Positions 1-64,000 of a stretch of DNA of 64,000 bases are shown one piece after another. Location: contig JAFKEE010000025.1 in the NCBI GenBank assembly GCA_017307505.1, forward strand, positions 124,001-188,000, given 5' to 3'. Every line of letters starts with the position of its first letter. Positions within the stretch are counted from its first letter, which is position 1. The DNA comes from Acidobacteriota bacterium. Its GTDB lineage: Bacteria > Acidobacteriota > Terriglobia > Bryobacterales > Bryobacteraceae. The translations under genes were made by a program, and so were the position numbers. The notes below the pieces were generated by a model. That model was not told the origin of the DNA and did no database searches. It saw only the letters and a program-made list of their open reading frames with translations.

Positions 1-205
1 CCCTGTCCACCAGGGCCGCGAAGCCGCCTTTTTCGCTGAGCAGGCCGGGCGAACCGATCGCGCCAAAGCCTTCGCCCCGGCGCTCGACCAGGACGACACA
101 GCCATCGCGCGAGAAGACGAAGTGCGAAGGTGTTTGCGGCGTGGGAATGATCTCGATGCCCGCGGCCGCGAGCTTTTCCAGTTGAATCAGGATGTCCGGG
201 GTCAC
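1..205 (-). CDS. Conserved hypothetical protein, N-terminal fragment (cut by window edge)
   Basis: An open frame starts with GTG at 205 and runs off the left edge, giving 68 residues beginning MTPDILIQLEKLAAAG. It starts 7 bp after the stop of the nuclease-family gene upstream, so it is probably the third gene of the miaB operon. The visible part has an amphipathic N-terminal helix and then a compact beta-rich stretch (FVFSRDGCVVLVERR, then a Gly-rich segment). An AGG lies just upstream of the GTG. I do not recognise the family and the C-terminus is outside the window, so no function is assigned. Confidence 0.6.
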   Translation of the reverse strand, partial: MTPDILIQLEKLAAAGIEIIPTPQTPSHFVFSRDGCVVLVERRGEGFGAIGSPGLLSEKGGFAALVDR

Positions 206-212
206 GGCAAAC

Positions 213-698
213 CTACATTTTGTAGCGCCCGAAGTCCTCGTCGTTGAGCCCTTCCAGCCAGCGCCGGAGTTCCTCATTGGTCACCTTATCGGAGACATTG
301 GCCGTGCTTTTCGAGGTTTTGAGGACCTGCTCTTCTACGTAGATGGGGCAGTCCAGCCGCAGTGCGAGGGCCAGGGCGTCGCTGGGACGCGAATCGATGC
401 TGATGATCTCGCCGTTCCGCTCCAGCCAGATGACGGCATAGAACGTATCGTCGCGCAGCTCGCTCACAACAACTTTGCGTACTCCTGTTTCGAGGCCAAG
501 CAGCACATTCTTGATGAGATCGTGCGTCATGGGGCGCGGCGTGCTCACCTTCTCGATCTCCAGGGCGATCGCGTTGGCTTCGTAGATGCCTACCCAGATG
601 GGCAGGATCTGGCCGCCGTTGGCATCCTTGAGAATCACGATGGGCATATTGGTGACAGGGTCCATCATCAGCCCGCGAATCTTCATCTCGACTTCCAT
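213..698 (-). CDS. Bifunctional nuclease family protein (BFN / DUF151)
   Basis: This 161-residue protein has the whole BFN domain at about residues 5-130. It begins with MKIRGLMMDPVTNMPIVILKD and continues through LPIWVGIYEANAIALEIE and SRPSDALALALR, which are the most conserved stretches of the family. The founding plant member was described with DNase and RNase activity. The bacterial homologues are mostly uncharacterised, so activity here is inferred from the family. The C-terminal 30 residues are charged (NEELRRWLEGLNDEDFGRYKM) and usual for this group. It starts 16 bp after the miaB stop codon and is very probably co-transcribed with it. An internal Met at residue 5 (start 686) is an alternative start. 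Confidence 0.88.
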   Translation of the reverse strand: MEVEMKIRGLMMDPVTNMPIVILKDANGGQILPIWVGIYEANAIALEIEKVSTPRPMTHDLIKNVLLGLETGVRKVVVSELRDDTFYAVIWLERNGEIISIDSRPSDALALALRLDCPIYVEEQVLKTSKSTANVSDKVTNEELRRWLEGLNDEDFGRYKM

Positions 699-714
699 TG
701 GAGTCCCGCCTTCC

Positions 715-2049
715 TTACACCGCTATAGCACATTCGCCCACCAGAGAGTTCGGACCCGCCCGGGTCACTCGCACCGGCAGGTAGTTGCCGATCATCCTCT
801 CACGCGGAATCAGTGTGCCGTCGGGGCGTGGCGCGGTGGTGAAATTCAGGATGCGGTTCTGCGAGGTGCGGCCGATCCATTGCCCGGTGGAGCTGTTGGA
901 GCCCTCCACCAGGACCTCCTGGCGGCCGCCCACCAGGTTGGTGTTGCGGCGCATCTGGATGGCGCGCTGCCGCTCCTGCAGGATGGTAAGGCGGCGGCTC
1001 TTCTCTTCCTCGGGAATCTGGTCTTCCAGCTTCAAGGCAGGCGTATTGGGCCGCTGGGAATACTTGAAGCTGAAAATGCTGTCGTACTCCACTTCCTCCA
1101 GCAGGCGGAGGGTCTGCTCGAAGTCCTCGTCCGTCTCACCGGGGAATCCCACAATGATATCGGTGGAGATGGCGATATCGCGCTTCGCGTTCTTCATCCA
1201 CTCGATGCGCTGCATGTACTGATCGCGCGTGTACTGCCGCTGCATGGCCGCCAGCACGCGGGATGAGCCGCTCTGGACAGGCAAGTGCACCTGGTTGCAG
1301 AGCGTCTCGGTGCGGTCGATGGCATCGATGATCTCTTTCACGAAGTCGCGCGGATGCGACGTGGTAAACCGCACGCGGCGGATGCCCGGTACGCTGCCCA
1401 CGGCCTCCAGCAGGCGCGCGAAGTCCCAGCCGGCCGGCGAGGGATCGCGGTAGCTGTTCACGTTCTGGCCCAGCAGTTGAATCTCGGAATAGCCGTTCGA
1501 GGCCAGCTTTGCGGCTTCGTCGATGACACTCTGCGAGGTGCGGCTGCGCTCCGGTCCGCGAGTGAAGGGAACCACACAGTAGGCGCAGCTCTTGTCGCAG
1601 CCTTCGATGATCGTGATGTAGGCGCGGTGCGGGTTGTCGCGGCGCGTGAGGGGCGTTTCGAACGTGTCCTCGGTGTCCAGGCTCAGGCCCGTCACCTTTC
1701 GCTCGCCGGCTTCGATGCGGACCAGCAACTCACCCAGCTTGGTGTAACTGGCGGAACCAACCACCAGGCTGACATGCGGGGCGCGTTCGAAGATCTTCTC
1801 GCCTTCCTGCTGAGCAACGCAGCCGAGGACACCGAAAACCTTGCCCTTGACCCGTTTGCCTTCCTGCAGGCGGTGGAAGACTTTCTGTTCGGCTTTGTCG
1901 CGGATGCTGCAGGTGTTGTACAGGACCAGGTCGGCCGCATCGGCCGTGTCGACCTGAGCATAGCCGCGCTGCTCCAGCGTGCCGATGACCTTTTCCGAGT
2001 CATGGACATTCATCTGGCAACCGAAGGTTTCGAGGTAAAAGCTTTTCAT
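715..2049 (-). CDS. miaB: tRNA-2-methylthio-N6-dimethylallyladenosine synthase MiaB
   Basis: This is a radical-SAM methylthiotransferase that converts i6A37 to ms2i6A37 in tRNAs reading UNN codons. The 444 residues match the family length. The UPF0004 domain carries the auxiliary [4Fe-4S] ligands Cys11 (GCQMN), Cys47 (NTCSIR) and Cys77 (GCVAQ). The radical-SAM motif CX3CX2C is Cys151, Cys155 and Cys158 (EGCDKSCAYC). A TRAM domain follows at about 375-440 (EVLVEG...IGRTSQNRILNF). It leads a minus-strand operon with the BFN gene and the truncated gene. The ATG at 2049 has a partial purine-rich SD (GGATAGGGG). All catalytic cysteines are present, so the assignment is firm. Confidence 0.97.
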   Translation of the reverse strand: MKSFYLETFGCQMNVHDSEKVIGTLEQRGYAQVDTADAADLVLYNTCSIRDKAEQKVFHRLQEGKRVKGKVFGVLGCVAQQEGEKIFERAPHVSLVVGSASYTKLGELLVRIEAGERKVTGLSLDTEDTFETPLTRRDNPHRAYITIIEGCDKSCAYCVVPFTRGPERSRTSQSVIDEAAKLASNGYSEIQLLGQNVNSYRDPSPAGWDFARLLEAVGSVPGIRRVRFTTSHPRDFVKEIIDAIDRTETLCNQVHLPVQSGSSRVLAAMQRQYTRDQYMQRIEWMKNAKRDIAISTDIIVGFPGETDEDFEQTLRLLEEVEYDSIFSFKYSQRPNTPALKLEDQIPEEEKSRRLTILQERQRAIQMRRNTNLVGGRQEVLVEGSNSSTGQWIGRTSQNRILNFTTAPRPDGTLIPRERMIGNYLPVRVTRAGPNSLVGECAIAV

Positions 2050-2104
2050 AGCCCCTATCCAACAATTGTAGCGTTTTCTGTCAGATTACCCCATCTCCAA
2101 AGAT

Positions 2105-2125
2105 TCCTGTGGACACACCACAGGA
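2105..2125. promoter_or_regulatory. Perfect 21-bp inverted repeat, candidate PadR operator
   Basis: The arms TCCTGTGG and CCACAGGA are perfectly complementary around a 5-bp spacer. The repeat lies 42 bp upstream of the padR start, in the 117-bp divergent gap with miaB. There is no T-run after it, so it is unlikely to be a terminator. Position and symmetry suggest a dimeric regulator site, with autoregulation by PadR the simplest inference. Confidence 0.5.
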
Positions 2126-2132
2126 AGTATGG

Positions 2133-2158
2133 CATATATGTGGTCATCCCAAAGGAGG
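2133..2158 (+). promoter_or_regulatory. CATATATG palindrome and strong Shine-Dalgarno of padR
   Basis: A perfect 8-bp palindrome CATATATG (2133-2140) lies between the 21-bp repeat and the gene. An AAAGGAGG Shine-Dalgarno (2151-2158) sits 8 nt before the ATG at 2167 and fixes the start. The AT-rich palindrome could be a -10 region or a second operator half; I cannot distinguish these. Confidence 0.5.
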
Positions 2159-2166
2159 CCCGCTCG

Positions 2167-2523
2167 ATGCCGGAACCCGAACGCCTTGAGTTATTGCAGG
2201 GGACCCTGGACCTGATGGTGCTGCAGACCCTGCTCGCGCTGGGGCGCCTGCACGGCTACGGCATCGCACGCCGCATCGAGCAGGTGAGCGGCGACGCCAT
2301 CTTGTTGAATCAAGGGACGATCTACGCTTCCCTGGTACGCCTGGAGCAGCGCGGGTGGATCTCCTCGGAATGGGGTGAGTCGGACAACAAGCGGAAGGCG
2401 AAGTTCTATGCCATCAGCGACGCCGGGCGCCAGCAGCTGGCCAGCGAGACCCACAACTGGCAGCGGCTATCGGATGTGATGACGAAGTTGTTTGCCCTGG
2501 AAGGGGAGGCGCCCAAGCCATGA
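2167..2523 (+). CDS. PadR family transcriptional regulator
   Basis: This 118-residue winged-helix repressor is of the PadR type. It starts MPEPERLELLQGTLDLMVLQ and contains the hallmark stretch LHGYGIARRIEQ, followed by the recognition/wing part NQGTIYASLVRLEQRGWI and the AKFYAISDAGR segment. Such proteins bind DNA as dimers and respond to small ligands; the ligand here is unknown. The reading frame is open further upstream, but the AAAGGAGG site places the start at 2167. Its stop overlaps the start of the ADOP permease (ATGA), so the two are translationally coupled. This PadR-ADOP pair is a recurring acidobacterial unit, and the regulator probably controls its own operon through the palindrome upstream. 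Confidence 0.95.
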   Translation: MPEPERLELLQGTLDLMVLQTLLALGRLHGYGIARRIEQVSGDAILLNQGTIYASLVRLEQRGWISSEWGESDNKRKAKFYAISDAGRQQLASETHNWQRLSDVMTKLFALEGEAPKP

Positions 2524-5216
2524 AGACCGCGCTTTCCCTGCTGCGGGCGAAATGGCGTGCCCTGACGGGCCGCCGCCGTCTGGACGAGGAGTTCAGCGAG
2601 GAACTGGCGGCTCACCTCGAGATGCTGGCCGCCGATTTCCAGGCGAAAGGCATGGGCCAGGCGGACGCGCTGAGGGCGGCGCGGCTCAAGCTGGGCTTCG
2701 AGGAATCCTTGAAGGAGATCAACCGCGACCAGCGCGGGTGGCCGCTGGCGGAATCCATCGCCCAGGATGTCCGCTACGCCCTGCGCGCGTGGCGCCGCAA
2801 TCCGATGTTCGCTCTGGGAGCGATCCTCACGCTTGCCCTGGGCATCGGTGCGAACACAAGCGTGTTCACCTTCCTCAACACCGTCATGTTCACAGGGCAG
2901 GGCGGTGCGGGCGACGGCCGCTTCGCCCAACTCTACCCGCAGAAACTCGAAGCGGTGCCAAACGGGCAGTGGGTCGCCGCCGGAGACCGGGGTCTCTCGT
3001 ACGACGAATTCCAGGCGTTCCAGAAGGCGCCTTCCCTGCAGTCGCTGGCTGTGTGGAGCGAGTGGCGCCCCTCCTACGGCGACGGGGACACGGCCTCGGA
3101 CCCGACTCGCGTCAAACTCGTTTCCTACGGTGCCCTGGACGTCCTTGGGCTGAAGGAACCCCTGCGCGGGCGCTGGTTCACCCGCGCAGAGTGCCGGCCC
3201 GGCGGCGACAGCAGTGTGGTCCTTGTGGTCGAAAGCACCTGGCGCACTCTCTTTCGCGCAGACCCGAGGCTGCTGGGGCGAACGCTGCGCCTGGAAGGCC
3301 ACACGTTGACTGTGATCGGAATTCTGCCGGAATCCTTCAACAACCGGGCCATGGGCCGGTCCGATTTCGTCGTACCGGTCAGCTTTCAACAGCAATTGGG
3401 CGCAGACGCAAAGTGGTATCGCGACACGCAGTGGCTGGAGGCGACGGGCCGCTTGAAGCCCGGTGCGACGCGGGCGCAGCTGCGTGAGGAGCTGAACGCC
3501 CTCGCGCGTCAGTTCGATACTCAAAACCCGAGAACGTCGATGGACGTGCTGGTCACCGACGGATCGATGGTGGAACGGCCCTTCCTGCGTCCGAAGCTCA
3601 TGATTGTGCTGCCGCTGCTGCAGGCTGCGATGGGCCTGGTGCTGCTGATTGCCTGTTCCAACGTTGCGTCCCTGTTGCTCTCACGGGCGGCGGTGCGGCA
3701 ACGGGAAGTTGCTGTCCGCCTGAGTCTCGGTGCCGCGAGAGGCCGCCTGTTCCGGCAACTGCTCACCGAGAGCCTGCTGCTGGGGCTCTGCGCGGGGGCG
3801 CTGAGCCTGTGGTTTGCCCTGCGAATACCGCCGCTGCTGGCCATTATCATTCCTCAGCAGCAGCGGCCCATTCTCGCGCCGGAGTTCCAGCTGAACCTGA
3901 GGCTTCTCGGCTACACCGCGGCCGCGGCCCTGCTTGCCGGGGTGGTGGCGGGCCTGGCTCCGGCTCTTGAATCCATGAAGCTCGACCTCTATTCCTCGCT
4001 GAAAGGCACCGGTTCGGTATGGTCGGGGAAGCGGCGGTTCCGCAGCTGGCTGGTGTCGGTGCAGGTAGCGGCCAGCCTCGTGCTGCTGCTCGGGTCGGGC
4101 CTGCTGTTGCGCACCATGGAATCGGTTCGAGGAGTGGGCGAGCAGTTCCAGCCGGAGACCCTGATGGTCACGGAGGCCTGGTTCCGCAGCGAGGCTTATG
4201 ATGCGGCGCGGATGGACCAGGTAGCCGGGCAGTTGCGTCAGCGCATTGTGGCCTTGCCGGGCGTGAAGGCTGTCTCGCTGACACACGGCCTTCCCATGCG
4301 CTCCCCGGGAAAGCAGACGGCGACATTGCCCCAGGGTGACCGCCGCTCCGTCGAGGCCCGGTATACGGACCCCAACTACTTCCAGGTCTTCGGACTGCCT
4401 CTCAGAAGAGGCCGGCTCTTTACGGCTGCCGAGATGCAGCGGGCCGTTTTGAAGAGCGGCGAGACCGCGCAGGGCAAGGGCCCCTGGCCGGCCGTGATAG
4501 CCCAACCGGCAGCGGAGATGTTCTTCCCCGGCCAGGATCCCCTGGGCCGTGCCATCACCCTGAACGATCCGGCCGGGCCGATCCTGGCTGAGGTGGTGGG
4601 GGTCGTGGCCTCCACGGGCCCGATTCCGAATGAAAGCCCCTTCGTGCTCTACCTGCCCTTCCCGCTGCGGAGTGAGCGCACGTTCATCCTCACCAGATTC
4701 GAAGGGGATGGCAGGGTTCTGCAACGCTCCCTGGAGGACCTGCGCTCGGAGTTCGACCCGGGCCTGCTGCGCGGCTCGCAGAAGCTGACGATGGTCTACG
4801 AGGATCTGCTCTCGTCCCTGAAACCGCTCGCGGGCGTGGTGGCGGCCATCAGCGGGCTGGCGGTGCTTCTGGCCATGATCGGAATCTACGGCGTCCTGGC
4901 GTTCGCGGTAAGCCAGCGGACCCGCGAACTGGGCATCCGGCTTGCCCTAGGAGCCAAGGCGGGGGAAGTCTCCGCGCTCATGTTGAAAACAGGACTCAAA
5001 CCGGTCCTGCTTGGCCTGCTGGGGGGACTGCCCCTCGGCATCGTCATGGTGAAACTGCTCGCCCGGTTCACGCAGTCGATGGGCATGGGCGCCTGGGACT
5101 CGCGGCTCTACGGACTCGTCCTCCTGCTGCTGCTGGGCTCGGCCGGACTCTCCCTGCTGCTTCCTGCCCTGCGTGCGGGGCGCATCGATCCCCTGCGGGC
5201 TCTGCGGGAGGAATAG
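2520..5216 (+). CDS. ADOP-type MacB-like ABC transporter permease
   Basis: This 898-residue membrane protein is of the acidobacterial duplicated orphan permease class. Residues 1-90 form the soluble N-terminal segment typical of ADOP proteins (RRRLDEEFSEELAAHLEMLA). There follow two MacB-PCD/FtsX units, each a membrane helix, a large extracytoplasmic domain and three more helices. The first helix is around MFALGAILTLALGIGANTSVF, the second unit starts near SWLVSVQVAASLVLLLGSG, and the C-terminus ends in RAGRIDPLRALREE. No ATPase gene is adjacent, hence orphan. MacB-like systems act as mechanotransmitters for efflux or lipoprotein traffic; the substrate here is unknown. It is translationally coupled to padR. 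Confidence 0.93.
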   Translation: MKTALSLLRAKWRALTGRRRLDEEFSEELAAHLEMLAADFQAKGMGQADALRAARLKLGFEESLKEINRDQRGWPLAESIAQDVRYALRAWRRNPMFALGAILTLALGIGANTSVFTFLNTVMFTGQGGAGDGRFAQLYPQKLEAVPNGQWVAAGDRGLSYDEFQAFQKAPSLQSLAVWSEWRPSYGDGDTASDPTRVKLVSYGALDVLGLKEPLRGRWFTRAECRPGGDSSVVLVVESTWRTLFRADPRLLGRTLRLEGHTLTVIGILPESFNNRAMGRSDFVVPVSFQQQLGADAKWYRDTQWLEATGRLKPGATRAQLREELNALARQFDTQNPRTSMDVLVTDGSMVERPFLRPKLMIVLPLLQAAMGLVLLIACSNVASLLLSRAAVRQREVAVRLSLGAARGRLFRQLLTESLLLGLCAGALSLWFALRIPPLLAIIIPQQQRPILAPEFQLNLRLLGYTAAAALLAGVVAGLAPALESMKLDLYSSLKGTGSVWSGKRRFRSWLVSVQVAASLVLLLGSGLLLRTMESVRGVGEQFQPETLMVTEAWFRSEAYDAARMDQVAGQLRQRIVALPGVKAVSLTHGLPMRSPGKQTATLPQGDRRSVEARYTDPNYFQVFGLPLRRGRLFTAAEMQRAVLKSGETAQGKGPWPAVIAQPAAEMFFPGQDPLGRAITLNDPAGPILAEVVGVVASTGPIPNESPFVLYLPFPLRSERTFILTRFEGDGRVLQRSLEDLRSEFDPGLLRGSQKLTMVYEDLLSSLKPLAGVVAAISGLAVLLAMIGIYGVLAFAVSQRTRELGIRLALGAKAGEVSALMLKTGLKPVLLGLLGGLPLGIVMVKLLARFTQSMGMGAWDSRLYGLVLLLLLGSAGLSLLLPALRAGRIDPLRALREE

Positions 5217-5246
5217 CCGCCCATAAAGACCGGCGCGTCTCCGGCC

Positions 5247-5252
5247 GATAAT
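5247..5252 (+). promoter_or_regulatory. GATAAT -10-like box, leaderless spacing
   Basis: GATAAT ends exactly 6 nt before the ATG at 5259, so transcription would begin at the A of the start codon. No convincing -35 is visible and there is no SD before the ATG. The same arrangement occurs before 31583 and 39469. Confidence 0.4.
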
Positions 5253-5258
5253 CAGGGC

Positions 5259-6188
5259 ATGAGGACCATTGCGTTCCTACTCGCCTTGCCGGCGGCCCTG
5301 TTGGCGCAGCAGAGCCAGTCGACCACCTCGGTCTACGACATCAATGGACACCGGGTTGACTGGTCGCAGAGCCAGGCCGGTGACGGACGGACAGCCCAGA
5401 CCCAGCGCAATTTGAACGGCCGCACCATCCCCACCGAGAAGGTGGAGGAGAAGGTCGTCAAAAACGAAGGCGGCGTCCGCGTGGTGGAGCGTACGGTGCG
5501 GCGTTTCGACATGAACGGCAATCCCCTGCCCCCGGAAAAGGTTGTGACCGAGACCGAAACCCGTACCGACGGCACGGCGGTGGAGAAATCGACCGTGTAC
5601 CGCGGCGACTTCAACGGCAACCTGCGGCCAGCCGAACGCACGGTGAGTTCGACGCGCAAATCGGGCAATACCGCGGTGACGGAGACCGAGGTCGAGCGGA
5701 ACGGCATCAACGGCGGCTTTGAGCGAGTGGAACGGCGCGTGGCGCAGGAGACAACGGAGAAAACCTCCAGCGAGCGCGATGAGACCGTCTACACCAGGGA
5801 CGCCAACGGCCGGTTCTCGGAGGCCGGCCGGAAAGTCGTTCGCTCGAAGACCGAGAACGGAGTCCAACAGGAGCAGGTGGACGAGTACGAGTCCGCCACA
5901 TCGGGGAGCCTAAAACTGGCGCGGCAAACCGTGGCCAAGGTCACGAAGGCAGCCGATGGTACGGAACGGCGCGAAGTCGATGTCTTCGGTCCGGCGGCAC
6001 CCGGCCGTGCGATTCCCGACAGCAATGCCATGCAACTGCGCGAGAAGCAGGTGTTTACTTCCCGCCAGAGCGGCGACGGCAGCGTCGTGCAGGTCTTCGC
6101 GATCCAGCGTCCTTCCGTGAACAGCACAAAAGAACTGGGCCCGCTGCAGAAGATCAGCGAGACGGTGTGCAAGGGGAAGTGCCAGTAG
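5259..6188 (+). CDS. Secreted repeat protein with about 33-residue periodicity, function unknown
   Basis: This 309-residue protein begins with a cleavable signal peptide (MRTIAFLLALPAALLAQQ, likely cut after ALLA). The mature part is built of degenerate repeats recurring about every 32-33 residues and marked by an Asn-Gly turn. The NG pairs fall at residues 53-54, 86-87, 119-120, 151-152 and 183-184, with a degenerate copy at 215-216. The consensus is roughly D-x-NG-xxxPxEKV followed by charged beta-like stretches. The C-terminus has two Cys (CKGKC). I do not recognise the family. The start at 5259 has no SD; a GATAAT lies exactly 6 nt upstream (5247-5252), suggesting a leaderless transcript. 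Export to the periplasm or surface is inferred. Confidence 0.8.
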   Translation: MRTIAFLLALPAALLAQQSQSTTSVYDINGHRVDWSQSQAGDGRTAQTQRNLNGRTIPTEKVEEKVVKNEGGVRVVERTVRRFDMNGNPLPPEKVVTETETRTDGTAVEKSTVYRGDFNGNLRPAERTVSSTRKSGNTAVTETEVERNGINGGFERVERRVAQETTEKTSSERDETVYTRDANGRFSEAGRKVVRSKTENGVQQEQVDEYESATSGSLKLARQTVAKVTKAADGTERREVDVFGPAAPGRAIPDSNAMQLREKQVFTSRQSGDGSVVQVFAIQRPSVNSTKELGPLQKISETVCKGKCQ

Positions 6189-6224
6189 CAACACCGCCGC
6201 AACGCCCTCGAAATGGCGGCGCCA

Positions 6225-6241
6225 CCGGAAACACCTTCCGG
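6225..6241. terminator. Short hairpin between convergent genes
   Basis: CCGGAA and TTCCGG are separated by 5 nt, with flanking GC-rich pairing, in the 79-bp gap between the convergent repeat-protein gene and the flavoprotein gene. There is no long T-run, so termination is only suggested. Confidence 0.3.
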
Positions 6242-6267
6242 GGCGGCCCCTTTGCCTTCTATGGCCG

Positions 6268-7626
6268 CTATACCCGCCCGTGTAACATGCCTTCAAAGTA
6301 CATGGGCCGCAACACATGCACCTTCAGCAGCCATCCGGCGGAGTGCTCGCGGCCCGGGTCCAGGAAAGGCAGCGTCGGCGTGGGCTTCTTGTCGTAGCCG
6401 AACTCCGCGAAAAGCACCTTGCCATACTCCGTCACCACAGGACACGCGGTATAGCCGTTGTACTGGCGCCGAGGTTCCTGCCCTTCCATCAGCGCGATGA
6501 GATTAGCGGCTGCAACCGGCGCCTGAATCCGAATTGCTGCTCCTGTCTTACTCGTGGGCAGCCCCGCCACGTCGCCCAGCACAACCACATTCCTGTACAC
6601 CTTGTGGACGAGAGTCGACTTGTCTGCGGGCACCCAGTCCTCATTCCGGTTCGTGGCCGGGTCGCGCGCCAGCGCGGAATTGCGGACAAAGTCCGGAGCG
6701 CTCATAGGCGGGACGATGTGCAGAAAGTCGTAGTCCACAGTCAAAGTCGAGGGCTCTGCGCCGGCGGCGGCCCGCATCACACGGAAGACCGCCTTGCGCG
6801 CCTGCGTGTCGACAGACTGGATGCGGTGCTCCAGGGCCACTGGAATCTGGCGCTCGTCGTAAATCTGCTTCAGCCGGTGCTGGAAGATCGGGACGTCAAA
6901 GAGGTGGTCCAACGCGGAGTAGAAGCGGAAATCCACCCGGCTGCGCGTGCCCTGGCGGCGGCAGTAATCCTCCGCAAGCAGGTTGATCTTCTTCGGCGCC
7001 CCGCCACACTTCAGCTTGGTCCAGGTATCCGAGAAGACCGCGCGTCCTCCGGTCGCGGCAAGTTTACGGATGGCCGGCCAGCACTTCTGCGCGCTCTGGT
7101 AGTCGTAGATGCAATGGACGTTGCCTTCCCCCAACCGGTCCCGTTGAATCCCTTCAATGGCCTGGAAGTTCATCTGCAGACCGGGGCAAAGCACCAGGAA
7201 ATCATACGGCACTGCTCCGTTCGAAGCGGTGACGACACGCTGATGATCCGGATCCGCTTCGACCACCCGGTCACGCAGCCAGCGGACACCATCCGGGATG
7301 AATTCGGTTTGCGGCCTCACGACGAATGACGCCTGGAAGATCCCGGCGGCAACCAGCGTGAATCCAGGCTGGTAGTAGTGCGTTTCCCCTGGCTCGATCA
7401 GCGTGATGTCCGGATGCGCCAGAGCGCGGCTGAGGCGGGCAGCCACCGCGAGTCCGGCAGAACCTGCTCCTACGATCACTACACGCGCCCGGGCCTGACT
7501 CGACGGGATGTCGGCCCGCAGACCGCGATAGACGCCATAGCCGGCGGCTGCGCCGGCGGCCAAAAGGAATCCGCGGCGGCTGAGGGCGAAACGGCCGTCC
7601 GGTGGGCGAGAAGATTCTAGACGCAT
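6268..7626 (-). CDS. Tat-exported sulfide:quinone oxidoreductase-like flavoprotein
   Basis: This 452-residue FAD-dependent enzyme resembles type II (mitochondrial SQRDL-like) sulfide:quinone oxidoreductases. A twin-arginine signal is present at residues 16-20 (SRRGF), followed by a hydrophobic stretch. The dinucleotide motif is GAGSAG (53-58). Both redox cysteines expected of the group are seen: Cys207 in LKCGGAPKK and Cys395 in GYTACPVVTEYG. The C-terminal region with PFLD and the hydrophobic tail matches the membrane-binding end of SQRDL. The enzyme would oxidise sulfide, or another low-molecular-weight thiol donor, and pass electrons to quinone. It is transcribed alone after a 219-nt gap. 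The Tat signal implies assembly with FAD before export and action on the periplasmic face. Confidence 0.85.
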   Translation of the reverse strand: MRLESSRPPDGRFALSRRGFLLAAGAAAGYGVYRGLRADIPSSQARARVVIVGAGSAGLAVAARLSRALAHPDITLIEPGETHYYQPGFTLVAAGIFQASFVVRPQTEFIPDGVRWLRDRVVEADPDHQRVVTASNGAVPYDFLVLCPGLQMNFQAIEGIQRDRLGEGNVHCIYDYQSAQKCWPAIRKLAATGGRAVFSDTWTKLKCGGAPKKINLLAEDYCRRQGTRSRVDFRFYSALDHLFDVPIFQHRLKQIYDERQIPVALEHRIQSVDTQARKAVFRVMRAAAGAEPSTLTVDYDFLHIVPPMSAPDFVRNSALARDPATNRNEDWVPADKSTLVHKVYRNVVVLGDVAGLPTSKTGAAIRIQAPVAAANLIALMEGQEPRRQYNGYTACPVVTEYGKVLFAEFGYDKKPTPTLPFLDPGREHSAGWLLKVHVLRPMYFEGMLHGRV

Positions 7627-7845
7627 AGCCTAATCCCATCCTCGCCGAAGCCGGGGAGATAAGTCCAAACAGATCTTTTTATGCTTCATTAGCCGGAGAT
7701 TTAGACATCGCCACAAAGCCGGCAGGGGGATACTGCACGGGACCCGCCGGATTGCTGCTGCATCCGAAAAGGCAGGCCAGCGGGCAGGCGAAAGCTGCTG
7801 CTGGGTCCGCGGCAGTTGGTCTCCGGGTATCTCACCGGCCAACTC
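7627..7845. other. 219-nt gap upstream of the SQR-like gene
   Basis: This gap separates the YkgJ gene stop from the flavoprotein start, both minus strand. It has a GC-rich inverted repeat (CCGGC...GCCGG near 7720-7750) but no T-run and no riboswitch that I recognise. It should contain the flavoprotein promoter; I cannot place it with confidence. Confidence 0.3.
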
Positions 7846-8388
7846 TCAACTGGATTTCGGCGGATGGGACATCGCGTGCGAGTGGGTATGCCACCCTGTG
7901 CGGTGCTTATGCTCCTCCAGCGCGTTATAGAGGATGGGGCAGATCCACGCATTGCGGACCACGGACGACATCCGGCTGCCTAACGTGGACCCATGCCCAT
8001 CGACGTGCGGGAAGTTGCGGCAGGCGTCGGGGCGGGCTTCGTAAATCAGGCAGAGGTTGCCGTCGAGGAACACGCAGGCTTCGTTTTCCTGACGGAGCAG
8101 GAGCCGGTGATCGGCGGGATCCTCTTCCACGTACTCATGCAGGTCGGTCTCCACGGAATCGTGCAGGAACCCGGCGATGCGTGAGATTTCCAGGTCGTTC
8201 ACGTTGACGCGTGTCTGGCGGCAACAGTTGGCGCAGGCCTGGCAATCGATGTGATGTTCGATTTCGACGGCGACGTCGTAGAAAGCCTGGTCAGGGACGT
8301 GGTGATGGCGCAGGAAGCGGCGAAACTCTGTGTTCTCGCTCTCCTTCGCGTCAGCCAGACTCCGGATTTGCACCAGGTCGGTGACCAA
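7846..8388 (-). CDS. YkgJ family cysteine-cluster protein
   Basis: This 180-residue protein has the zinc- or iron-cluster cysteine pattern of the YkgJ/CxxCxxCC family: CQACANCC at about 49-56, then CVFLDGNLC and CRNF further on, and a last Cys in WICPILY. The protein is His-rich near its C-terminus. Members of this family are thought to bind a metal cluster, and their role is not established. The start is a TTG at 8388 giving MVTDLVQIRSL, an N-terminus I associate with this family. There is no clear SD nearby. It lies 16 nt after the methyltransferase gene and is the last member of the tightly spaced pyrE operon. Confidence 0.82.
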   Translation of the reverse strand: MVTDLVQIRSLADAKESENTEFRRFLRHHHVPDQAFYDVAVEIEHHIDCQACANCCRQTRVNVNDLEISRIAGFLHDSVETDLHEYVEEDPADHRLLLRQENEACVFLDGNLCLIYEARPDACRNFPHVDGHGSTLGSRMSSVVRNAWICPILYNALEEHKHRTGWHTHSHAMSHPPKSS

Positions 8389-8404
8389 GTTTCAGGGTAC
8401 ACCC

Positions 8405-9184
8405 TCAGGATTTGTGCGCAATGATCTCGAAATTGCTACCCATGCGCCGCAGCGGCGGGATCGTAAGAATCGCGTTGTCCGCCCAGCGAGTCAGGTGGTA
8501 CCCCGCGGCCCAGCCCGGGAACAAACCGGCCATCGGCGAGGACCCAAAATCGTAGAAGTCGCGGCGGACCTTTGGGAAGACGGGGCGGAAGAGTTCGGCC
8601 GTCCGGTCGGGGTGAAGCTCCCGCTCATCGTCCGTCTGGTAGCTTTCCATCAGCTTGGGCACGAGCAGGCGGCCCACCTTCCCGGAGAGCCGGTCCACAC
8701 TCGGGTCGAGAGAATAGAACGATCCGCGCGGCTGCAGCAGATCCTCCAACTCTTTGGGAAATCGCTCCAATGCGGGATCCGGCAGGTGGTGCAGGAAAAA
8801 GATCGCGATCACCGCGTCGAACTTCTGTCCGGCAACGGTTGCCGAGGTACCCTCCACGAACTCGACGTTGCGGATGCCCTGGCTCTCCGCGTCAGCTCGA
8901 CCTTGCCGGATGGCGGCGGGCGAGAGGTCGAGGCACGTCACATGGCCCGCATGGGGCGCCAGTAGCAACTCCGTATCGCCGATGCCACAACCAATGCTGA
9001 GCACCCGGGCTGAGCGGTGGACCCGCGTCTGGCGCAAAATGCGCCGCACCATGTTCCGCCGCAGGGCGCGCACCGCCGGGCGCGCAAAGTGCTTCTGCGC
9101 AAACCCCGAGTAAAGCTCTTCGTGGTAGCGCAGCTCGCGCTCGAGGACCTGGCGGGTGTCAGGCCCGTTTTCGTGGGCCGCCAT
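8405..9184 (-). CDS. Class I SAM-dependent methyltransferase
   Basis: This 259-residue protein has a Rossmann-like methyltransferase fold. Motif I is VLSIGCGIGDTE (around residues 60-72), followed by the acidic end of beta-2 (VTCLDLSP) and motif IV-like FDAVIAIFFLHHLPD. The C-terminal region (PMAGLFPGWAAGYHL) could sit at a membrane. The substrate cannot be told from the sequence. It resembles generic Methyltransf_11/25 enzymes, which act on quinones, lipids or sugars. It sits between two small membrane proteins and the YkgJ protein in what looks like one operon. Confidence 0.85.
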   Translation of the reverse strand: MAAHENGPDTRQVLERELRYHEELYSGFAQKHFARPAVRALRRNMVRRILRQTRVHRSARVLSIGCGIGDTELLLAPHAGHVTCLDLSPAAIRQGRADAESQGIRNVEFVEGTSATVAGQKFDAVIAIFFLHHLPDPALERFPKELEDLLQPRGSFYSLDPSVDRLSGKVGRLLVPKLMESYQTDDERELHPDRTAELFRPVFPKVRRDFYDFGSSPMAGLFPGWAAGYHLTRWADNAILTIPPLRRMGSNFEIIAHKS

Positions 9185-9192
9185 GAATGTGT

Positions 9193-9378
9193 TTAACGAT
9201 GCCCCAGGAACATCAGCCAGCCCAGGCCGAACACCGTCGCGGCAAACCAGCCAAACGATGTGAGGCCATAGCGCAGGCGTTCCTTGTCGCTCTTCTTCGT
9301 CACCACGCCCAGCACGGCGCTGGTAAACAAGGCGAAGAGCATGGTCGCTTCGAAGTGGGAGAGGTTGATCTTCGGCAT
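9193..9378 (-). CDS. Small membrane protein, two predicted helices
   Basis: This 61-residue protein starts MPKINLSHFEATMLFALF. Two hydrophobic helices are visible, at about 12-26 (TMLFALFTSAVLGVV) and 39-57 (SFGWFAATVFGLGWLMFLG), joined by a charged loop KKSDKERLR. The frame is open further upstream, but the ATG at 9378 is preceded by GGAAGGAA at good spacing. That start lies 4 nt from the stop of the preceding gene, so it is preferred. The family is unknown; tight coupling to the neighbouring membrane protein suggests the two work together. Confidence 0.7.
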   Translation of the reverse strand: MPKINLSHFEATMLFALFTSAVLGVVTKKSDKERLRYGLTSFGWFAATVFGLGWLMFLGHR

Positions 9379-9382
9379 GCTG

Positions 9383-9802
9383 CTATTCCTTCCGTCCCAC
9401 GGCGATTTCGAATGCATCGACAACGGCCAGGATGTTGAACAGGCCCGCCGCCACTAGGAACTTGGTACCGTAATCCACCGTGTGACCCGCCACATCCGGT
9501 GCGGAGTAGCCGAACATCTTCGTCAGGATGTACAGAACCCCATTGGAGAGGTCCGCCAGGAAGCCGCCGACGTAGATGATGGTGGTGAGAAGGTCGCCCG
9601 TCATCGGCTGGAACATATAACCGCGCATGGTCAGTCCCAGCAGGAACATAATGACGGAACAGCCGCAGAGGATGGCGCCGCGATAGGTCTTCTTCAGCAG
9701 GAAATGGCCGCCGCCCGGCACCAGCCAGGCGAGGGCGACAACGGGCAGCCACTTCGTGATCGGCGGCATCGCCGGGTACGGGCTCATGACCTTTTCGCTC
9801 AT
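9383..9802 (-). CDS. Small multi-helix membrane protein (DUF6677-like)
   Basis: This 139-residue protein has about three or four hydrophobic segments. It opens with the TM2-like pattern WLPVVALAWLVPGGGHFLLKKTYRGA, where a PGxGHF turn links two helices. This pattern is seen in the acidobacterial DUF6677 family; I name that family from memory and could not verify it. It ends ILAVVDAFEIAVGRKE, a DA-x-x-IA ending seen in TM2-type proteins. It lies 33 nt after the nucleoside hydrolase gene and 4 nt before the small two-helix protein. No enzymatic motif is visible. Confidence 0.75.
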   Translation of the reverse strand: MSEKVMSPYPAMPPITKWLPVVALAWLVPGGGHFLLKKTYRGAILCGCSVIMFLLGLTMRGYMFQPMTGDLLTTIIYVGGFLADLSNGVLYILTKMFGYSAPDVAGHTVDYGTKFLVAAGLFNILAVVDAFEIAVGRKE

Positions 9803-9835
9803 AGGGAGTGTCTCTACCAGCCTAACATGGCCTCT

Positions 9836-10774
9836 TCAGTGCACCGGCTGCGTGGCCAGCCAGATGAGCGCTTCCAGCACCCTTGCCCGCTGTAAGTCAT
9901 TGACAATCAAATACCTGTCGCGTCCGCCCACCGACGGCTGGAACTGCGTCATGCCCTTGTCGTCGACAGCGATGCGGCCGGGCGGCGACAACGTGAAATA
10001 GCCGGCATCGGGACGCAGGGCGGCCAGCACGGCCGTCAGATCCCAGGTCTCGCGGTCGTACGGAAACTTCATGTAGTTCTTATATCCGTCCACCACCGGA
10101 TTCTTGGCCGACCAGGCAAAATCATTGCTGATGGAACGCGCCGGAAACTTGATCGTCTTCCCAATCTCATAGCCGCTCCAAATGGTCAGCGTCGGCCAGT
10201 CGGCCACCAGTCTCTTCGCGCTGGGCACATCTTCCTTAACGTTGTACTCCGGGCCGTGGTTCGTAAAATCTCCCGCCATCAGCGAGAGCACCTTCACCTT
10301 TTTCGCTGCCAGTTCGCGGCCGCCGGGCGATTGCAGCAACTGGGCCAGGTTGGTCGAAAAACCCACCTGGATGACGACAACACTCCCATCAGGCTGCGCG
10401 CTGAGCGTCTTCTTCAACAGTTCCACCGCATCCTGCGTCTGGCTGCTGTAGGTATAGCGGCCCTCGATGGATTTACGGAGGTAATTGCCCTCTTCCCGGG
10501 TGACTCCGTTCTTCACCATGCCGATGGGAATGCCGGCTCGCCCGTAAAACGTGTTCACGGCGCTCACGAAACGCGGAGCCCAGGGATTGTCTTTGGTGAC
10601 GGTGACAGCCAGCAGGCGGATCTCGCCGCGCGACTCCAGGCTGTGGAGCATCGCCAGGGCGAGGGCGTCGTCGATGTCGTTGCCCATGTCGGTGTCGAAA
10701 ATGACCGGAATGGGCGGAGCAGCGCTCAGGCTCAGCGCTGCGGCAAGAAACAGAATGGCGAGTTTACGTTTCAT
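9836..10774 (-). CDS. Exported inosine-uridine-preferring nucleoside hydrolase
   Basis: This 312-residue protein hydrolyses the N-glycosidic bond of ribonucleosides by family. After a signal peptide (MKRKLAILFLAAALSLSAAPP) comes the calcium-binding DTDMGNDIDDALAL cluster that defines IUNH enzymes. The distal family Asp/His region is less clear (WSGYEIGK, DLTAVLAAL). The frame is open upstream, but the ATG at 10774 has a GGAG site 8 nt away and a good signal peptide. It begins 2 nt after the end of truA. A periplasmic hydrolase next to pyrE suggests nucleoside or base scavenging. Confidence 0.88.
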   Translation of the reverse strand: MKRKLAILFLAAALSLSAAPPIPVIFDTDMGNDIDDALALAMLHSLESRGEIRLLAVTVTKDNPWAPRFVSAVNTFYGRAGIPIGMVKNGVTREEGNYLRKSIEGRYTYSSQTQDAVELLKKTLSAQPDGSVVVIQVGFSTNLAQLLQSPGGRELAAKKVKVLSLMAGDFTNHGPEYNVKEDVPSAKRLVADWPTLTIWSGYEIGKTIKFPARSISNDFAWSAKNPVVDGYKNYMKFPYDRETWDLTAVLAALRPDAGYFTLSPPGRIAVDDKGMTQFQPSVGGRDRYLIVNDLQRARVLEALIWLATQPVH

Positions 10775-10776
10775 GG

Positions 10777-11520
10777 TTAATACTCCACATTCATCAGACA
10801 GAGGCCGGATGCCGGGACGGCGGGTCCCGATTTGGCCGGATAGCCGGGTTGCAGGCGGGCCAACAGATCTGCGTCTGTCACGTTGCCCTTGCCCACCTCG
10901 AGCAGCGTGCCCACAATCATGCGGACCATGTGCTTCAAAAAGCCGCTGCCGCGCACACGATACACCAGTTCGCCGCCCTCGCGCCACATCGAGGAGGCAA
11001 AGATCCGCCGGACCTTTGAGCGGCCCAGTTCGTCCTTCTCGTCGGCGGCGGCAAAGGCCGTGAAGTCGTGCTCGCCTTCCAACAGCGGGGCCGCGGCCTC
11101 GATGGCCGCTTCGTTCAGGGGATAGGGGTGGTGGAACACATACAGGCGGCGCATGGGCGGGCAGATCTCGTCCCGCCAGATCCTGTACTCGTAGGTCTTT
11201 TCTTTGGCCTGGAAACGCGGATGGAAATCGGCCGCGGCTTCCTCCACTGAAGTCACCCGGATCGAGCGGGGGAGCAGGCGGTTCACGGCGCGACGCAGAT
11301 TGTCGCAGGGAATCGGATTCACCAGGTCAAAGGCAGCCACCTGCGCGATCGCATGGACGCCGGAGTCGGTCCGGCCGCTGCCATGGACGTGGACGGGCGC
11401 GCTCTCAATGCCGGTGAGAATCTGCTCCAGGCAGCCCTGGATGGTGGGCAGCCCAGGTTGCACCTGCCAGCCGTGGAACTCCGTGCCGTCGTAGGAGACC
11501 GTGATGCGGATGCGGCGCAT
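10777..11520 (-). CDS. truA: tRNA pseudouridine(38-40) synthase TruA
   Basis: This 247-residue enzyme makes pseudouridine at positions 38-40 of the tRNA anticodon stem. The start RIRITVSYDGTEFHGWQ is typical. The catalytic Asp is in the RTDSGVHA motif at about residue 52, and the downstream FxxKHMVRMIVGTL segment (FLKHMVRMIVGTLLEVG) is the conserved C-terminal signature. The length is usual for bacterial TruA. It is packed between pyrE (7 nt upstream) and the nucleoside hydrolase (2 nt downstream). Confidence 0.97.
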   Translation of the reverse strand: MRRIRITVSYDGTEFHGWQVQPGLPTIQGCLEQILTGIESAPVHVHGSGRTDSGVHAIAQVAAFDLVNPIPCDNLRRAVNRLLPRSIRVTSVEEAAADFHPRFQAKEKTYEYRIWRDEICPPMRRLYVFHHPYPLNEAAIEAAAPLLEGEHDFTAFAAADEKDELGRSKVRRIFASSMWREGGELVYRVRGSGFLKHMVRMIVGTLLEVGKGNVTDADLLARLQPGYPAKSGPAVPASGLCLMNVEY

Positions 11521-11527
11521 GGCCGGA

Positions 11528-12121
11528 TCAGGACGGGCGCGAGCCGGGCTTCACCACCGGCAGACCCTGCTCACACAGCGGGCATTCGGCCGGATTGTAG
11601 GCAGTCACGCTCAGTGTCACCAGAGCCGCCCGCGGTACGCTGACGTCCGCCTTGCCGCCGCTGCGGTCGATAATGGAGCCCGCCGCCAGCACTTCCACAC
11701 CGGCCGCCTTCAACAGTTCCACCACTTCCAGCGTGCTGCCGCCGGTGGTGATGACATCCTCGATGACCACCGCCCGCTCTCCGGGCTGGAGGGAGAATCC
11801 TCTGCGGAGGGTCATCTTTCGATCTGTATCCCGTTCCGTGAAGATATGGCGGACGCCAAAGGCGCGCGCCACCTCGTGGCCGATCATCAACCCGCCCATC
11901 GCTGGAGATACAACAACATCCACGGAAGATGTTCCAATGAGGGCGGACAGCGCCGAGGCCAGTTCCCGGCCGCACGTCTCGGCATGATTGGGGTGTTGCA
12001 GGACCAGGGCGCACTGCAAATATTCGGGGGAGTGTAACCCACTGGTCAGCCGGAAGTGTCCTTTCAAGTACGCGCCGGTCTGGCGGAAGATGTCCAGGAG
12101 GGAGTCAGGTGAGAGTGCCAC
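11528..12121 (-). CDS. pyrE: Orotate phosphoribosyltransferase PyrE
   Basis: This 197-residue type I phosphoribosyltransferase joins orotate and PRPP to give orotidine 5'-phosphate in pyrimidine synthesis. The PRPP-binding motif is VVIEDVITTGGSTLEVVE (about residues 117-134), and the preceding PAMGGLMIGHEVARAFG segment is also typical of OPRT. The start is a GTG at 12121 with no obvious SD. The C-terminal CPLCEQGLPVVKPGSR contains a CxxC, a common variation in the OPRT tail. It is the first gene of the seven-gene minus-strand cluster running down to the YkgJ gene. Confidence 0.95.
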   Translation of the reverse strand: MALSPDSLLDIFRQTGAYLKGHFRLTSGLHSPEYLQCALVLQHPNHAETCGRELASALSALIGTSSVDVVVSPAMGGLMIGHEVARAFGVRHIFTERDTDRKMTLRRGFSLQPGERAVVIEDVITTGGSTLEVVELLKAAGVEVLAAGSIIDRSGGKADVSVPRAALVTLSVTAYNPAECPLCEQGLPVVKPGSRPS

Positions 12122-12185
12122 TTCGCGATTAGTCTAACATCCGAGCCCCCGGGCGAGGGTGATTCGTCCCACCATCGCTACAGTC

Positions 12186-12201
12186 TGTCCGAAAGCGGAC
12201 A
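12186..12201. promoter_or_regulatory. TGTCCG-AAAG-CGGACA palindrome upstream of the TolC gene
   Basis: The arms TGTCCG and CGGACA are perfect with a 4-bp centre, 152 bp upstream of the TolC start. This distance fits an upstream activator site. A TTTTGCA at about 12256-12262 resembles a sigma-54 -12 element, but the matching -24 GG is absent, so sigma-54 control is only a suggestion. Confidence 0.4.
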
Positions 12202-12352
12202 CATTTCGTCTCCGGGATGGGGCTTCCAGAGGCGTCCCTGCGCTACCATGAAGTTGATTTTGCAGGAACATCCGCCTCGTCAGCAGCGTTCTAGAGATTT
12301 GACCTAAAAACGCAATAAGCCGAGCATCCATACAAAGCAGGAAGTTCTCAAG

Positions 12353-14308
12353 ATGAATTTGATTCGACCGATTCTCGCCGTGTTCCTCTCGGCGCTCATG
12401 ATTGCACCGGCCAGCCTGGCCCAGGCTCCGCAGGCGCCGGGAACGCCCGCGCCCGCGGCCGTGAGATCCGACTTTTCGACGTTCCCGGCCGCCAAGGGCA
12501 TGTTCTTCCTCCGCGACTACAAGCAGGCCGATGTCGCACCCATCAACCTGCAGAACTCGAACCGCCTGGAAGCGCTCATCCGCGGCGGCAAGATCTATCT
12601 CGGTCTGGACGACGTCATCGCGCTCGCCCTGGAGAACAACCTGGATCTCGAGCTTCAGCGCTATACCCCACAGTTGGCGCAGGCCGATTTGCTGCGCGCC
12701 CAGGCCGGCGGTCTGTTGCGCGGTGTTCCGACAGCGGTCAGCAGCACCGCCGGCTCCGCCCAGTCGCAGGTAACCGGCGGCGCCACCGGCGGCACCTCCA
12801 CCAACACCTCCAATTCCGGCAGCGGCACTACGGCCAGCGCCGGCGGCGCGGTCATTACCCAGACCGGTACGTCCATTCCAAATCTTGACCCGTCGTTCTA
12901 CTTCTCAAGCCAGTTCGGCCACCGCTCCTCCCCGCAGTCCAATACGGTCACCACGGGCACCACGGCGTTGATTTCCGACTCCCGCTACTGGGGCACAGGC
13001 TACCAGCAGGCGTTCCTTACCGGCACGACGGTAAGCTACGGCTGGAACAACACGTGGTTCAAGTCCAACAACTACCGGAGCGACATCAACCCCGGCTGGA
13101 ACCCCAACATGACCCTGCAGATCACGCAGAACCTGCTGCAAGGCTGGGGTCTGGCGGTGAACAACCGCAACATCCGTGTGGCCAAGAACAACATCCGGCT
13201 GTCGGATCTCACCTTCAAACAGCAGGTGATGACCACCGTGGCGGGTATCGTCAATCTCTACTGGGATCTGGTGAGCTACAGCGAAGACCTCAAGGTGAAG
13301 CGCAAGGCCCTCGAAGTCGCCCAGAAGTTCTATGAAGACAACAAGAAACAGGTGGAGATCGGAACCCTGGCGCCCATCGAGATCGTCCGCGCCGAAGCCA
13401 ACGTCGCCCAGGCCCAGCAGGACCTGACGAACTCCGAGACCTCGCTGCTGCAGCAGGAGACCATCGTCAAGAGCGCTCTCAGCCGCACCGGCGTCGCCAG
13501 CCCCACCCTATCGGAAGCCCGCATCGTCCCCACCGACACCCTCATCCAGCCGACGATCGACCTGACAATCGACCTCAAGCAGCTGGTCGAGACCGCGCTG
13601 CGCGAGCGGCCCGATGTGGCGCAGACCCAGATCAACATCGAGAACACCAAAATCGGGTTGAACGGCAGCCGGAACGCATTGCTGCCCTCGCTGCAGGTAC
13701 AGGCGACCGCCACGAACAACGCCCTCGCCGGCCCGAGCAACGAAGTCCCCGCTCCGAATGGCCAGCCCGCCGTGATCCACAATGTGGATCCGTTCTTCCA
13801 GGGCGGCTACAGCACGGCTCTGTCCCAGTTGTTCCGGCGCAACTTCCCCGACTACTCCATCGCCTTCAGCCTGAACGTGCCCATTCGGAACCGTACGGCC
13901 AAGGCCGACTATGTCCGCGACACGCTCTCCCTGCGCCAGCAGGAGATCAACGCCCAGCGGCAGATCAACGACATTCGCGTGAACGTACAGAATGCGCAGA
14001 TCGCCGTGATCCAGGCCAAGGCGCGCTACGATTCAGCCGTGAAGGCACGCGTTCTGCAGCAGCAGACGCTCGACGCGGAGAACAAGAAGTATGCGCTGGG
14101 CGCCTCCACGGCGTTCCTGGTTGTCCAAACGCAGCGCGACCTGGCGCAGGCCCAAGGCAACGAAGTTTCCGCCCTGGCCGGCTACAGCCGGGCGCGGGTG
14201 CAGTTGGATCTGGCGACGGCTCAAATCCTCAGCAAGTACAAGGTGGAAGTGAACGAAGCGCGCGCGGGAAAGAGTTCGCGGCCCGTTTCGGCGCCGCAGC
14301 AGAACTAG
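12353..14308 (+). CDS. TolC family outer-membrane channel protein
   Basis: This 651-residue exported protein has the duplicated helical OEP architecture of TolC-type efflux channels. The signal peptide is residues 1-24 (ending SLAQA). The first OEP half begins at LDDVIALALENNLDLELQR (about 85) and the second runs to LDLATAQILSKYK near the end. It is longer than typical TolC (450-500 residues). A Ser/Thr/Gly-rich low-complexity insert lies at about 131-172, followed by an aromatic beta-rich part (FYFSSQFGHRSS...) that would enlarge the barrel loops. There is an AGGAAG SD before the ATG. No pump gene is adjacent, so it is an orphan channel, as TolC often is. Confidence 0.9.
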   Translation: MNLIRPILAVFLSALMIAPASLAQAPQAPGTPAPAAVRSDFSTFPAAKGMFFLRDYKQADVAPINLQNSNRLEALIRGGKIYLGLDDVIALALENNLDLELQRYTPQLAQADLLRAQAGGLLRGVPTAVSSTAGSAQSQVTGGATGGTSTNTSNSGSGTTASAGGAVITQTGTSIPNLDPSFYFSSQFGHRSSPQSNTVTTGTTALISDSRYWGTGYQQAFLTGTTVSYGWNNTWFKSNNYRSDINPGWNPNMTLQITQNLLQGWGLAVNNRNIRVAKNNIRLSDLTFKQQVMTTVAGIVNLYWDLVSYSEDLKVKRKALEVAQKFYEDNKKQVEIGTLAPIEIVRAEANVAQAQQDLTNSETSLLQQETIVKSALSRTGVASPTLSEARIVPTDTLIQPTIDLTIDLKQLVETALRERPDVAQTQINIENTKIGLNGSRNALLPSLQVQATATNNALAGPSNEVPAPNGQPAVIHNVDPFFQGGYSTALSQLFRRNFPDYSIAFSLNVPIRNRTAKADYVRDTLSLRQQEINAQRQINDIRVNVQNAQIAVIQAKARYDSAVKARVLQQQTLDAENKKYALGASTAFLVVQTQRDLAQAQGNEVSALAGYSRARVQLDLATAQILSKYKVEVNEARAGKSSRPVSAPQQN

Positions 14309-14313
14309 ACCTC

Positions 14314-14331
14314 GGCCCACCTCCTCGGGCC
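14314..14331 (+). other. Hairpin with ACCUCCUC loop after the TolC stop
   Basis: GGCCC and GGGCC form a 5-bp stem around the loop ACCTCCTC, starting 5 nt after the TolC stop codon. There is no T-run. The loop would display an anti-Shine-Dalgarno CCUCC. On its own this is weak, but a similar loop follows the TonB receptor gene. Confidence 0.3.
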
Positions 14332-14349
14332 TGTGACGGGGGCCGGTTG

Positions 14350-15675
14350 CTAGGGAGTCAGGCGATGAGCAATGACTTCCGAGCGGCTGGCCCCCGAATT
14401 CATGCAGTCCACCCTCAGTAGCAGTTCCATCCTTCGCGCCTTCCTGCCTGTCAGAATCCCCAAGCGTGCCAGTTCCGACCTCAGCAAGGGCAGGTCCGTC
14501 AGAAACTCCCCGGCGGCCTGGGTTGCGTTGGCGTTGGTGCCCGCGATCAGCAGCATGGGCCCCTTGTTGGCCAGGTTTGGGGTGAGGGCCACAATAGCAT
14601 AGGCGATGCCCGCCGACTGATTCTGGGCCGTCGGCGCATAGGACGCTTGTTCCCCTGGGCGCGGCGCCCGGTTGAGCATCACCTGCATCCCGCGGGCGGT
14701 ATCCACCCCGACATGAAAGTTCAGCCGGTCGTCGAGGAGTTCCACCCAGGGATTGGACGGAGCGCTCCCCAGCAGGATCATCGGCCGGTCCTCTTTGAAG
14801 TCATCCACCTGCATGTTGCGGGCGGAGCGAACAAAAGAGGTAACCCCCGAGCGGTCGAGCATGGTCCCAATCTTCGCCGCCGTCACCGCGCTGGCGACAC
14901 TGGTGTAAGGAACCGCGCTCAGCGGCAGCAGGCCCGGCGCCCGGGCCTTGAGATCGTAGAGCCAATCCAGACTGGAGTACTCGGCCAGCGACATCTCCTT
15001 GTGATTGAAAAACTTGTGGAGCGTGAAATTCGCGTCGGTCAGCACAATCCCGGTGTCCGCCCGGCCGGCGAAGGCTGACCAGGGCAGAACGTCGAGTCGG
15101 ACTGGAGCGGGCCCGGCCGACCGGTACCGCCAATTCTGATAGCCGAGCACAGCGCAGGACACCAACAGGACCGCCAGGGCAGCATAGAGAGCCGCATTCG
15201 ACCGGCCTGACCCTGCCGGGCGCGCCGGTACCGAAACCGGTGCGGCAACGGCCTCAGCAGCGGTTGCGGCCTCCTCCACCACCCTTTGAAACTCCGGAGC
15301 GTACGCGCCGGCCGGCAGGACAATACGAATGCCGCTGCCCGAGGGAACCCGGCTGTAATATGCCTGGAGCCGCTTTCGCACGCTGTTCGCCGATACCCGG
15401 ACAATCGCGTCCTGTCCGGTGTCGTAGGACGCATCGCGGCCAAAGATCTCAATCCCGATCGTCCGTTCCTTCAGCCGTTCGATTCCGCCGTTCAGAGCGT
15501 TCTCGACCAGGTAGGCCAACAGGGTGCGCCCGCGCTCCGATCCGGCGAATTCCGGGCTGTCCAGAACTCGCCGCAACTCCAGCAGCACTTCCGTGTTGCG
15601 CACTTCCAGATTCGAAGACCCGAGGTTCGTGGTCGCGGACAGCGGCGCCGGATCTGGGGTGGCCTTGTGTGCCAT
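14350..15675 (-). CDS. Membrane-anchored winged-helix regulator with extracytoplasmic sensor
   Basis: This 441-residue protein is organised like a one-component transmembrane regulator. Residues 31-130 form a winged-helix-like DNA-binding region (LLAYLVENALNGGIERLKERTIGIEIFGR, then SANSVRKRLQAYY). A Pro/Ala-rich linker (131-158) and one membrane helix (161-179) follow, then an extracytoplasmic domain of about 260 residues that I do not recognise (starting PVRLDVLPWSAFAG). This resembles CadC-like logic: DNA binding inside, sensing outside. The ATG at 15675 is preferred because GAGG lies 6 nt before it; a GTG at 15699 is possible. It is divergent from the large TonB receptor across a 209-bp region, which is its most likely target. 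Confidence 0.75.
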   Translation of the reverse strand: MAHKATPDPAPLSATTNLGSSNLEVRNTEVLLELRRVLDSPEFAGSERGRTLLAYLVENALNGGIERLKERTIGIEIFGRDASYDTGQDAIVRVSANSVRKRLQAYYSRVPSGSGIRIVLPAGAYAPEFQRVVEEAATAAEAVAAPVSVPARPAGSGRSNAALYAALAVLLVSCAVLGYQNWRYRSAGPAPVRLDVLPWSAFAGRADTGIVLTDANFTLHKFFNHKEMSLAEYSSLDWLYDLKARAPGLLPLSAVPYTSVASAVTAAKIGTMLDRSGVTSFVRSARNMQVDDFKEDRPMILLGSAPSNPWVELLDDRLNFHVGVDTARGMQVMLNRAPRPGEQASYAPTAQNQSAGIAYAIVALTPNLANKGPMLLIAGTNANATQAAGEFLTDLPLLRSELARLGILTGRKARRMELLLRVDCMNSGASRSEVIAHRLTP

Positions 15676-15756
15676 GTTACGCCTCAGCAATGCTAACACC
15701 TTAACCGTTTTGCATCAATTTCCAATCATCGCCATAGCCTTCAACAACGTAGCGAA

Positions 15757-15775
15757 TTGTTAACAAACCTGTTAA
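15757..15775. promoter_or_regulatory. TTGTTAACAA palindrome plus TGTTAA direct repeat, candidate operator
   Basis: In the 209-bp divergent region, TTGTTAACAA (15757-15766) is a perfect 10-bp palindrome. TGTTAA recurs 12 bp apart (15758-15763 and 15770-15775), about one helical turn. This is one of the few AT-rich stretches in the area and could be bound by the divergent winged-helix regulator. Confidence 0.45.
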
Positions 15776-15884
15776 ACCCCAACTGACAGTCCAGTAGGCG
15801 CAGAATTGACCTGCGGGCTTTTGCAACGACTGACTTGGCCCGGGTAAACATACAAGAAGGTCCACGTTCGTCAAAGGGGCAAAC

Positions 15885-18800
15885 TTGAAGTTCAAAGCGA
15901 TAGCGACCTTTCTGGTCATACTTATTGCCAGCGGCTTGACGCTTGTCGCGCAAGCTGTGAACGGCACTTTGCTGGGCACCGTGACAGATGCAAGCGGGGC
16001 GTCTGTGCCCAATGTCAAAGTCACCCTGACAGAAACAAACACGGGAGTTGCCAGGGTGGCTACTACCAACGACAGCGGTAATTACAACTATCCGGACTTG
16101 CCACCCGGCACTTACAGCGTGACCTGCGAAGTCACCGGCTTCAAAAAGACCACCCGCGGCGGAGTGGTGCTCCAGGTGAACACCACCGCGCGCGTCGATC
16201 TGGTTTTGCAGCCCGGCAATGTCAGTGAAACCATTGAGGTTTCCGCGCAGGCCGCCCTGCTCCAGACGGAAACGGCGACCACCGGCAGCCAGATGTCTGC
16301 CGTCCAGACGGAAAACCTGCCGTTGGGCACGAATCGTAACTTCCAGAACCTGTTGAACCTCGTGCCCGGCACCAGTCGCGCCTCGTTCCAGCACTCCCAA
16401 TTCTTCAATGCCTCCAGCTCACTGCAAACGCAGGTGAACGGGCAGATGCGCATGGGCAACAACTATCAGATCGAGGGTATCGACAACAACGAACGCACGG
16501 GCTTGCTGCAGGTCTACATCCCCCCGATTGAAGCCATCCAGAATGTCGACGTCGCGACCAGCAACTTTGACGCGGAACTCGGCCGCGCGGCCGGCGCCGT
16601 CACCAACGTGATGCTGAAATCGGGCACGAATGAACTGCACGGCGCGGCGTATTACTTCATGCGCAACAGCGCACTGAACGCGCGCAATTTCTTCGACACC
16701 TCAGTGGGCCACCAGGCCTACAACTACTTCGGAGGCAATGCGGGCGGCGCCATCATCAAGAACAAGCTGTTCTACTTTGGCGACTATCTGAGGATCACAG
16801 ATCATCAGGCGAACACGAATCGCCTGAACATTCCCGCGGCGGATCTGCGTAGTGGCGACCTAAGCCGTTCCACCACAACAATTTACGATCCGACCACGGG
16901 CAACGCGGACGGCACTGGGCGCGTCCCGTTCACGAACAACGTCATCCCCACCAGCCGCATTAACCCCATCTCCGCCAAGATCCTCGGGCTGGTCCCGGCG
17001 CCGACCTCCGCCGGCGACACGAACAACTGGTTCGGGCTGCTGCCTTTCACGAAGGACACGGATTCGTTCGACTGGAAGATGGATTTCAACATGTCGGACA
17101 AGGACCGGCTCAGCGGCCGCTTCAGCTTCTCCCGGCCTGTGGTCTTCCAGGCTCCGGCTTTCGGTGCCGCCGGCGGCGCGGCCCAGGGTGCGTTCGCTGG
17201 AACGGGCATTCAGCGTACTTATAGCGCAGGCCTGAACTATAATCGCGTCTTCTCCACGACCCTCGTCTCGGAATTCCGGATGGGGGTCGCTCACTACCGG
17301 AACGACGCTCAGAACGCCGACTTCGGCACCAACGCGTCGCAGGCCCTGGGCATTCCGGGCATCAATATCGACTCCTACTCGAGCGGCCTGGTGGGCATCA
17401 ACCTCAATGGCGGATACTCCGGCCCCCTGGTTGGTTATAGCGCCAGCCTCCCCTGGAAGCGTGCGGAAGCCAACATCGACATCGCCAATACCTGGACGAA
17501 GACGCTGGGCAACCACACCGTCAAATGGGGCGTTGACCTCCGCCGCGTCCGCGACGATTTGCTGCAGATGCAGACGTTCAGCCCGCGCGGCGTCTACAAC
17601 TTCAGCGACGGCCAGACCTCCATCCCGGGCGCCAAGACCAGTTTCATGAACAACATGGCTAGCTTCCTGCTGGACGTGCCCAGTTCTGCCGGACGCGACC
17701 TGGCTACCTACTTCCCGGCCTATCGTGCCTGGCAGTCGTTCTTCTTCGTACAGGACCGCTGGCTGGTCACCCCCAAGCTGACCGTCAACGTCGGCCTTCG
17801 CTGGGAACTCTATCCCCCGGCCACGCCGCGGTTTAAGGGCGGCTTCTCGAACTACGACCCCTACAAGAACACCCTTTCGGTCGCCGGTTACGGCGATGTG
17901 CCGATGAACCTGGGCATCGCGAACCACAAGAACTACTTCGCGCCGCGTCTGGGTATTGCATACCGTTTGAATGAGAAAACGGTCATCCGGGCCGGTTCCG
18001 GCATCAGCTACACGCCATTCCCGGACAATAGCTACGCCTACAACTACCCGGTGCGCGCCAACAACTCGTTCAATCCGGCAGTGGCCAGCTACGGGCCGGC
18101 GATCCTGCCGGACGGCTCCATCGCCAGCTTCCAGAAGGGCTTCCTCGCCCCCATCCAGGTACCCATCCCGGATAGCGGCATCATCACGAACCCCGACAAG
18201 AATCAGGCGTATTTCGTGGTGAATCCCGACTACAAGAATCCTCACGTCATCAGCTGGAATTTCGCCGTGCAGCGCCAGTTGCCCATGCAACTCGCCCTCG
18301 ACATCACGTATGTGGGCAACCACGGCGTGAACACCGGCCTGAACTACAACCTGAACGCCGCCACGGTGGTGGGCCAGGGCAACAACGGCCTACCCCAGTT
18401 TGGCCCGTTCGGCCGCACGGCCTCCACCAACCTGCTGTTCGCGGGCTACTCTTCGATGTACAACGCCCTGCAGGTGAAATTGGACCGCCGCTTCCACTCG
18501 GGCCTCACCATGACCACTGCTTACACGTACGGCAAGGGCATGGCCTATCAGGACGGCGACGACGGCGGCGCAGCGTACTACATCAACTTCCGCCGCAACT
18601 ACGCCCGCACCAACTGGGATCGGACACACACGTTCGTCCAGAGCTACGTGTACGAACTGCCCATCGGCAAGGGGCACGCCTTCCTGAACTCCGGCTGGGC
18701 CGCTCACGGCCTGGGCGGGTGGAAGGTAAACGGGGTCCTGACGCTCATGTCCGGTTCTCCGGTCAACTTCAGCTATAGCGCCGCGGGCCTGTCGGCTCCC

Positions 18801-19154
18801 GGCAACGCCCAATCCCCGAACCAGATCGCGCCCATCGAAGTCCTGCACGGGATCAACGTGGGCAACCCCTGGTTCACCACGGGCAGCTTTGCCGCCCCCG
18901 CGGCAGGCGTCTTCGGCAATGTCGGCCGCAACAACTTCAGCGGACCGGGCTTCTTCAACCTGGACTTCTCCCTGTTCAAGATCTTCAAGATCTCTGAACG
19001 GATGGGACTGGAGCTCCGCGGCGAATCGTTCGGAGTCACCAATACTCCGCAGTTCAACAACCCGAACACAACGCTTGGGAACGCGAACTTCGGCTACATC
19101 ACTGGAGCCGGCGGCGGACGCAACATGCAGTTGGGCGCCAAGCTCACGTTCTAG
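15885..19154 (+). CDS. TonB-dependent receptor, Oar-like, with carboxypeptidase-regulatory-like domain
   Basis: This outer-membrane receptor has 1089 residues. A signal peptide (1-24, ending LTLVAQA) is followed by a carboxypeptidase-regulatory-like Ig domain at about 27-105 (GTLLGTVTDASGASVPNVKVTLTE). The plug begins near VSETIEVSAQAALLQT (about 110-230) and the barrel ends in GGGRNMQLGAKLTF with a terminal Phe. These Oar-like receptors are abundant in Solibacteres and probably import oligomers such as glycans; no substrate can be read here. The start is TTG at 15885, chosen because AAAGGGG lies 5 nt before it and it gives a full signal peptide. It is divergent from the membrane-anchored regulator. 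Confidence 0.93.
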   Translation: MKFKAIATFLVILIASGLTLVAQAVNGTLLGTVTDASGASVPNVKVTLTETNTGVARVATTNDSGNYNYPDLPPGTYSVTCEVTGFKKTTRGGVVLQVNTTARVDLVLQPGNVSETIEVSAQAALLQTETATTGSQMSAVQTENLPLGTNRNFQNLLNLVPGTSRASFQHSQFFNASSSLQTQVNGQMRMGNNYQIEGIDNNERTGLLQVYIPPIEAIQNVDVATSNFDAELGRAAGAVTNVMLKSGTNELHGAAYYFMRNSALNARNFFDTSVGHQAYNYFGGNAGGAIIKNKLFYFGDYLRITDHQANTNRLNIPAADLRSGDLSRSTTTIYDPTTGNADGTGRVPFTNNVIPTSRINPISAKILGLVPAPTSAGDTNNWFGLLPFTKDTDSFDWKMDFNMSDKDRLSGRFSFSRPVVFQAPAFGAAGGAAQGAFAGTGIQRTYSAGLNYNRVFSTTLVSEFRMGVAHYRNDAQNADFGTNASQALGIPGINIDSYSSGLVGINLNGGYSGPLVGYSASLPWKRAEANIDIANTWTKTLGNHTVKWGVDLRRVRDDLLQMQTFSPRGVYNFSDGQTSIPGAKTSFMNNMASFLLDVPSSAGRDLATYFPAYRAWQSFFFVQDRWLVTPKLTVNVGLRWELYPPATPRFKGGFSNYDPYKNTLSVAGYGDVPMNLGIANHKNYFAPRLGIAYRLNEKTVIRAGSGISYTPFPDNSYAYNYPVRANNSFNPAVASYGPAILPDGSIASFQKGFLAPIQVPIPDSGIITNPDKNQAYFVVNPDYKNPHVISWNFAVQRQLPMQLALDITYVGNHGVNTGLNYNLNAATVVGQGNNGLPQFGPFGRTASTNLLFAGYSSMYNALQVKLDRRFHSGLTMTTAYTYGKGMAYQDGDDGGAAYYINFRRNYARTNWDRTHTFVQSYVYELPIGKGHAFLNSGWAAHGLGGWKVNGVLTLMSGSPVNFSYSAAGLSAPGNAQSPNQIAPIEVLHGINVGNPWFTTGSFAAPAAGVFGNVGRNNFSGPGFFNLDFSLFKIFKISERMGLELRGESFGVTNTPQFNNPNTTLGNANFGYITGAGGGRNMQLGAKLTF

Positions 19155-19168
19155 GTCCTCCTCCACCT
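19153..19168 (+). other. Small hairpin with CCUCCUCC loop directly after the TonB receptor stop
   Basis: AGGT and ACCT form a 4-bp stem around CCTCCTCC, overlapping the TAG stop codon (19152-19154). The stem is short, so folding is uncertain. The loop is an extended anti-Shine-Dalgarno sequence located between the gene and its terminator. Confidence 0.3.
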
Positions 19169-19178
19169 GGAACGCATG

Positions 19179-19216
19179 GCCGGCCCGGATACCCACAGGG
19201 ATCCGGGCCGGCTTTT
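19179..19216 (+). terminator. Rho-independent terminator of the TonB receptor gene
   Basis: A perfect 12-bp stem (GCCGGCCCGGAT / ATCCGGGCCGGC) with a 10-nt apical part containing CCCACAGGG is followed by TTTT. It lies 24 nt after the stop codon. Confidence 0.85.
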
Positions 19217-19575
19217 CATTGGCCCGCAGAGTTTCCGGGCGCCGCACCCGGAGATCCATAATCGGAACCAGGCGGGTGCCATTTTGAGACTGATTTCCGA
19301 TTCGGGACTGACGCCAGGCTCTAAGTTATTGAAACTATGTCGACTTGGTTTGGCCCGGAGCCTGCAAACTGGATTGGCGTGAATCCACAGGGCGAACTCA
19401 AGAAGCACGGTTGTCTCCTCTTTGCCTGACCTGCTATTCCACTCTCTCCTACTCCCTGTTCCCCTTTGATCCTCCTCCTCCCTCCCCAGCCGGCTTCTTG
19501 AGTTCACAGATTTTCCGGCGCTCTTTGCCAGATTCCCTAATCCAGCCGGGCCCTAACGCCGATTAGAGACTTAGT
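19217..19575. other. Non-coding stretch with a polypyrimidine tract
   Basis: No convincing gene is visible. A pyrimidine-rich tract runs from about 19419 to 19487, and its core (19471-19487) is CCTCCTCCTCCCTCCCC, repeating the anti-SD pentamer several times. On the other strand this is a G-rich run that could form a two-layer quadruplex. No promoter or terminator was found for a separate RNA. Confidence 0.4.
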
Positions 19576-19743
19576 ATGGACCAATCGATCAAAGACCTCG
19601 AATCGATCATGAAGTTCCAGCAGAGCCTGCTGCGCCTGGTGGTGCACGGCTCTGAAGAGGACGCAAAGAGCAAGGTGGTGGAACCTTCTCAGGCGCAGCA
19701 ATTGGAAGTCTGGGTCCGCCGGATGAATTCCAGGCCCCAGTAA
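19576..19743 (+). CDS. Possible 55-residue small protein
   Basis: An ATG at 19576 opens a 55-residue frame (MDQSIKDLESIMKFQQSLLRLV...). The first half looks like an amphipathic helix with Leu/Ile/Met at heptad-like spacing, the middle is acidic and charged (HGSEEDAKSKVVE), and the end is basic (WVRRMNSRPQ). Composition and the plausible helix argue for a real protein. Against it, the SD is weak (only AGAGA nearby) and the opposite strand also has an open frame. It stands alone between the TonB receptor terminator and the molybdenum hydroxylase operon. I do not recognise it. Confidence 0.4.
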   Translation: MDQSIKDLESIMKFQQSLLRLVVHGSEEDAKSKVVEPSQAQQLEVWVRRMNSRPQ

Positions 19744-20109
19744 ACCAGGCCATGCGGGCGCAGCATTCGCGCCATTGTCCTCTCTGAAGTACACATCGAT
19801 AGATGGCCTTTGCGGCCGCGCAGGACTGCGACTCGGCGCGGCCCACACGCTGCGGCTGCGCGTCCAAAGCCGCGTGCGTCTGTCCATCCTGCGTGCATCC
19901 CTCCTGTGAACCGTCTCAGAAAAAACTGAAACCGCGAGCCAGTTTTCCACGGCTCGTCGATAGGCCGAAGTGCTTGGAATTGCATCCCTTCACCGGTTTC
20001 AGACACCCTTCTCGCAAACTCCATCAACTACCTCTGAATCGGGTACAATTCTACTGATTCGAGTCAGGCGCGCACGTGGCGCCGGGACCCGGAAGGAAGG
20101 GGTTCGTTC
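19744..20109. other. 366-bp region upstream of the molybdenum hydroxylase operon
   Basis: No gene is supported. A TACAAT (20044-20049) about 60 nt before the GTG start is the best -10 candidate, with no clear -35. GGAAGGAAGGGG just before 20110 is the Shine-Dalgarno of the first operon gene. A short Cys-rich open frame (19803-20057) is considered spurious. Confidence 0.4.
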
Positions 20110-20754
20110 GTGAGTGAAATCCTCGATCCCGAGAAACGGGAAAAGCGAAAAGGCCGCGGTTTCTCCCGCCGCGGTTTCATGCAGGGCATCGGTGTTACCG
20201 GAGCCGTTGCTCCAGCACTGCTTCCTGAGCAGGCTCAGGCCCAGACGCCGCCGGGCGTTATGGGACCGGGCCCGGTAGCGATCACCCTGAACATCAACGG
20301 AAAGCCGATGAAGGCCACAGTGGAGCCGCGCGAAACGCTGCTCGACACGCTGCGCAATCAGCTCGACATCACGGGCGCCAAGCGCGTTTGCGACCGCGGC
20401 ACCTGCGGCGCATGCTCTGTCCTGGTCAACGGCAAGGTGTCCTACGCCTGTTCCATCCTCGCCATCGACGCGCAGGGCAAACAGATCACCACCATCGAAG
20501 GATTTGCCATGTCCGGCGGCAAGCCCCATGCCGTCGTGCAAGCCTTCGTGAACAACGATGCCCAGCAGTGCGGCTATTGCACCCCGGGCTTCGTCGTCGC
20601 GTCGAAAGCGTTTCTGGACCACAACCCGAACCCGACCTACGAACAGGTCAAGGACGGTCTCGGCGGCAATCTGTGCCGCTGCGGCACCTACGTCGGTGTC
20701 CGCAAGGCCGTGCTCGAAGCCGCCAAGATGATGAAGGGAGGTTCGAATGCCTAA
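20110..20754 (+). CDS. Tat-exported [2Fe-2S] subunit of a xanthine/aldehyde dehydrogenase-family enzyme
   Basis: This 214-residue electron-transfer subunit starts at a GTG preceded by GGAAGGAAGGGG. A twin-arginine signal (FSRRGFMQGIGVTGAV, about residues 18-33) is followed by a hydrophobic stretch. The plant-ferredoxin-type cluster is held by Cys residues in RVCDRGTCGACSVLVNGKVSYAC. The C-terminal helical [2Fe-2S] domain has CGYCTPGF and CRCGTY. It passes electrons from the Mo centre to FAD. Only this subunit carries an export signal, which suggests the folded heterotrimer is exported by the hitchhiker route, as for E. coli PaoABC. It overlaps the next gene by 8 nt. Confidence 0.93.
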   Translation: MSEILDPEKREKRKGRGFSRRGFMQGIGVTGAVAPALLPEQAQAQTPPGVMGPGPVAITLNINGKPMKATVEPRETLLDTLRNQLDITGAKRVCDRGTCGACSVLVNGKVSYACSILAIDAQGKQITTIEGFAMSGGKPHAVVQAFVNNDAQQCGYCTPGFVVASKAFLDHNPNPTYEQVKDGLGGNLCRCGTYVGVRKAVLEAAKMMKGGSNA

Positions 20755-22891
20755 CTACAGTTGGCCGCCCATGGCCAGCCGGAAGGTGATGGGGCAGCGC
20801 CTCAGCCGCACCGATGGCATCGAGAAGGCCTCAGGCCGCGCGAAGTACAATTCCGACCTCAACAAGCCGGGCATGCTGCATGCCGTGCTGCTCACCTCGC
20901 CCTACGCCCATGCGAAGGTGAAATCCATCGACACCAGCGCCGCCGAGAAGCATACCGGCGTCGCCGCTGTGCGAGTGATCGCGCCGGCCGGCACCGAAAT
21001 CCAGTGGGCCGGTTGGGAGGTCGCGGTGGTCGCCGCCAACACGGAACTGGCCGCCCGCGACGCCGTAAAGAAGATCAAGATCGAGTACGACATGCTGCCG
21101 CACGTTGTGGTCGAGAATGATCTGAAGAAGGTAAAGACCCGCGCCAAGCCGGCAGGCGAACAACTGGAAGGCGATCCGGACCAGGCGTTCAAAGAGGCGG
21201 ACGTCACTCTGGAAGGCAACTACGGCATTCCCACGCTCACCCACTGCTGCCTGGAACCGCACGGCCAGGTGATCGGCTGGGGTGCGGACGGCAAGGTGGA
21301 GTTCAACCCTTCGACCCAGTCCGTCACCAGCATCCGCGGCGATCTGGCCCGGCTGCTGAACATTCCCGCCACCGACATCCATGTCCATCAGGACCACATC
21401 GGCGGCGGCTTCGGCTCCAAGTTCCAGCCGGACCGCTGGGGCATCGAGGCGGCGCAGCTTTCCAAGGCTGCCGGCGGCAAGCCGGTGAAGCTGTTCCTCG
21501 ATCGCGCCACGGAACTGATGATTGCCGGCTGCCGCCCCTCAGGCTTCCTCAACGTGAAGCTCGGCGCAAAGAAGGACGGCACGCTCACCGCCTGGCAGAG
21601 CGAGAGCTGGGCCTCCGGCGGCATCGGCGGCGGCGGATCTCCGCCTATCCCGTATGTCTTCACCAAGGTGCCGAACCGGCGTCAGAATCACACGGCCGTG
21701 AGCCTGAACACGGCGCCCATCCGCGCCTGGCGCGCTCCCAACCACCAGCAGGCGTCCTACCTGACGTGCGCTCCGCTGGAGGACCTGGCGGCCAAGCTCA
21801 AGATGGACCCGCTGGAACTGTTCCTCAAGAACGCCAACCTGACGCAGCGGGAAGATACCTATGTCCGCCAGCTGAAGAAAGCCGCGGAACTCTCCGACTG
21901 GAAGAAGCTGTGGCATCCGCGCGGCGATTCGGGCAAGGGCCCCATCAAGCGCGGCCTCGGTATCGGCGTGAATACGTGGGGCGGCGCGGGACACGATTCC
22001 ACGGCGCGCACCACCATCCATCCCGACGGCACCGTGGAAGTCGAACTCGGTTCGCAGGACTTGGGCACCGGCACCCGCACGATCATCGCGCAGGTGGCGG
22101 CCGAGACCCTCGGACTGCGGGTGCCCGACATCCGCGTCAAAATCGGCGATACCAACTATCCGCCCTCCGGGACCTCCGGCGGATCCACCACCGTGGGCGG
22201 CGTGACGTCGTCCACCCGCAAGGCAACCGTCAATGCCCTCGACAAACTGCTGGCGGAAGTGGCCGGCGGGCTGGGCGCACCGGCTGACCAACTGGAAGCG
22301 GTGGACGGCAAGATCCAGGTGAAGGGCAACGCGGCCAAGAGCCTCACCTGGAAAGCGGCCTGCCAGAAGCTGGGCGTGAAGACTGTCTCCGAGACAGGCT
22401 CCAACGTACCCCGCGAAGCAGCCAAGGAAGGCCTGAACACCGGCGGCGTGGGCGGCGTGCAGATTGCCGACGTCAGCGTCGACGTGGAAACCGGCGTGGT
22501 GAAGATGAACAAGCTGGTGGCCGTACAGGACATCGGCCTGGTCGTCAACCCCAAGACTGCGGAAAGCCAGGTGTTCGGCGCCTGCATCATGTCCATCTGC
22601 GGCGCTCTCATGGAAGAGCGCATCATGGACGAGCTGACGGGCCGCATGCTCAATGCGGACATGGAATTCTACAAACTGGCCGGCATCAAGGATATCGGCG
22701 AGATTGTGGTCCATTTCGAAATCGATGAACTGAACGACAAGCGGGGCGTCATCGGACTGGGCGAACCCCCGGCCATCGGCGGCATCGCGGCCATTTCCAA
22801 TGCCGTGGCCAACGCCATCGGCACGCGGGTGCCCACAGTGCCCATGACCCCGATGAATGTCCTGGACACGCTGAGTGGGAGGAAGTCCTGA
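20747..22891 (+). CDS. Molybdopterin-binding catalytic subunit, xanthine dehydrogenase family
   Basis: This 714-residue large subunit binds the molybdenum cofactor and hydroxylates the substrate. Visible elements are the N-terminal a/b-hammerhead domain (ASGRAKYNSDLNKPGMLHAVLLTSPYAHA), the Mo-pterin motif HIGGGFGSKF, the segment IRAWRAPNHQQA, and the C-terminal GLGEPPAIGG. The Glu in that last motif corresponds to the conserved general base. It lacks the AYxCSFR loop of CO dehydrogenase, so a carbon monoxide role is unlikely; aldehydes or N-heterocycles are more likely. It is slightly shorter than many homologues. It starts within the Fe-S subunit gene and ends overlapping the FAD subunit gene. 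Confidence 0.92.
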   Translation: MPNYSWPPMASRKVMGQRLSRTDGIEKASGRAKYNSDLNKPGMLHAVLLTSPYAHAKVKSIDTSAAEKHTGVAAVRVIAPAGTEIQWAGWEVAVVAANTELAARDAVKKIKIEYDMLPHVVVENDLKKVKTRAKPAGEQLEGDPDQAFKEADVTLEGNYGIPTLTHCCLEPHGQVIGWGADGKVEFNPSTQSVTSIRGDLARLLNIPATDIHVHQDHIGGGFGSKFQPDRWGIEAAQLSKAAGGKPVKLFLDRATELMIAGCRPSGFLNVKLGAKKDGTLTAWQSESWASGGIGGGGSPPIPYVFTKVPNRRQNHTAVSLNTAPIRAWRAPNHQQASYLTCAPLEDLAAKLKMDPLELFLKNANLTQREDTYVRQLKKAAELSDWKKLWHPRGDSGKGPIKRGLGIGVNTWGGAGHDSTARTTIHPDGTVEVELGSQDLGTGTRTIIAQVAAETLGLRVPDIRVKIGDTNYPPSGTSGGSTTVGGVTSSTRKATVNALDKLLAEVAGGLGAPADQLEAVDGKIQVKGNAAKSLTWKAACQKLGVKTVSETGSNVPREAAKEGLNTGGVGGVQIADVSVDVETGVVKMNKLVAVQDIGLVVNPKTAESQVFGACIMSICGALMEERIMDELTGRMLNADMEFYKLAGIKDIGEIVVHFEIDELNDKRGVIGLGEPPAIGGIAAISNAVANAIGTRVPTVPMTPMNVLDTLSGRKS

Positions 22892-23871
22892 TGCAAGCCT
22901 TCGAGTATGCAAGTCCGAAAACGCTGAAAGAAGCCCTGGCCCTGCTCGGCTCGGGGTGGAACGACGCGGCGGTGCTGGCCGGCGGCACTGACCTGTTGAG
23001 CCTGATGAAGGACGGCGTGGTGGCCCCCAAACGGGTGGTCAACATCAAGGAAATCGCCGAGTTGAAGGGCATCACCAAAACCGCTACCGGCGTGCGCATC
23101 GGCGCGGCGGTGACGGTGGACGAACTCCTTTCCAACGCGATTGTCCGCGCTTCCCTGCCCGCCCTTACGCAGGCGGCGCACGGCATCACCAGCCCGCAGA
23201 TCCGCAACATGGGCACGGTGGGCGGCGACCTTTGCCAGCGGCCCCGCTGCTGGTATTTTCGCGCCGGCTTCGGCCTGCTGCCGAAACACGAAGGCACCGA
23301 CCTGGTGACCGAAGGCGACAACCGCTACCACGCCATCTTCGGCGATGGAGCGGCCAAGTTCGTCTCGGCCTCCAGCTTCGGACCGGCCCTGGTGGCGCTG
23401 GGCGCCAAGGTAAAGCTGGCTTCGGCCGGCGGCACCCGCGAAGTGGATGCGGCGAAGTTCTTCGTCGCGCCCTCCAACAACGACGCCCGCGAAGTGGCGC
23501 TGCTGCCCAACGAGATCCTCACTGAGATCCTCGTGCCGGTGAAGGCCGGCGAGAAGAGCGCCACCTACGAAGTACGCCAGAAGGATGCGATGGACTGGCC
23601 GCTGGCCGCCGCTGCCGTCACCCTCACCATGAAGGGCTCGACAGTGGCCTCCGCCAACATCGTGCTGGGCCACGTGGGGCCAACGCCTTACTGGGCCGAG
23701 AAGGCTTCCAGCATGCTGGCCGGCAAGGCGATTACGGAAGAGACGGCCGAGGCCGCGGGCAAAGCCGCGGTAGAAGGCGCCAAGCCCCTCAGCCACAATA
23801 CGTACAAAGTGCAACTCGCGTCGGTGGCGGTGAAGCGCGCCCTGCTGGCCGCGGCCGGCGTGAAGAGCTGA
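22891..23871 (+). CDS. FAD-binding subunit (subunit M) of the molybdenum hydroxylase
   Basis: This 326-residue FAD subunit starts within the preceding stop (ATGA). The FAD-binding PCMH part includes VLAGGTDLLSLMKDG (about 28-42) and SPQIRNMGTVGGDLCQRPRCWYF (101-123), followed by GDNRYHAIFG and the CO_deh_flav_C domain. In PaoB-type relatives this region carries four Cys for an extra [4Fe-4S] cluster. Here only Cys115 and Cys120 remain, and the following stretch (GFGLLPKHEGTDLVTEG) has none. The cluster is therefore probably absent; this comparison is from memory. Electrons would leave through FAD to an unknown acceptor. Confidence 0.9.
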   Translation: MQAFEYASPKTLKEALALLGSGWNDAAVLAGGTDLLSLMKDGVVAPKRVVNIKEIAELKGITKTATGVRIGAAVTVDELLSNAIVRASLPALTQAAHGITSPQIRNMGTVGGDLCQRPRCWYFRAGFGLLPKHEGTDLVTEGDNRYHAIFGDGAAKFVSASSFGPALVALGAKVKLASAGGTREVDAAKFFVAPSNNDAREVALLPNEILTEILVPVKAGEKSATYEVRQKDAMDWPLAAAAVTLTMKGSTVASANIVLGHVGPTPYWAEKASSMLAGKAITEETAEAAGKAAVEGAKPLSHNTYKVQLASVAVKRALLAAAGVKS

Positions 23872-23884
23872 AAGGAGACCCGGC

Positions 23885-24115
23885 ATGGCAATCGTCAACG
23901 GCGAACGCGCGGGTTTGACGCGCATCGGCGATGACCGCTGTGAATGTCTCCGCTGGAAGGGCCTGTATGTCGAGGCCGAGTGGGACCCAACGGTACCGCA
24001 CGGCAACGACCGGGCCTTCTGGTGCGAGAAGACGCAGATCTGCATCGGCCCCGACGCCAAGGTGGTCGATGAGTACGAATGCAACGAAACCCGGACGTGC
24101 TACCGGGAGTTGTAG
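23885..24115 (+). CDS. Six-cysteine small protein ending the molybdenum hydroxylase operon
   Basis: This 76-residue protein starts 13 nt after the FAD subunit, with an AAAGGAG 7 nt before its ATG, so it is clearly translated. It has six Cys in three pairs: 19/21 (CEC), 47/53 (CEKTQIC) and 66/72 (CNETRTC). It also has three Trp and no signal peptide. The spacing suggests either three disulfides or metal ligation. I do not recognise a family. Being last in the operon and followed by a strong terminator, it may serve the molybdenum hydroxylase as an accessory subunit, maturation factor or electron carrier; this is inference. Confidence 0.82.
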   Translation: MAIVNGERAGLTRIGDDRCECLRWKGLYVEAEWDPTVPHGNDRAFWCEKTQICIGPDAKVVDEYECNETRTCYREL

Positions 24116-24135
24116 CCCCCGATCACGATAGAATC

Positions 24136-24169
24136 AAGCCCGGGCCCCCCACAGGGGTCCGGGCTTTTT
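24136..24169 (+). terminator. Strong Rho-independent terminator of the molybdenum hydroxylase operon
   Basis: A 13-bp stem (AAGCCCGGGCCCC paired with GGGGTCCGGGCTT, one G-U pair) with a 5-nt loop is followed by a T-run. It begins 20 nt after the stop of the six-Cys gene. The CCCACAGGG apex is shared with the terminator at 19179. Confidence 0.92.
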
Positions 24170-24188
24170 CTTTGATCGAGGAGCGAGC

Positions 24189-26717
24189 GTGAAATTGCGG
24201 TACTGGTTGGCAGCCGGCGGGTTGTGCCTGGCAGGCGCGGCCCTGATGACGGCGCAGAAGACAGGAGTATTCGCGGTGCTGTCGAGCACCGTCCGGGCCG
24301 GCAAGCAGCCCGGCGGGGTCTACTTAATCCCCACGACACAGTTGCTGCAGCCCTGGGGGTCGCCTGTCACGATTGCGGGCCGGCCCGTGGACCTGGCCTT
24401 CGACGCCGACAAACGAGTCCTGGCGGTGCTGAATACGAAGGGAGTGGACTTCTTTGATCCCACCTCCATGTCCCTGTTGGGGGAGACGAAGTCGAAAGCG
24501 ACCTCCTATGCGGGCCTGGCCTTCCGCCCCGGCACGCGGGAGGTCTGGGCGAGCGAGACCCTCCGCAACGGGCCCGATGGCCTGCTCATCATTACCGTCG
24601 ACGATCGCGGGATTCCCCGCAAAGAGGAACGCGTCGAGCTGAAGCCCCACCCGCTACCGATCGGCATCGCCTTCTCCAGGGACGGCGCCACAGCCTACGT
24701 CGCCTTCAGCCGCAACAACACGGTAGCCGAGATCGATACCGCCAGCCGCAAAGTGAAACGCGAGATCCCGGTCGGCATCGCTCCGTTCCATGTCGCCGTG
24801 GAGCCGCGCTCCGGCCGGATCTTCGTCTCGAACCGCGGCGGCCGGCGCCCCAAGGACGGCGACGTCCTGGCCCCGTCGAGCGGTTCGAAGATCGCCAGCG
24901 ATCCCGTCACCGGCTCCTCTGTAAGCGGGACGGTCACCGTGATCGATCCCGATGGTTCCCAACCGCGGGAAGTCGCCGTCGGACTGGCCCCCTCCGGGAT
25001 GGTGCTGCGCGGCGATGGCAAGGAACTCGCCGTCGCCAACGGGCACTCCGACAGCGTGACCCTCCTCGATACCGCCACACTCAAGACCCGGGAAGTGCGC
25101 ATCCCCAGCTACCCCGACGGCACACGCGGCAGCATTCCCACCAATGTGGCCTACTCGCTCGACGGCGAGATGCTCTACGTGCTGTGCGGTGGAACCAACT
25201 CGGTGGCGGTGGTCCGCAAAGGCAAGGTGGAAGGAGCCCTGCCTACCGGCTGGTTCCCGTCCGGCATCGCCATCGACATCGCCGGAGCGCTGCGCGTCGT
25301 CTCGATTAAGGGCACGGGCAACACCGCCCTGCCCGGCGGCAATTTCAACTCCCGCGCGTATGAGGGGCTCATCCAGTCGATGCCGGCCCCGGGCAAAGCC
25401 CAGTGGCTGGCCGGACTGCGCGAAGTGAAGGCGGCCAACCAGCCGAAGTTCACGCCCGCCGGCGGCGTGGAGAACCTGCGGTCGCTCGGCATCCAGCACG
25501 TGTTTTTCATCATCAAGGAGAATCGGACTTACGACCAGGTGTTCGGCGACATCGCGAAAGCGAACGGCGATCCGAAGCTGGCGATCTATGGCGGCGACGT
25601 CACGCCGAACCATCACGCCCTGGCCGAACGCTACGTCGTACTGGATAATTTCCTCACATCCAGTTCCATCAGCTTCGACGGCCACCAGTGGCTGATGATG
25701 GCCTTCGTCAGCGACTACACCCAGCGCGCCTTCGCCGCCTCACCCCGCGGCTACGCATGGGATATGAGCGACGCCCTCACCGTTTCGCCGGCCGGTTTCT
25801 TCTTCCAGGGCGCACCGGCCGGAGTGAAGGTAAGGATCTTCGGCGAATTCTGCCTGCCGGGCAAATTCGATCCAGCCACGCAGCAGGCCGAGGATATTCA
25901 TGAGCGCGGCGGCCTGACCTGGAACCACTACTGGGATCTGTACAAGTCCGGCAAGTGGCGCGAGCAGGTGGGCTGCAGCGCGGCCGGGCTCCCCGCCCTG
26001 AAACCGCTGATGAGCCCCAGCTACCCCCAGGACGACACCGTCATCACCGACCAGATCCGCGCCGAGGAATTCCTCCGGGAACTGAAGGAGCGTGAGAAGA
26101 CCGGCGAGATGGCCAACATCAATATCCTGACGCTCACGTCCGATCACACCAACGGCACCCGCCCCGGTTCGCCAACACCCAAGGCCATGGTGGCCGATGA
26201 CGACCTGGCCCTGGGCCGCATCGTCGAAGGCATCTCCAAGAGCCGCTTCTGGGCGCACAGCCTGATCCTGGTGGTCGAGGACGACGCGCAGGATGGCCTG
26301 GACCACGTCGACGGCCACCGCACCGTCGCCCTCGCCATCGGACCCAACATCCGGCGCGGCGTAGTCGACTCCAACCACTACAACCAGATCTCGATGGTCA
26401 AGACCATCCAGGAGATCTTCCAGATCCCTCCGCGGACAGTCTTCCTGCAGAACTCCCGTTCGATGACCAGTGTCTTTACGCCGGAGTCCAATCTGGAGAC
26501 GTACACGGCCATCCCGAACCGCATCCCGCTGGACCAGATGAATCCGCCGCTGAGGGCCCTGAACGGCCGCAAACTGTGGGCGGCGCAGCAGTCGGCTGCC
26601 ATGAATTGGGAGGATGTGGACGACATCCCCAGCGACGTCCTGAACCGGATCCTCTGGTGGGACGCCAAGGGCTACGACCAGCCTTACCCGGTGCTGAAGG
26701 CCCAGGCCCGCCGCTAA
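24189..26717 (+). CDS. Bifunctional YncE-like beta-propeller / alkaline phosphatase-superfamily protein
   Basis: This 842-residue exported protein starts at GTG 24189 after GAGGAG. An N-terminal signal or anchor (YWLAAGGLCLAGAALMTA) is followed by a seven-bladed-propeller-like region of about 400 residues with YncE-type repeats (GRPVDLAFDADKRVLAVLN, then VEPRSGRIFVSNRGG and others). From about residue 435 comes a phosphoesterase-family domain: HVFFIIKENRTYDQVFGD, then SISFDGHQWLMMAF and VVEDDAQDGLDHVDGHRT. The Asp/His set is typical of phospholipase C-like phosphoesterases. Such fusions are common in Acidobacteria and their substrates are unknown. It is a single-gene unit between two terminators. 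Confidence 0.9.
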   Translation: MKLRYWLAAGGLCLAGAALMTAQKTGVFAVLSSTVRAGKQPGGVYLIPTTQLLQPWGSPVTIAGRPVDLAFDADKRVLAVLNTKGVDFFDPTSMSLLGETKSKATSYAGLAFRPGTREVWASETLRNGPDGLLIITVDDRGIPRKEERVELKPHPLPIGIAFSRDGATAYVAFSRNNTVAEIDTASRKVKREIPVGIAPFHVAVEPRSGRIFVSNRGGRRPKDGDVLAPSSGSKIASDPVTGSSVSGTVTVIDPDGSQPREVAVGLAPSGMVLRGDGKELAVANGHSDSVTLLDTATLKTREVRIPSYPDGTRGSIPTNVAYSLDGEMLYVLCGGTNSVAVVRKGKVEGALPTGWFPSGIAIDIAGALRVVSIKGTGNTALPGGNFNSRAYEGLIQSMPAPGKAQWLAGLREVKAANQPKFTPAGGVENLRSLGIQHVFFIIKENRTYDQVFGDIAKANGDPKLAIYGGDVTPNHHALAERYVVLDNFLTSSSISFDGHQWLMMAFVSDYTQRAFAASPRGYAWDMSDALTVSPAGFFFQGAPAGVKVRIFGEFCLPGKFDPATQQAEDIHERGGLTWNHYWDLYKSGKWREQVGCSAAGLPALKPLMSPSYPQDDTVITDQIRAEEFLRELKEREKTGEMANINILTLTSDHTNGTRPGSPTPKAMVADDDLALGRIVEGISKSRFWAHSLILVVEDDAQDGLDHVDGHRTVALAIGPNIRRGVVDSNHYNQISMVKTIQEIFQIPPRTVFLQNSRSMTSVFTPESNLETYTAIPNRIPLDQMNPPLRALNGRKLWAAQQSAAMNWEDVDDIPSDVLNRILWWDAKGYDQPYPVLKAQARR

Positions 26718-26722
26718 ACGCG

Positions 26723-26763
26723 GAAACGCCCGCGAGCCTCGGGGAGAGACTCGCGGGCGTTTC
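26723..26763. terminator. Bidirectional terminator between convergent genes
   Basis: A perfect 14-bp stem (GAAACGCCCGCGAG / CTCGCGGGCGTTTC) with a 13-nt loop lies between the phosphoesterase gene and the convergent coiled-coil gene. Short T-runs are within the stem ends on both strands. Confidence 0.75.
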
Positions 26764-26784
26764 GAACAGCTCGAGCAGTTCGGC

Positions 26785-27693
26785 TTAGCGAGCGGACTGG
26801 ACCTTGGGTGTGGCCAGATAGCCGACGATGACGTCCTTCTTCACTTCGTTCACGACGATCTCGTACGGCTGGCGCGCCTTCGAGGTGTAGAACTGGACAG
26901 GCTCGTTGACACCCTTGTCCTTCTTCTCCACCCGCTTGTCGTCGGCCGTGATCTCCACGGTGTACTTGTTCTTCTTGTTGTCGGTCTTCTTCAGCTGCAT
27001 GAAGATGTCGCCGACCTTCTGCGGAGCCTTCGTCTTGGCCAGGTTGAACTCAAAGTAGTTGCGTTCGCCCAGGGCCTTCAGGGCCTGCAGTTCCTTGCCG
27101 TTGGTGGCGATCAGGCCGCTCTGGACGCCCAGGTCGCCGGAGACGGTCTTCAGGCTGGCGATCGTTTTGTCCAGCTCAGACTTCGTGTTGCTGAGGTCTG
27201 TCTTCACGCCGGTGACGTCGGTAGCCACTTCGCCGATCTTGGTATTGGCCGTCGTGGCAGCCTCTTCCACCTTCGAGATCTGGCCCTTCATCGCGGCTTC
27301 GCTCGCCTTCTGTTGCTGTGCGAGACGGGAGGCCAGCTCTTCGGCGTGCTTCGTGGCATCGACTTTAGCCTGACCCACGGCCATTGAAGCCTGGCGCCGG
27401 GCTGCTTCCAGTTCTTCCTTCAGAGTGTCCATGTTCCGCCGGGCTGCTGCGGAGGTAACGGAGGATGTTTCCTTCACGCGACCCACCTCTTCGAGGATCG
27501 AGTCGCGGTTCTTGGCCATCTCCTGCTTCAGCGTGTCAATCTGGAGAAACAGGTATACGTTGGCCGCGATCAGCGCGATCACTGCGCCGAACAGGATAGC
27601 CATTTTGACACCGGAGCCACTGGAGGCCGGTGCGGGCAAAACATAACTGGGCTGACCGCCACCCTGGGGTGCGCCGTATTGTGGATCGCTCAC
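26785..27693 (-). CDS. Membrane-anchored coiled-coil protein, function unknown
   Basis: This 302-residue protein starts at GTG 27693 with GAGAGGGA about 8 nt before. Residues 1-30 are a Gly/Pro/Gln-rich cytoplasmic tail and 31-50 are a single membrane helix (MAILFGAVIALIAANVYLFL). A long Ala/Lys/Glu-rich coiled coil spans about 51-205 (TLKQEMAKNRDSILEEVGRV...). A C-terminal beta-rich domain follows (about 208-300; RNYFEFNLAKTKAPQKVGDIFMQLKK). The coiled coil would project from the membrane and present the C-terminal domain in the periplasm. No known family is recognised. It ends against the bidirectional terminator. Confidence 0.82.
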   Translation of the reverse strand: MSDPQYGAPQGGGQPSYVLPAPASSGSGVKMAILFGAVIALIAANVYLFLQIDTLKQEMAKNRDSILEEVGRVKETSSVTSAAARRNMDTLKEELEAARRQASMAVGQAKVDATKHAEELASRLAQQQKASEAAMKGQISKVEEAATTANTKIGEVATDVTGVKTDLSNTKSELDKTIASLKTVSGDLGVQSGLIATNGKELQALKALGERNYFEFNLAKTKAPQKVGDIFMQLKKTDNKKNKYTVEITADDKRVEKKDKGVNEPVQFYTSKARQPYEIVVNEVKKDVIVGYLATPKVQSAR

Positions 27694-27763
27694 TTCGATA
27701 TCCCTCTCTTTTGAACAGTCAGGCTGCTAAACCTATGCTAACACCATAGATGTGGCTGGCATG

Positions 27764-28399
27764 TCAGACGGTTTCATCCGCGTTGGGCAATCCGGGAGAC
27801 AGGGTTCTGGGACTTCGGAAGTCCAGGTACTCCTGCCTCGGAGCGCCCGGATCGAAACAGTGCCGGCAGCGCGCCTCGTACATCCCCGTAGCCCCCACCA
27901 TGATGAGATCACTGGAATCCACCAGCCGCTGTGTGTGTTTCGCGGGATTGCCACAGCGCAGGCAGATGGCCAGGGTCTTCGTGATGGACTCGGCGACGCA
28001 CAGCAGGTCCGGTACCGGCGGGAACGGCCGGCCCATGTAGTCGGTGTCCAGCCCGGCAATAATCACCTGTTTGCCGGAGTCGGCCAACTGCTGCGCCACG
28101 CCCACCAGGTCCTGCCCCATGAAGTTCGCCTCGTCGATACCGACCACCTGCGTCCGCCAGTCGAGCCGGCTGAGGATCTCAGACGGCCCCTGTACTACTT
28201 CACTGCGCATTCTGACGTCGGCGTGACTCACGATTTCGTCTTCTGAGTAGCGCTTATCGATGACAGGCTTGAAAACCTGCACGCGCTTGCGCGCAATCAG
28301 TGCTCTCCTCAGCCGGCGGATGAGCTCCTCGCTCTTCCCCGAAAACATCGGACCGCAGACAACCTCGATCCAACCAACATGACCCGAGATAAAGTCCAT
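27764..28399 (-). CDS. tdk: Thymidine kinase (TK1 type)
   Basis: This 211-residue type II thymidine kinase phosphorylates thymidine in the salvage pathway. The P-loop is GPMFSGKS (16-23), the catalytic base is Glu90 in [10 protein letters not shown], and the zinc lid has Cys146, Cys149, Cys178 and Cys181 (CLRC and CRHC). The frame is open upstream for 40 codons, but homologues begin close to the [17 protein letters not shown] block, so the ATG at 28399 is chosen. No SD is visible there; TATCCT ends 8 nt before it. It is divergent from the FkbM gene. Confidence 0.95.
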
Positions 28400-28457
28400 C
28401 GTATGACAGGATAACGCGCGCAGCTTCCAAGGGGGCCGCCATGTTAGATTGAACCCT

Positions 28458-29366
28458 GTGAAGCGTTCCTTAATCCTGGTACTTTCGCTGGCGGTCATCG
28501 CCGTAGCTCTCCTGGCCATCCACCCGCCGCTCCGCTATTGGGCGCTGGTTCTCATCGGCCGCGGCTCCGGTTGCACCACCCAGAGAGCCTGGGCCATCCA
28601 GGCGGAGAAAGAGGAACTCACCCGCGTCAAGGACAGCATCCTGGCCCATACCAAACTCCTCCAGAAGGAATACAAAGGACTCGAGCTGTATCAGACGCCC
28701 TACGGCAACTTCTGGACCCCCGCCGGCAGCCGCTTCATCCTGCCGTTCAATCTCTCCGAGGAGGCTACCCACATCTACGGCACCGGAGAGCAGTTCGTCC
28801 ACAAAGGAGACGTTGTCCTGGATTGCGGAGCCAATGTCGGCACCTTCGCCCGTTTTGCCCTGGATGCCGGGGCGAAACTGGTGGTCGCCATTGAACCGGC
28901 ACCCGACAACCTGGAATGCCTTCGGCGCAACTTCGCCAAGGAGATCGGCGAGAACCGGCTGGTGATCTATCCCAAGGGTGTCTGGGACAAGGACGATACC
29001 CTGGAACTGCTGGTGGACGAGGACAACCAGGCCGCCGACAGCTTCGTCATCCACCGCCATGGCGCCAAGGCAGTGGCGAAGGTTCCGCTGACCACCATCG
29101 ACAAGATGGTCGACGAGCTGAAGCTCGATCGCGTCGACTTCGTCAAAATGGACATCGAAGGCGCCGAAGTGAAGGCCCTGGCAGGCGGCCGCGCCACCAT
29201 CGCCAAATACCATCCGCGGATGTCGCTCTCGGTTTACCACCAGGAGGACCATCCAGTGGAGGTCCCCAAGGCCGTCCTGGCCGCCTGGTCGGGCTACACC
29301 ACGGAATGCGGACCCTGCAATGCAGTGGAGAACCGCGTCCGGCCCGACATCATGTACTTCCACTAA
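28458..29366 (+). CDS. FkbM family methyltransferase, membrane anchored
   Basis: This 302-residue protein has an N-terminal hydrophobic helix ([19 protein letters not shown]), a linker and an FkbM-type methyltransferase domain. Motif I is [22 protein letters not shown], followed by [17 protein letters not shown], then [10 protein letters not shown] and [19 protein letters not shown], all hallmarks of the family. These enzymes O-methylate sugars or polyketides; the target here is unknown and may be an envelope glycan. The start is uncertain: GTG at 28458 is chosen over TTG at 28449, and neither has a good SD. Confidence 0.85.
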
Positions 29367-29536
29367 AAACAGCCCGAGCTATCTTTTGCGCACGCAGTGT
29401 CCCAAGGCAATAAACCGGCGTGGGATGGCTGAAGACGTTGCGTGTCTGAGGGGGTTCCGGACGTTGCACCCCGGGTGCTCCGCCGCCTCTTCGCTCGTTG
29501 CACCGAGGCGCTCGGGGTAGGCATAACCGGCTGGAA
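29367..29536. other. Gene-free stretch after the FkbM gene
   Basis: No gene is visible between the FkbM stop and the 3' end of the candidate small RNA. Short GC-rich inverted segments occur, but none has a T-run on the plus strand. Confidence 0.3.
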
Positions 29537-29634
29537 ACAAAAAGGCCGATGGGGACTCGGAGGAAGATCCCCACCGGCACAAAGCCAGCTTGAATCGGAG
29601 GAATGCTGGCCTACTCGTACTAGATGTACGCTCT
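29537..29634 (-). ncRNA. Candidate small RNA with two anti-Shine-Dalgarno hairpin loops
   Basis: Read on the minus strand, about 98 nt form three consecutive hairpins. The first is CGUAC-loop-GUACG (29616-29630). The second has a GCCAGC/GCUGGC stem with a 15-nt loop (29584-29610). The third is an 11-bp terminator stem (29545-29555 with 29568-29578) followed by UUUUUG. The loops of hairpins two and three both contain UUCCUCCGA, complementary to ribosome-binding sites. One base pair of the terminator is G-U only on the minus strand (A-C on the plus strand), which supports the orientation. The 5' end is inferred from TATTAT at 29642-29647. It might instead be the 3' end of the coaX operon transcript. 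No known RNA family is recognised. Confidence 0.6.
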
Positions 29635-29641
29635 AGAGGAG

Positions 29642-29670
29642 ATAATATCACAACGGCCCGAAGCTGTATC
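29642..29670 (-). promoter_or_regulatory. Candidate promoter of the small RNA
   Basis: On the minus strand, TATTAT (29642-29647, 5 of 6 to the -10 consensus) and GATACA (29665-29670, 3 of 6 to the -35) are separated by 17 bp. The predicted start is an A at about 29634. Confidence 0.4.
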
Positions 29671-29850
29671 CCCCCGCAACACATAATGTGTACTTTTTGT
29701 GAGGTCTTTTAAGAGAATCTAACAATTCTCATTAAGTTCTTATAATCCAAGGGGTAAGGCCGATTACATTGGTGCGCAATAAGGCTCCGGGAGATAGCCC
29801 TCCTGGTACTCTTCTACGTTAGTAATGGCACTCAAATCTGCCTCTCTCGC
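29671..29850. other. AT-rich gap downstream of the coaX operon
   Basis: No gene is visible. This is the most AT-rich part of the window, with a consensus TATAAT on the plus strand (29741-29746) but no matching -35. An AGAAT...ATTCT inverted repeat (about 29713-29729) is also present. A plus-strand transcript from here would run antisense into the 29851 gene. Confidence 0.3.
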
Positions 29851-30549
29851 TCAGGTCATGTAGAACAGGCTCAGCCTCGGCAGGCGAAAGTGGTCATAGA
29901 CTTTTTTGTCGAGGTAAGTCTTCTCCAGCCGGATGAGTTGGTCGGCTGTCATCTTGCCTCGATACGGCTTCAATTGCAGTTCCAGCTCGCGGCGCATTGC
30001 GAACAACACCTCCTCGGAGAGGCGTGTCCGGGCGATCGCCGACATCTTGTCTTCCAGTGCGGTGAGACGCTGATCGAGCTCTTCCAAGTTCTGGAAGTGT
30101 ACCTCAATGGATGCCAGCAGCGCTTCCACCGGCTCGGCAATCTGCTCGTAGCCCGCGGCCGCCCGCAAAGCTTCCGCACACTTGCCCAGATGAGCCTTCA
30201 CCGACTCCAGCGGGAACGCCGACTCTTCGGCCGCGGCTGCCCCGCTCGACGCTATGTTGTTGGCCATGGCTTCGGCCTCCTTCATCACCGCCTGGGTGCA
30301 GTAAGCCAGCGAGTTGACCATCTGGGTCTTCTGCTTCCGCGAGCGCCACTTCTCAAAGGCGGCATCAATGCCGCGCAGCACCGCCTCCAGGGGAATCCCC
30401 GAGTTCTTCCAGCTCTCCACCATCGCCCAATCCAGCGGCGACATCAGAAAGAGATGGCTGCCCCGCGCGCGCTGGAAATGCTCCTCTACTTCAGTGAAGT
30501 AGTTAAAGTAGTTCAACCGCCAGGAGCCGTCGTCCTTCAGCTCCGTCAC
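29851..30549 (-). CDS. Conserved hypothetical protein coupled to coaX
   Basis: This 232-residue soluble protein is translated from a GTG that overlaps the coaX stop (GTGA). The first half (GSHLFLMSPLDWAMVESWKNSGIPLEAVLRGIDAAFEKW) looks like a compact helical domain, and KQKTQMVNSLAYCTQAV recalls helical DNA-associated domains. The second half (about 125-225) is a long charged helix or coiled coil (LEELDQRLTALEDKM...). No signal peptide, membrane helix or catalytic motif is visible. I do not recognise the family, and coupling to coaX does not define a role. Confidence 0.75.
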   Translation of the reverse strand: MTELKDDGSWRLNYFNYFTEVEEHFQRARGSHLFLMSPLDWAMVESWKNSGIPLEAVLRGIDAAFEKWRSRKQKTQMVNSLAYCTQAVMKEAEAMANNIASSGAAAAEESAFPLESVKAHLGKCAEALRAAAGYEQIAEPVEALLASIEVHFQNLEELDQRLTALEDKMSAIARTRLSEEVLFAMRRELELQLKPYRGKMTADQLIRLEKTYLDKKVYDHFRLPRLSLFYMT

Positions 30550-31313
30550 TGGCGATTCCGCTCCCAGATCATGCGCAGGCCTTCCAGCGTCAGATCCTCA
30601 TCGGCCACCTTGACGAACCTCGAACCCTTCGTGATGAGCGACGCCTGTCCACCCGTAGCGACAGACTTCGTATCCTTGCCCATTTCGGCGATCATGCGCT
30701 CCACAATGCCGTCGATCATGCAGATGGTGCCATAGTACAGGCCCGACTGCATGCTCACCACGGTATTCGTCCCGATCAGTTTTTGCGGATCGCGGAAGTC
30801 CACCATCGGCAGCCGCGCCGTGCGCGTGAACAGGCCCTGGATCGACATCCCGATGCCCGGGCAGATAATGCCGCCCAGGTACTCGGAGTCCGCGCTGACC
30901 GCATCAAAGGTGATGGCGGTGCCGAGGTCGACCACGATGCACGGTCCGCCGTACTTCGCGATCGCAGCCACGGCATTCACGATCCGGTCGGCCCCCACTT
31001 CGCGCGGGTTGTCGTAAAGGATGTTCAGCCCGGTCTCCGTGTGACCCGTCACAAACATCGGTTCCACGGGAAAATAGCGGCGAGCCATCCCCGTCAGCGA
31101 CGATTCCAGCGGCGGAACCACCGTGGCGGCAATGATGCCGCTGATCTTCTCCAGCGGCAGCCCTTCCAGCGCGAAGAGGCTGCGGAGCTTAATGCCCCAC
31201 TCATCTGGGGTCTGGTCATGGACGGTGCGCAGGCGCCAGCGGGTGATGATCCGCGGACCGTCGAAGATCCCAATCGTAACGTTCGTATTCCCAGCGTCAA
31301 TAGCGAGCAACAT
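30546..31313 (-). CDS. coaX: Type III pantothenate kinase CoaX
   Basis: This 255-residue ASKHA-fold kinase phosphorylates pantothenate in the first step of coenzyme A synthesis. Its phosphate-binding motif is MLLAIDAGNTNVTIGIFDG at the N-terminus. YDNPREVGADRIVNAVAA and PCIVVDLGTAITFDAVS are the conserved substrate and Asp regions, and GGIICPGIGMS follows. The length is usual. In many bacteria coaX follows birA; here birA is about 2.2 kb upstream on the same strand. It overlaps the following hypothetical gene by 4 nt. Confidence 0.96.
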   Translation of the reverse strand: MLLAIDAGNTNVTIGIFDGPRIITRWRLRTVHDQTPDEWGIKLRSLFALEGLPLEKISGIIAATVVPPLESSLTGMARRYFPVEPMFVTGHTETGLNILYDNPREVGADRIVNAVAAIAKYGGPCIVVDLGTAITFDAVSADSEYLGGIICPGIGMSIQGLFTRTARLPMVDFRDPQKLIGTNTVVSMQSGLYYGTICMIDGIVERMIAEMGKDTKSVATGGQASLITKGSRFVKVADEDLTLEGLRMIWERNRQ

Positions 31314-31570
31314 GGCAGTGAAACAGTGAACCCTCAGGCTAGCATTGCAGCGCGCAGGCTGGAGCCCGAAGGAGGGCCGGCCGACCGCGAGTCGAATCCC
31401 AGCGAGGACCGGTCAGGCCAACGCGCTACCTTCGCCTGTGCACTACCCCCCGCGGCCACGCCGCTCGCTCACAGGACTCTGATTTGGTTTTTTCGAAATT
31501 AGAAAACCCTTCATGGTAATTTTTGAATCTTTAGCCCGGATGTACTCCTACGATTGCGATTTAAACCGGC

Positions 31571-31576
31571 TATGAT
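31571..31576 (+). promoter_or_regulatory. TATGAT -10-like box, leaderless spacing
   Basis: TATGAT ends 6 nt before the ATG at 31583, which places the predicted transcription start at the start codon. There is no SD. The rest of the 269-bp gap to coaX (31314-31582) holds nothing else I can support. Confidence 0.4.
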
Positions 31577-31582
31577 CGAAGC

Positions 31583-32302
31583 ATGTTCGCCTTGGTCCTG
31601 CTCGCCCTGTTTCAGGCCCCTCCGGATGCGGTGGAGCTGATTGACCGTGTCTCGAAGCACTACACGGAGATTAAGGAATTCCTGGTGGAATACCGCCAGA
31701 ACCAGCAGGGGCTAGTTTCCCTGGCAATCAACGCACCAGGGACGGTAACAGTGAAAGCCATGAAATCGGGGGATCGCTATTTCTACGCCGAATCCTCAAA
31801 CCGCCCCTTTGAGATCACCGGCGACGGCGAAACCACCTGGTACTACGACGTAAATCGCAAGCAGTACATCATCGAGCCGACCGGACTGAGTGCCGACCAG
31901 ATTGCGCGGGAGGGTCTGAAGTCCGCGTTCCTTCGCTTCCGGATGCTCGACGGCCAGGCCATGAACGCTCGACTCCTCCGGATGGAGCAGAAGAATCTGG
32001 ACGGCAAACCCGTTCGGTGCGCCGTGGTCCAGATTGGAACCGCTCGCACCGATCCCTACCCCTGGACGGAAAAGCTGTGGATCGACCCGGAGACCGCAAC
32101 CATCCTCCGCTCAGAGTTCGAAGGCACCAGTTCTTCCCCGTTTGGCGGAGTGCTGAAGACCAGGCGCGAGTTCACCCTGCCGGCCGGCCTCAAGACCCCG
32201 GATCCGGCGATGTTCAAATTCACCCCGCCCAAAGGCGCCAGACAAGTGGATCGATTCTCCGGCACGAATCTGGACACCACGCCCGGCCGGCTCAGCCAAT
32301 AG
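31583..32302 (+). CDS. LolA-like / DUF2092 periplasmic protein
   Basis: This 239-residue exported protein has a very short N-terminal hydrophobic signal (MFALVLLALFQAPP). Its fold pattern resembles LolA-type lipoprotein carriers: an N-terminal helix (DAVELIDRVSKHYTEIKEFLVEY), then antiparallel strands including GDRYFYAESSNRPFEITGDGETTWYYDVNRKQY and the LWIDPETATILRSEFEG stretch. Such half-barrels bind lipid or lipoprotein acyl chains. The wider DUF2092/LolA-like group is diverse, so true lipoprotein transport is not proven. It is convergent with the beta-barrel gene, with 10 nt between the stops. Confidence 0.8.
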   Translation: MFALVLLALFQAPPDAVELIDRVSKHYTEIKEFLVEYRQNQQGLVSLAINAPGTVTVKAMKSGDRYFYAESSNRPFEITGDGETTWYYDVNRKQYIIEPTGLSADQIAREGLKSAFLRFRMLDGQAMNARLLRMEQKNLDGKPVRCAVVQIGTARTDPYPWTEKLWIDPETATILRSEFEGTSSSPFGGVLKTRREFTLPAGLKTPDPAMFKFTPPKGARQVDRFSGTNLDTTPGRLSQ

Positions 32303-32312
32303 GCCTGACGGT

Positions 32313-33473
32313 TTAGAAGGACAACCCAATCACCAGCTCAACGGAATTGGGGTTGGTTCCCGGCGACCAGGAGTAGGCCTTGCTATCGCGCTGCCAACGC
32401 GTATAACGAAACGCCGGCGCCAACCTCAGCCCGCCCAGCCGAGTTTCGACACCCCCCCCTACGGTAATACCTAGCGGCGATGGCCGGTAGCCATTGAGAT
32501 TCCCGGAGAGTCGGAACGACGGGCCACCTTCCACAAATGGCGTCCAGCCGCTGCGTGCACCCAGCCGATACTTTGCCAGCAACGGAATCTGCCAGGTAAG
32601 GACAGTCAGCCGGGATGAATCCTGGCCGTTTTCACCTTGCCGCAGTGGCTTATAGATTCCATCTGCCTCCACAGAGAAACCGTATGCCAGCCGCAACTCC
32701 GCGCTCACACCAACCAGGAAATGGGTGCGCTCCGGACGCTGTGCACCATCGGGCCACCGCGCAAATTCATGATTCAGCCCGAAGCCGCCCAACGCGCCCA
32801 ACAGGAAGCGCCTTTCTCCAGTCCGGCCCGGATTGAAATACGTGTCGTAGGTGACACTCGTGAGGAGCTCGAGTTGGTCCGGCCTGGTGTGCTGACGCCC
32901 GTCAGAAGTCTCACGCTGCCATCGGGTGTACCGCAACGACGGCGCAATACGGAGCCGGCGCCACTGGTAGGAGACGCCTGCGCCAGTTGTGAAACCGAAC
33001 CGCGAGGGCTCCGCGCTGCCTGCGTCCTCCTGCGTGCGAACCGACGGGCCGGCCTCAACAAACGGCCGGAGTGCGCCGGAAAACCAGGCGCGAGGCACGT
33101 TGTATTTCAGCAGTATCGGAAATTGCCAGGCGCGTACCGCAGTCCACTCATTTTTGTAAACGATATCCCCCGTGCTCAGGTATTGCCTGTAATCTTCGGT
33201 CATCTTCATCGGACGATGCAGGACATTGAGGTCCAGCGACAACGCCTCGTTAATGCGTGCTTGGAGGACCCCGCCAAAGAGGAAGGAGTGCGGCCCGGAG
33301 AGCCGCTTAGCCAATATGGGCGGGTTGATTGGGTCGCCGGCGTACGAATAGATATCCGGCGGGAAATGGTTCGAAATGTTCGTGCCCGCTATGACGCCGA
33401 ATGAAATCCGCTGGCCCAGAGCCGGAAACAGGGCGACGCACAGCACACAAATGGCGCGCTGATGGATGCGCAT
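32313..33473 (-). CDS. Outer-membrane protein made of two tandem beta-barrel repeats
   Basis: This 386-residue protein has a signal peptide (1-20, ending FPALG) and two homologous halves. They cover about residues 23-210 and 223-386, each the size of an 8-stranded OmpA/PorT-like barrel. Matching blocks are AWQFPILLKYNVP (115-127) with TWQIPLLAKYRLG (293-305), RPFVEAGPSVR (136-146) with TPFVEGGPSFR (311-321), and LRIAPSLRYTRWQRE (174-188) with LRLAPAFRYTRWQRD (349-363). The protein ends VELVIGLSF with the terminal Phe typical of outer-membrane proteins. It could form two small barrels or one 16-stranded barrel. It is unrelated in sequence to its CoA/NAD-pathway neighbours. Confidence 0.85.
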   Translation of the reverse strand: MRIHQRAICVLCVALFPALGQRISFGVIAGTNISNHFPPDIYSYAGDPINPPILAKRLSGPHSFLFGGVLQARINEALSLDLNVLHRPMKMTEDYRQYLSTGDIVYKNEWTAVRAWQFPILLKYNVPRAWFSGALRPFVEAGPSVRTQEDAGSAEPSRFGFTTGAGVSYQWRRLRIAPSLRYTRWQRETSDGRQHTRPDQLELLTSVTYDTYFNPGRTGERRFLLGALGGFGLNHEFARWPDGAQRPERTHFLVGVSAELRLAYGFSVEADGIYKPLRQGENGQDSSRLTVLTWQIPLLAKYRLGARSGWTPFVEGGPSFRLSGNLNGYRPSPLGITVGGGVETRLGGLRLAPAFRYTRWQRDSKAYSWSPGTNPNSVELVIGLSF

Positions 33474-33535
33474 ACTGGCACTACCGACGCGCCGTCCACC
33501 GGCACAGTTTCAGAAAAACTCCAGGCGCTTTTGGA

Positions 33536-34249
33536 TTATATTGGCCGCAATCCGCCCGCGGTAATCGTGATCTCCTCGCCGTCGTCTTTCCGCAACAGCA
33601 GGAACCCGTCCGGAGTCAGTCCGGCTGTGGTCCCAATGACGTCGCCGCCCGGCAACTCCACCTTCACCCGCTTGCCCGACACATACGTCGACGCACTGGC
33701 GAACAACCGCAGGATCGCGGTCACACCGCTGGTCTCCAGAATCTCGATGTGCGTATCCACCGAGGCCGCAATCGCCTTCAACAGAACCTGCTTGTTGTGG
33801 ATCCGGTCCGTCTCGCGCGCCAGCGACGTCGCAATGCTCTTCACATCGTCCGGAAATTCCTGCTGGCTGACGTTCAGCCCGATCCCCGCCAGCACCGCGC
33901 CGGCGTGCCATTGCGCCAGGATCCCCACCAGCTTGCGCTCGCCCACCATCACGTCGTTGGGCCAGCGCAGGTCCACGCTGACGCCCGCGAACATCTGGAG
34001 CGCATCCGCCACCGCCACGCCCACCGCCATGGTCACCATGGGCAGGTCGCGCATCTCCACCCTGGGCCGCAGGATCATCGTGAAGTACAGCCCGCCGTCG
34101 TTGGAGTGCCAGGTCCGCCCCAGCCGGCCCTGCCCTGCCGTCTGAACATCGGCGCCGACAATCGTCCCCGCCGGACATCCCTCAGCCGCCAGTTCCGCTG
34201 CGCGGTGCATCGTCGAATCGATGCTCTGATGCCACTCGATCTGTCTCAT
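33536..34249 (-). CDS. birA: Biotin-[acetyl-CoA-carboxylase] ligase BirA (catalytic only)
   Basis: This 237-residue biotin protein ligase attaches biotin to the carboxyl carrier protein of acetyl-CoA carboxylase. The adenylate-binding motif GQGRLGRTWHS matches the family GRGRxGR-W signature. LRWPNDVMVGERKLVGIL with the catalytic Lys and VLAGIGLNVSQ follow, then a C-terminal SH3-like domain. There is no N-terminal HTH, so it is the non-repressor class. The start ATG at 34249 overlaps the nadC stop (ATGA). Confidence 0.95.
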   Translation of the reverse strand: MRQIEWHQSIDSTMHRAAELAAEGCPAGTIVGADVQTAGQGRLGRTWHSNDGGLYFTMILRPRVEMRDLPMVTMAVGVAVADALQMFAGVSVDLRWPNDVMVGERKLVGILAQWHAGAVLAGIGLNVSQQEFPDDVKSIATSLARETDRIHNKQVLLKAIAASVDTHIEILETSGVTAILRLFASASTYVSGKRVKVELPGGDVIGTTAGLTPDGFLLLRKDDGEEITITAGGLRPI

Positions 34250-35085
34250 GCCAGGGTCAGCCGGAAATTGATATCCATCGCCCGCGCCGAATGCGTGATC
34301 GAGCCGCTGGAAACGTAATCCGCCCCAGCTTCCGCATACGCCCGCACAGTCTCCAGCATGATGCCGCCCGAAAGCTCCACCGTGGCCCGGCCCGCGATGT
34401 GCGCGATCCACTGCCGCGCTTCGTCCGGAGTCAGGTTGTCCAGCAGCAGCCGGGTCGCACCGCAGGCCAGCGCCTCGTCGAGCTCCTCCATCGTCCGCAC
34501 TTCAATCTCCGCCGGAATCGGCTGGCCCTTCACGGCCTCCAGCGCCGCGCGCACGCCGCCGGCCGCCGTAATGTGGTTGTTCTTGATGAGAATCGCGTCG
34601 AACAGGCCCATGCGGTGGTTCGTCACCCCACCGGCCGCCGCCGCCATCTTTTCCAGGATCCGCAGGCCCGGCGTGGTCTTGCGCGTATCCAGCACCTTGC
34701 ACTTCGTGCCGGCCACGGCCTGGACGAACTGCGAAGCCAGCGTCGCCACGCCGCTCAGCCGTTGGACGAAGTTCAGCGCGGTCCGCTCGCAACGCAGCAA
34801 AGTCCGGGCATGCCCCTCCACACGGGCCAGACAGTCGCCCGGCACCACGGCGGAGCCACTCGGCTTCAGAATCTCCAGCGTGACTCCATCGCCGCCCAGG
34901 CCGTAGACCACTTCCAACAACTCGATGCCCGCCACCACCATCGGCTCGCGGGCAAAGAAGGCGCCCGACGCCTGACGGGCGCCGGGCACGGTGAGTTCGC
35001 TGGTGATGTCGCCGAGGCCGATGTCTTCTTCCATCGCCCGAGCCACGGCGTTCATCACCTGTGGATGCGTAATGTCGAAGTCCAT
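34246..35085 (-). CDS. nadC: Nicotinate-nucleotide pyrophosphorylase (carboxylating) NadC
   Basis: This 279-residue quinolinate phosphoribosyltransferase converts quinolinate and PRPP to nicotinate mononucleotide in NAD synthesis. Typical signatures are MEEDIGLGDITSELTVP near the N-terminus, LNFVQRLSGVATLASQFV, KVLDTRKTTPGLR and GLFDAILIKNNHI. The C-terminal IELSGG-type barrel segment appears as VELSGGIMLETVRAYAEAGADYVSSG. Its start overlaps the valS stop and its stop overlaps the birA start, so the three are translationally coupled. Confidence 0.97.
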   Translation of the reverse strand: MDFDITHPQVMNAVARAMEEDIGLGDITSELTVPGARQASGAFFAREPMVVAGIELLEVVYGLGGDGVTLEILKPSGSAVVPGDCLARVEGHARTLLRCERTALNFVQRLSGVATLASQFVQAVAGTKCKVLDTRKTTPGLRILEKMAAAAGGVTNHRMGLFDAILIKNNHITAAGGVRAALEAVKGQPIPAEIEVRTMEELDEALACGATRLLLDNLTPDEARQWIAHIAGRATVELSGGIMLETVRAYAEAGADYVSSGSITHSARAMDINFRLTLA

Positions 35086-37772
35086 CAGGCCCCCAGGTCC
35101 GCCAGGGCCGCCTGGCTCTTCGCCAGTTGAGCCTCGTACTCGGCCAGCTTTGAGCGGATGCCGTCAATGACATGCGCCGGAGCCTTCGCCACGAACGCCT
35201 CGGAGCCCAGCTGCTTCTGGCTGTTCTGAATCACCTTTTGCAGCTGGTCGATTTCCTTCACCAGACGTCCGCGCACGGCGTCGACCTGAGCGCCGCTCAG
35301 CTTCAACACCATCTCGAAGTCGTTGGTGGCCCGCGAAGCGCCGGCAGACTTCTCCGCCCCGGCCGCGCCCACTTCGAACTTCGTATTCGTCAGCGCCTGC
35401 AAGAGCGGAAGCTCGGTCGCACCCAGCATCGCAGCCGTCTCGTTGGCCGGATACAGGAACCCGTCCTGCGTCGCCTTCGGATCCAGCTTCTGGTCCGCCC
35501 GCAGGCCGCGCGCCGCCACCGTCATCTCCTGCAGCAGCGCAAAGGCCGCCGCGCCCTGCGGATCCGCCGTGGAATCCTGCGCCTGCGGGAACGCCGCCAG
35601 ACAGATCGACTCCGGCAGCCGGCCCGATTTCTTCAACAACCGCTGCCATAGCTCCTCGGTGAGGAACGGCATCACCGGATGCAGCAGCCTCAGCGCGAAT
35701 TCAAACACCGTGAGCAAATTCCGCAGGTGCGCATGCGGGTGCTCGCCCTGCTGGATGCGGAACTTCTTCACTTCCAGGTACCAGTCGCAGAACTCGTCCC
35801 AGAGGAAGCCCCAGATCAGGTCCGCCACCTCGTGATAACGGAAGTTCTCCTGCGCTGCGTGGATCTTCGCCGCCGTCTCGTTCAGACGGTGGAAAATCCA
35901 GCGGTCCTCCAGCGGCAGCACCCCTTCAATGCGCTCCGCCGGAGCCACGTGGCTCGCCAGCGTCTCGATCTCCAGGCTCTCGACGCCCACCTTCTCCATC
36001 TGCAGGAAGATGAAGCGCGCCGCATTCCAGATCTTGTTGCAGAACGCGCGCGAGCTCACCATGCGCTCTTCACTGAGCACGATATCGGTGCCCGGAGCCG
36101 CCCCGCGCAACAGCGCGAAGCGCACGGCGTCTGTCCCGTACTGCTCCGTCACCACCAGCGGATCGATCGTGTTGCCCTTCGTCTTCGACATCTTCTGCCG
36201 CTCGGCGTCGCGCACCAGGCCGTGAATGTACACAGTCCTGAACGGCACGTCGCCCATGCACTCGATGCCGAGCATGATCATGCGCGCTACCCAGAAGAAC
36301 AGAATGTCGAAGCCGGTGATCAGCAGGGTCGTCGGATAGTAGGCCGCCAGTTCCGGAGTCTTGTCCGGCCAGCCCAGCGTCGAGAACGGCCACAGGCCGC
36401 TGGAGAACCAGGTATCCAGCACATCGGGATCCTGGGTAATGCCAGCGGAGCCGCACTTCGGGCACGCCGTCAGATCTTCCCGCGACACCGACACTTCGCC
36501 GCATTCGCCGCAGTGCCACGCCGGAATGCGATGGCCCCACCACAACTGGCGCGACACGCACCAGTCGCGGATGTTGTACATCCACTCGTAGTAGGTCTTC
36601 GACCAGTTCTCCGGCACGAAGACGATGCGGCCTTCCTCCACCGCCTTGATGGCCGGTTCGGCCAGCGGCTTCATCTTGCAGAACCACTGCTTGGACACCA
36701 GCGGCTCCACAATGGTCTTGCAGCGCTGGCAGCGGCCGATACTCAACTGGTGCGGCGCCGTCTGCACCAGCAACCCCTGCTCATCCAGATCCGCCAGCAC
36801 GCGCTTGCGCGCCTCAAACCGGTCGAGCCCCGCATAGGCGCCGGCCTCCGGGGTCATCTCCCCGCTCAGGCCGATCACCTTCACGTGCGGCAGGTTGTGG
36901 CGCTTGCCTGCTTCGAAATCGTTCGGATCGTGCGTCGGGGTGACTTTCACCACACCCGTGCCGAACTTCGGATCCGCCAGTTCGTCGCAAATCACAGGGA
37001 TCTCGCGGCCCGTCAGCGGCAGGATCACGCTCTTGCCGTGCAGGTCGAAGTAGCGCTCATCTTCCGGATTCACGCACACCGCGGTATCGCCCAGCATCGT
37101 CTCGGGACGCGTGGTCGCCACGGTCACGAAGCGGCCCGGCATGTCCTTCACCGGATACTGGATGTGCCACAGGTTGCCCTGCGTCTCTTCGTGCACCACT
37201 TCCAGGTCCGACAGCGCCGTGTGGCACTGCGGACACCAGTTCACCATGTACTCGCCGCGGTAGATCAGGCCCTTTTCATAAAGCCGCACGAACGTCTCGC
37301 GCACCGCCCGCGAAAGGCCCTCATCCAGCGTGAAGCGGTTGCGCGACCAGTCGCACGAATCGCCCATGCGCTTCATCTGGTTGATGATGGTGCCGCCGTA
37401 CTGCTCTTTCCACTGCCACACCCGCTTGACGAACTCTTCCCGGCCCAGGTCGTGGCGCGTGATGTTCTCAGACGCCTTCAGCGCCCGCTCCACCACCATC
37501 TGGGTGGCGATGCCGGCGTGGTCCTGGCCCGGCAGCCACAACGTCTGGTCACCCTTCATGCGGTGCCACCGGGTGGTGACGTCAATCTCGGTATGCTCCA
37601 GCATGTGACCGATGTGCAGGCTGCCGGTCACGTTGGGCGGAGGAATCACCAGCGAAAACATCTCGCGGCCCTCGTGCTTGGAAGAGGGCGCATGGAAGAA
37701 TCCACGGTCAATCCACCACTGGGCCCAGTGCGGTTCAAACCGCTGAGGCTCATAGACTTTATCAAGCTGCAT
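35085..37772 (-). CDS. valS: Valyl-tRNA synthetase ValS
   Basis: This 895-residue class I aminoacyl-tRNA synthetase charges tRNA-Val. The HIGH motif is in PNVTGSLHIGHML (about 49-61) and KMSKTKGN is the second catalytic signature. The editing CP1 domain contains TTRPETMLGDTAVCVNPED. Two Cys pairs (WCPQCHTALSDLEVV and RCQRCKTIVEP) and CGECGEV...CPKCGSAG look like zinc ribbons. The C-terminal coiled coil (VKEIDQLQKVIQNSQ...) is the tRNA-binding arm typical of ValRS. A TAAAAT lies 12 nt before the ATG. No T-box leader is visible. Confidence 0.98.
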   Translation of the reverse strand: MQLDKVYEPQRFEPHWAQWWIDRGFFHAPSSKHEGREMFSLVIPPPNVTGSLHIGHMLEHTEIDVTTRWHRMKGDQTLWLPGQDHAGIATQMVVERALKASENITRHDLGREEFVKRVWQWKEQYGGTIINQMKRMGDSCDWSRNRFTLDEGLSRAVRETFVRLYEKGLIYRGEYMVNWCPQCHTALSDLEVVHEETQGNLWHIQYPVKDMPGRFVTVATTRPETMLGDTAVCVNPEDERYFDLHGKSVILPLTGREIPVICDELADPKFGTGVVKVTPTHDPNDFEAGKRHNLPHVKVIGLSGEMTPEAGAYAGLDRFEARKRVLADLDEQGLLVQTAPHQLSIGRCQRCKTIVEPLVSKQWFCKMKPLAEPAIKAVEEGRIVFVPENWSKTYYEWMYNIRDWCVSRQLWWGHRIPAWHCGECGEVSVSREDLTACPKCGSAGITQDPDVLDTWFSSGLWPFSTLGWPDKTPELAAYYPTTLLITGFDILFFWVARMIMLGIECMGDVPFRTVYIHGLVRDAERQKMSKTKGNTIDPLVVTEQYGTDAVRFALLRGAAPGTDIVLSEERMVSSRAFCNKIWNAARFIFLQMEKVGVESLEIETLASHVAPAERIEGVLPLEDRWIFHRLNETAAKIHAAQENFRYHEVADLIWGFLWDEFCDWYLEVKKFRIQQGEHPHAHLRNLLTVFEFALRLLHPVMPFLTEELWQRLLKKSGRLPESICLAAFPQAQDSTADPQGAAAFALLQEMTVAARGLRADQKLDPKATQDGFLYPANETAAMLGATELPLLQALTNTKFEVGAAGAEKSAGASRATNDFEMVLKLSGAQVDAVRGRLVKEIDQLQKVIQNSQKQLGSEAFVAKAPAHVIDGIRSKLAEYEAQLAKSQAALADLGA

Positions 37773-38160
37773 GGGAAACCTCTTATTTTATCACGCGGTG
37801 GGTTCCGGCCCTTGAAAACGGGGCGGTTCCGGCACACACCACGGCCTTGCCGCGCAGGTGGGGAGAGAGGGAGTTCGGCTCGCGGGGGAGCAGGCGGCTA
37901 GGCGCGACGCACGCCAGCCGCCACCGGTACAAGGACTCCGGCAGAGACAGGCGCAATGGACAGGAGACTCATCGGGATTCGCATGGGCGTCTCGCAGCAG
38001 CGAACACCAACAGTGTAGTCCCGAATCGGAAATCGGGCAAGACCCAAGGCATCGCGAAAATGTACTTCATCGAACAGATTCACATCCCAATCTCTTTCTA
38101 AATCTTAATAAACAGGTAGTGGAACCATTTTCTGCAAAATGCTAGACTAACTCCTCGTTA
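37773..38160. other. 388-bp divergent region between valS and the HTH-sensor gene
   Basis: No gene is supported. On the minus strand a TAAAAT precedes valS by 12 nt. On the plus strand TAGACT lies 12 nt before the ATG at 38161, with no SD in between. A weak CCCGA/TCGGG hairpin occurs near 38020. I see no T-box, riboswitch or RNA gene. Confidence 0.4.
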
Positions 38161-39429
38161 ATGGGCAAAGAGAGTCCAAGCCAGGAAGTATCTGCGCCGC
38201 CCCGCCTGCTGTCATCGTGGAAAGAGATAGCAGCCCTACTCGGCATTAGTGTCCGCACCGCGCAAATCTACGAGAAGACCCGCGGGCTTCCGGTGCAGCG
38301 CGACGGCAAGCGCGTCGCCGCCCTCGAATCCGACCTCATCGAATGGCGGCGCCGCCGTTTGAGCGAGATCTCCTGGTGGGCCAACGTCTTCATCCTGCAA
38401 CGAATCTCCGCCATTCTCGCCCTCGCCGTCCTTCTGCTTGGCGCCTTCGTGGCCTGGGACAAGCGTCACGCCTGGATCAAAAAAGCCCCCGCCTATGCTG
38501 TCTGGAACGGCACAACGCTCACGGCCACTGCCTCGGATGGAAGTACGGTCTGGCAACGTTCGTTCCCTTTTTTAGTCCCCGGTGATCCGGACACCGCCGG
38601 CCCACGAACTCCGTGGCTCGGCGATCTCGATCATGACGGGAGAACGGAAACAGTCAGCATTTACGCGCACAATCAACGGGAATCACTCGGCTGGGATCTC
38701 TATTGTTTCTCCTCCACCGGCGAGACCCTCTGGCAGCTTGCCATTTCAAAACGCGTCCAAAGTTGGACTAAGGAGTTTTCTCCCCCTTACGTGGTTCGCA
38801 GTTTCACAATATTCCCTTCACCCGACCACGACTCTACCCTTTGGACGGCAGCCGTCCTCGTCCATCACACAATGAGCCCCTCCGCCCTCCTGGTGGTCGA
38901 TTCAGCCGGACGCCTGCGGGGCGAGTACTGGCAAATGGGCCACATGAATGTCGTGCGTTCGGCTGATCTGAACAATGACGGAGTCTACGAACTTCTGGCG
39001 GGCGGCATCCGCGAATCCGACCGGCAGGCTGTTCTCCTCATCTTCGATCCCCGCAATGTCCACGGCACTCCGCCGCCCCCAGGCCCGTCGAGCCCGGTCC
39101 ACCTGCGCGGCATGCCCCCCGGAACAGAGAAGACGGTGGTCTACTTCCCCCGCACGCCCGTCAACCGCCGGAACGAGCCCTTCAACTTCGTAGAGACCAT
39201 GGACCTTGTCGGCAATCGCCTCCAGGTCACGGTGCACGAGACCCTGGCCGCCCAGAAAGGCTACCTGCTCTATACGTTGAACCGCCAGTTGCAGGCCGTC
39301 GACATCGCCCCGTCCGCCTCGTTCAACTCCGCCCTCATGCGGCTGAATGCCGAGCAGGAGATGGCTCGTGAGCTGGGCCCGGAAGGCCTCAACGCTCTCA
39401 AGAAACAGATCCGGATCGTCCATCCATAA
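38161..39429 (+). CDS. HTH DNA-binding domain fused through one membrane helix to an FG-GAP/VCBS-like sensor
   Basis: This 422-residue protein has an unusual domain order. Residues 16-66 form a MerR/excisionase-like helix-turn-helix (SSWKEIAALLGISVRTAQIYEKT... ALESDLIEWRRRR). A membrane helix follows at 77-99 (ILALAVLLLGAFVAW). The external part contains two Ca-binding-like DxDxDG motifs, DLDHDG (155-160) and DLNNDG (269-274), in a beta-propeller-like region recalling FG-GAP/VCBS repeats. The topology suggests a membrane-tethered one-component regulator sensing outside the cytoplasm. Target genes are unknown; it could regulate the divergent region or itself. The start at 38161 has no SD. Confidence 0.75.
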   Translation: MGKESPSQEVSAPPRLLSSWKEIAALLGISVRTAQIYEKTRGLPVQRDGKRVAALESDLIEWRRRRLSEISWWANVFILQRISAILALAVLLLGAFVAWDKRHAWIKKAPAYAVWNGTTLTATASDGSTVWQRSFPFLVPGDPDTAGPRTPWLGDLDHDGRTETVSIYAHNQRESLGWDLYCFSSTGETLWQLAISKRVQSWTKEFSPPYVVRSFTIFPSPDHDSTLWTAAVLVHHTMSPSALLVVDSAGRLRGEYWQMGHMNVVRSADLNNDGVYELLAGGIRESDRQAVLLIFDPRNVHGTPPPPGPSSPVHLRGMPPGTEKTVVYFPRTPVNRRNEPFNFVETMDLVGNRLQVTVHETLAAQKGYLLYTLNRQLQAVDIAPSASFNSALMRLNAEQEMARELGPEGLNALKKQIRIVHP

Positions 39430-39456
39430 GACCTGCGGTCCGCCGGCCTGGCGTAC

Positions 39457-39462
39457 TACAGT
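39457..39462 (+). promoter_or_regulatory. TACAGT -10-like box, leaderless spacing
   Basis: TACAGT ends exactly 6 nt before the ATG at 39469, with no SD between. The geometry is the same as at 5247 and 31571. No -35 is visible. Confidence 0.35.
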
Positions 39463-39468
39463 AGTCTC

Positions 39469-40641
39469 ATGCGCATTGCCGAAATCCAGCAAGCTCTTCG
39501 CGAGGAGGGGCTCGACGCCTGGCTGTTCTTCGACCACCACCACCGCGACCCCCTGGCTTACCGGGTTCTGCAATACGAACCGGCGCAGATGGTCACCCGC
39601 CGCTGGTATTACCTGATTCCCGCACAGGGCGAACCCGTCGGCCTGGTCCACAAGGTCGAGTCCAAAGTGCTCGGCGACCTGCCCGGAACCCGCCGCGAGT
39701 ACGCCGGCTGGATCCAGCAGCGCGAAGCCCTGGCAGCCCTGCTGGCCGGTTATAAGACCGTCGCCATGCAGTACTCGCCCAACTGCGCCGTGCCCTACGT
39801 GGCGAACGTCGATGGCGGGACCCTCGAACTCGTCCGCTCCACCGGTGTCGAGATCGTCACCTCCGCCAATCTCGTCCAACTCTTCGAAGCCCGCTGCTCC
39901 CAGGAACAGTACGAGTCGCACATGGCCGCCGGCGTGAAGGTCGATGCCATCCGCCGTGCCGCGTTCGCCAAGGTGAGTCAGGCGCTGGCATCCGGCACCA
40001 CCGTCACCGAGATCGAGATCCAGCAGTTCCTGCTCGACTCCTTCAAGGCGGAAGGCCTGTTCACGGACCATGGCCCCATCGTCGGCGTCAATGCCCATGC
40101 AGCCGACCCGCACTACTCGCCCTCCCCCGAGAACTGCGTCGCCATCAAACCCGGCGACCTGCTCCTGATCGACCTGTGGGCCAAGTTCGACAAGCCCGGC
40201 GCCATCTATTACGACATCACTTGGACCGGTTTCTGCGGAGCCGTACCCACCGATGCCATGCTGAATGTCTTCGCCGCGGTCACCGGCGCCCGCGATGCGG
40301 CCATCCAATGCGTGAAGGAGACAGTCGCTGCCGGCAGGACGCTGCAGGGTTATCAGGTGGACGACGCCTGCCGCAATCACCTCATCGAGAAGGGTCTGGC
40401 GGAGCACTTCTTCCACCGCACCGGCCATTCCATCGGCGAAGAGGTCCACGGCAATGGCGCCAATATGGACAACTACGAGACGCACGACGAGCGCCTCGTC
40501 ATCCCCGGCGCCTGCTTCTCCGTCGAGCCCGGTGTCTATTTGAGCGATTTCGGGATCCGCAGCGAGATCAACATGTTTCGTCACGAAGCATCAGCTGAAG
40601 TGACGGGTGAGATCCAGCGCGAACTGTTGCGTTTGATGTAG
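39469..40641 (+). CDS. M24 family metallopeptidase (Xaa-Pro aminopeptidase-like)
   Basis: This 390-residue cytoplasmic protein has an N-terminal creatinase-type domain (about 1-150) and a C-terminal pita-bread peptidase fold. The five metal ligands can be placed: Asp in LLLIDLWAKF, Asp in YYDITWTGF, His in HRTGHSIGEEV, Glu in FSVEPGVYL and Glu in IRSEINMF. It would remove N-terminal residues next to proline, or hydrolyse dipeptides like prolidase. There is no signal peptide. The last codons ATG-TAG lie inside a 26-bp inverted repeat shared with the convergent gene. Confidence 0.92.
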   Translation: MRIAEIQQALREEGLDAWLFFDHHHRDPLAYRVLQYEPAQMVTRRWYYLIPAQGEPVGLVHKVESKVLGDLPGTRREYAGWIQQREALAALLAGYKTVAMQYSPNCAVPYVANVDGGTLELVRSTGVEIVTSANLVQLFEARCSQEQYESHMAAGVKVDAIRRAAFAKVSQALASGTTVTEIEIQQFLLDSFKAEGLFTDHGPIVGVNAHAADPHYSPSPENCVAIKPGDLLLIDLWAKFDKPGAIYYDITWTGFCGAVPTDAMLNVFAAVTGARDAAIQCVKETVAAGRTLQGYQVDDACRNHLIEKGLAEHFFHRTGHSIGEEVHGNGANMDNYETHDERLVIPGACFSVEPGVYLSDFGIRSEINMFRHEASAEVTGEIQRELLRLM

Positions 40642-40660
40642 TCCCCACGGGGACTACATC
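40635..40660. repeat. Inverted repeat spanning the stop codons of two convergent genes
   Basis: The arms GATGTAGTCCCC (40635-40646) and GGGGACTACATC (40649-40660) are perfect around a 2-bp centre. Each arm includes the last codon ATG and the TAG stop of one of the two convergent genes. No T-run follows on either strand. It may act as a bidirectional 3'-end structure. Confidence 0.75.
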
Positions 40661-41436
40661 GTAAAGGTGCGGGTCAGCGCAAACTGCCAGAACGTGTTGT
40701 TCTGCATGCCGGGCTGCTGGCCCCATTGTTTGCGGTAGCCGCCTTCCAGAGACGTGTTCTTCCACGAGATCACCAGCATCGTCTGGTAGCGCCAGATCCG
40801 TTCCCCGTTCGTCCCCCAGAAGCCCCAGGAGTGCGTATGGGCCGGACCGTGCCGGAACTGCACTTGCACATCGTCCCGCTTCAACAGCGGGTGAATGAAC
40901 CATCCCTGCGTGTGCAACAGGGTGCCCCGTTGCAGGGTGCTGGTGGGCAGGGTCCACGCGTCGCTGGTCACCAGGATCGGCAGTTTGATCGGCTTCGCCT
41001 GATACTGCAGATTGATCGGAATCATCCAGTCGTTGACGCCCGTCTTCACGCTGGGAAAGCGAAGCTTATAGAAACCAGTTCCGAGGCTCAGAAACTGGTC
41101 TCTGTGCTTCCACACCGGCGCCTTGTATGCGAGGCCGGCCATCCAGTCATTCGAATGCGAGGGCGAGTCGTGGGTATTCCAACCATGCAGGTACAGCATG
41201 TCGCCGCTCACGATCGCGTTGCTCACTCCAGTGGTCACCTTGGTCTGCCACGCAGGTCCTTCGCCAAACATTCCACCCAGCGTGAGCTGGAAACAGTCTG
41301 CAAAGCCCGAGGAAACCGTCGTGACCCAGCGGCGCGCCGGACGGTTGGAAGGCGCGGAATCGTTGGAGACAGCCTGCGCGAACAACGGGCTGAAGGCAAG
41401 GGGAAGAATGAAGGGCGCGAGTTTCAACAGACTCAT
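40654..41436 (-). CDS. Exported beta-rich protein, probable outer-membrane barrel
   Basis: This 260-residue protein has a signal peptide (MSLLKLAPFILPLAFSPLFAQA). The mature chain is aromatic and rich in alternating hydrophobic strands (HRDQFLSLGTGFYKLRFP, WMIPINLQYQAKPIKLPILV, RIWRYQTMLVISWKNTSLEGGYR), ending WQFALTRTFTM. The strand near the C-terminus and the alternating pattern suggest an outer-membrane barrel of 8-12 strands. No known family is recognised. It ends inside the inverted repeat shared with the M24 peptidase gene. Confidence 0.75.
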   Translation of the reverse strand: MSLLKLAPFILPLAFSPLFAQAVSNDSAPSNRPARRWVTTVSSGFADCFQLTLGGMFGEGPAWQTKVTTGVSNAIVSGDMLYLHGWNTHDSPSHSNDWMAGLAYKAPVWKHRDQFLSLGTGFYKLRFPSVKTGVNDWMIPINLQYQAKPIKLPILVTSDAWTLPTSTLQRGTLLHTQGWFIHPLLKRDDVQVQFRHGPAHTHSWGFWGTNGERIWRYQTMLVISWKNTSLEGGYRKQWGQQPGMQNNTFWQFALTRTFTM

Positions 41437-41486
41437 ATTATCATGTAATCGGATCTTTTTGTCTGTGTTTGAGCCGATCTTACAGA

Positions 41487-41518
41487 CAAAGAAAAGGGGA
41501 GCCCGCTCGGGGCTCCCC
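41487..41518 (-). terminator. Rho-independent terminator of the DUF1326 gene
   Basis: On the minus strand a 9-bp perfect stem (GGGGAGCCC / GGGCTCCCC, loop of 5) is followed by TTTTCTTTG. It lies 27 nt after the stop codon at 41545. Confidence 0.85.
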
Positions 41519-41544
41519 CTAACTACATGAATCTGTGAACGATC

Positions 41545-42237
41545 CTATTCGGTCACGTGGAACGTGCCGACATAGGCGCTACGCTTGTCGATGCTGGTCC
41601 AGCTCGCCTTCAGGTCGCCCGTCGGTGAACCGCTGAACTTGCTCTCCATAGTGAAGGCCGGCATCGCGTGCTCGGTCTTCGAGAGCGGATCGTACACCGT
41701 CGCCTCGTGGCCGCAGGTGGAATCGCTGTCGACCAGCGCCCGAGTCCGGATCTCGGCCAGCGTACCCGCATTCAGCGTCACGCGCTTTTCGTGGATATTG
41801 TTGTTCGCCACCTCGAACGAAATGGGCAGCGCATCAATCCGTACGATGTCCGACAGCAGGTCGCCCGTCATCCGCTGCGCGAACTCTTTCAGAGCCTGCC
41901 GCTGCTCGAGATTCGCCTTCTGGTCGACGATCAGATAAGCCTTCACCGGATAGGGCTCGCCCGTTCTGTCGCCCAGCGTGGAATTCGCTCGCACCGCCGC
42001 GGCCACATTCAGGCCGTCCAGCGAAACGCCCTTCCAGGCGCCCTTGTTGATCTGCCAGCCGAAAACCGCCAGGTTTCCGACCAGTTGCACCTCGGAGTTG
42101 GCGAAACACGCACCCACGTACACATCCGCCGTGCGGGATTCGACATAATTGCCGGAGACTTCAGTGGCAGGTTCGGCGGCCATGCCCAGCGTCGCCAGCG
42201 CCACTGCACAGACACTCGTCTTCCAGAGCTGCGTCAT
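41545..42237 (-). CDS. DUF1326 domain-containing exported protein
   Basis: This 230-residue protein starts MTQLWKTSVCAVALATLGMAAEP, a signal peptide. It then shows the DUF1326 pattern: VSGNYVESRTADVYVGACFANSEVQ, followed by AVFGWQINKGAWKGVSLDGLNVAAAV and the TLGDRTGEPYPVKAYLIVD region. The function of DUF1326 proteins is not known. The mature protein has two Cys (ACFAN and TCGHEA), one near each end. The start has GGGAGAAAG upstream. It has its own terminator. Confidence 0.85.
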   Translation of the reverse strand: MTQLWKTSVCAVALATLGMAAEPATEVSGNYVESRTADVYVGACFANSEVQLVGNLAVFGWQINKGAWKGVSLDGLNVAAAVRANSTLGDRTGEPYPVKAYLIVDQKANLEQRQALKEFAQRMTGDLLSDIVRIDALPISFEVANNNIHEKRVTLNAGTLAEIRTRALVDSDSTCGHEATVYDPLSKTEHAMPAFTMESKFSGSPTGDLKASWTSIDKRSAYVGTFHVTE

Positions 42238-42308
42238 CGTTTCTTTCTCCCAGATGAGAAGTGGACTACTTCCAGCATAGCGCCTCGCCCTGCCGGGCGG
42301 CGCACCCC

Positions 42309-43262
42309 CTAGTCGGCGGTCAGGGCTTCCGCCCCAAAGCCGGACTCGGGCTCCTCCTTCTTACGATGCCCCGCCGTCAGGATGACGACCGCCGCCACAA
42401 TCGCGGCCATGGCGCACAAGGCACGCAAGCTCAGAGGCTCCCCAGCGATCAGCCAGCCCAGCATGACGGCGACCACCGGATTCACATAGGCGTAAGTACT
42501 CGCCTTCGCGGGCGTAGTTGCTGTCAGTAGATAGGTATAGGCGGAGAAGGCCAGAATCGACCCGAACACCACCAGATAACCCCAGGCCGCCATCGACACC
42601 ACGGAGAACTTCTCCGGATGAACCTGCGGCAATTCGCCGCGCAAAACGCCGGACAGGAACAGCAAACTCCCGCCGCACAACATGGTCATGCCGTTGGCCA
42701 GGACAGGCGACGGAGCCGTCGGTGCGTCAATCCCGTAAATCGAACCCACCGCCCAGCCCAGAGCCGCGCTCAGCACCAATGCGGCACCCACCATGTCAGC
42801 GCCCGGACCGCTCAGGTCCGACGGCCAGACCAGCACAGCCACACCGGCGAAACCAAGAAAGATGCCGGCGAAATCCCGCGCTGTCGGCCGCAAACCCCGT
42901 GGCGCCGCCCAGGCCACCAGCACCAGCATCAGCGGTTCGCTCGCCACCAGCAACGCAGCCAGCCCGGAGGGGATCCGCTGCTCGGCCAGAGTGACAAAAC
43001 CATTGCCGCACAACAACATGAGCGTGCCCATCACCAGCGCTGTACGCCAGTGCTTCCAGCTGGGCCGTGCCTTGTTGCGCAGCAGGCTCCAGATCAGCAA
43101 AATCGACCCCGCGGTAAGGAATCGGGTGCCGGCCATCAGCAGCGGAGGAATGGTTTCGATGGCGTAGCGGATGCCCAGGTACGTCGAGCCCCAAACCACG
43201 TAGACAATGGCAAAGGCCAGCAGGAGTTGCCAGCGAACGGGTGTTGCCCTGACGTCAGACAC
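42309..43262 (-). CDS. EamA family (DMT superfamily) transporter
   Basis: This 317-residue protein has about ten membrane helices in two EamA repeats. It starts LLLAFAIVYVVWGSTYLGIRYAIETIPPLL, the usual first helix with the WGSTYxxIR motif, and ends in AIVAAVVILTAGHRKKEEP. Such carriers export amino acids or other metabolites. The frame is open upstream, but the GTG at 43262, with GGGGGA about 10 nt before it, gives the right N-terminus. That start overlaps the Lrp gene stop by 8 bp. The pairing suggests an amino-acid exporter controlled by the Lrp-type regulator. Confidence 0.9.
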   Translation of the reverse strand: MSDVRATPVRWQLLLAFAIVYVVWGSTYLGIRYAIETIPPLLMAGTRFLTAGSILLIWSLLRNKARPSWKHWRTALVMGTLMLLCGNGFVTLAEQRIPSGLAALLVASEPLMLVLVAWAAPRGLRPTARDFAGIFLGFAGVAVLVWPSDLSGPGADMVGAALVLSAALGWAVGSIYGIDAPTAPSPVLANGMTMLCGGSLLFLSGVLRGELPQVHPEKFSVVSMAAWGYLVVFGSILAFSAYTYLLTATTPAKASTYAYVNPVVAVMLGWLIAGEPLSLRALCAMAAIVAAVVILTAGHRKKEEPESGFGAEALTAD

Positions 43263-43749
43263 GGCTCTTGTCCCCCTTCCCCGCTCCAGCCTTCGGCGCC
43301 GGAATGGGTAGCGTGGAAACTTCCTTGACGGTTTGGAGCACGATCGTCGTGCGGGTCGACCGGATCGTCGGAATGCTCCCAAAGCGCTCCCGCAACAGGA
43401 CGGCCAGTGCGTCGGTGTCATGCACCCGCAGCTTCACCAGGTAGCAGTCTTCCCCAGCAATATGATGGACTTCCTGGACTTCCGGGATCTCCGCCAATTG
43501 CAGGGATGTCTCCTGCGCGCCAATGCGCTCCTCGGCCCGGACGAACACAAACGCCGTCAGGCCGATACCCAATGCGCGGGCGTTCAATTTGGCTTCGTAT
43601 GCTCGAATCAGCCCGCGCTCTTCCAGCTTTCGGACGCGCTCCAGGACGGCAGACGGAGCCATGCCCACCTGCCGGGCGAGTTCTACATTGCTGACTCGGG
43701 CGTCAAACTGCAGCGCGGCGAGAAGTTGGGCGTCGACGTCGTCAAGCAT
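43255..43749 (-). CDS. Lrp/AsnC family transcriptional regulator
   Basis: This 164-residue regulator starts MLDDVDAQLLAALQFDARVSNVELARQVGMAPSAVLERVRKLE, the characteristic Lrp winged helix-turn-helix. A RAM ligand-binding domain follows (GLTAFVFVRAEERIG... EIPEVQEVHHIAGEDCYLVKLRV). The ATG at 43749 has AGGAGA 6 nt upstream and is preferred over upstream in-frame codons. It is the first gene of a two-gene operon with the EamA exporter, behind a clear promoter (43772-43800). Confidence 0.95.
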   Translation of the reverse strand: MLDDVDAQLLAALQFDARVSNVELARQVGMAPSAVLERVRKLEERGLIRAYEAKLNARALGIGLTAFVFVRAEERIGAQETSLQLAEIPEVQEVHHIAGEDCYLVKLRVHDTDALAVLLRERFGSIPTIRSTRTTIVLQTVKEVSTLPIPAPKAGAGKGDKSRV

Positions 43750-43771
43750 TGCGAATCTCCTATGCCTTACC

Positions 43772-43816
43772 AGCATAAGCTTCGCAATTCTGACAGTCAA
43801 TACGAATGTAATTCTG
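43772..43816 (-). promoter_or_regulatory. Promoter and direct repeats upstream of the Lrp gene
   Basis: On the minus strand TTGACT (43795-43800) and TATGCT (43772-43777) are separated by exactly 17 bp, matching a housekeeping sigma promoter. CAGAATT occurs twice in the same direction (43786-43792 and 43810-43816), one copy inside the spacer and one upstream of the -35. These are candidate autoregulatory sites. Confidence 0.6.
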
Positions 43817-43845
43817 TTACGTATCCGTATCTCAGAACATCGTTC

Positions 43846-44952
43846 TTATAAACGCTGGATCAGGATGTCCTTGAACTCCAACCAGAAGCCCTGCCGGTGC
43901 GCCTGCAGTTCAATGAAGCCTTCTTCCAGGTTCTCCAGCGTGGCGTACTCGAGGATGGTGTCCCCATCGATCCGGACACGGCACTGCTTGTCCTTCACCC
44001 ACAGCTCAAAGAGGAACCATTTGCCGTCTTCGATGCGCGGATAGCGGGCCCGCTTGAAATGATAGAGAGACCCTGTGGGGAAGTGCGCCTCCTCCACATT
44101 GTGAAGCTGAATCTCATAGCCCTTGCTGGGGTTCGTGCCCCGCCCGCCGCTGCGGAACAGGACTCCGCCATTGTGCTGCGGGCAGCCCCGAATATAGAGC
44201 TGCAGCTGGAAGTCGCGGAACTGCTCTTTCGAAGCCAGGTGCCCTGCCCCGTCGGCGCGCAGGATATCGCCCAGTTCCGTAAAGTTTGGTTTGCCTTCGG
44301 ATACCGCCCACTTGGCGGCCAGGTCGCCAGGCTGGCTGTAGAGCGATTGCCACTTCTGTTTGCCGGGCAGCTCCTTCACCCGGAGGTTGCGGAACTTGCA
44401 CTCGGCCGAGGCGGCGACAATGCCCAGGTAGCCACTCCGCAGCCGCGGAGCGAGTTCGGGATGGGCCGCAACATCCAGATCCTGTACCACTTCCCCATTT
44501 ATCGACACCTGCAGCTTGGGCCAGTCAAAGACGATGCGGACCGGATTCCAGCCCTGCTGCACGTTGATCTTCGAGGGAGCAATCAGCGGGAACAGCGCCC
44601 CCACGGAGTACGGTGTCGCCTTGGCCTCCTTTTCGTGGAAGACCTTGATCTGGAACCCGGCCTGCGAAGGACGCCCAAACTCGGGGGCATGCAGATAGAA
44701 GCCCGAGTCCGTCCAGCCTTTGACGAAGAACTCGCCGCGCAGCTCGAAGTTCTCATACTGGCGGCCGGAGCGCAGCCAGCACGGGAAGGACGCGTGCGAA
44801 TGCACGGCAATCTCAGACCCGGTAATCGTATAGGCCGAATCCGGCCCATCGACAATCGTCCATCCAGTCACGGGCTGAAAGCCGGATTCGTCAGCCTGCT
44901 GGGCCAGGGCGACAGCGGGAACGGCGGCGAGGAAAGTGCGTCGGGAGAGCAT
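43846..44952 (-). CDS. Protein with two tandem DUF1080 (3-keto-disaccharide hydrolase-like) domains, Tat-type signal
   Basis: This 368-residue protein starts MLSRRTFLAAVPAVALAQQ, a twin-arginine-like signal. Two concanavalin-like DUF1080 domains follow. The first (about 25-195) includes YENFELRGEFFVKGWTDSGFYLHAP; the second (about 200-366) includes FRDFQLQLYIRGCPQHNGGVLFRS and ends GFWLEFKDILIQRL. DUF1080 proteins bind or cleave sugars, and some are 3-keto-glycoside hydrolases. Whether both copies here are active cannot be told. ACAAT lies 8 nt before the ATG. Confidence 0.85.
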   Translation of the reverse strand: MLSRRTFLAAVPAVALAQQADESGFQPVTGWTIVDGPDSAYTITGSEIAVHSHASFPCWLRSGRQYENFELRGEFFVKGWTDSGFYLHAPEFGRPSQAGFQIKVFHEKEAKATPYSVGALFPLIAPSKINVQQGWNPVRIVFDWPKLQVSINGEVVQDLDVAAHPELAPRLRSGYLGIVAASAECKFRNLRVKELPGKQKWQSLYSQPGDLAAKWAVSEGKPNFTELGDILRADGAGHLASKEQFRDFQLQLYIRGCPQHNGGVLFRSGGRGTNPSKGYEIQLHNVEEAHFPTGSLYHFKRARYPRIEDGKWFLFELWVKDKQCRVRIDGDTILEYATLENLEEGFIELQAHRQGFWLEFKDILIQRL

Positions 44953-44995
44953 TCCCTAAAATTGTGCAACAACCGCGCGGCCCGCGGGTAACTCT

Positions 44996-46780
44996 CTATC
45001 GGATGACGAGTTCGACGCCGCCCAGCACCGCCCGTCCGGGCAGCGGAATGCTCAGGATCTCCTGGTAGCGGGTGTTCGCCAGATTCGTGAATTGCACGAA
45101 CGGCCGCACCGGACCCCGGTTCCTCGCCAGGTATAGATCCCATACTCCGTAGGGATCGCGGGCCCGCCGCTCCATGGCGCCAATGCGGGTCCGCGCGGTG
45201 ATGGATCCGGGCAATGTGCCGGTCCACGACGCCACCGCCGAGTGGATGGGGTAGTTAAAGGCGTACTTCGTATAGATACCCGGCAGAAGTTCAGAGACCC
45301 CGCGCAGGCCGGTGTAGCTGACATCGAACAACTGATGACGCCAGCGCCAGGCCGCCGAGGTTTCCACACCGGTGAAGTTCAGACGCACGATGTTGGCCGC
45401 CACCCAGGGCCCGGTCGGCGACGAACTCATGTAGTCGATGCCGTTGCGGTCGCGCCGGTGGAAGACGGTCGCCTGCAGGCGCAGGTTGGCGGTCGGACGG
45501 TATTCCGCTCCGCCCTCGCTGCTCCAGGCCGTCTCGGTTTTCAGCGCCGCATTGCCCTGGTTTGCCGGATCTTTATAGTACAGGTCAGTAAAGGTGGGGA
45601 GACGGTAGGCCCGGCTCACGCCGCCGCGCAGCTTGAACTTCGAGCTCACGTAGTACCCGGCCCCGATGCTGGGACTGACCTGATCGAAGATGCCGCGGTA
45701 GCTCTCCGTCCGCACTCCGGTCGTTAGCGAGAATCGCTTCAAAGCCCGGATGTCCAGGGAAACATAGCCTGTTCCCCGCGCACGGTTATGGATGCCCAGG
45801 TTCGTCGAATTGATGTTCTCGCCGAAACCCTCCACGCCATAGAACAGGGTCATCGTCCGGCCCAACGGTTCGCGCCGGCGCACGCTGGCCTGCCAGCTTT
45901 CCGCAATGTGATTGTTCTGGTACCGCTGGGGATTATCCCGGTAGAGATAGAAGAGATCGGTGTGGCGCCGGAAACTGAACGCCGCCTCGGTGCGGTCCCC
46001 GAACGATTGGCGCAACCCGCTGTACCAGGTCTTCGTGCGTTCCCACGACGGATAGGCGCCATAGAAATCCTGCGCGCCGAAGGGCTTGTCCGCATAACCC
46101 AGATCCAGATCAGTCGAACCCAATTTTGACGCGTAGCGTGTCGTGCAGCCGAAGGCCAGATTGCGGTAATCGCGGTTGGCGATGAATCCGGTGGAGAAGT
46201 CGCGGGAGAAAGTGAACTGCTGGGTGAGTGGCCCCACCAGCCCGGTGACCGTGGCCGATTCCTGGTTCGTGCCGAAACTGCCGGCGGCCATCCGGATTCG
46301 CGCCTGCCAGGCTTCCGGCGGAGCCGTGATGATGTTCACCACGCCACCCACTGCGTCGGAACCATAGAGCGTGGACCCCGTGCCGCGCAGGACTTCAATC
46401 GACTGGATGGACTCCATGGGCACCGGCAGATCCATATTGTGATGTCCGGATTGCGGGTCATTCATGCGCCGGCCATTGAGCAGGACCAGGGTCTGTCCGA
46501 AGCTTGCCCCGCGAATGGAGAGGTCCCCCTGGATCCCATTCTGCCCGCGCTGCCGCAGGTCGAGTGACGGGTCGAGCCTCAGCAGGTCTACGAAGTTGTT
46601 GAAGAGAAGGGTCTGGCCGCGGACCGGCAAAGAGTCGATGCTACGGTCCGCCTCTTCCAGGGGCAGCGGCTGCCAGGTGCCGGTGACCACGACGGATTGC
46701 TTGAGAGCAGGCGGGTCGGACTGCGCGAACAGCAGGCAGGGAGACAGCGTCAGGCAGAGTAACAGGAGAAAAAGGCGCAT
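44996..46780 (-). CDS. TonB-dependent receptor, small BtuB/siderophore-like type
   Basis: This 594-residue outer-membrane receptor has a signal peptide (MRLFLLLLCLTLSPCLLFAQ) and a TonB-box-like SVVVTGT. The plug contains GDLSIRGASFGQTLVLLNGRRMNDPQSGHH and SIQSIEVLRGTGSTLYGSDAVGGVVNIIT. The barrel ends LPGRAVLGGVELVIR. Unlike the 15885 receptor it has no carboxypeptidase-like domain and resembles BtuB or siderophore receptors. No cobalamin riboswitch is seen in the 85-bp gap upstream. It follows the adaptor-protein gene and may share its transcript. Confidence 0.92.
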   Translation of the reverse strand: MRLFLLLLCLTLSPCLLFAQSDPPALKQSVVVTGTWQPLPLEEADRSIDSLPVRGQTLLFNNFVDLLRLDPSLDLRQRGQNGIQGDLSIRGASFGQTLVLLNGRRMNDPQSGHHNMDLPVPMESIQSIEVLRGTGSTLYGSDAVGGVVNIITAPPEAWQARIRMAAGSFGTNQESATVTGLVGPLTQQFTFSRDFSTGFIANRDYRNLAFGCTTRYASKLGSTDLDLGYADKPFGAQDFYGAYPSWERTKTWYSGLRQSFGDRTEAAFSFRRHTDLFYLYRDNPQRYQNNHIAESWQASVRRREPLGRTMTLFYGVEGFGENINSTNLGIHNRARGTGYVSLDIRALKRFSLTTGVRTESYRGIFDQVSPSIGAGYYVSSKFKLRGGVSRAYRLPTFTDLYYKDPANQGNAALKTETAWSSEGGAEYRPTANLRLQATVFHRRDRNGIDYMSSSPTGPWVAANIVRLNFTGVETSAAWRWRHQLFDVSYTGLRGVSELLPGIYTKYAFNYPIHSAVASWTGTLPGSITARTRIGAMERRARDPYGVWDLYLARNRGPVRPFVQFTNLANTRYQEILSIPLPGRAVLGGVELVIR

Positions 46781-46865
46781 GAAGAGATCAGGGTGGTGTC
46801 GCGCATTTCGGACAACCCACCCCTCATTTCCATTTTCGCAGATTCTCCGCGCGGGACGACGGACC

Positions 46866-48080
46866 CTAGTTCGCTTCCGTGGCGGAAATCTTGACCTTTG
46901 CGCCCATATCCAGCCGCGTCAGGCTGCTGACCGCAACGGTCTCCCCCTCGTTCAACCCCTCGAGAATCTCGATCTCCTTGGGGAACCGGTCACCGACCTT
47001 CACATCGCGCACGTCGATCGACTCGTCATTCTTCACCACGTAGGATTTATTCGTCCCGAGAACATACAGGATCGCCTGCGACGGCACCACGCGGATGTTC
47101 TCCAGCTTGTCGGTATCCAGGCGCGCCCGGGCGTACGAACCGGGCTTTAACTCATGGTTGCTGTTCTGGATGAGGGCCTCGACGATGAATGTGCGTTTGG
47201 TCTGGTCGACAGTCGGAGAGATGCGCCACACCTTGCCCTCGAACTTCCGGCCTTCAAAGGCTTCGACGATGACTTCCGCCCGCTGGCCAAGTTTCACCCA
47301 GGGCGCCATGCGTTCCGGCACCTCGACGCGCAGCCGGATGGGGTCAATCTTCACCAAAGTAAACAGGGGCGAATTGGCCCGGACATAGGCTCCGACCACC
47401 GCCTGGCGATCTTTCACGAAAGCCGCAAACGGAGCGCGGACAGTGGTGTCGCGCAGCTTCTTCCTCTGCAGGTCCAGGCTCGCCTTATAGCGCTCGATCT
47501 CCTGCACCAGGTTGCGGGTCTGGTTCAGAGTCTGGTCGTAGGCGGCCTGCGCCGACTGGAAGCGCGCCTGAGCCTGGTCGAGGTCCGATTTCGGGCCAAT
47601 GCCCTGATCCACCAGCTCTCGTGTGCGTTTGTAGCGGACTTCCACTTCAAAGAGGTCGGCCTTGGCGCGGCGCACGTCGGGCGCCTCGCGGACGTCCTGC
47701 AGGCGGTCCTTCTCATCCTTGAGGCCCAGGCGCTCGAGGGCCTGGCGCAGCTGGGCTTCCTGCTGGGCCACCATGTAGCGCGCCTCTTCATCGGAAATGC
47801 GGGCCAGCACCTGGCCCTGAGTGACGAGGTCGCCCAGGTCGACGTTCACCATCTGCAGCGGACCATCGGCCTCGGCGCTGATGATGGCTTCGTCGTAAGG
47901 AAACAAGGTGCCGACGCCTTCCACCGAACGTTGAATCGCCCTGGTGGAGACGCGGGCTACTTTGATCGGAACGGGTCCGGTCTCCTTCTTGGCCGCGGCG
48001 GGCGCACTGCGGGTGCAGGCGGAGAGGAACAGCAAAGAAAAGGCGCTTAGGATACCGAGAATAGGACGATTGAAGTTCAT
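46866..48080 (-). CDS. Lipoprotein RND-type periplasmic adaptor (HlyD/MFP family)
   Basis: This 404-residue membrane fusion protein has a lipobox signal (LLFLSAC, Cys at about 21), placing it on the inner-membrane outer face. Barrel-sandwich halves (VEGVGTLFPYDEAIISAEADG... and LRDTTVRAPFAAFVKDRQAVVGAYV) flank a long hairpin (about 100-200). A beta-barrel follows (IRLRVEVPERMAPWVKLGQ...) and the C-terminal part is VVPSQAILYVLGTNKSYV. It should bridge an RND or ABC pump and an outer channel. No pump gene is adjacent, so its partner is elsewhere. The ATG at 48080 gives the lipobox signal. Confidence 0.9.
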   Translation of the reverse strand: MNFNRPILGILSAFSLLFLSACTRSAPAAAKKETGPVPIKVARVSTRAIQRSVEGVGTLFPYDEAIISAEADGPLQMVNVDLGDLVTQGQVLARISDEEARYMVAQQEAQLRQALERLGLKDEKDRLQDVREAPDVRRAKADLFEVEVRYKRTRELVDQGIGPKSDLDQAQARFQSAQAAYDQTLNQTRNLVQEIERYKASLDLQRKKLRDTTVRAPFAAFVKDRQAVVGAYVRANSPLFTLVKIDPIRLRVEVPERMAPWVKLGQRAEVIVEAFEGRKFEGKVWRISPTVDQTKRTFIVEALIQNSNHELKPGSYARARLDTDKLENIRVVPSQAILYVLGTNKSYVVKNDESIDVRDVKVGDRFPKEIEILEGLNEGETVAVSSLTRLDMGAKVKISATEAN

Positions 48081-48194
48081 GCGACTACCTGGGGTGCCTT
48101 CCTCGCACCCCAATATGAAGGCGCGCTTGGCGAGGGGAAGGTTTCCGGAAGCCGCTATTCTATCGAGGTTTATGCCTCGCGCGCCGCGAATTTC

Positions 48195-50306
48195 TTACTT
48201 GACCAAAAAGAAGAACCCGGTATTGACGGCGGTGTCGGTTGGCTTCGTCTGTCCGTTCGACACGGGCAGGTTGTTCGAATTGCTGAAGCCGGCCACGAAG
48301 GTGCTGCCTTGGGCGTCCACTGCAATGGTCGTGGCGACATCGCTCAGGTTGCCGCCGAACACGAGCGACCAGACCAGAGCCGAGGCATCGAACTTGGTCG
48401 TATCGATGCGAGCTGCCCAGGATTCCACCAGGCGCACCGGCGGCTTGGTGTAGCCGTCGATGTTCTTCAGCGGGAAGTTGGCGGAAGTCGTGTAGCCGCC
48501 CAGGACAAAGGACCCGTCGAGCGGGTTCTGCGCCAAGGCATAAGCGATATCGGTGCCGGTGTCCCCAAAGTAGGTGCAGTAGGGGATGATGGCCGCGCCG
48601 GTCTTCGTCGGATCCACAGCCAGCAGGAACGCGTCAACGCCACCGGCGAGGGAAAGCTGATAGGCGCCCGGCGATACCGGCAGGTCGTTGGAAGTGGTGT
48701 AGCCCGCGATCCAGGCCAGATCCTGCTTGTCGATCACCATGGCTTGGCCGGAATCAATACCGCGGCCGCCAATATAAGTGGAGTAAACAAGCGAGTCGAA
48801 GGCGGTCTGGTAGGGATTCAGTACGGCGAAATAGACGTTGCCGCCGGCTTTGGCGGTCGACTGGTAGCTGGCTCCCGCCAAGGGAAAATCCGTGGACATG
48901 GTCGCACCCGACACATACACCAGACCCTTGCTGTTGAAGCCTACCGCGTTCGCAACATCCGTGGAGTTGCCGCCCAGGAATGTCGACATGATCAGCGTTC
49001 CAGGCACCGTGTCGGCGAAGGGCCGGACCACGGCCACGAAGGTATCCTGGCCGCCGCGATTGGAGGGCTGGAGGGCAACGCCCTCATCCGCGCCATACAG
49101 TACGCCTGAGTTCGTATAGCCCGTGATCGCCAGGGTCCCGTTCGGGCCGGCGGCGATCGCCTGGCCGACGTCGGTGCCAGTCCCGCCGTAGTAAGTCGAA
49201 TAAGTGAGCGTGTCCAGACCGCCGGCGGCGGGATCGTATACGAAAACGAAGGCGTCGATGCCGCCAGGCTTCTCATCGTCTGTAGCATCCTCGTTGTCCG
49301 GATTCGGATCGCCCAGTTCCAGCTGGAAAGCATTGCCGCTCAAAGGAAAATCGGTAGAGGCCGTGCTGCCGGTCAGGGCCAGCCGGCTGCCGAACCAGGT
49401 CAATGCATTCGCCTCGTCATCTCCGGTGCCCCCGATGTAGCTCCAGTACACCAGCTTCCACGTCGAGCCGTTCGTGACGATCTTGGCGAGGAAAATGTCC
49501 TTCAAGCCGCTGTTGGTCAAAAAGTAAGGGTTCGTGTCTTCCGGGATGTCGACCTGGGCCAGAGCCGAGCCGGCCACCCAGAAACCGCCTGTTGGGTCGG
49601 GGATGACCGCGTTGATGATGTCAGAGCTGTTGCCGACGACGTAACCTGCCCAGGAGACCACCGGGTCAATGACCAGAGGCAGGTTGCGGTCGTATTTGCC
49701 GAGCCGGAAGCCCACTTCGCCGTTGCGGGCAATCTCGTAGGAACTGGTGACAGGGACCCGCTGGCCGTCCTTCATCTGATAAGCGACGGGCGCATGCTGC
49801 CGGATGCCGGCCGCGAGTTCCAGCTCGCCGGACCCTGCCAGCTTCGGCGTGGCACCGGAGAAGCGCAGGCGAATGGACTTCGGGTCCGAACCGGGCTGAA
49901 CCAGGAAGTCATATTCCAGCATCTTGTCCTGGGCATAGTAGAGAACGTCGATGCCGGGATACGCGCCACGCACGGCAACCCGATCAAAATGGGGAACATC
50001 GGCGCGCCACTTGGAGCGCTGCCGGCCCACCAGGTAGTTGGAATTTGCCTGCTGCCGCTGCACACCTTCGAGCCGAGCCTGCCGCTGGCCGCCGGCCAGG
50101 GACATCCGCAGCTTGCCGCCCAACAGCGCGCCGGAAGCGTCGATGGAAACCGGCATGGAAGTGAGGTGGGAGGTAAACCGCGTGTTGTCCGGTGCCGGTT
50201 CGAACCAGGCCGGTAACAGGCTGAGAGCCTTATGAGGATCGGAGGGGCTCGTGCCTGCGACAGCGGTCACGGCGGCGGCGATGGTAAGGAACGGCAGGAT
50301 GCGCAT
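48195..50306 (-). CDS. SBBP repeat-containing exported protein
   Basis: This 703-residue protein has a signal peptide (MRILPFLTIAAAVTAVAGT). An N-terminal region (about 30-230) containing VAVRGAYPGIDVLYYAQDKMLEYDFLVQPGSDP is typical of acidobacterial SBBP proteins. Beta-propeller repeats follow, each with a STYxGGxGxDxGxAI-type sequence, for example YSTYYGGTGTDVGQAIA, MSTFLGGNSTDVANAVG, YSTYIGGRGIDSGQAMV and CTYFGDTGTDIAYALA. About eight units are visible. These proteins are secreted or surface exposed; the function is unknown. The start at 50306 is an ATG with weak SD. Confidence 0.9.
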   Translation of the reverse strand: MRILPFLTIAAAVTAVAGTSPSDPHKALSLLPAWFEPAPDNTRFTSHLTSMPVSIDASGALLGGKLRMSLAGGQRQARLEGVQRQQANSNYLVGRQRSKWRADVPHFDRVAVRGAYPGIDVLYYAQDKMLEYDFLVQPGSDPKSIRLRFSGATPKLAGSGELELAAGIRQHAPVAYQMKDGQRVPVTSSYEIARNGEVGFRLGKYDRNLPLVIDPVVSWAGYVVGNSSDIINAVIPDPTGGFWVAGSALAQVDIPEDTNPYFLTNSGLKDIFLAKIVTNGSTWKLVYWSYIGGTGDDEANALTWFGSRLALTGSTASTDFPLSGNAFQLELGDPNPDNEDATDDEKPGGIDAFVFVYDPAAGGLDTLTYSTYYGGTGTDVGQAIAAGPNGTLAITGYTNSGVLYGADEGVALQPSNRGGQDTFVAVVRPFADTVPGTLIMSTFLGGNSTDVANAVGFNSKGLVYVSGATMSTDFPLAGASYQSTAKAGGNVYFAVLNPYQTAFDSLVYSTYIGGRGIDSGQAMVIDKQDLAWIAGYTTSNDLPVSPGAYQLSLAGGVDAFLLAVDPTKTGAAIIPYCTYFGDTGTDIAYALAQNPLDGSFVLGGYTTSANFPLKNIDGYTKPPVRLVESWAARIDTTKFDASALVWSLVFGGNLSDVATTIAVDAQGSTFVAGFSNSNNLPVSNGQTKPTDTAVNTGFFFLVK

Positions 50307-50428
50307 GCGAGTTTATGGCTGGGGCAGCGAGCCTGCCCCAAACTAAACATTATACGGTCCTGAATGGGAGCGCGGGTACAACAAAACCCAAAGGGAGGGA
50401 ATTCGCTCAATTTTCAGACGTTACGCGT

Positions 50429-50716
50429 TCAACGACGCTCACCGGCGACCACCAGAAAACCAGTCTGGACCTCGCCATCCAGAATGCGGTTCCAGATCGC
50501 CCGGGCACGTCCGTGTGCCCTGTCGTGTTCGAACAATACTTCCTGCCCGCGCGCCAGCCCGGTGTCGGAATGGGCGGCGCGGAAGCCCGTATCACTGACG
50601 TCGATCAGGCGGCCTTCGAACGACGCAGCCTCGGCGCCGTCCACCGTCTTGAAGGTGACGCGGCCCTCGGCGCGGTATCGCGGCTCACGCCGTTTTTCCA
50701 GGTAACTCTCTGTCAT
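50429..50716 (-). CDS. PilZ domain protein (c-di-GMP receptor)
   Basis: This 95-residue protein consists of one PilZ domain. The two c-di-GMP-binding motifs are intact: RREPR (9-13, the RxxxR switch) and DVSDTG (39-44, the D/NxSxxG motif). Further strands are FRAAHSDTGLARGQEVLFEH and AIWNRI. The ATG at 50716 lies in the end of the sigma-54 activator gene (32-nt overlap); an upstream ATG at 50734 would add six residues. The overlap predicts translational coupling. A free-standing PilZ protein next to a diguanylate cyclase/phosphodiesterase gene points to c-di-GMP signalling. Confidence 0.93.
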   Translation of the reverse strand: MTESYLEKRREPRYRAEGRVTFKTVDGAEAASFEGRLIDVSDTGFRAAHSDTGLARGQEVLFEHDRAHGRARAIWNRILDGEVQTGFLVVAGERR

Positions 50717-51752
50717 GGTTCCACTTATGGCCATTTACAGGCACTTCGGACGGTTCCTCTTCCAGACGGTATTGTCTGAGCTTCCTGCTTAAGGTGCGGC
50801 GCGAGATGCCCAGCAGGTCGGCCGCCCTCTGCCGGTGGCCCTGGGTCTCGTCGAGCACTCGCATAATCGTTTCCCGCTCCAGACCATCCAGGATAGCCCC
50901 GTGGGCCGCATGGTGGGCGACCGGCCCGGGGAGCGCGGCGCTGCCAATCTCGACCGGTGTCCGCGGCGGAATGGACTGCAACCGGACTGGCAAGTCCAAA
51001 TCGGAGCGGAGAATCACACCGTTGCGCGCCAGAATCGCGGCGCGGGTTATGACATTGCGCAATTCCCGCACGTTGCCGGGCCAGGAGTGGTGGACCAGAG
51101 CCTCCAGGGCCTCCGTCGACATGTGCACGGAAGGATCGTGGAGGCTGAGAAAGTGCAGGGCCAGGGCCTGGGTGTCTTCCGGTCGCTCCCGTAAAGGCGG
51201 GACACGCAACGTCATCTGGCTGAGGCGATGGTAGAGGTCGCGGCGGAAGCGCCCTTCCGATACCGCTACCTCGAGGTCAACATTCGTGGCCGTCAGGACG
51301 CGCACGTCCACCGTGATCTTTCTGGTGCCGCCGAGGCGATAGTAGGGCATGCCGTCCAGAACGCGCAGCAATTTCACCTGCATGCGCGGCTCTAATTCGC
51401 CAACTTCGTCAAGAAAGAGCGTCCCGGAATTCGCCAATTCAAAGAGCCCAGGCTTGGCGGAATCGGCGCCGCTGAAGGCTCCGCGCTCGTAGCCGAACAG
51501 TTCGCTTTCAATGAGATGTTCCGGCAGGGCACCACAACTGATGTCCACCCAGGGCCGGCTGCTGCGCAGTGACAGATGATGCAAAGCCCTTGCAATCAAT
51601 TCCTTACCGCTGCCGCTCTCGCCTTGCACCAGCACGGTGGCAGACGTCCGGGCCACACGTTCGACGAGATCGAGCGCAGCCAGCATGCGCGGGCTGGCTA
51701 CGATGGCTCGCATCCCCAGGAATTCGAATTCGTGGACTGTCGGCACCGGCAT
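50685..51752 (-). CDS. Sigma-54-dependent Fis-type activator without receiver domain
   Basis: This 355-residue bacterial enhancer-binding protein has a short N-terminus and no receiver or other sensory domain. The AAA+ domain (about 15-245) carries Walker A GESGSGKE, the sigma-54 contact loop GAFSGAD (the usual Thr replaced by Ser), Walker B TLFLDEVGEL and an arginine-finger region (GRFRRDLYHRLSQMTL). A Fis HTH (RQRAADLLGISRRTLSRKLRQY) ends the DNA-binding part. Lacking a sensor, its activity may be set by abundance or by a partner. It overlaps the PilZ gene, so the two may act in one circuit. Confidence 0.95.
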   Translation of the reverse strand: MPVPTVHEFEFLGMRAIVASPRMLAALDLVERVARTSATVLVQGESGSGKELIARALHHLSLRSSRPWVDISCGALPEHLIESELFGYERGAFSGADSAKPGLFELANSGTLFLDEVGELEPRMQVKLLRVLDGMPYYRLGGTRKITVDVRVLTATNVDLEVAVSEGRFRRDLYHRLSQMTLRVPPLRERPEDTQALALHFLSLHDPSVHMSTEALEALVHHSWPGNVRELRNVITRAAILARNGVILRSDLDLPVRLQSIPPRTPVEIGSAALPGPVAHHAAHGAILDGLERETIMRVLDETQGHRQRAADLLGISRRTLSRKLRQYRLEEEPSEVPVNGHKWNHDRELPGKTA

Positions 51753-51919
51753 AGAAATGGCCTATTTAACCATTCGACTTTTCCACCTCCAGCCTATAGC
51801 CGAAATGTTCGAGAAGCCGTACCGAAACTAGCCTTAGATGGAGGTAGGAGATTGCTTAGCTATTCGGAACAGTAACGTTTCCAGCGGCTTCCGCCGATAG
51901 TTCTGGGATAGAAGTGCAC

Positions 51920-54382
<2,463 letters not shown>

Positions 54383-55756
54383 TTATTCCACAACCCGGCC
54401 GTGGAGCCGGAAGCGGTAGACCAGAGCCCCCGAGACCAGGGTGACCGCGGCCAGGGCGGAGATCACGGGCGCAAAGCGCAGCCCGACGAAGACGAGGACG
54501 ACGCCCGGCACCACGAACAGCAGTGGGATGAGCGGATAAGCGAAGCTCACGACCCCGAGTTTCTGCCAGCCCGGCCGGCTGCGGAACTTGAACAGACTGG
54601 CCACGGCCAGCATGGCGAACAGGCTGAGCAGGTAGCCGATGTAGGTCATCAGGTTGCCGAAATTGATGAGGGTCATCAGCATGGCGCAGGCGCCCTGGCA
54701 GAGGATGGCCGGCACCGGGGTGCGCCACTCAGGGTGGATCTTTGCGGCTACGGGCACGAAGGCTCCGTTCTTCGCCATGGCGTAGTAAAGCCGGGGCCCG
54801 ATGGTCACCATCGCATTGACGGTGGACATCAGCGAAATGGCGAGCAAGCCGCTGAAGAGGCCGGCTACTTTCTCGCCGAACAGGGCCTTGGCCGTCAACG
54901 AGCCGACAGCGAGCACGCCCTTCATCTCCGACAACGGCGTGGCATAGATAAAAACGATATTGAAGAGCAGATAGAGTCCGGCGACCAGGACGGTGCCGAG
55001 GGTGAGAGCGAGCGGGAGAGTGCGCTCGGGCTTTTGGAGTTCCTCCGCGATATAGGTGGCCGCATTCCAGCCGCTGTAGCCGACATAGATCCAAAACAGG
55101 CTGATGGCGAACTGCGCGACGAGCGGGGCGGAAGAGGTACGGACGGTCGATTGCGTCAGGTGGCTCCAGTCACCTTGCCCCATCAGCAGGCCGAAGCCGA
55201 TGAAGGCGATCATCACAAGGATCTTCACCGAGGTGAGTGTGTTTTGAATGCGGGCGATGAATTCGACGCCGAACAGGTTGAGGACTGTGAATATGAGAAT
55301 GATGCCGGCGGCCATGATCTGGGCTCCGCCGAACTGGAGGCCGATTTCTCCGGCGCTCCAGCGAAACCACGCGTTCTGCTGTTTGAGCACAGGAGTGAAA
55401 TAGCCCAGGTAGTCTGAGAGCGCGAGGGCGGCAGCGGCGATGGGCGCGGAGAAGCCGGCGAAGAAGCTGACCCAACCGCTCATGAAGCCCAGCGTGGGTC
55501 CGTAGGCCCGGGTGAGGTAGACATACTCGCCGCCGGACGCGGGGAAATTCACACCCAGCTCTGAATAGGAAAAGGCTCCGGCGAGGGCGATGATGGCGCC
55601 GATGAGCCAGATGCCGAGCACCAATTTGGGATCCCCCAGGTCGCCGGCGAGGAAGCCGGTCGACGTGAAGATGCCGGTGCCCACCATGTTCGAAATGACG
55701 AGCGCGGTTGCGGAGTAAAGACCCAAACGTCTAAGAAGCGTGGGGGAAGAGGTCAT
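54383..55756 (-). CDS. APC family amino-acid permease
   Basis: This 457-residue protein has about twelve membrane helices. The first helices are RLGLYSATALVISNMVGTGIFTSTGFLAG, with the unwound GTG motif (NMVGTGIF) typical of APC transporters. AFSYSELGVNFPASGGEYVYLTRAYG is the family signature after helix 2. It imports or exchanges amino acids; the specific substrate is unknown. The start ATG at 55756 is preceded by TACAAT ending 8 nt away and no SD. Its stop codon directly abuts the stop of the GGDEF gene on the other strand. Confidence 0.93.
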   Translation of the reverse strand: MTSSPTLLRRLGLYSATALVISNMVGTGIFTSTGFLAGDLGDPKLVLGIWLIGAIIALAGAFSYSELGVNFPASGGEYVYLTRAYGPTLGFMSGWVSFFAGFSAPIAAAALALSDYLGYFTPVLKQQNAWFRWSAGEIGLQFGGAQIMAAGIILIFTVLNLFGVEFIARIQNTLTSVKILVMIAFIGFGLLMGQGDWSHLTQSTVRTSSAPLVAQFAISLFWIYVGYSGWNAATYIAEELQKPERTLPLALTLGTVLVAGLYLLFNIVFIYATPLSEMKGVLAVGSLTAKALFGEKVAGLFSGLLAISLMSTVNAMVTIGPRLYYAMAKNGAFVPVAAKIHPEWRTPVPAILCQGACAMLMTLINFGNLMTYIGYLLSLFAMLAVASLFKFRSRPGWQKLGVVSFAYPLIPLLFVVPGVVLVFVGLRFAPVISALAAVTLVSGALVYRFRLHGRVVE

Positions 55757-55844
55757 TGGATTGAATTGTAGCGGACACGGCGAGTTCAGGTTGTGACGGA
55801 CCCCGGCACTCGCGCGTTTCCGCGGGATTTCGCTGGATTTTGCG

Positions 55845-56615
55845 CTAGGGCGCGGAGAGGAACCCGCGGCCAGAAGAGAGAGTGACACCGCCATCGACGG
55901 TCAGTACGGTTCCGGTGATGAAAGACGCCGCGGGCGAAGCGAGGAAGAGGACGGCCTCGGCGATTTCGTGCAGGGAGGCAAAGCGGCCCAGCGGCACGGC
56001 CGACATCATTCGGGCTCGCGCTTCCGGAGTGGGGGCGAGCCGTTGCATGCCTTCGGTGCCGTCGACGGGTCCGGGGGCGATCACATTGACGCGCACACCC
56101 GCGGCACCCCATTCCAGGGCGAGCACGCGATTCAGCATGTCGACCCCAGCTTTGGCCGCGCAGACGTGTGCCTGGCCCTCATAGGGATGGGCGCCATGCG
56201 TGGCGGAGATCGAGATTACCGACGCGCCGGGCTTGCGCAGGAGCTCATAGGCAGCCCGGCAGGTGTTGAAGGTGCCGAGCAGATCGATATCGACCACAGC
56301 TTTGAAGCCGTTGGCGGACATGCCGAGAACAGGCGCGGGGAAATTGCCGGCGGCTCCGCAGACAAGGATGTCGAAGGGGCCGAAGGCCTGCAGGCACGCC
56401 TGCGTGGCGGCGAAGTCGCGGACGTCGGCGGCGAAGGTCTCACAGGGGAAGGTCCGGGCCGCGGCGTTGAGCTTTTCGGGGTTGCGCCCCTGGATGCCGA
56501 CGCGGGCTCCGTGTCCGGCGAAGAGTTGGGCGATCTCGAGGCAGATCCCGCTGGAGCCTCCGGTGATATAGGCCGATTGGCCGGCAAGCAGGTTGTCCCG
56601 AAAAACGCTGGGCAT
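55845..56615 (-). CDS. SDR family, peroxisomal-type 2,4-dienoyl-CoA reductase-like
   Basis: This 256-residue short-chain reductase has the NADP-binding motif TGGSSGIC (18-25). In the catalytic region [12 protein letters not shown] the active-site Tyr of ordinary SDRs is replaced by Val151, while Lys155 is kept. This exchange, with the surrounding [20 protein letters not shown] and [14 protein letters not shown], resembles DECR2-like 2,4-dienoyl-CoA reductases, which lack the Tyr. The reaction would be NADPH reduction of dienoyl-CoA in unsaturated fatty-acid oxidation. TATAGT ends 7 nt before the ATG at 56615 and no SD is seen. Confidence 0.85.
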
Positions 56616-56641
56616 CGGAGACACTATAGCGCTCTGCGGCG

Positions 56642-56992
56642 CTACTCCGTCCGGTCGCAGTAGTAGTTGGGAAAATGCGCCTGGAACACAGCCAGGGTCA
56701 TGTTGCGATCGGGCTCCATGCCATATTGCGTACTGCGTCCGCTGAGAACCAGCACGTGCTTGATCGTGTCGATGGTGCACCAGCCCCCGCCTAGAGGCTT
56801 CAGACCATATTTCTCGGCGATGTCGCGATGGAACGTCACCGAATCGTCGAAGACGATCGCGAGCTTGCCGCCCTCTTCCGGAATGAGGCCCATGACGTAC
56901 TTGCCCTCCATGCGCTCTTTCTCAGCGGCATGGAGGATCAGGACGATGGGCTGCTCCCATTCAGGCAGATGCAGGCTTTGGCGCAGGTTCAT
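56642..56992 (-). CDS. Conserved hypothetical protein overlapping the hemCD end
   Basis: This 116-residue soluble protein starts inside the 3' end of the hemCD gene (32-nt overlap), with GGATGG 6 nt before its ATG. The sequence has alternating strands and helices ([46 protein letters not shown]) and ends NYYCDRTE. No catalytic motif or family is recognised. Translational coupling to haem synthesis is suggested by position, but a role in haem metabolism is not shown. Confidence 0.8.
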
Positions 56993-58619
56993 GTTGGGCC
57001 ATCCACGATTGCATGGCTTCGAGCAACGCTTCGATCGTGGAAGGGTTGGCTTCCACGGTAACGGTCAACCCATGGCGGCGCGCGACCTCGGAAGTGACGG
57101 GTCCGATGGAGGCGATTTTGGAGGCCGAGACCAGCTCAGGTCCAGCGGCGGCGAGCAGGTTCTTCACGGTGGAAGAACTCGTGAGGGTGATCCAGTTGGG
57201 CCGGGCCGCGCTGAGCAACGCTTGCGCCTGTTCCGCCAGATCAGCGGGCACGATGGTCTGATAGACAGGCAGGACGTCGACGCGGGCGCCGAGCTTTGTC
57301 AGTTCCTCGGGGATGACATCGCGGCCGACGGAGGCACGCGGCAGCAGGATGGTCCGGCCTGCGAGGCCTTCCGCGCTCAGGGCGGCAACGACACTCTCAG
57401 CGATGTACTCGTCGGGCACCACGGTGGGTTCCAAGCCGCGTTGGCGCAGTGCGTCGGCGGTAGCCGAGCCGATCGCGCACAGTTTGGGTCCCGCCTCCGG
57501 CTTCACTTTGTCAAAGAAGAACTCTACCCCGTTGACGGAGGTGAAGATCGCCCAGTCGTAGGAACGGAACTCGGGCGCGGTGAACTCCAGGGGTACGAAG
57601 TCGATCACGGGCAGTTCAAGGACATCGGCGCCCAGGGCACGCAGGCGCGAGGAGAGGGATCCGGCCTGGCTGCGGGCCCGGGTGACGACGACCCGCTGGC
57701 CGTGCAGCGGCTGGTTCGTTCCGTAGACCTGCACCAGGATCGACTGGGCTCCGCCGGCGAGCAGACGGCCGGCCGCTGCGGTGCCGAGCTCCGCGGCATC
57801 GCTCACCGCGCCGCTGGTCTCGTCCACGATTAAAGTTCCGCCATCCGGGTCGATCACGACGGAGCGTAACTGCAGCGAATCGCCGCTGACGACCGCATGA
57901 GCGCCAATAGGCACCTGGCAGCCGCCGCCGAGGGAGGCGAGCACGGCGCGCTCGGCCGTGACCGCGGCGCGCGTGGCTGCGTGGTCCAACTGATTGCAGA
58001 TCCGGTAGGCATCGCCGCCGTCGTCGCGAGTCTCAATGGCGAGGGCGCCCTGGCCGACGGCGGGACACATGATGTCCGGCGGCAGCAGTTCGGCGATGCG
58101 ATCACCCCAACCCAGGCGGCGCAGGCCGGCTCCGGCGAGCATGATGGCATCGAACTGACCTTCGTCCAATTTTCGGAGCCGGGTGTCGAGGTTCCCGCGT
58201 ACACTTTCGATCTGCAGATCGGGCCGCAACTTCTTCAACTGCGCGGAACGGCGCAGGCTGGATGTGCCAACACGCGCACCCTGGGGGAGTTGCTCCAGCT
58301 TCAGACCGATGATCGCATCCTGCGGCGTTTCGCGCTCCGGGATGGCGGCCACCGTCAGACCCGGCGGAAGGACCGTGGGAAGGTCCTTCAGACTGTGTAC
58401 GGCGAGGTCGATGCGCCCTTCCAGCAGCGCTTCCTCGATTTCCTTGGTGAACAGACCCTTGGAACCGACCTTGGCCAGCGGCACATCTGTTATCTTGTCG
58501 CCTGTAGTTTTAATGATCTCCAGGTCCGTCTCGACGCCGAGTGCGGCCAGTTGCGAGGCCACCCAGCGCGCCTGCCACAGGGCGAGTTGCGAACCGCGGC
58601 TTCCGATCTTGAGCTTCAT
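56961..58619 (-). CDS. hemCD: Fused porphobilinogen deaminase / uroporphyrinogen-III synthase (HemC-HemD)
   Basis: This 552-residue fusion covers two consecutive haem-synthesis steps. Residues 1-300 are HemC: KIGSRGSQLALWQARWV, the HSLKDLPT segment, and the dipyrromethane-anchoring Cys234 in LGGGCQVPIGAH. Residues about 310-545 are HemD (RVVVTRARSQAGSLSSRLRALGADVLELP, then YDWAIFTSVNGVEFF and ITLTSSSTVKNLL). Coupling the two would channel unstable hydroxymethylbilane straight to ring closure. The start overlaps the hemA stop (ATGA). Confidence 0.96.
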   Translation of the reverse strand: MKLKIGSRGSQLALWQARWVASQLAALGVETDLEIIKTTGDKITDVPLAKVGSKGLFTKEIEEALLEGRIDLAVHSLKDLPTVLPPGLTVAAIPERETPQDAIIGLKLEQLPQGARVGTSSLRRSAQLKKLRPDLQIESVRGNLDTRLRKLDEGQFDAIMLAGAGLRRLGWGDRIAELLPPDIMCPAVGQGALAIETRDDGGDAYRICNQLDHAATRAAVTAERAVLASLGGGCQVPIGAHAVVSGDSLQLRSVVIDPDGGTLIVDETSGAVSDAAELGTAAAGRLLAGGAQSILVQVYGTNQPLHGQRVVVTRARSQAGSLSSRLRALGADVLELPVIDFVPLEFTAPEFRSYDWAIFTSVNGVEFFFDKVKPEAGPKLCAIGSATADALRQRGLEPTVVPDEYIAESVVAALSAEGLAGRTILLPRASVGRDVIPEELTKLGARVDVLPVYQTIVPADLAEQAQALLSAARPNWITLTSSSTVKNLLAAAGPELVSASKIASIGPVTSEVARRHGLTVTVEANPSTIEALLEAMQSWMAQHEPAPKPASA

Positions 58620-59881
58620 GAATCCTCCAGCCGGAACATCCGGCGGATCAGGGTGAGTACGCGGTCGCCTTCGGGCTGTGCGGCGGCGCGGCGGATTTCG
58701 GTCAAAGGCCCGTGGGCAATCTTATTGAGAAGTCCTCGGGTATAGGCAGCCAGGACTTCCTCCTGCTGGGGCGAGAGAGGACCCAGCTTGCCGCGAACCC
58801 GCTCGAACTCCAGGCGGCCCATCTCCTCGAAGCGGTGCTGCAGGCTGACGATGGTGGGAGCCACCTCGCGGGCCTTCATGCGTTCCAGCAGCCGGGCGAT
58901 CTCTTCGTCGATGATCAGTTCGGCCTGGTCGGCCTCGCGCTGCCGCGCCTTGCGGTTCTCTTCCACTTCGCGGCCGAGGTCGTCGATGTCGTAGAGATAG
59001 ATGTTCTCGATGTCGTTGACGGCCGGATCGATGTTGCGCGGCACGGCGATATCGATCAGGAAAATGGGCCGGTTCTGGCGCTTTTTTAGCACCTGCTTCA
59101 TCTCATCCTTCTTCAGCAGGTAGTCCGGCGCGCCGCTGGAAGTGATGACGATATCCATCTCGGGCAGACGGGTGTGAAAGGTATCGTAGTCGATGACGTG
59201 CCCGCCCACGAGGGCGGCCATCTCCTCGGCGCGGGCCCGAGTGCGGTTCGTGACGAGAATCTGTTCACAACCGGCGCGGTGCAGATGGCGCGCGGCGAGT
59301 TCCGACATCTTGCCGGCGCCAACCAGCAGCACCTTCTTGGAACTGAGCTGGCCGAAGATCTGCTTGGCGAGCTCGATGGCGGCGTAGCTGACGCTGACGG
59401 CGCTGCGGCCGATATCCGTCTCCGAACGGACGCGTTTCGCCACCGTGAAGGCGCGCGTCAGCACGGAGTCGAGGAAATTCGTGAGCGACCCGTGCTCTTT
59501 CGCGGCCGAGTAAGCGGCCTTGAGCTGGCCTAGGATCTGCGGCTCCCCCAGAACCATGGAGTCGAGGCTGGCGGCGACGCGAAAGAGGTGCCGAATGGCC
59601 TCTTCGTCACGGAAAGTATAGAGGTAAGGCCTCAGCCAGACGGCGTCGATCCCGCGGCTTTGCGCGATGATGCCGAGCACCTGGTCGAGGTTGATTTCGC
59701 CGTTGGTGGCGATGGCCACCTCCACCCTGTTGCAGGTGGAGAGGATGAGAGCCTCTTCGGCTCCCCCTTGGGAACGCAGGTTGCTCAAGGCCTCGCCGAG
59801 GGCGGATTCAGCGAACGCCAGGCGTTCGCGCACCTCCACCGGCGCGGTCTTGTAGCTGAGACCCGTGAGCATTACCTTCAT
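58616..59881 (-). CDS. hemA: Glutamyl-tRNA reductase HemA
   Basis: This 421-residue enzyme reduces glutamyl-tRNA to glutamate-1-semialdehyde, the first step of the C5 route to haem. The N-terminal MLTGLSYKTAPVEVRERLAF and the active-site Cys in LSTCNRVEVA (about 50) are diagnostic. The NADPH domain has VLLVGAGKMSELAARHL and TNRTRARAEEMA, and a C-terminal dimerisation helix follows. It starts 13 nt after the cytochrome-c assembly gene stop and overlaps hemCD, so the haem and cytochrome genes form one unit. Confidence 0.97.
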   Translation of the reverse strand: MKVMLTGLSYKTAPVEVRERLAFAESALGEALSNLRSQGGAEEALILSTCNRVEVAIATNGEINLDQVLGIIAQSRGIDAVWLRPYLYTFRDEEAIRHLFRVAASLDSMVLGEPQILGQLKAAYSAAKEHGSLTNFLDSVLTRAFTVAKRVRSETDIGRSAVSVSYAAIELAKQIFGQLSSKKVLLVGAGKMSELAARHLHRAGCEQILVTNRTRARAEEMAALVGGHVIDYDTFHTRLPEMDIVITSSGAPDYLLKKDEMKQVLKKRQNRPIFLIDIAVPRNIDPAVNDIENIYLYDIDDLGREVEENRKARQREADQAELIIDEEIARLLERMKAREVAPTIVSLQHRFEEMGRLEFERVRGKLGPLSPQQEEVLAAYTRGLLNKIAHGPLTEIRRAAAQPEGDRVLTLIRRMFRLEDS

Positions 59882-59894
59882 GCGCGTGTCTCCA

Positions 59895-60731
59895 TCATCG
59901 GGCGAGCAGCGGCCTCAATCCCACATGCGCGGCCCAGGTGATCACCGCGAATCCAAGTACTGTCAATGAAAGCACAGCGGCCTTGCGGCCCCGCCAGCCG
60001 GCGGAGATCCGCAGGAATACCATCAGCAGATAGAAGCCCCAGGTGACGAGCGAGACGACGATCTTGGCCTCGCTGATCCAGCGGGTTCCATATTCGATTG
60101 ACGCCCAACTGCTGCCGGCCACCACGGCCAGGGTGACCGCAACGAAGCCGACGCTCATCGAGCGCGTAATCAATGTGTCGAGCGTCTCCAACGGCGGCAG
60201 GCGGTCCGGCGTAACCATGGCGATGAAGTCTTCACTGCCATGTTTGCGTTTCAGCCGGCGCTCCTGCAGCAGGTAGAAGACGGCAGCGCCCGCGCTGAGC
60301 AGCAGGCCCGCATAGCCTACCAGGACGAGCAGGATATGGGTGATGAGCCATGCGTTGCGGACACGCGAGTCCTCCCAGGAGGACATGGGGGCGCCCATGG
60401 CGGCTATGAGAGTGAGCAAGGAGACGAGCGGAAAGATAAAGATGCTGAGAATCGCAAAGTGGTAGCGCCACTCTACGAACAGATAGACCACCGCAAAGAT
60501 GAGAGCGCACAAAGAGGCTGTTTCGTAGAAGTTGTTGGCGGCCAAGTGTCTCAGTTCGACACTGTGCTCGACGAACGACACAAAATGAAGCACTACCGCA
60601 ACATGAAACGCTCCTAATGCATAGGGGAAGAAGCGGGATCCGCGGCGCAGCACAGTGAGAAAGGCGTGTACCAGGCCCGCCGCATAGAGGAATGCGGCCA
60701 CCCGTAGCCAGAACAGGCTCATGTCGGGCAT
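59895..60731 (-). CDS. Cytochrome c assembly protein (HemX/CcsA-like)
   Basis: This 278-residue protein has about eight membrane helices and the CytC_asm pattern. His residues in FHVAVVLHFVSFVEHSVELRH and WLITHILLVLVGYAG are candidates for haem ligands, and GSSWASIEYGTRWISEAKIVVSLVTW replaces the WG-x-x-W-x-WD-type region. In this position next to hemA such proteins are often called HemX; they are thought to act in haem handling or cytochrome c maturation. The full WWD motif is not visible, so haem transport is inferred. It heads the minus-strand haem operon. ATGs at 60731 and 60722 are both possible. Confidence 0.88.
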   Translation of the reverse strand: MPDMSLFWLRVAAFLYAAGLVHAFLTVLRRGSRFFPYALGAFHVAVVLHFVSFVEHSVELRHLAANNFYETASLCALIFAVVYLFVEWRYHFAILSIFIFPLVSLLTLIAAMGAPMSSWEDSRVRNAWLITHILLVLVGYAGLLLSAGAAVFYLLQERRLKRKHGSEDFIAMVTPDRLPPLETLDTLITRSMSVGFVAVTLAVVAGSSWASIEYGTRWISEAKIVVSLVTWGFYLLMVFLRISAGWRGRKAAVLSLTVLGFAVITWAAHVGLRPLLAR

Positions 60732-60814
60732 ACACCACCAAACAAGGAAGAATTCGCCGGCACGCTTTGAGTATATCGCGGCAGAGGCCCCCTCCAGAAT
60801 GGGAACATGTCAGC

Positions 60815-61540
60815 ATGACACTGAATCTGAAGGGAAAAACGGCCTTGGTGACCGGCGGAAGCCGGGGCATCGGAAGAGCGGTGGTGGAGCGGCTGCTGAA
60901 AGCGGAAGCGAATGTGGCCTTCTGCGCGCGCACTCAGGCAAGCGTGGACCAGGCCTTGGAGGAAATCCGTAGCAGGAATAGTACTTTCGCCCTGAAGGTT
61001 GCAGGACGAGTGGCCGATGTTGGGAGTGAAGAGCAAGTACGGTCCCTGTTTGAGTGGTTGGAATTGGAATTCGGCGTGCTTGACATATTAGTGAATAACG
61101 CCGGAGTGGGGATCTTCAAAGATCTGGCCGCAATGGCGCCAGAGGAATGGCAAACAGTGATCGGAACGAATCTCACTGGTGTTTACAACTGCTGCCACCA
61201 TGCGCTGCCCCAATTGCAGAAGCAGGGTGGAGGTTGGATTGTGAATATCGCGAGCCTGGCGGGTAAGAATGCGTTTGCCGGCGGCGCGGCGTATAACGCG
61301 TCGAAATTCGGATTGTGCGGAATGAGTGAAGCAATTCTGCTCGACCACCGATATGAAGGTGTGAAGGTGACCACGGTGCTCCCGGGCAGTGTGAGTACGG
61401 ATTTTGGGCGGGCGGGCAAGGCGGAGTGGAAGATCGGGCCGGAGGATGTGGCAGAAGCAGTCGCCATGATCCTGGCGATGCCCGACCGGACGTTGGTGAG
61501 CCACGTGGAGATTCGTCCCTCGAGGCCACCGAAAAAGTAG
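60815..61540 (+). CDS. Short-chain dehydrogenase/reductase (FabG-like)
   Basis: This 241-residue classical SDR has the cofactor motif TGGSRGIGRA at about 13-22 and the NNAG motif (LVNNAGVG). Its catalytic Ser is in IVNIASLAGK and the Tyr/Lys pair is in AAYNASKFG. The Ser-Tyr-Lys triad is complete, unlike the DECR2-like enzyme at 55845. It resembles 3-oxoacyl-ACP reductase or sepiapterin-type reductases; the substrate is unknown. The ATG at 60815 has GGGAAC about 11 nt upstream. It is divergent from the cytochrome assembly gene. Confidence 0.9.
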   Translation: MTLNLKGKTALVTGGSRGIGRAVVERLLKAEANVAFCARTQASVDQALEEIRSRNSTFALKVAGRVADVGSEEQVRSLFEWLELEFGVLDILVNNAGVGIFKDLAAMAPEEWQTVIGTNLTGVYNCCHHALPQLQKQGGGWIVNIASLAGKNAFAGGAAYNASKFGLCGMSEAILLDHRYEGVKVTTVLPGSVSTDFGRAGKAEWKIGPEDVAEAVAMILAMPDRTLVSHVEIRPSRPPKK

Positions 61541-61638
61541 GATAAGCGGGCCCCGGGGGCCCAGCACAGCAGAGTCGAGCGTGAGCGGGGCGGGTTGTAC
61601 TCAGGCGTACCCGGCGCGGCGAAGGAAAGGAGCCCAAA

Positions 61639-62937
61639 TTGGGCGACGCATTTCACATGGAGATCCCGGCGGACTATATTCCGCCGATGGCGAAGGACAA
61701 CAGGCGTTTTGCTTTCTCCAAGCGACTGGGCAGCTCGACTTCGCGTGCTACGGGCAGCACGAGGACCGCTTCGGCGGCCGGCAAACTGCTCGATCCGAAC
61801 CGCACCGGCCGGGAAGCGGCTGTGCTCGAAAACAACCTCAAGCAGTACATTGTGGGCCAGGATGAGGCAATCGAGCAGATCGTCAACATCTACCAGATGC
61901 ACCTGACGGGTCTCAGCGCACCGCAGCGGCCGGTTGGCAACTTTCTGTTCCTGGGTCCGACGGGCTCAGGCAAGACGCGCATCGTGGAAGCGACGGCCGA
62001 GGCGCTGGTGGGTACACCGCGTTCCGTCATCAAGATCGATTGTGCGGAGTTCCAGCACAGTCACGAAATCGCAAAGTTGATCGGTTCGCCTCCCGGCTAC
62101 CTGGGTCATCGCGAAACACACCCGCTGTTGAGTCAGGAAGTCCTGAATCAGTACCACAATGAGCGCACAAAGCTCAGTTTCGTGCTCTTCGACGAGATTG
62201 AGAAGGCCTCGGATGCGCTCTGGAACCTGCTGCTGGGCATTCTCGACAAGGCGACGCTGACGTTGGGCGATAACCGCAAGGTCGATTTTTCGCGGACGCT
62301 CATTTTCATGACGTCGAATCTGGGTGCGGCCGAGATGAGCGCGATAGTGAATCCGCGTCTCGGATTCCTGGCCAAGCAGGCCGGCGATGAAGAACCGATG
62401 ACGTCGACGATTTCGAGCAAGATTGCGCGCAGCGGCGTGGAAGCCGCGCGGCGCAAGTTCACACCGGAGTTCATGAACCGGTTGGATAAGGTAGTGGTCT
62501 TCCAGCCTCTGGGCAGCGAACAACTGCGGCGGATTCTGGATATTGAGTTGGGCCTGGTTCAGCAGCGAGTCTTCTCGGCCGCGCCCGACCGTAGCTTCGT
62601 CTTCTCGGTGACCCCGGAAGCGAAGGATCATCTTCTGGCCGAAGGCACCGATTTGAAGTACGGTGCGCGGCATCTGAAGCGCGCGATCGAACGCCTGCTT
62701 GTGCAGCCGCTGTCGAATCTAATTGCCACAGAGCAAATTCGCGGTGGAGATCTGTTGCGGATAGACTTCGACTCGGATAGCAGCGAGCTGGCGTTCGCGC
62801 GTGAAGCAGAGGGCCTGGCCATCCAGGCGATGGCCGAACTTGTGGATCCACCGGTGAAAATGTGGATGAAGGCCGCCGGTGCGGGTGTGGCGGAAACGCA
62901 GAAGGCTCCGGCCGTGCGAACTACGCGGCGCGGTTAG
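61639..62937 (+). CDS. Single-ring Clp-like AAA+ ATPase (lone D2 domain)
   Basis: This 432-residue ATPase corresponds to the second AAA+ module of ClpA/B only. It has Walker A GPTGSGKT (106-113), the aromatic pore-loop sequence GSPPGYLGHRE, Walker B VLFDEIEKASD, sensor-1-type IFMTSNLG and a ClpB_D2-small region (ARHLKRAIERLLVQPL). It lacks a ClpN domain, a D1 ring and a ClpP loop. A basic Ser/Thr-rich N-terminal part (about 20-55) may bind a partner. It could be a disaggregase or unfoldase. It starts at TTG 61639 with AAGGAG 6-7 nt before; ATG at 61657 is possible but lacks an SD. Confidence 0.85.
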   Translation: MGDAFHMEIPADYIPPMAKDNRRFAFSKRLGSSTSRATGSTRTASAAGKLLDPNRTGREAAVLENNLKQYIVGQDEAIEQIVNIYQMHLTGLSAPQRPVGNFLFLGPTGSGKTRIVEATAEALVGTPRSVIKIDCAEFQHSHEIAKLIGSPPGYLGHRETHPLLSQEVLNQYHNERTKLSFVLFDEIEKASDALWNLLLGILDKATLTLGDNRKVDFSRTLIFMTSNLGAAEMSAIVNPRLGFLAKQAGDEEPMTSTISSKIARSGVEAARRKFTPEFMNRLDKVVVFQPLGSEQLRRILDIELGLVQQRVFSAAPDRSFVFSVTPEAKDHLLAEGTDLKYGARHLKRAIERLLVQPLSNLIATEQIRGGDLLRIDFDSDSSELAFAREAEGLAIQAMAELVDPPVKMWMKAAGAGVAETQKAPAVRTTRRG

Positions 62938-64000
62938 TCAGGGTGTTTTCTCAGGATTGACCTGACGTGGGGAGAGATCCGGCGTGGCACCGGGTCGTTG
63001 CGTAATGGCGATAGCACGCGACGATCCGGTGCAGCCCGGTAGCGGTTCCACCGAGTAGTAATTCAGACCATACAGCCAGTTGCGGTGCAGCGTCTCGACG
63101 CAGGTTTCCGCGGCATGCGGCTGCACACGGCGCCAGAATCCCCGGGCAGAGACAATCTGGTCGAGTACAGGCGCGGCACTCAATTTCACGAATAGCAATC
63201 CAAGTGCGGCACCCAGGGCCACCACCGCCACGGCGGCGGCGCGCCGGCGGCGACGCTCCAACCACCAGACAGTGATCGTAAATGGCAGGGCCAGCGCGAA
63301 GTACTCCCAGTGGGTTTCGCCCAGGTTGGCCCGGCGCAGGCCGTGCAACAGAGCCTCAGGCAGAACGGTGGCGATGATGGGACATAACCCGAGCAGCAGG
63401 GTCGCCAGCGCCAATTGGCGTTTCGCAAATTCAGCCGCTTCGATGCCCGCAGCCAGCACCATGCAGAGCGGCGGGAGCAGCGGCAGAATGTAGCCAGGCA
63501 GCTTGTTCGCCGAGAGCGAGAAAAAAACCAGTCCGAAACAGAAGACAGCCAGCAGGATGCGCCGGCGGTGCTCGCTCCAGCAGGGTGGGCCGAGAAGGGT
63601 GAGGACGGTGGGCCAGGGGAACAGGCTGGCGACCAGCACCGGAAGATAGAACCAGAAGGGCTGTTCGTGGAGCAGCGCGCCATCGGCGAAGCGCGAGAAG
63701 TGGTGTTTGACGAAGAACTCGTCCCAGAAGGCCTTCCCGTGCAGGACAAACATGGCGCCGTACCACGGCAGGGCCACCACCAGGGCGGCCAGCGCCGGAA
63801 CCAGCATCTCTTTCCAGCGTCTCCAGGCGAACCACAGCAAGGGCAGAATCAGAACACCCGGCACCAGGCCCTTGGCCAGAACCGACAGCCCGAAGCAGGC
63901 TCCGGCAGCCAGCGCCGCCCGTTTTGAACCGGTTTCGAGCCAGAGCAGACCCAGCAGCACGGTGGCATTGAAAGTCGCGGCCAGCGGCAGGTCTGTGACG
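62938..64000 (-). CDS. ArnT-like GT39-type glycosyltransferase, C-terminal part (cut by window edge)
   Basis: This open frame runs off the right edge, so the N-terminus is missing; about 354 residues are visible. They show a chain of membrane helices with the loop pattern of ArnT/PMT-like transferases: DLPLAATFNAT near the edge, FGLSVLAKGLVPGVLILPL, FVKHHFSRFADGALLHEQPFWFYLPVL and SLSANKLPGYILPLLPPLC. These enzymes move a sugar from a polyprenyl carrier to lipid A or protein. The C-terminal soluble part ends NPEKTP. Its stop codon directly abuts that of the Clp-like ATPase. Confidence 0.88.
   Translation of the reverse strand, partial: VTDLPLAATFNATVLLGLLWLETGSKRAALAAGACFGLSVLAKGLVPGVLILPLLWFAWRRWKEMLVPALAALVVALPWYGAMFVLHGKAFWDEFFVKHHFSRFADGALLHEQPFWFYLPVLVASLFPWPTVLTLLGPPCWSEHRRRILLAVFCFGLVFFSLSANKLPGYILPLLPPLCMVLAAGIEAAEFAKRQLALATLLLGLCPIIATVLPEALLHGLRRANLGETHWEYFALALPFTITVWWLERRRRRAAAVAVVALGAALGLLFVKLSAAPVLDQIVSARGFWRRVQPHAAETCVETLHRNWLYGLNYYSVEPLPGCTGSSRAIAITQRPGATPDLSPRQVNPEKTP

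Follow-up and report, generated by a model that had tools for sequence, protein, structure and literature searches.

Small RNAs (sRNAs) that carry a CCUCC-type motif include CcsR1-4 of Rhodobacter, which are induced by stress. These are described as being processed from the 3' UTR of ccaF1 (PMC8625941), whereas for the RNA considered here a promoter of its own is predicted. The closest described system is ar14/NfeR1 of rhizobia (Rfam RF02344, Alphaproteobacteria), for which one account gives three hairpins with stems of different sequence, an identical anti-Shine-Dalgarno (aSD) motif and action in trans, and reports occlusion of strong Shine-Dalgarno (SD) sites by NfeR1 (PMC10746234). In the cyanobacteria, Yfr1 and Yfr10 are likewise lineage-wide RNAs that have a terminator and pair with other RNAs through a fixed CU-rich motif; this motif, ACUCCUCACAC, is placed by the same sources in a single-stranded linker of Yfr1 rather than in its terminator loop, and in a loop of Yfr10 (PMC2190773, PMC6778093). 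For the Acidobacteriota, a table in one review counts four annotated sRNAs for the phylum (PMC9029176, Table 1), and the candidate RNAs Acido-1, Acido-Lenti-1 and Solibacter-1 have been listed from Acidobacteria or Solibacter (PMC2864571).

Here we describe a locus in a 64,000-nucleotide stretch of DNA from a member of the Bryobacteraceae (contig JAFKEE010000025.1, positions 124,001 to 188,000), which is called the window below and supplies all coordinates. Acidobacteriota are abundant in soil, and an RNA that most of a family shares, with its fixed seed, predicted stress promoter and candidate targets, would offer an entry to post-transcriptional control in this phylum. The locus very probably encodes a small regulatory RNA that is conserved over much of the Bryobacteraceae.

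Comparison with known RNAs

The first-pass annotation held that no known family fits this RNA. This stands as far as Rfam is concerned, since nothing reached threshold for the window or for the loci of ten relatives, but ar14/NfeR1 is the same in kind. It is also the best sub-threshold match, at 15.1 bits (E 0.79) against a cut-off of 58.8. Both RNAs have three hairpins and repeat one aSD motif in several loops. The motif is however UCCUCCGA here and CCUCCUCCC in ar14, it occupies one or two loops here and three in ar14, the phylum is another one, and an ECF-like promoter motif precedes the present RNA in 31/51 genera. Where ar14 has CCUCCUCCC in each of its three hairpins, the window has UUCCUCCGA in two of three. 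The likeness is thus best read as an sRNA that would work like ar14/NfeR1 yet falls outside the ar14 family model, and it is probably convergent; the sRNA would then be a second origin of the multi-loop aSD design known from rhizobia.

The Yfr1 motif is absent from both strands of 29480-29720, and there was no Rfam match to Yfr1. Acido-1 and Acido-Lenti-1 have Rfam numbers (PMC2864571), unlike the present RNA, which has no Rfam family at threshold. Solibacter-1, for which the same table shows no such number and with which identity is possible, is listed from Solibacter usitatus alone (PMC2864571), whereas the RNA described here is mostly single-copy and family-wide. No description of this sRNA was found in the open-access literature searched.

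The locus and its fold

The predicted sRNA and the parts of its locus are listed in Table 1. We take the convergent downstream gene to be an FkbM-type methyltransferase.

Table 1. Features of the sRNA locus (positions in the window) and two tandem matches to model R2 in other genomes
Feature	Position	Strand	Basis or remark
Predicted small RNA, ~100 nt	29536..29636 (about)	minus	ends predicted from fold and conservation
Hairpin 1, CGUAC/GUACG stem	29616..29630	minus	double changes at 4/5 pairs in 13 sequences
Hairpin 2, first CCUCC loop	29582..29612	minus	GCCAGC/GCUGGC stem invariant in 13/13 sequences
aSD motif UUCCUCCGA, copy 1, loop of hairpin 2	29595..29603	minus	P unpaired 0.66-1.0
Hairpin 3, terminator hairpin with fixed loop	29545..29578	minus	12 pairs; covariation in 68 sequences
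aSD motif UUCCUCCGA, copy 2, terminator loop	29557..29565	minus	CCUCC fixed in 68/68 sequences
U-tract (U5) of Rho-independent terminator	29539..29543	minus	sequence
Putative extended -10 promoter TGTGATATTAT	29642..29652	minus	sequence; related sites in genus
Upstream 232-aa gene next to CoaX	29851..30549	minus, same strand as sRNA	ORF call
Convergent downstream gene	28449..29366	plus	ORF call
Tandem R2 matches, genus g42	G167:C88:72-112 and 271-313	minus	L346
Tandem R2 matches, genus g42	G156:C33:74277-74363		L347

At first pass the locus had been read as three minus-strand hairpins ending in a Rho-independent terminator, and both the fold and the U5 tract confirm this. The minus strand of 29527-29644 folds at -41 kcal/mol (z -2.84), and none of 200 shuffles was equally stable. 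The plus-strand fold of the same stretch is nearly equal (-40.9, z -2.44), so that energy alone cannot choose the strand. The orientation had been argued from a single terminator pair, and this argument holds: the pair (column 6/32 of alignment A4, see below) is G-U on the minus strand only, and the U-G and G-U pairs that are frequent across A4 fix the minus strand as the RNA strand. A plus-strand RNA of CsrA type, with GGA in its loops, was rejected on grounds other than energy: its strand lacks a U-tract, and U-G pairs seen in relatives would turn into A-C on it.

The identical 9-mer TTCCTCCGA, which had been noticed in the loops of hairpin 2 and of the terminator hairpin, is present in both. 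Its two copies in the window compare with 0.56 expected, and two or more turned up in 10 of 100 shuffles; it is the placement and conservation of the 9-mer that are remarkable, and not its count alone. In the terminator loop the letters CUCC are unpaired with a probability of 1.0 and the remaining letters of the motif with probabilities of 0.13-0.72, and the flanks of this copy of the motif are partly paired in the minimum-energy structure. An inner stem of this loop (C-U-U/G-A-G) was rejected as a feature of the family, because it is broken at two pairs in relatives, at one in 12/65 and at the other in 23/68.

A consensus promoter and terminator scan over 29000-30200 picked up neither end of the sRNA and called no terminator; its single promoter-like site lies on the plus strand at 29719-29746. 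Close by, a short stretch at 29735-29758 with a plus-strand TATAAT is 80% identical in three congeners, and its surroundings are not. A direct repeat, CGTTGCACC, stands at 29462 and 29496 (29462-29504), just downstream of the sRNA.

A covarying stem and a fixed loop

It had been set in advance that an invariant loop on a covarying stem should be looked for in relatives. Both were found in alignment A4, which holds 68 sequences from 52 genera: the shape of the terminator hairpin is kept by covariation, and the hairpin displays a nearly fixed UCCUCCGA loop. In the 12-bp stem 98.2% of 815 cells are paired, against 36-44% in slid controls, and double changes occur at 10 of the 12 pairs. The loop contains CCUCC throughout and UCCUCCGA in 66/68 sequences, with the two bases that precede UCCUCCGA varying. 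Of the 68 sequences, 58 have at least four T in the first seven columns past the stem, and the remaining 10 are without such a tract.

Hairpins 1 and 2 were compared in the 13 sequences most like that of the window (Table 1). As the stem of hairpin 2 does not vary at all, covariation speaks neither for it nor against it. A second hairpin with CCUCC/CUCCGA was seen at 22 of 96 loci, in 13/51 genera including that of the window, although the cases in g5 and g19 look doubtful; in other genera the CCUCCGA motif of the second loop stands on unrelated stems. This 96-locus set was made without L002-L008, L031, L034 and L120-L137 (chance, coding or non-family matches), without identical segments and without L089, which is in A4. 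By computation, the loci look like a discrete RNA element of defined strand; promoter-like sequence precedes it and, in most members, a U-tract follows.

Distribution among relatives

A DNA search at E<=0.01 matched 26 of 151 genomes, own genome counted. One of these genomes, G142, has a match (L031) that looks like chance, as does the second of the matches in G032 (L034). The sRNA is single-copy in the window's own genome, the other eight matches there being 16-20 nt long. In three congeners, identity per 20 nt is 0.90-1.00 across 29539-29638. Downstream it falls to 0.45 and then 0.15, and upstream it is 0.70 over the -10 region and then 0.25; segments beyond the sRNA and the -10 region lie at 15-55%, and the flanking genes at 50-85%.

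Model R1, built on the terminator hairpin, has matches at E<=0.01 in 181 of 237 Bryobacteraceae genomes and 57 of 76 genera, and in 123 of 148 good genomes. By a hand count, 143 of the 181 genomes have matches at E<=1e-6. Some genera have none, g55 for example (0/8 listed genomes). In a class sample of 399 genomes model R2 had matches in 87. Bryobacteraceae account for 80 of these, five of which are doubtful since their 34-37 bits are no better than non-family matches; in a phylum sample the model matched 10/297 genomes, three of them Bryobacteraceae. Seven genomes outside the family were thus matched in each sample, at 29-38 bits among the 399 and 32-35 bits among the 297, and the five of these 14 matches that were inspected (G129, G432, G481, G525 and G725 = L267) are plain terminators.

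In the class sample R1 also gave weak matches in 35 genomes from outside the family. Among the 18 fetched, none had CCUCC in the matched stretch and 16 were plain GC-rich terminator hairpins. A CCUCC loop was present in none of the 19 non-family weak matches inspected, 17 of which are plain terminators. The other two, L121 and L136, carry CCCCC in the loop. In L136 (f6) the loop CUUCCCCCGAG is similar but the stem does not form; the membership of L121 (f11), with loop CUCUCCCCCGAGU, is undecided.

Two minor observations concern individual records. In a pattern scan of named genomes, 50 of 54 records had acidobacterial titles, and MAG records titled Arcobacter, Acidimicrobiia, Sumerlaeaceae and Bordetella parapertussis (L180, L181, L176 and L203) carry the sRNA; for three of these four the title looks wrong. 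In genus g42 two R2 matches stand in tandem, about 200 nt apart in G167 (L346) and 44 nt apart in G156 (L347).

Promoters and upstream genes

The motif AAC-N15-19-CGTC precedes the loop by no more than 200 nt at 46/96 loci, in 31/51 genera, although some of the matches (e.g. L024, L026, L028 and L086) lie nearer the hairpin than others and may be chance. In shuffles the average was 4.8 loci (4.2 genera) and the maximum 10 loci, and 13 control scans, of other intervals or the other strand, gave 1-10 of 90-96 loci. AAC at -35 and CGT at -10 are described as marks of ECF sigma promoters, with a spacer of 16+/-1 for ECF41 (PMC3426412). The motif is absent from all eight loci of the window's genus, where TGTGATA stands upstream in six and TGGTATATGAT in two, both read as an extended -10. 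The TATTAT that had been proposed as a promoter element in the window was located at 29642-29647, where it forms part of the putative extended -10 TGTGATATTAT; the -35 is weak.

The ORF upstream of the sRNA lies on the same strand in 82 of the 94 loci with one called, by crude ORF calls. These upstream genes vary from genus to genus, so that the loop does not serve any single gene in cis; from their sequences we presume them to include Nramp-like, MFS and phosphoglucomutase-like genes, the neighbour of CoaX, and others.

Proposed action and alternatives

We favour the reading, with a probability of about 0.78, that these loci form a trans-acting sRNA family of the Bryobacteraceae whose loops would block strong SD sites. 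In about half of the genera or more, an ECF-sigma promoter that answers to stress would drive transcription of the RNA; in the genus of the window an extended -10 promoter would do so. It may be aided by Hfq, which is present in all ten genomes checked, one of them without the sRNA. Its loops would pair with GGAGG(A) SD sites and so stop ribosome binding. In our own gene calls GGAGG sites are uncommon (10/189, 9/363 and 19/536; 28/899 pooled over the latter two sets). With few genes having such strong sites, the effect would be limited to few targets, and the best candidates so far are exported PEP-CTERM proteins. Action on a small number of genes with a strong SD is therefore more likely than the global regulation suggested at first pass; sites with the full complement of the motif before ATG are rarer still.

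The fixed loop could instead be a binding site for protein, either a dedicated RNA-binding protein or a regulator that is sequestered, with its match to the SD sequence incidental. Such a site might explain why UCCUCCGA is fixed beyond the five letters required for aSD pairing, why the hairpin 2 stem does not vary and why the perfect complement UCGGAGGA is carried by few genes. We nevertheless consider it quite improbable, because the motif stands on unrelated stems and in loops of varied size, as pairing predicts, because its complement is the ribosome-binding consensus, and because ar14/NfeR1 offers a reported precedent for aSD loops (PMC10746234).

Pairing with another RNA in place of mRNAs, be it 16S rRNA or a partner sRNA, seems very improbable, even with the precedent of Yfr1, which is described as pairing with Yfr2 (PMC6778093). 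The loop part CUUCCUCC of g1 is complementary to a conserved 16S segment, GGAGGAAG. However, in five copies from four Bryobacteraceae genomes the segment reads UUGGAGGAAGG or CUGGAGGAAGG and not CUCGGAGGA, so that the fixed 3' GA(G) is unmatched, and the loop letters that would lengthen this pairing differ between genera. On these mismatches 16S rRNA was rejected as the partner for these four genomes. Two scans recovered the segment from 4/13 and 2/13 genomes, owing to gaps in the MAGs or to sequence variants, and the 16S of the window's genome was not found. Least credible of all is that the element does no more than terminate the upstream gene, or is a piece of its 3' UTR with no function in trans. 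The prevalence of a same-strand upstream gene suits this idea, but the loop stays fixed while the upstream genes differ, a terminator requires no fixed loop, promoter motifs precede the sRNA, and the 19 weak matches inspected from other families lack the CCUCC loop.

Candidate targets

If the sRNA acts by blocking SD sites, genes led by the full complement UCGGAGGA might be among its targets. In nine genomes, 3-38 such sites per genome stand before ATG, against 3-16 for the reversed pattern; G032 has three, against four of the reversed control. We examined 110 of the 148 sites in these nine genomes (all in seven, 4/7 in G050 and 3/38 in G000). Of these, 109 were located and 54 led an ORF of at least 60 aa, many of them perhaps not genes. 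Recurrence among the 54 ORFs comes down to a pair within one genus and a pair from two different genera (36% identity, 248 aa, E 2e-49). The latter looks like what we take to be a many-copy permease family, and there is thus no convincing target shared across genera among the 54.

A PEP-CTERM tail is present in six of the 54 ORFs, which led to a post hoc test of PEP-CTERM genes. Nine of the 148 sites precede such genes, three of them added by comparing position and frame. For the test, 89 PEP-CTERM loci were given and 78 were usable, 11 being dropped as no signal-peptide start was found; start-codon calls were crude, and genes within a genome may be paralogs. In sRNA-bearing genomes, GGAGG precedes 32/58 PEP-CTERM genes with a signal-peptide start, against 3/77 other signal-peptide genes, or 11/208 in a second set. 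When matched by genome over nine sRNA-bearing genomes, the counts are 35/67 for PEP-CTERM and 7/123 for other genes, and in the window's own genome 10/15 and 4/68. Exceptions among sRNA-bearing genomes are G032 (0/7) and G012 (2/10). G190, a single genome of genus g55 that has no R1 match, has GGAGG at 3/20 or 1/20 of its PEP-CTERM genes, depending on the count. Among five ORFs with PEP-CTERM-like tails in background loci, picked by regular expression, none had GGAGG.

The bases around GGAGG were also compared. A C precedes it at just 8/32 PEP-CTERM sites, so these sites leave the 3' GA of the loop unexplained. An A follows it at 24/32, but also at 7/9 and 7/19 in two background sets, and this A is therefore not specific to PEP-CTERM genes.

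PEP-CTERM genes as targets of the sRNA are a lead, not a result. It is conceivable, though on balance unlikely, that an ECF-controlled stress RNA silences a whole class of exoproteins through the strong GGAGGA SD site that PEP-CTERM genes of several Bryobacteraceae genera share. In that case the ribosome-binding site itself would be the address of the regulon, GGAGGA being complementary to the fixed UCCUCC, in a logic comparable to that of sigma-E sRNAs and outer-membrane proteins. Independently of what the sRNA does, strong GGAGG ribosome-binding sites are frequent in the PEP-CTERM genes of G000, G006, G240 and G242 (L350-L439) when set against other genes.
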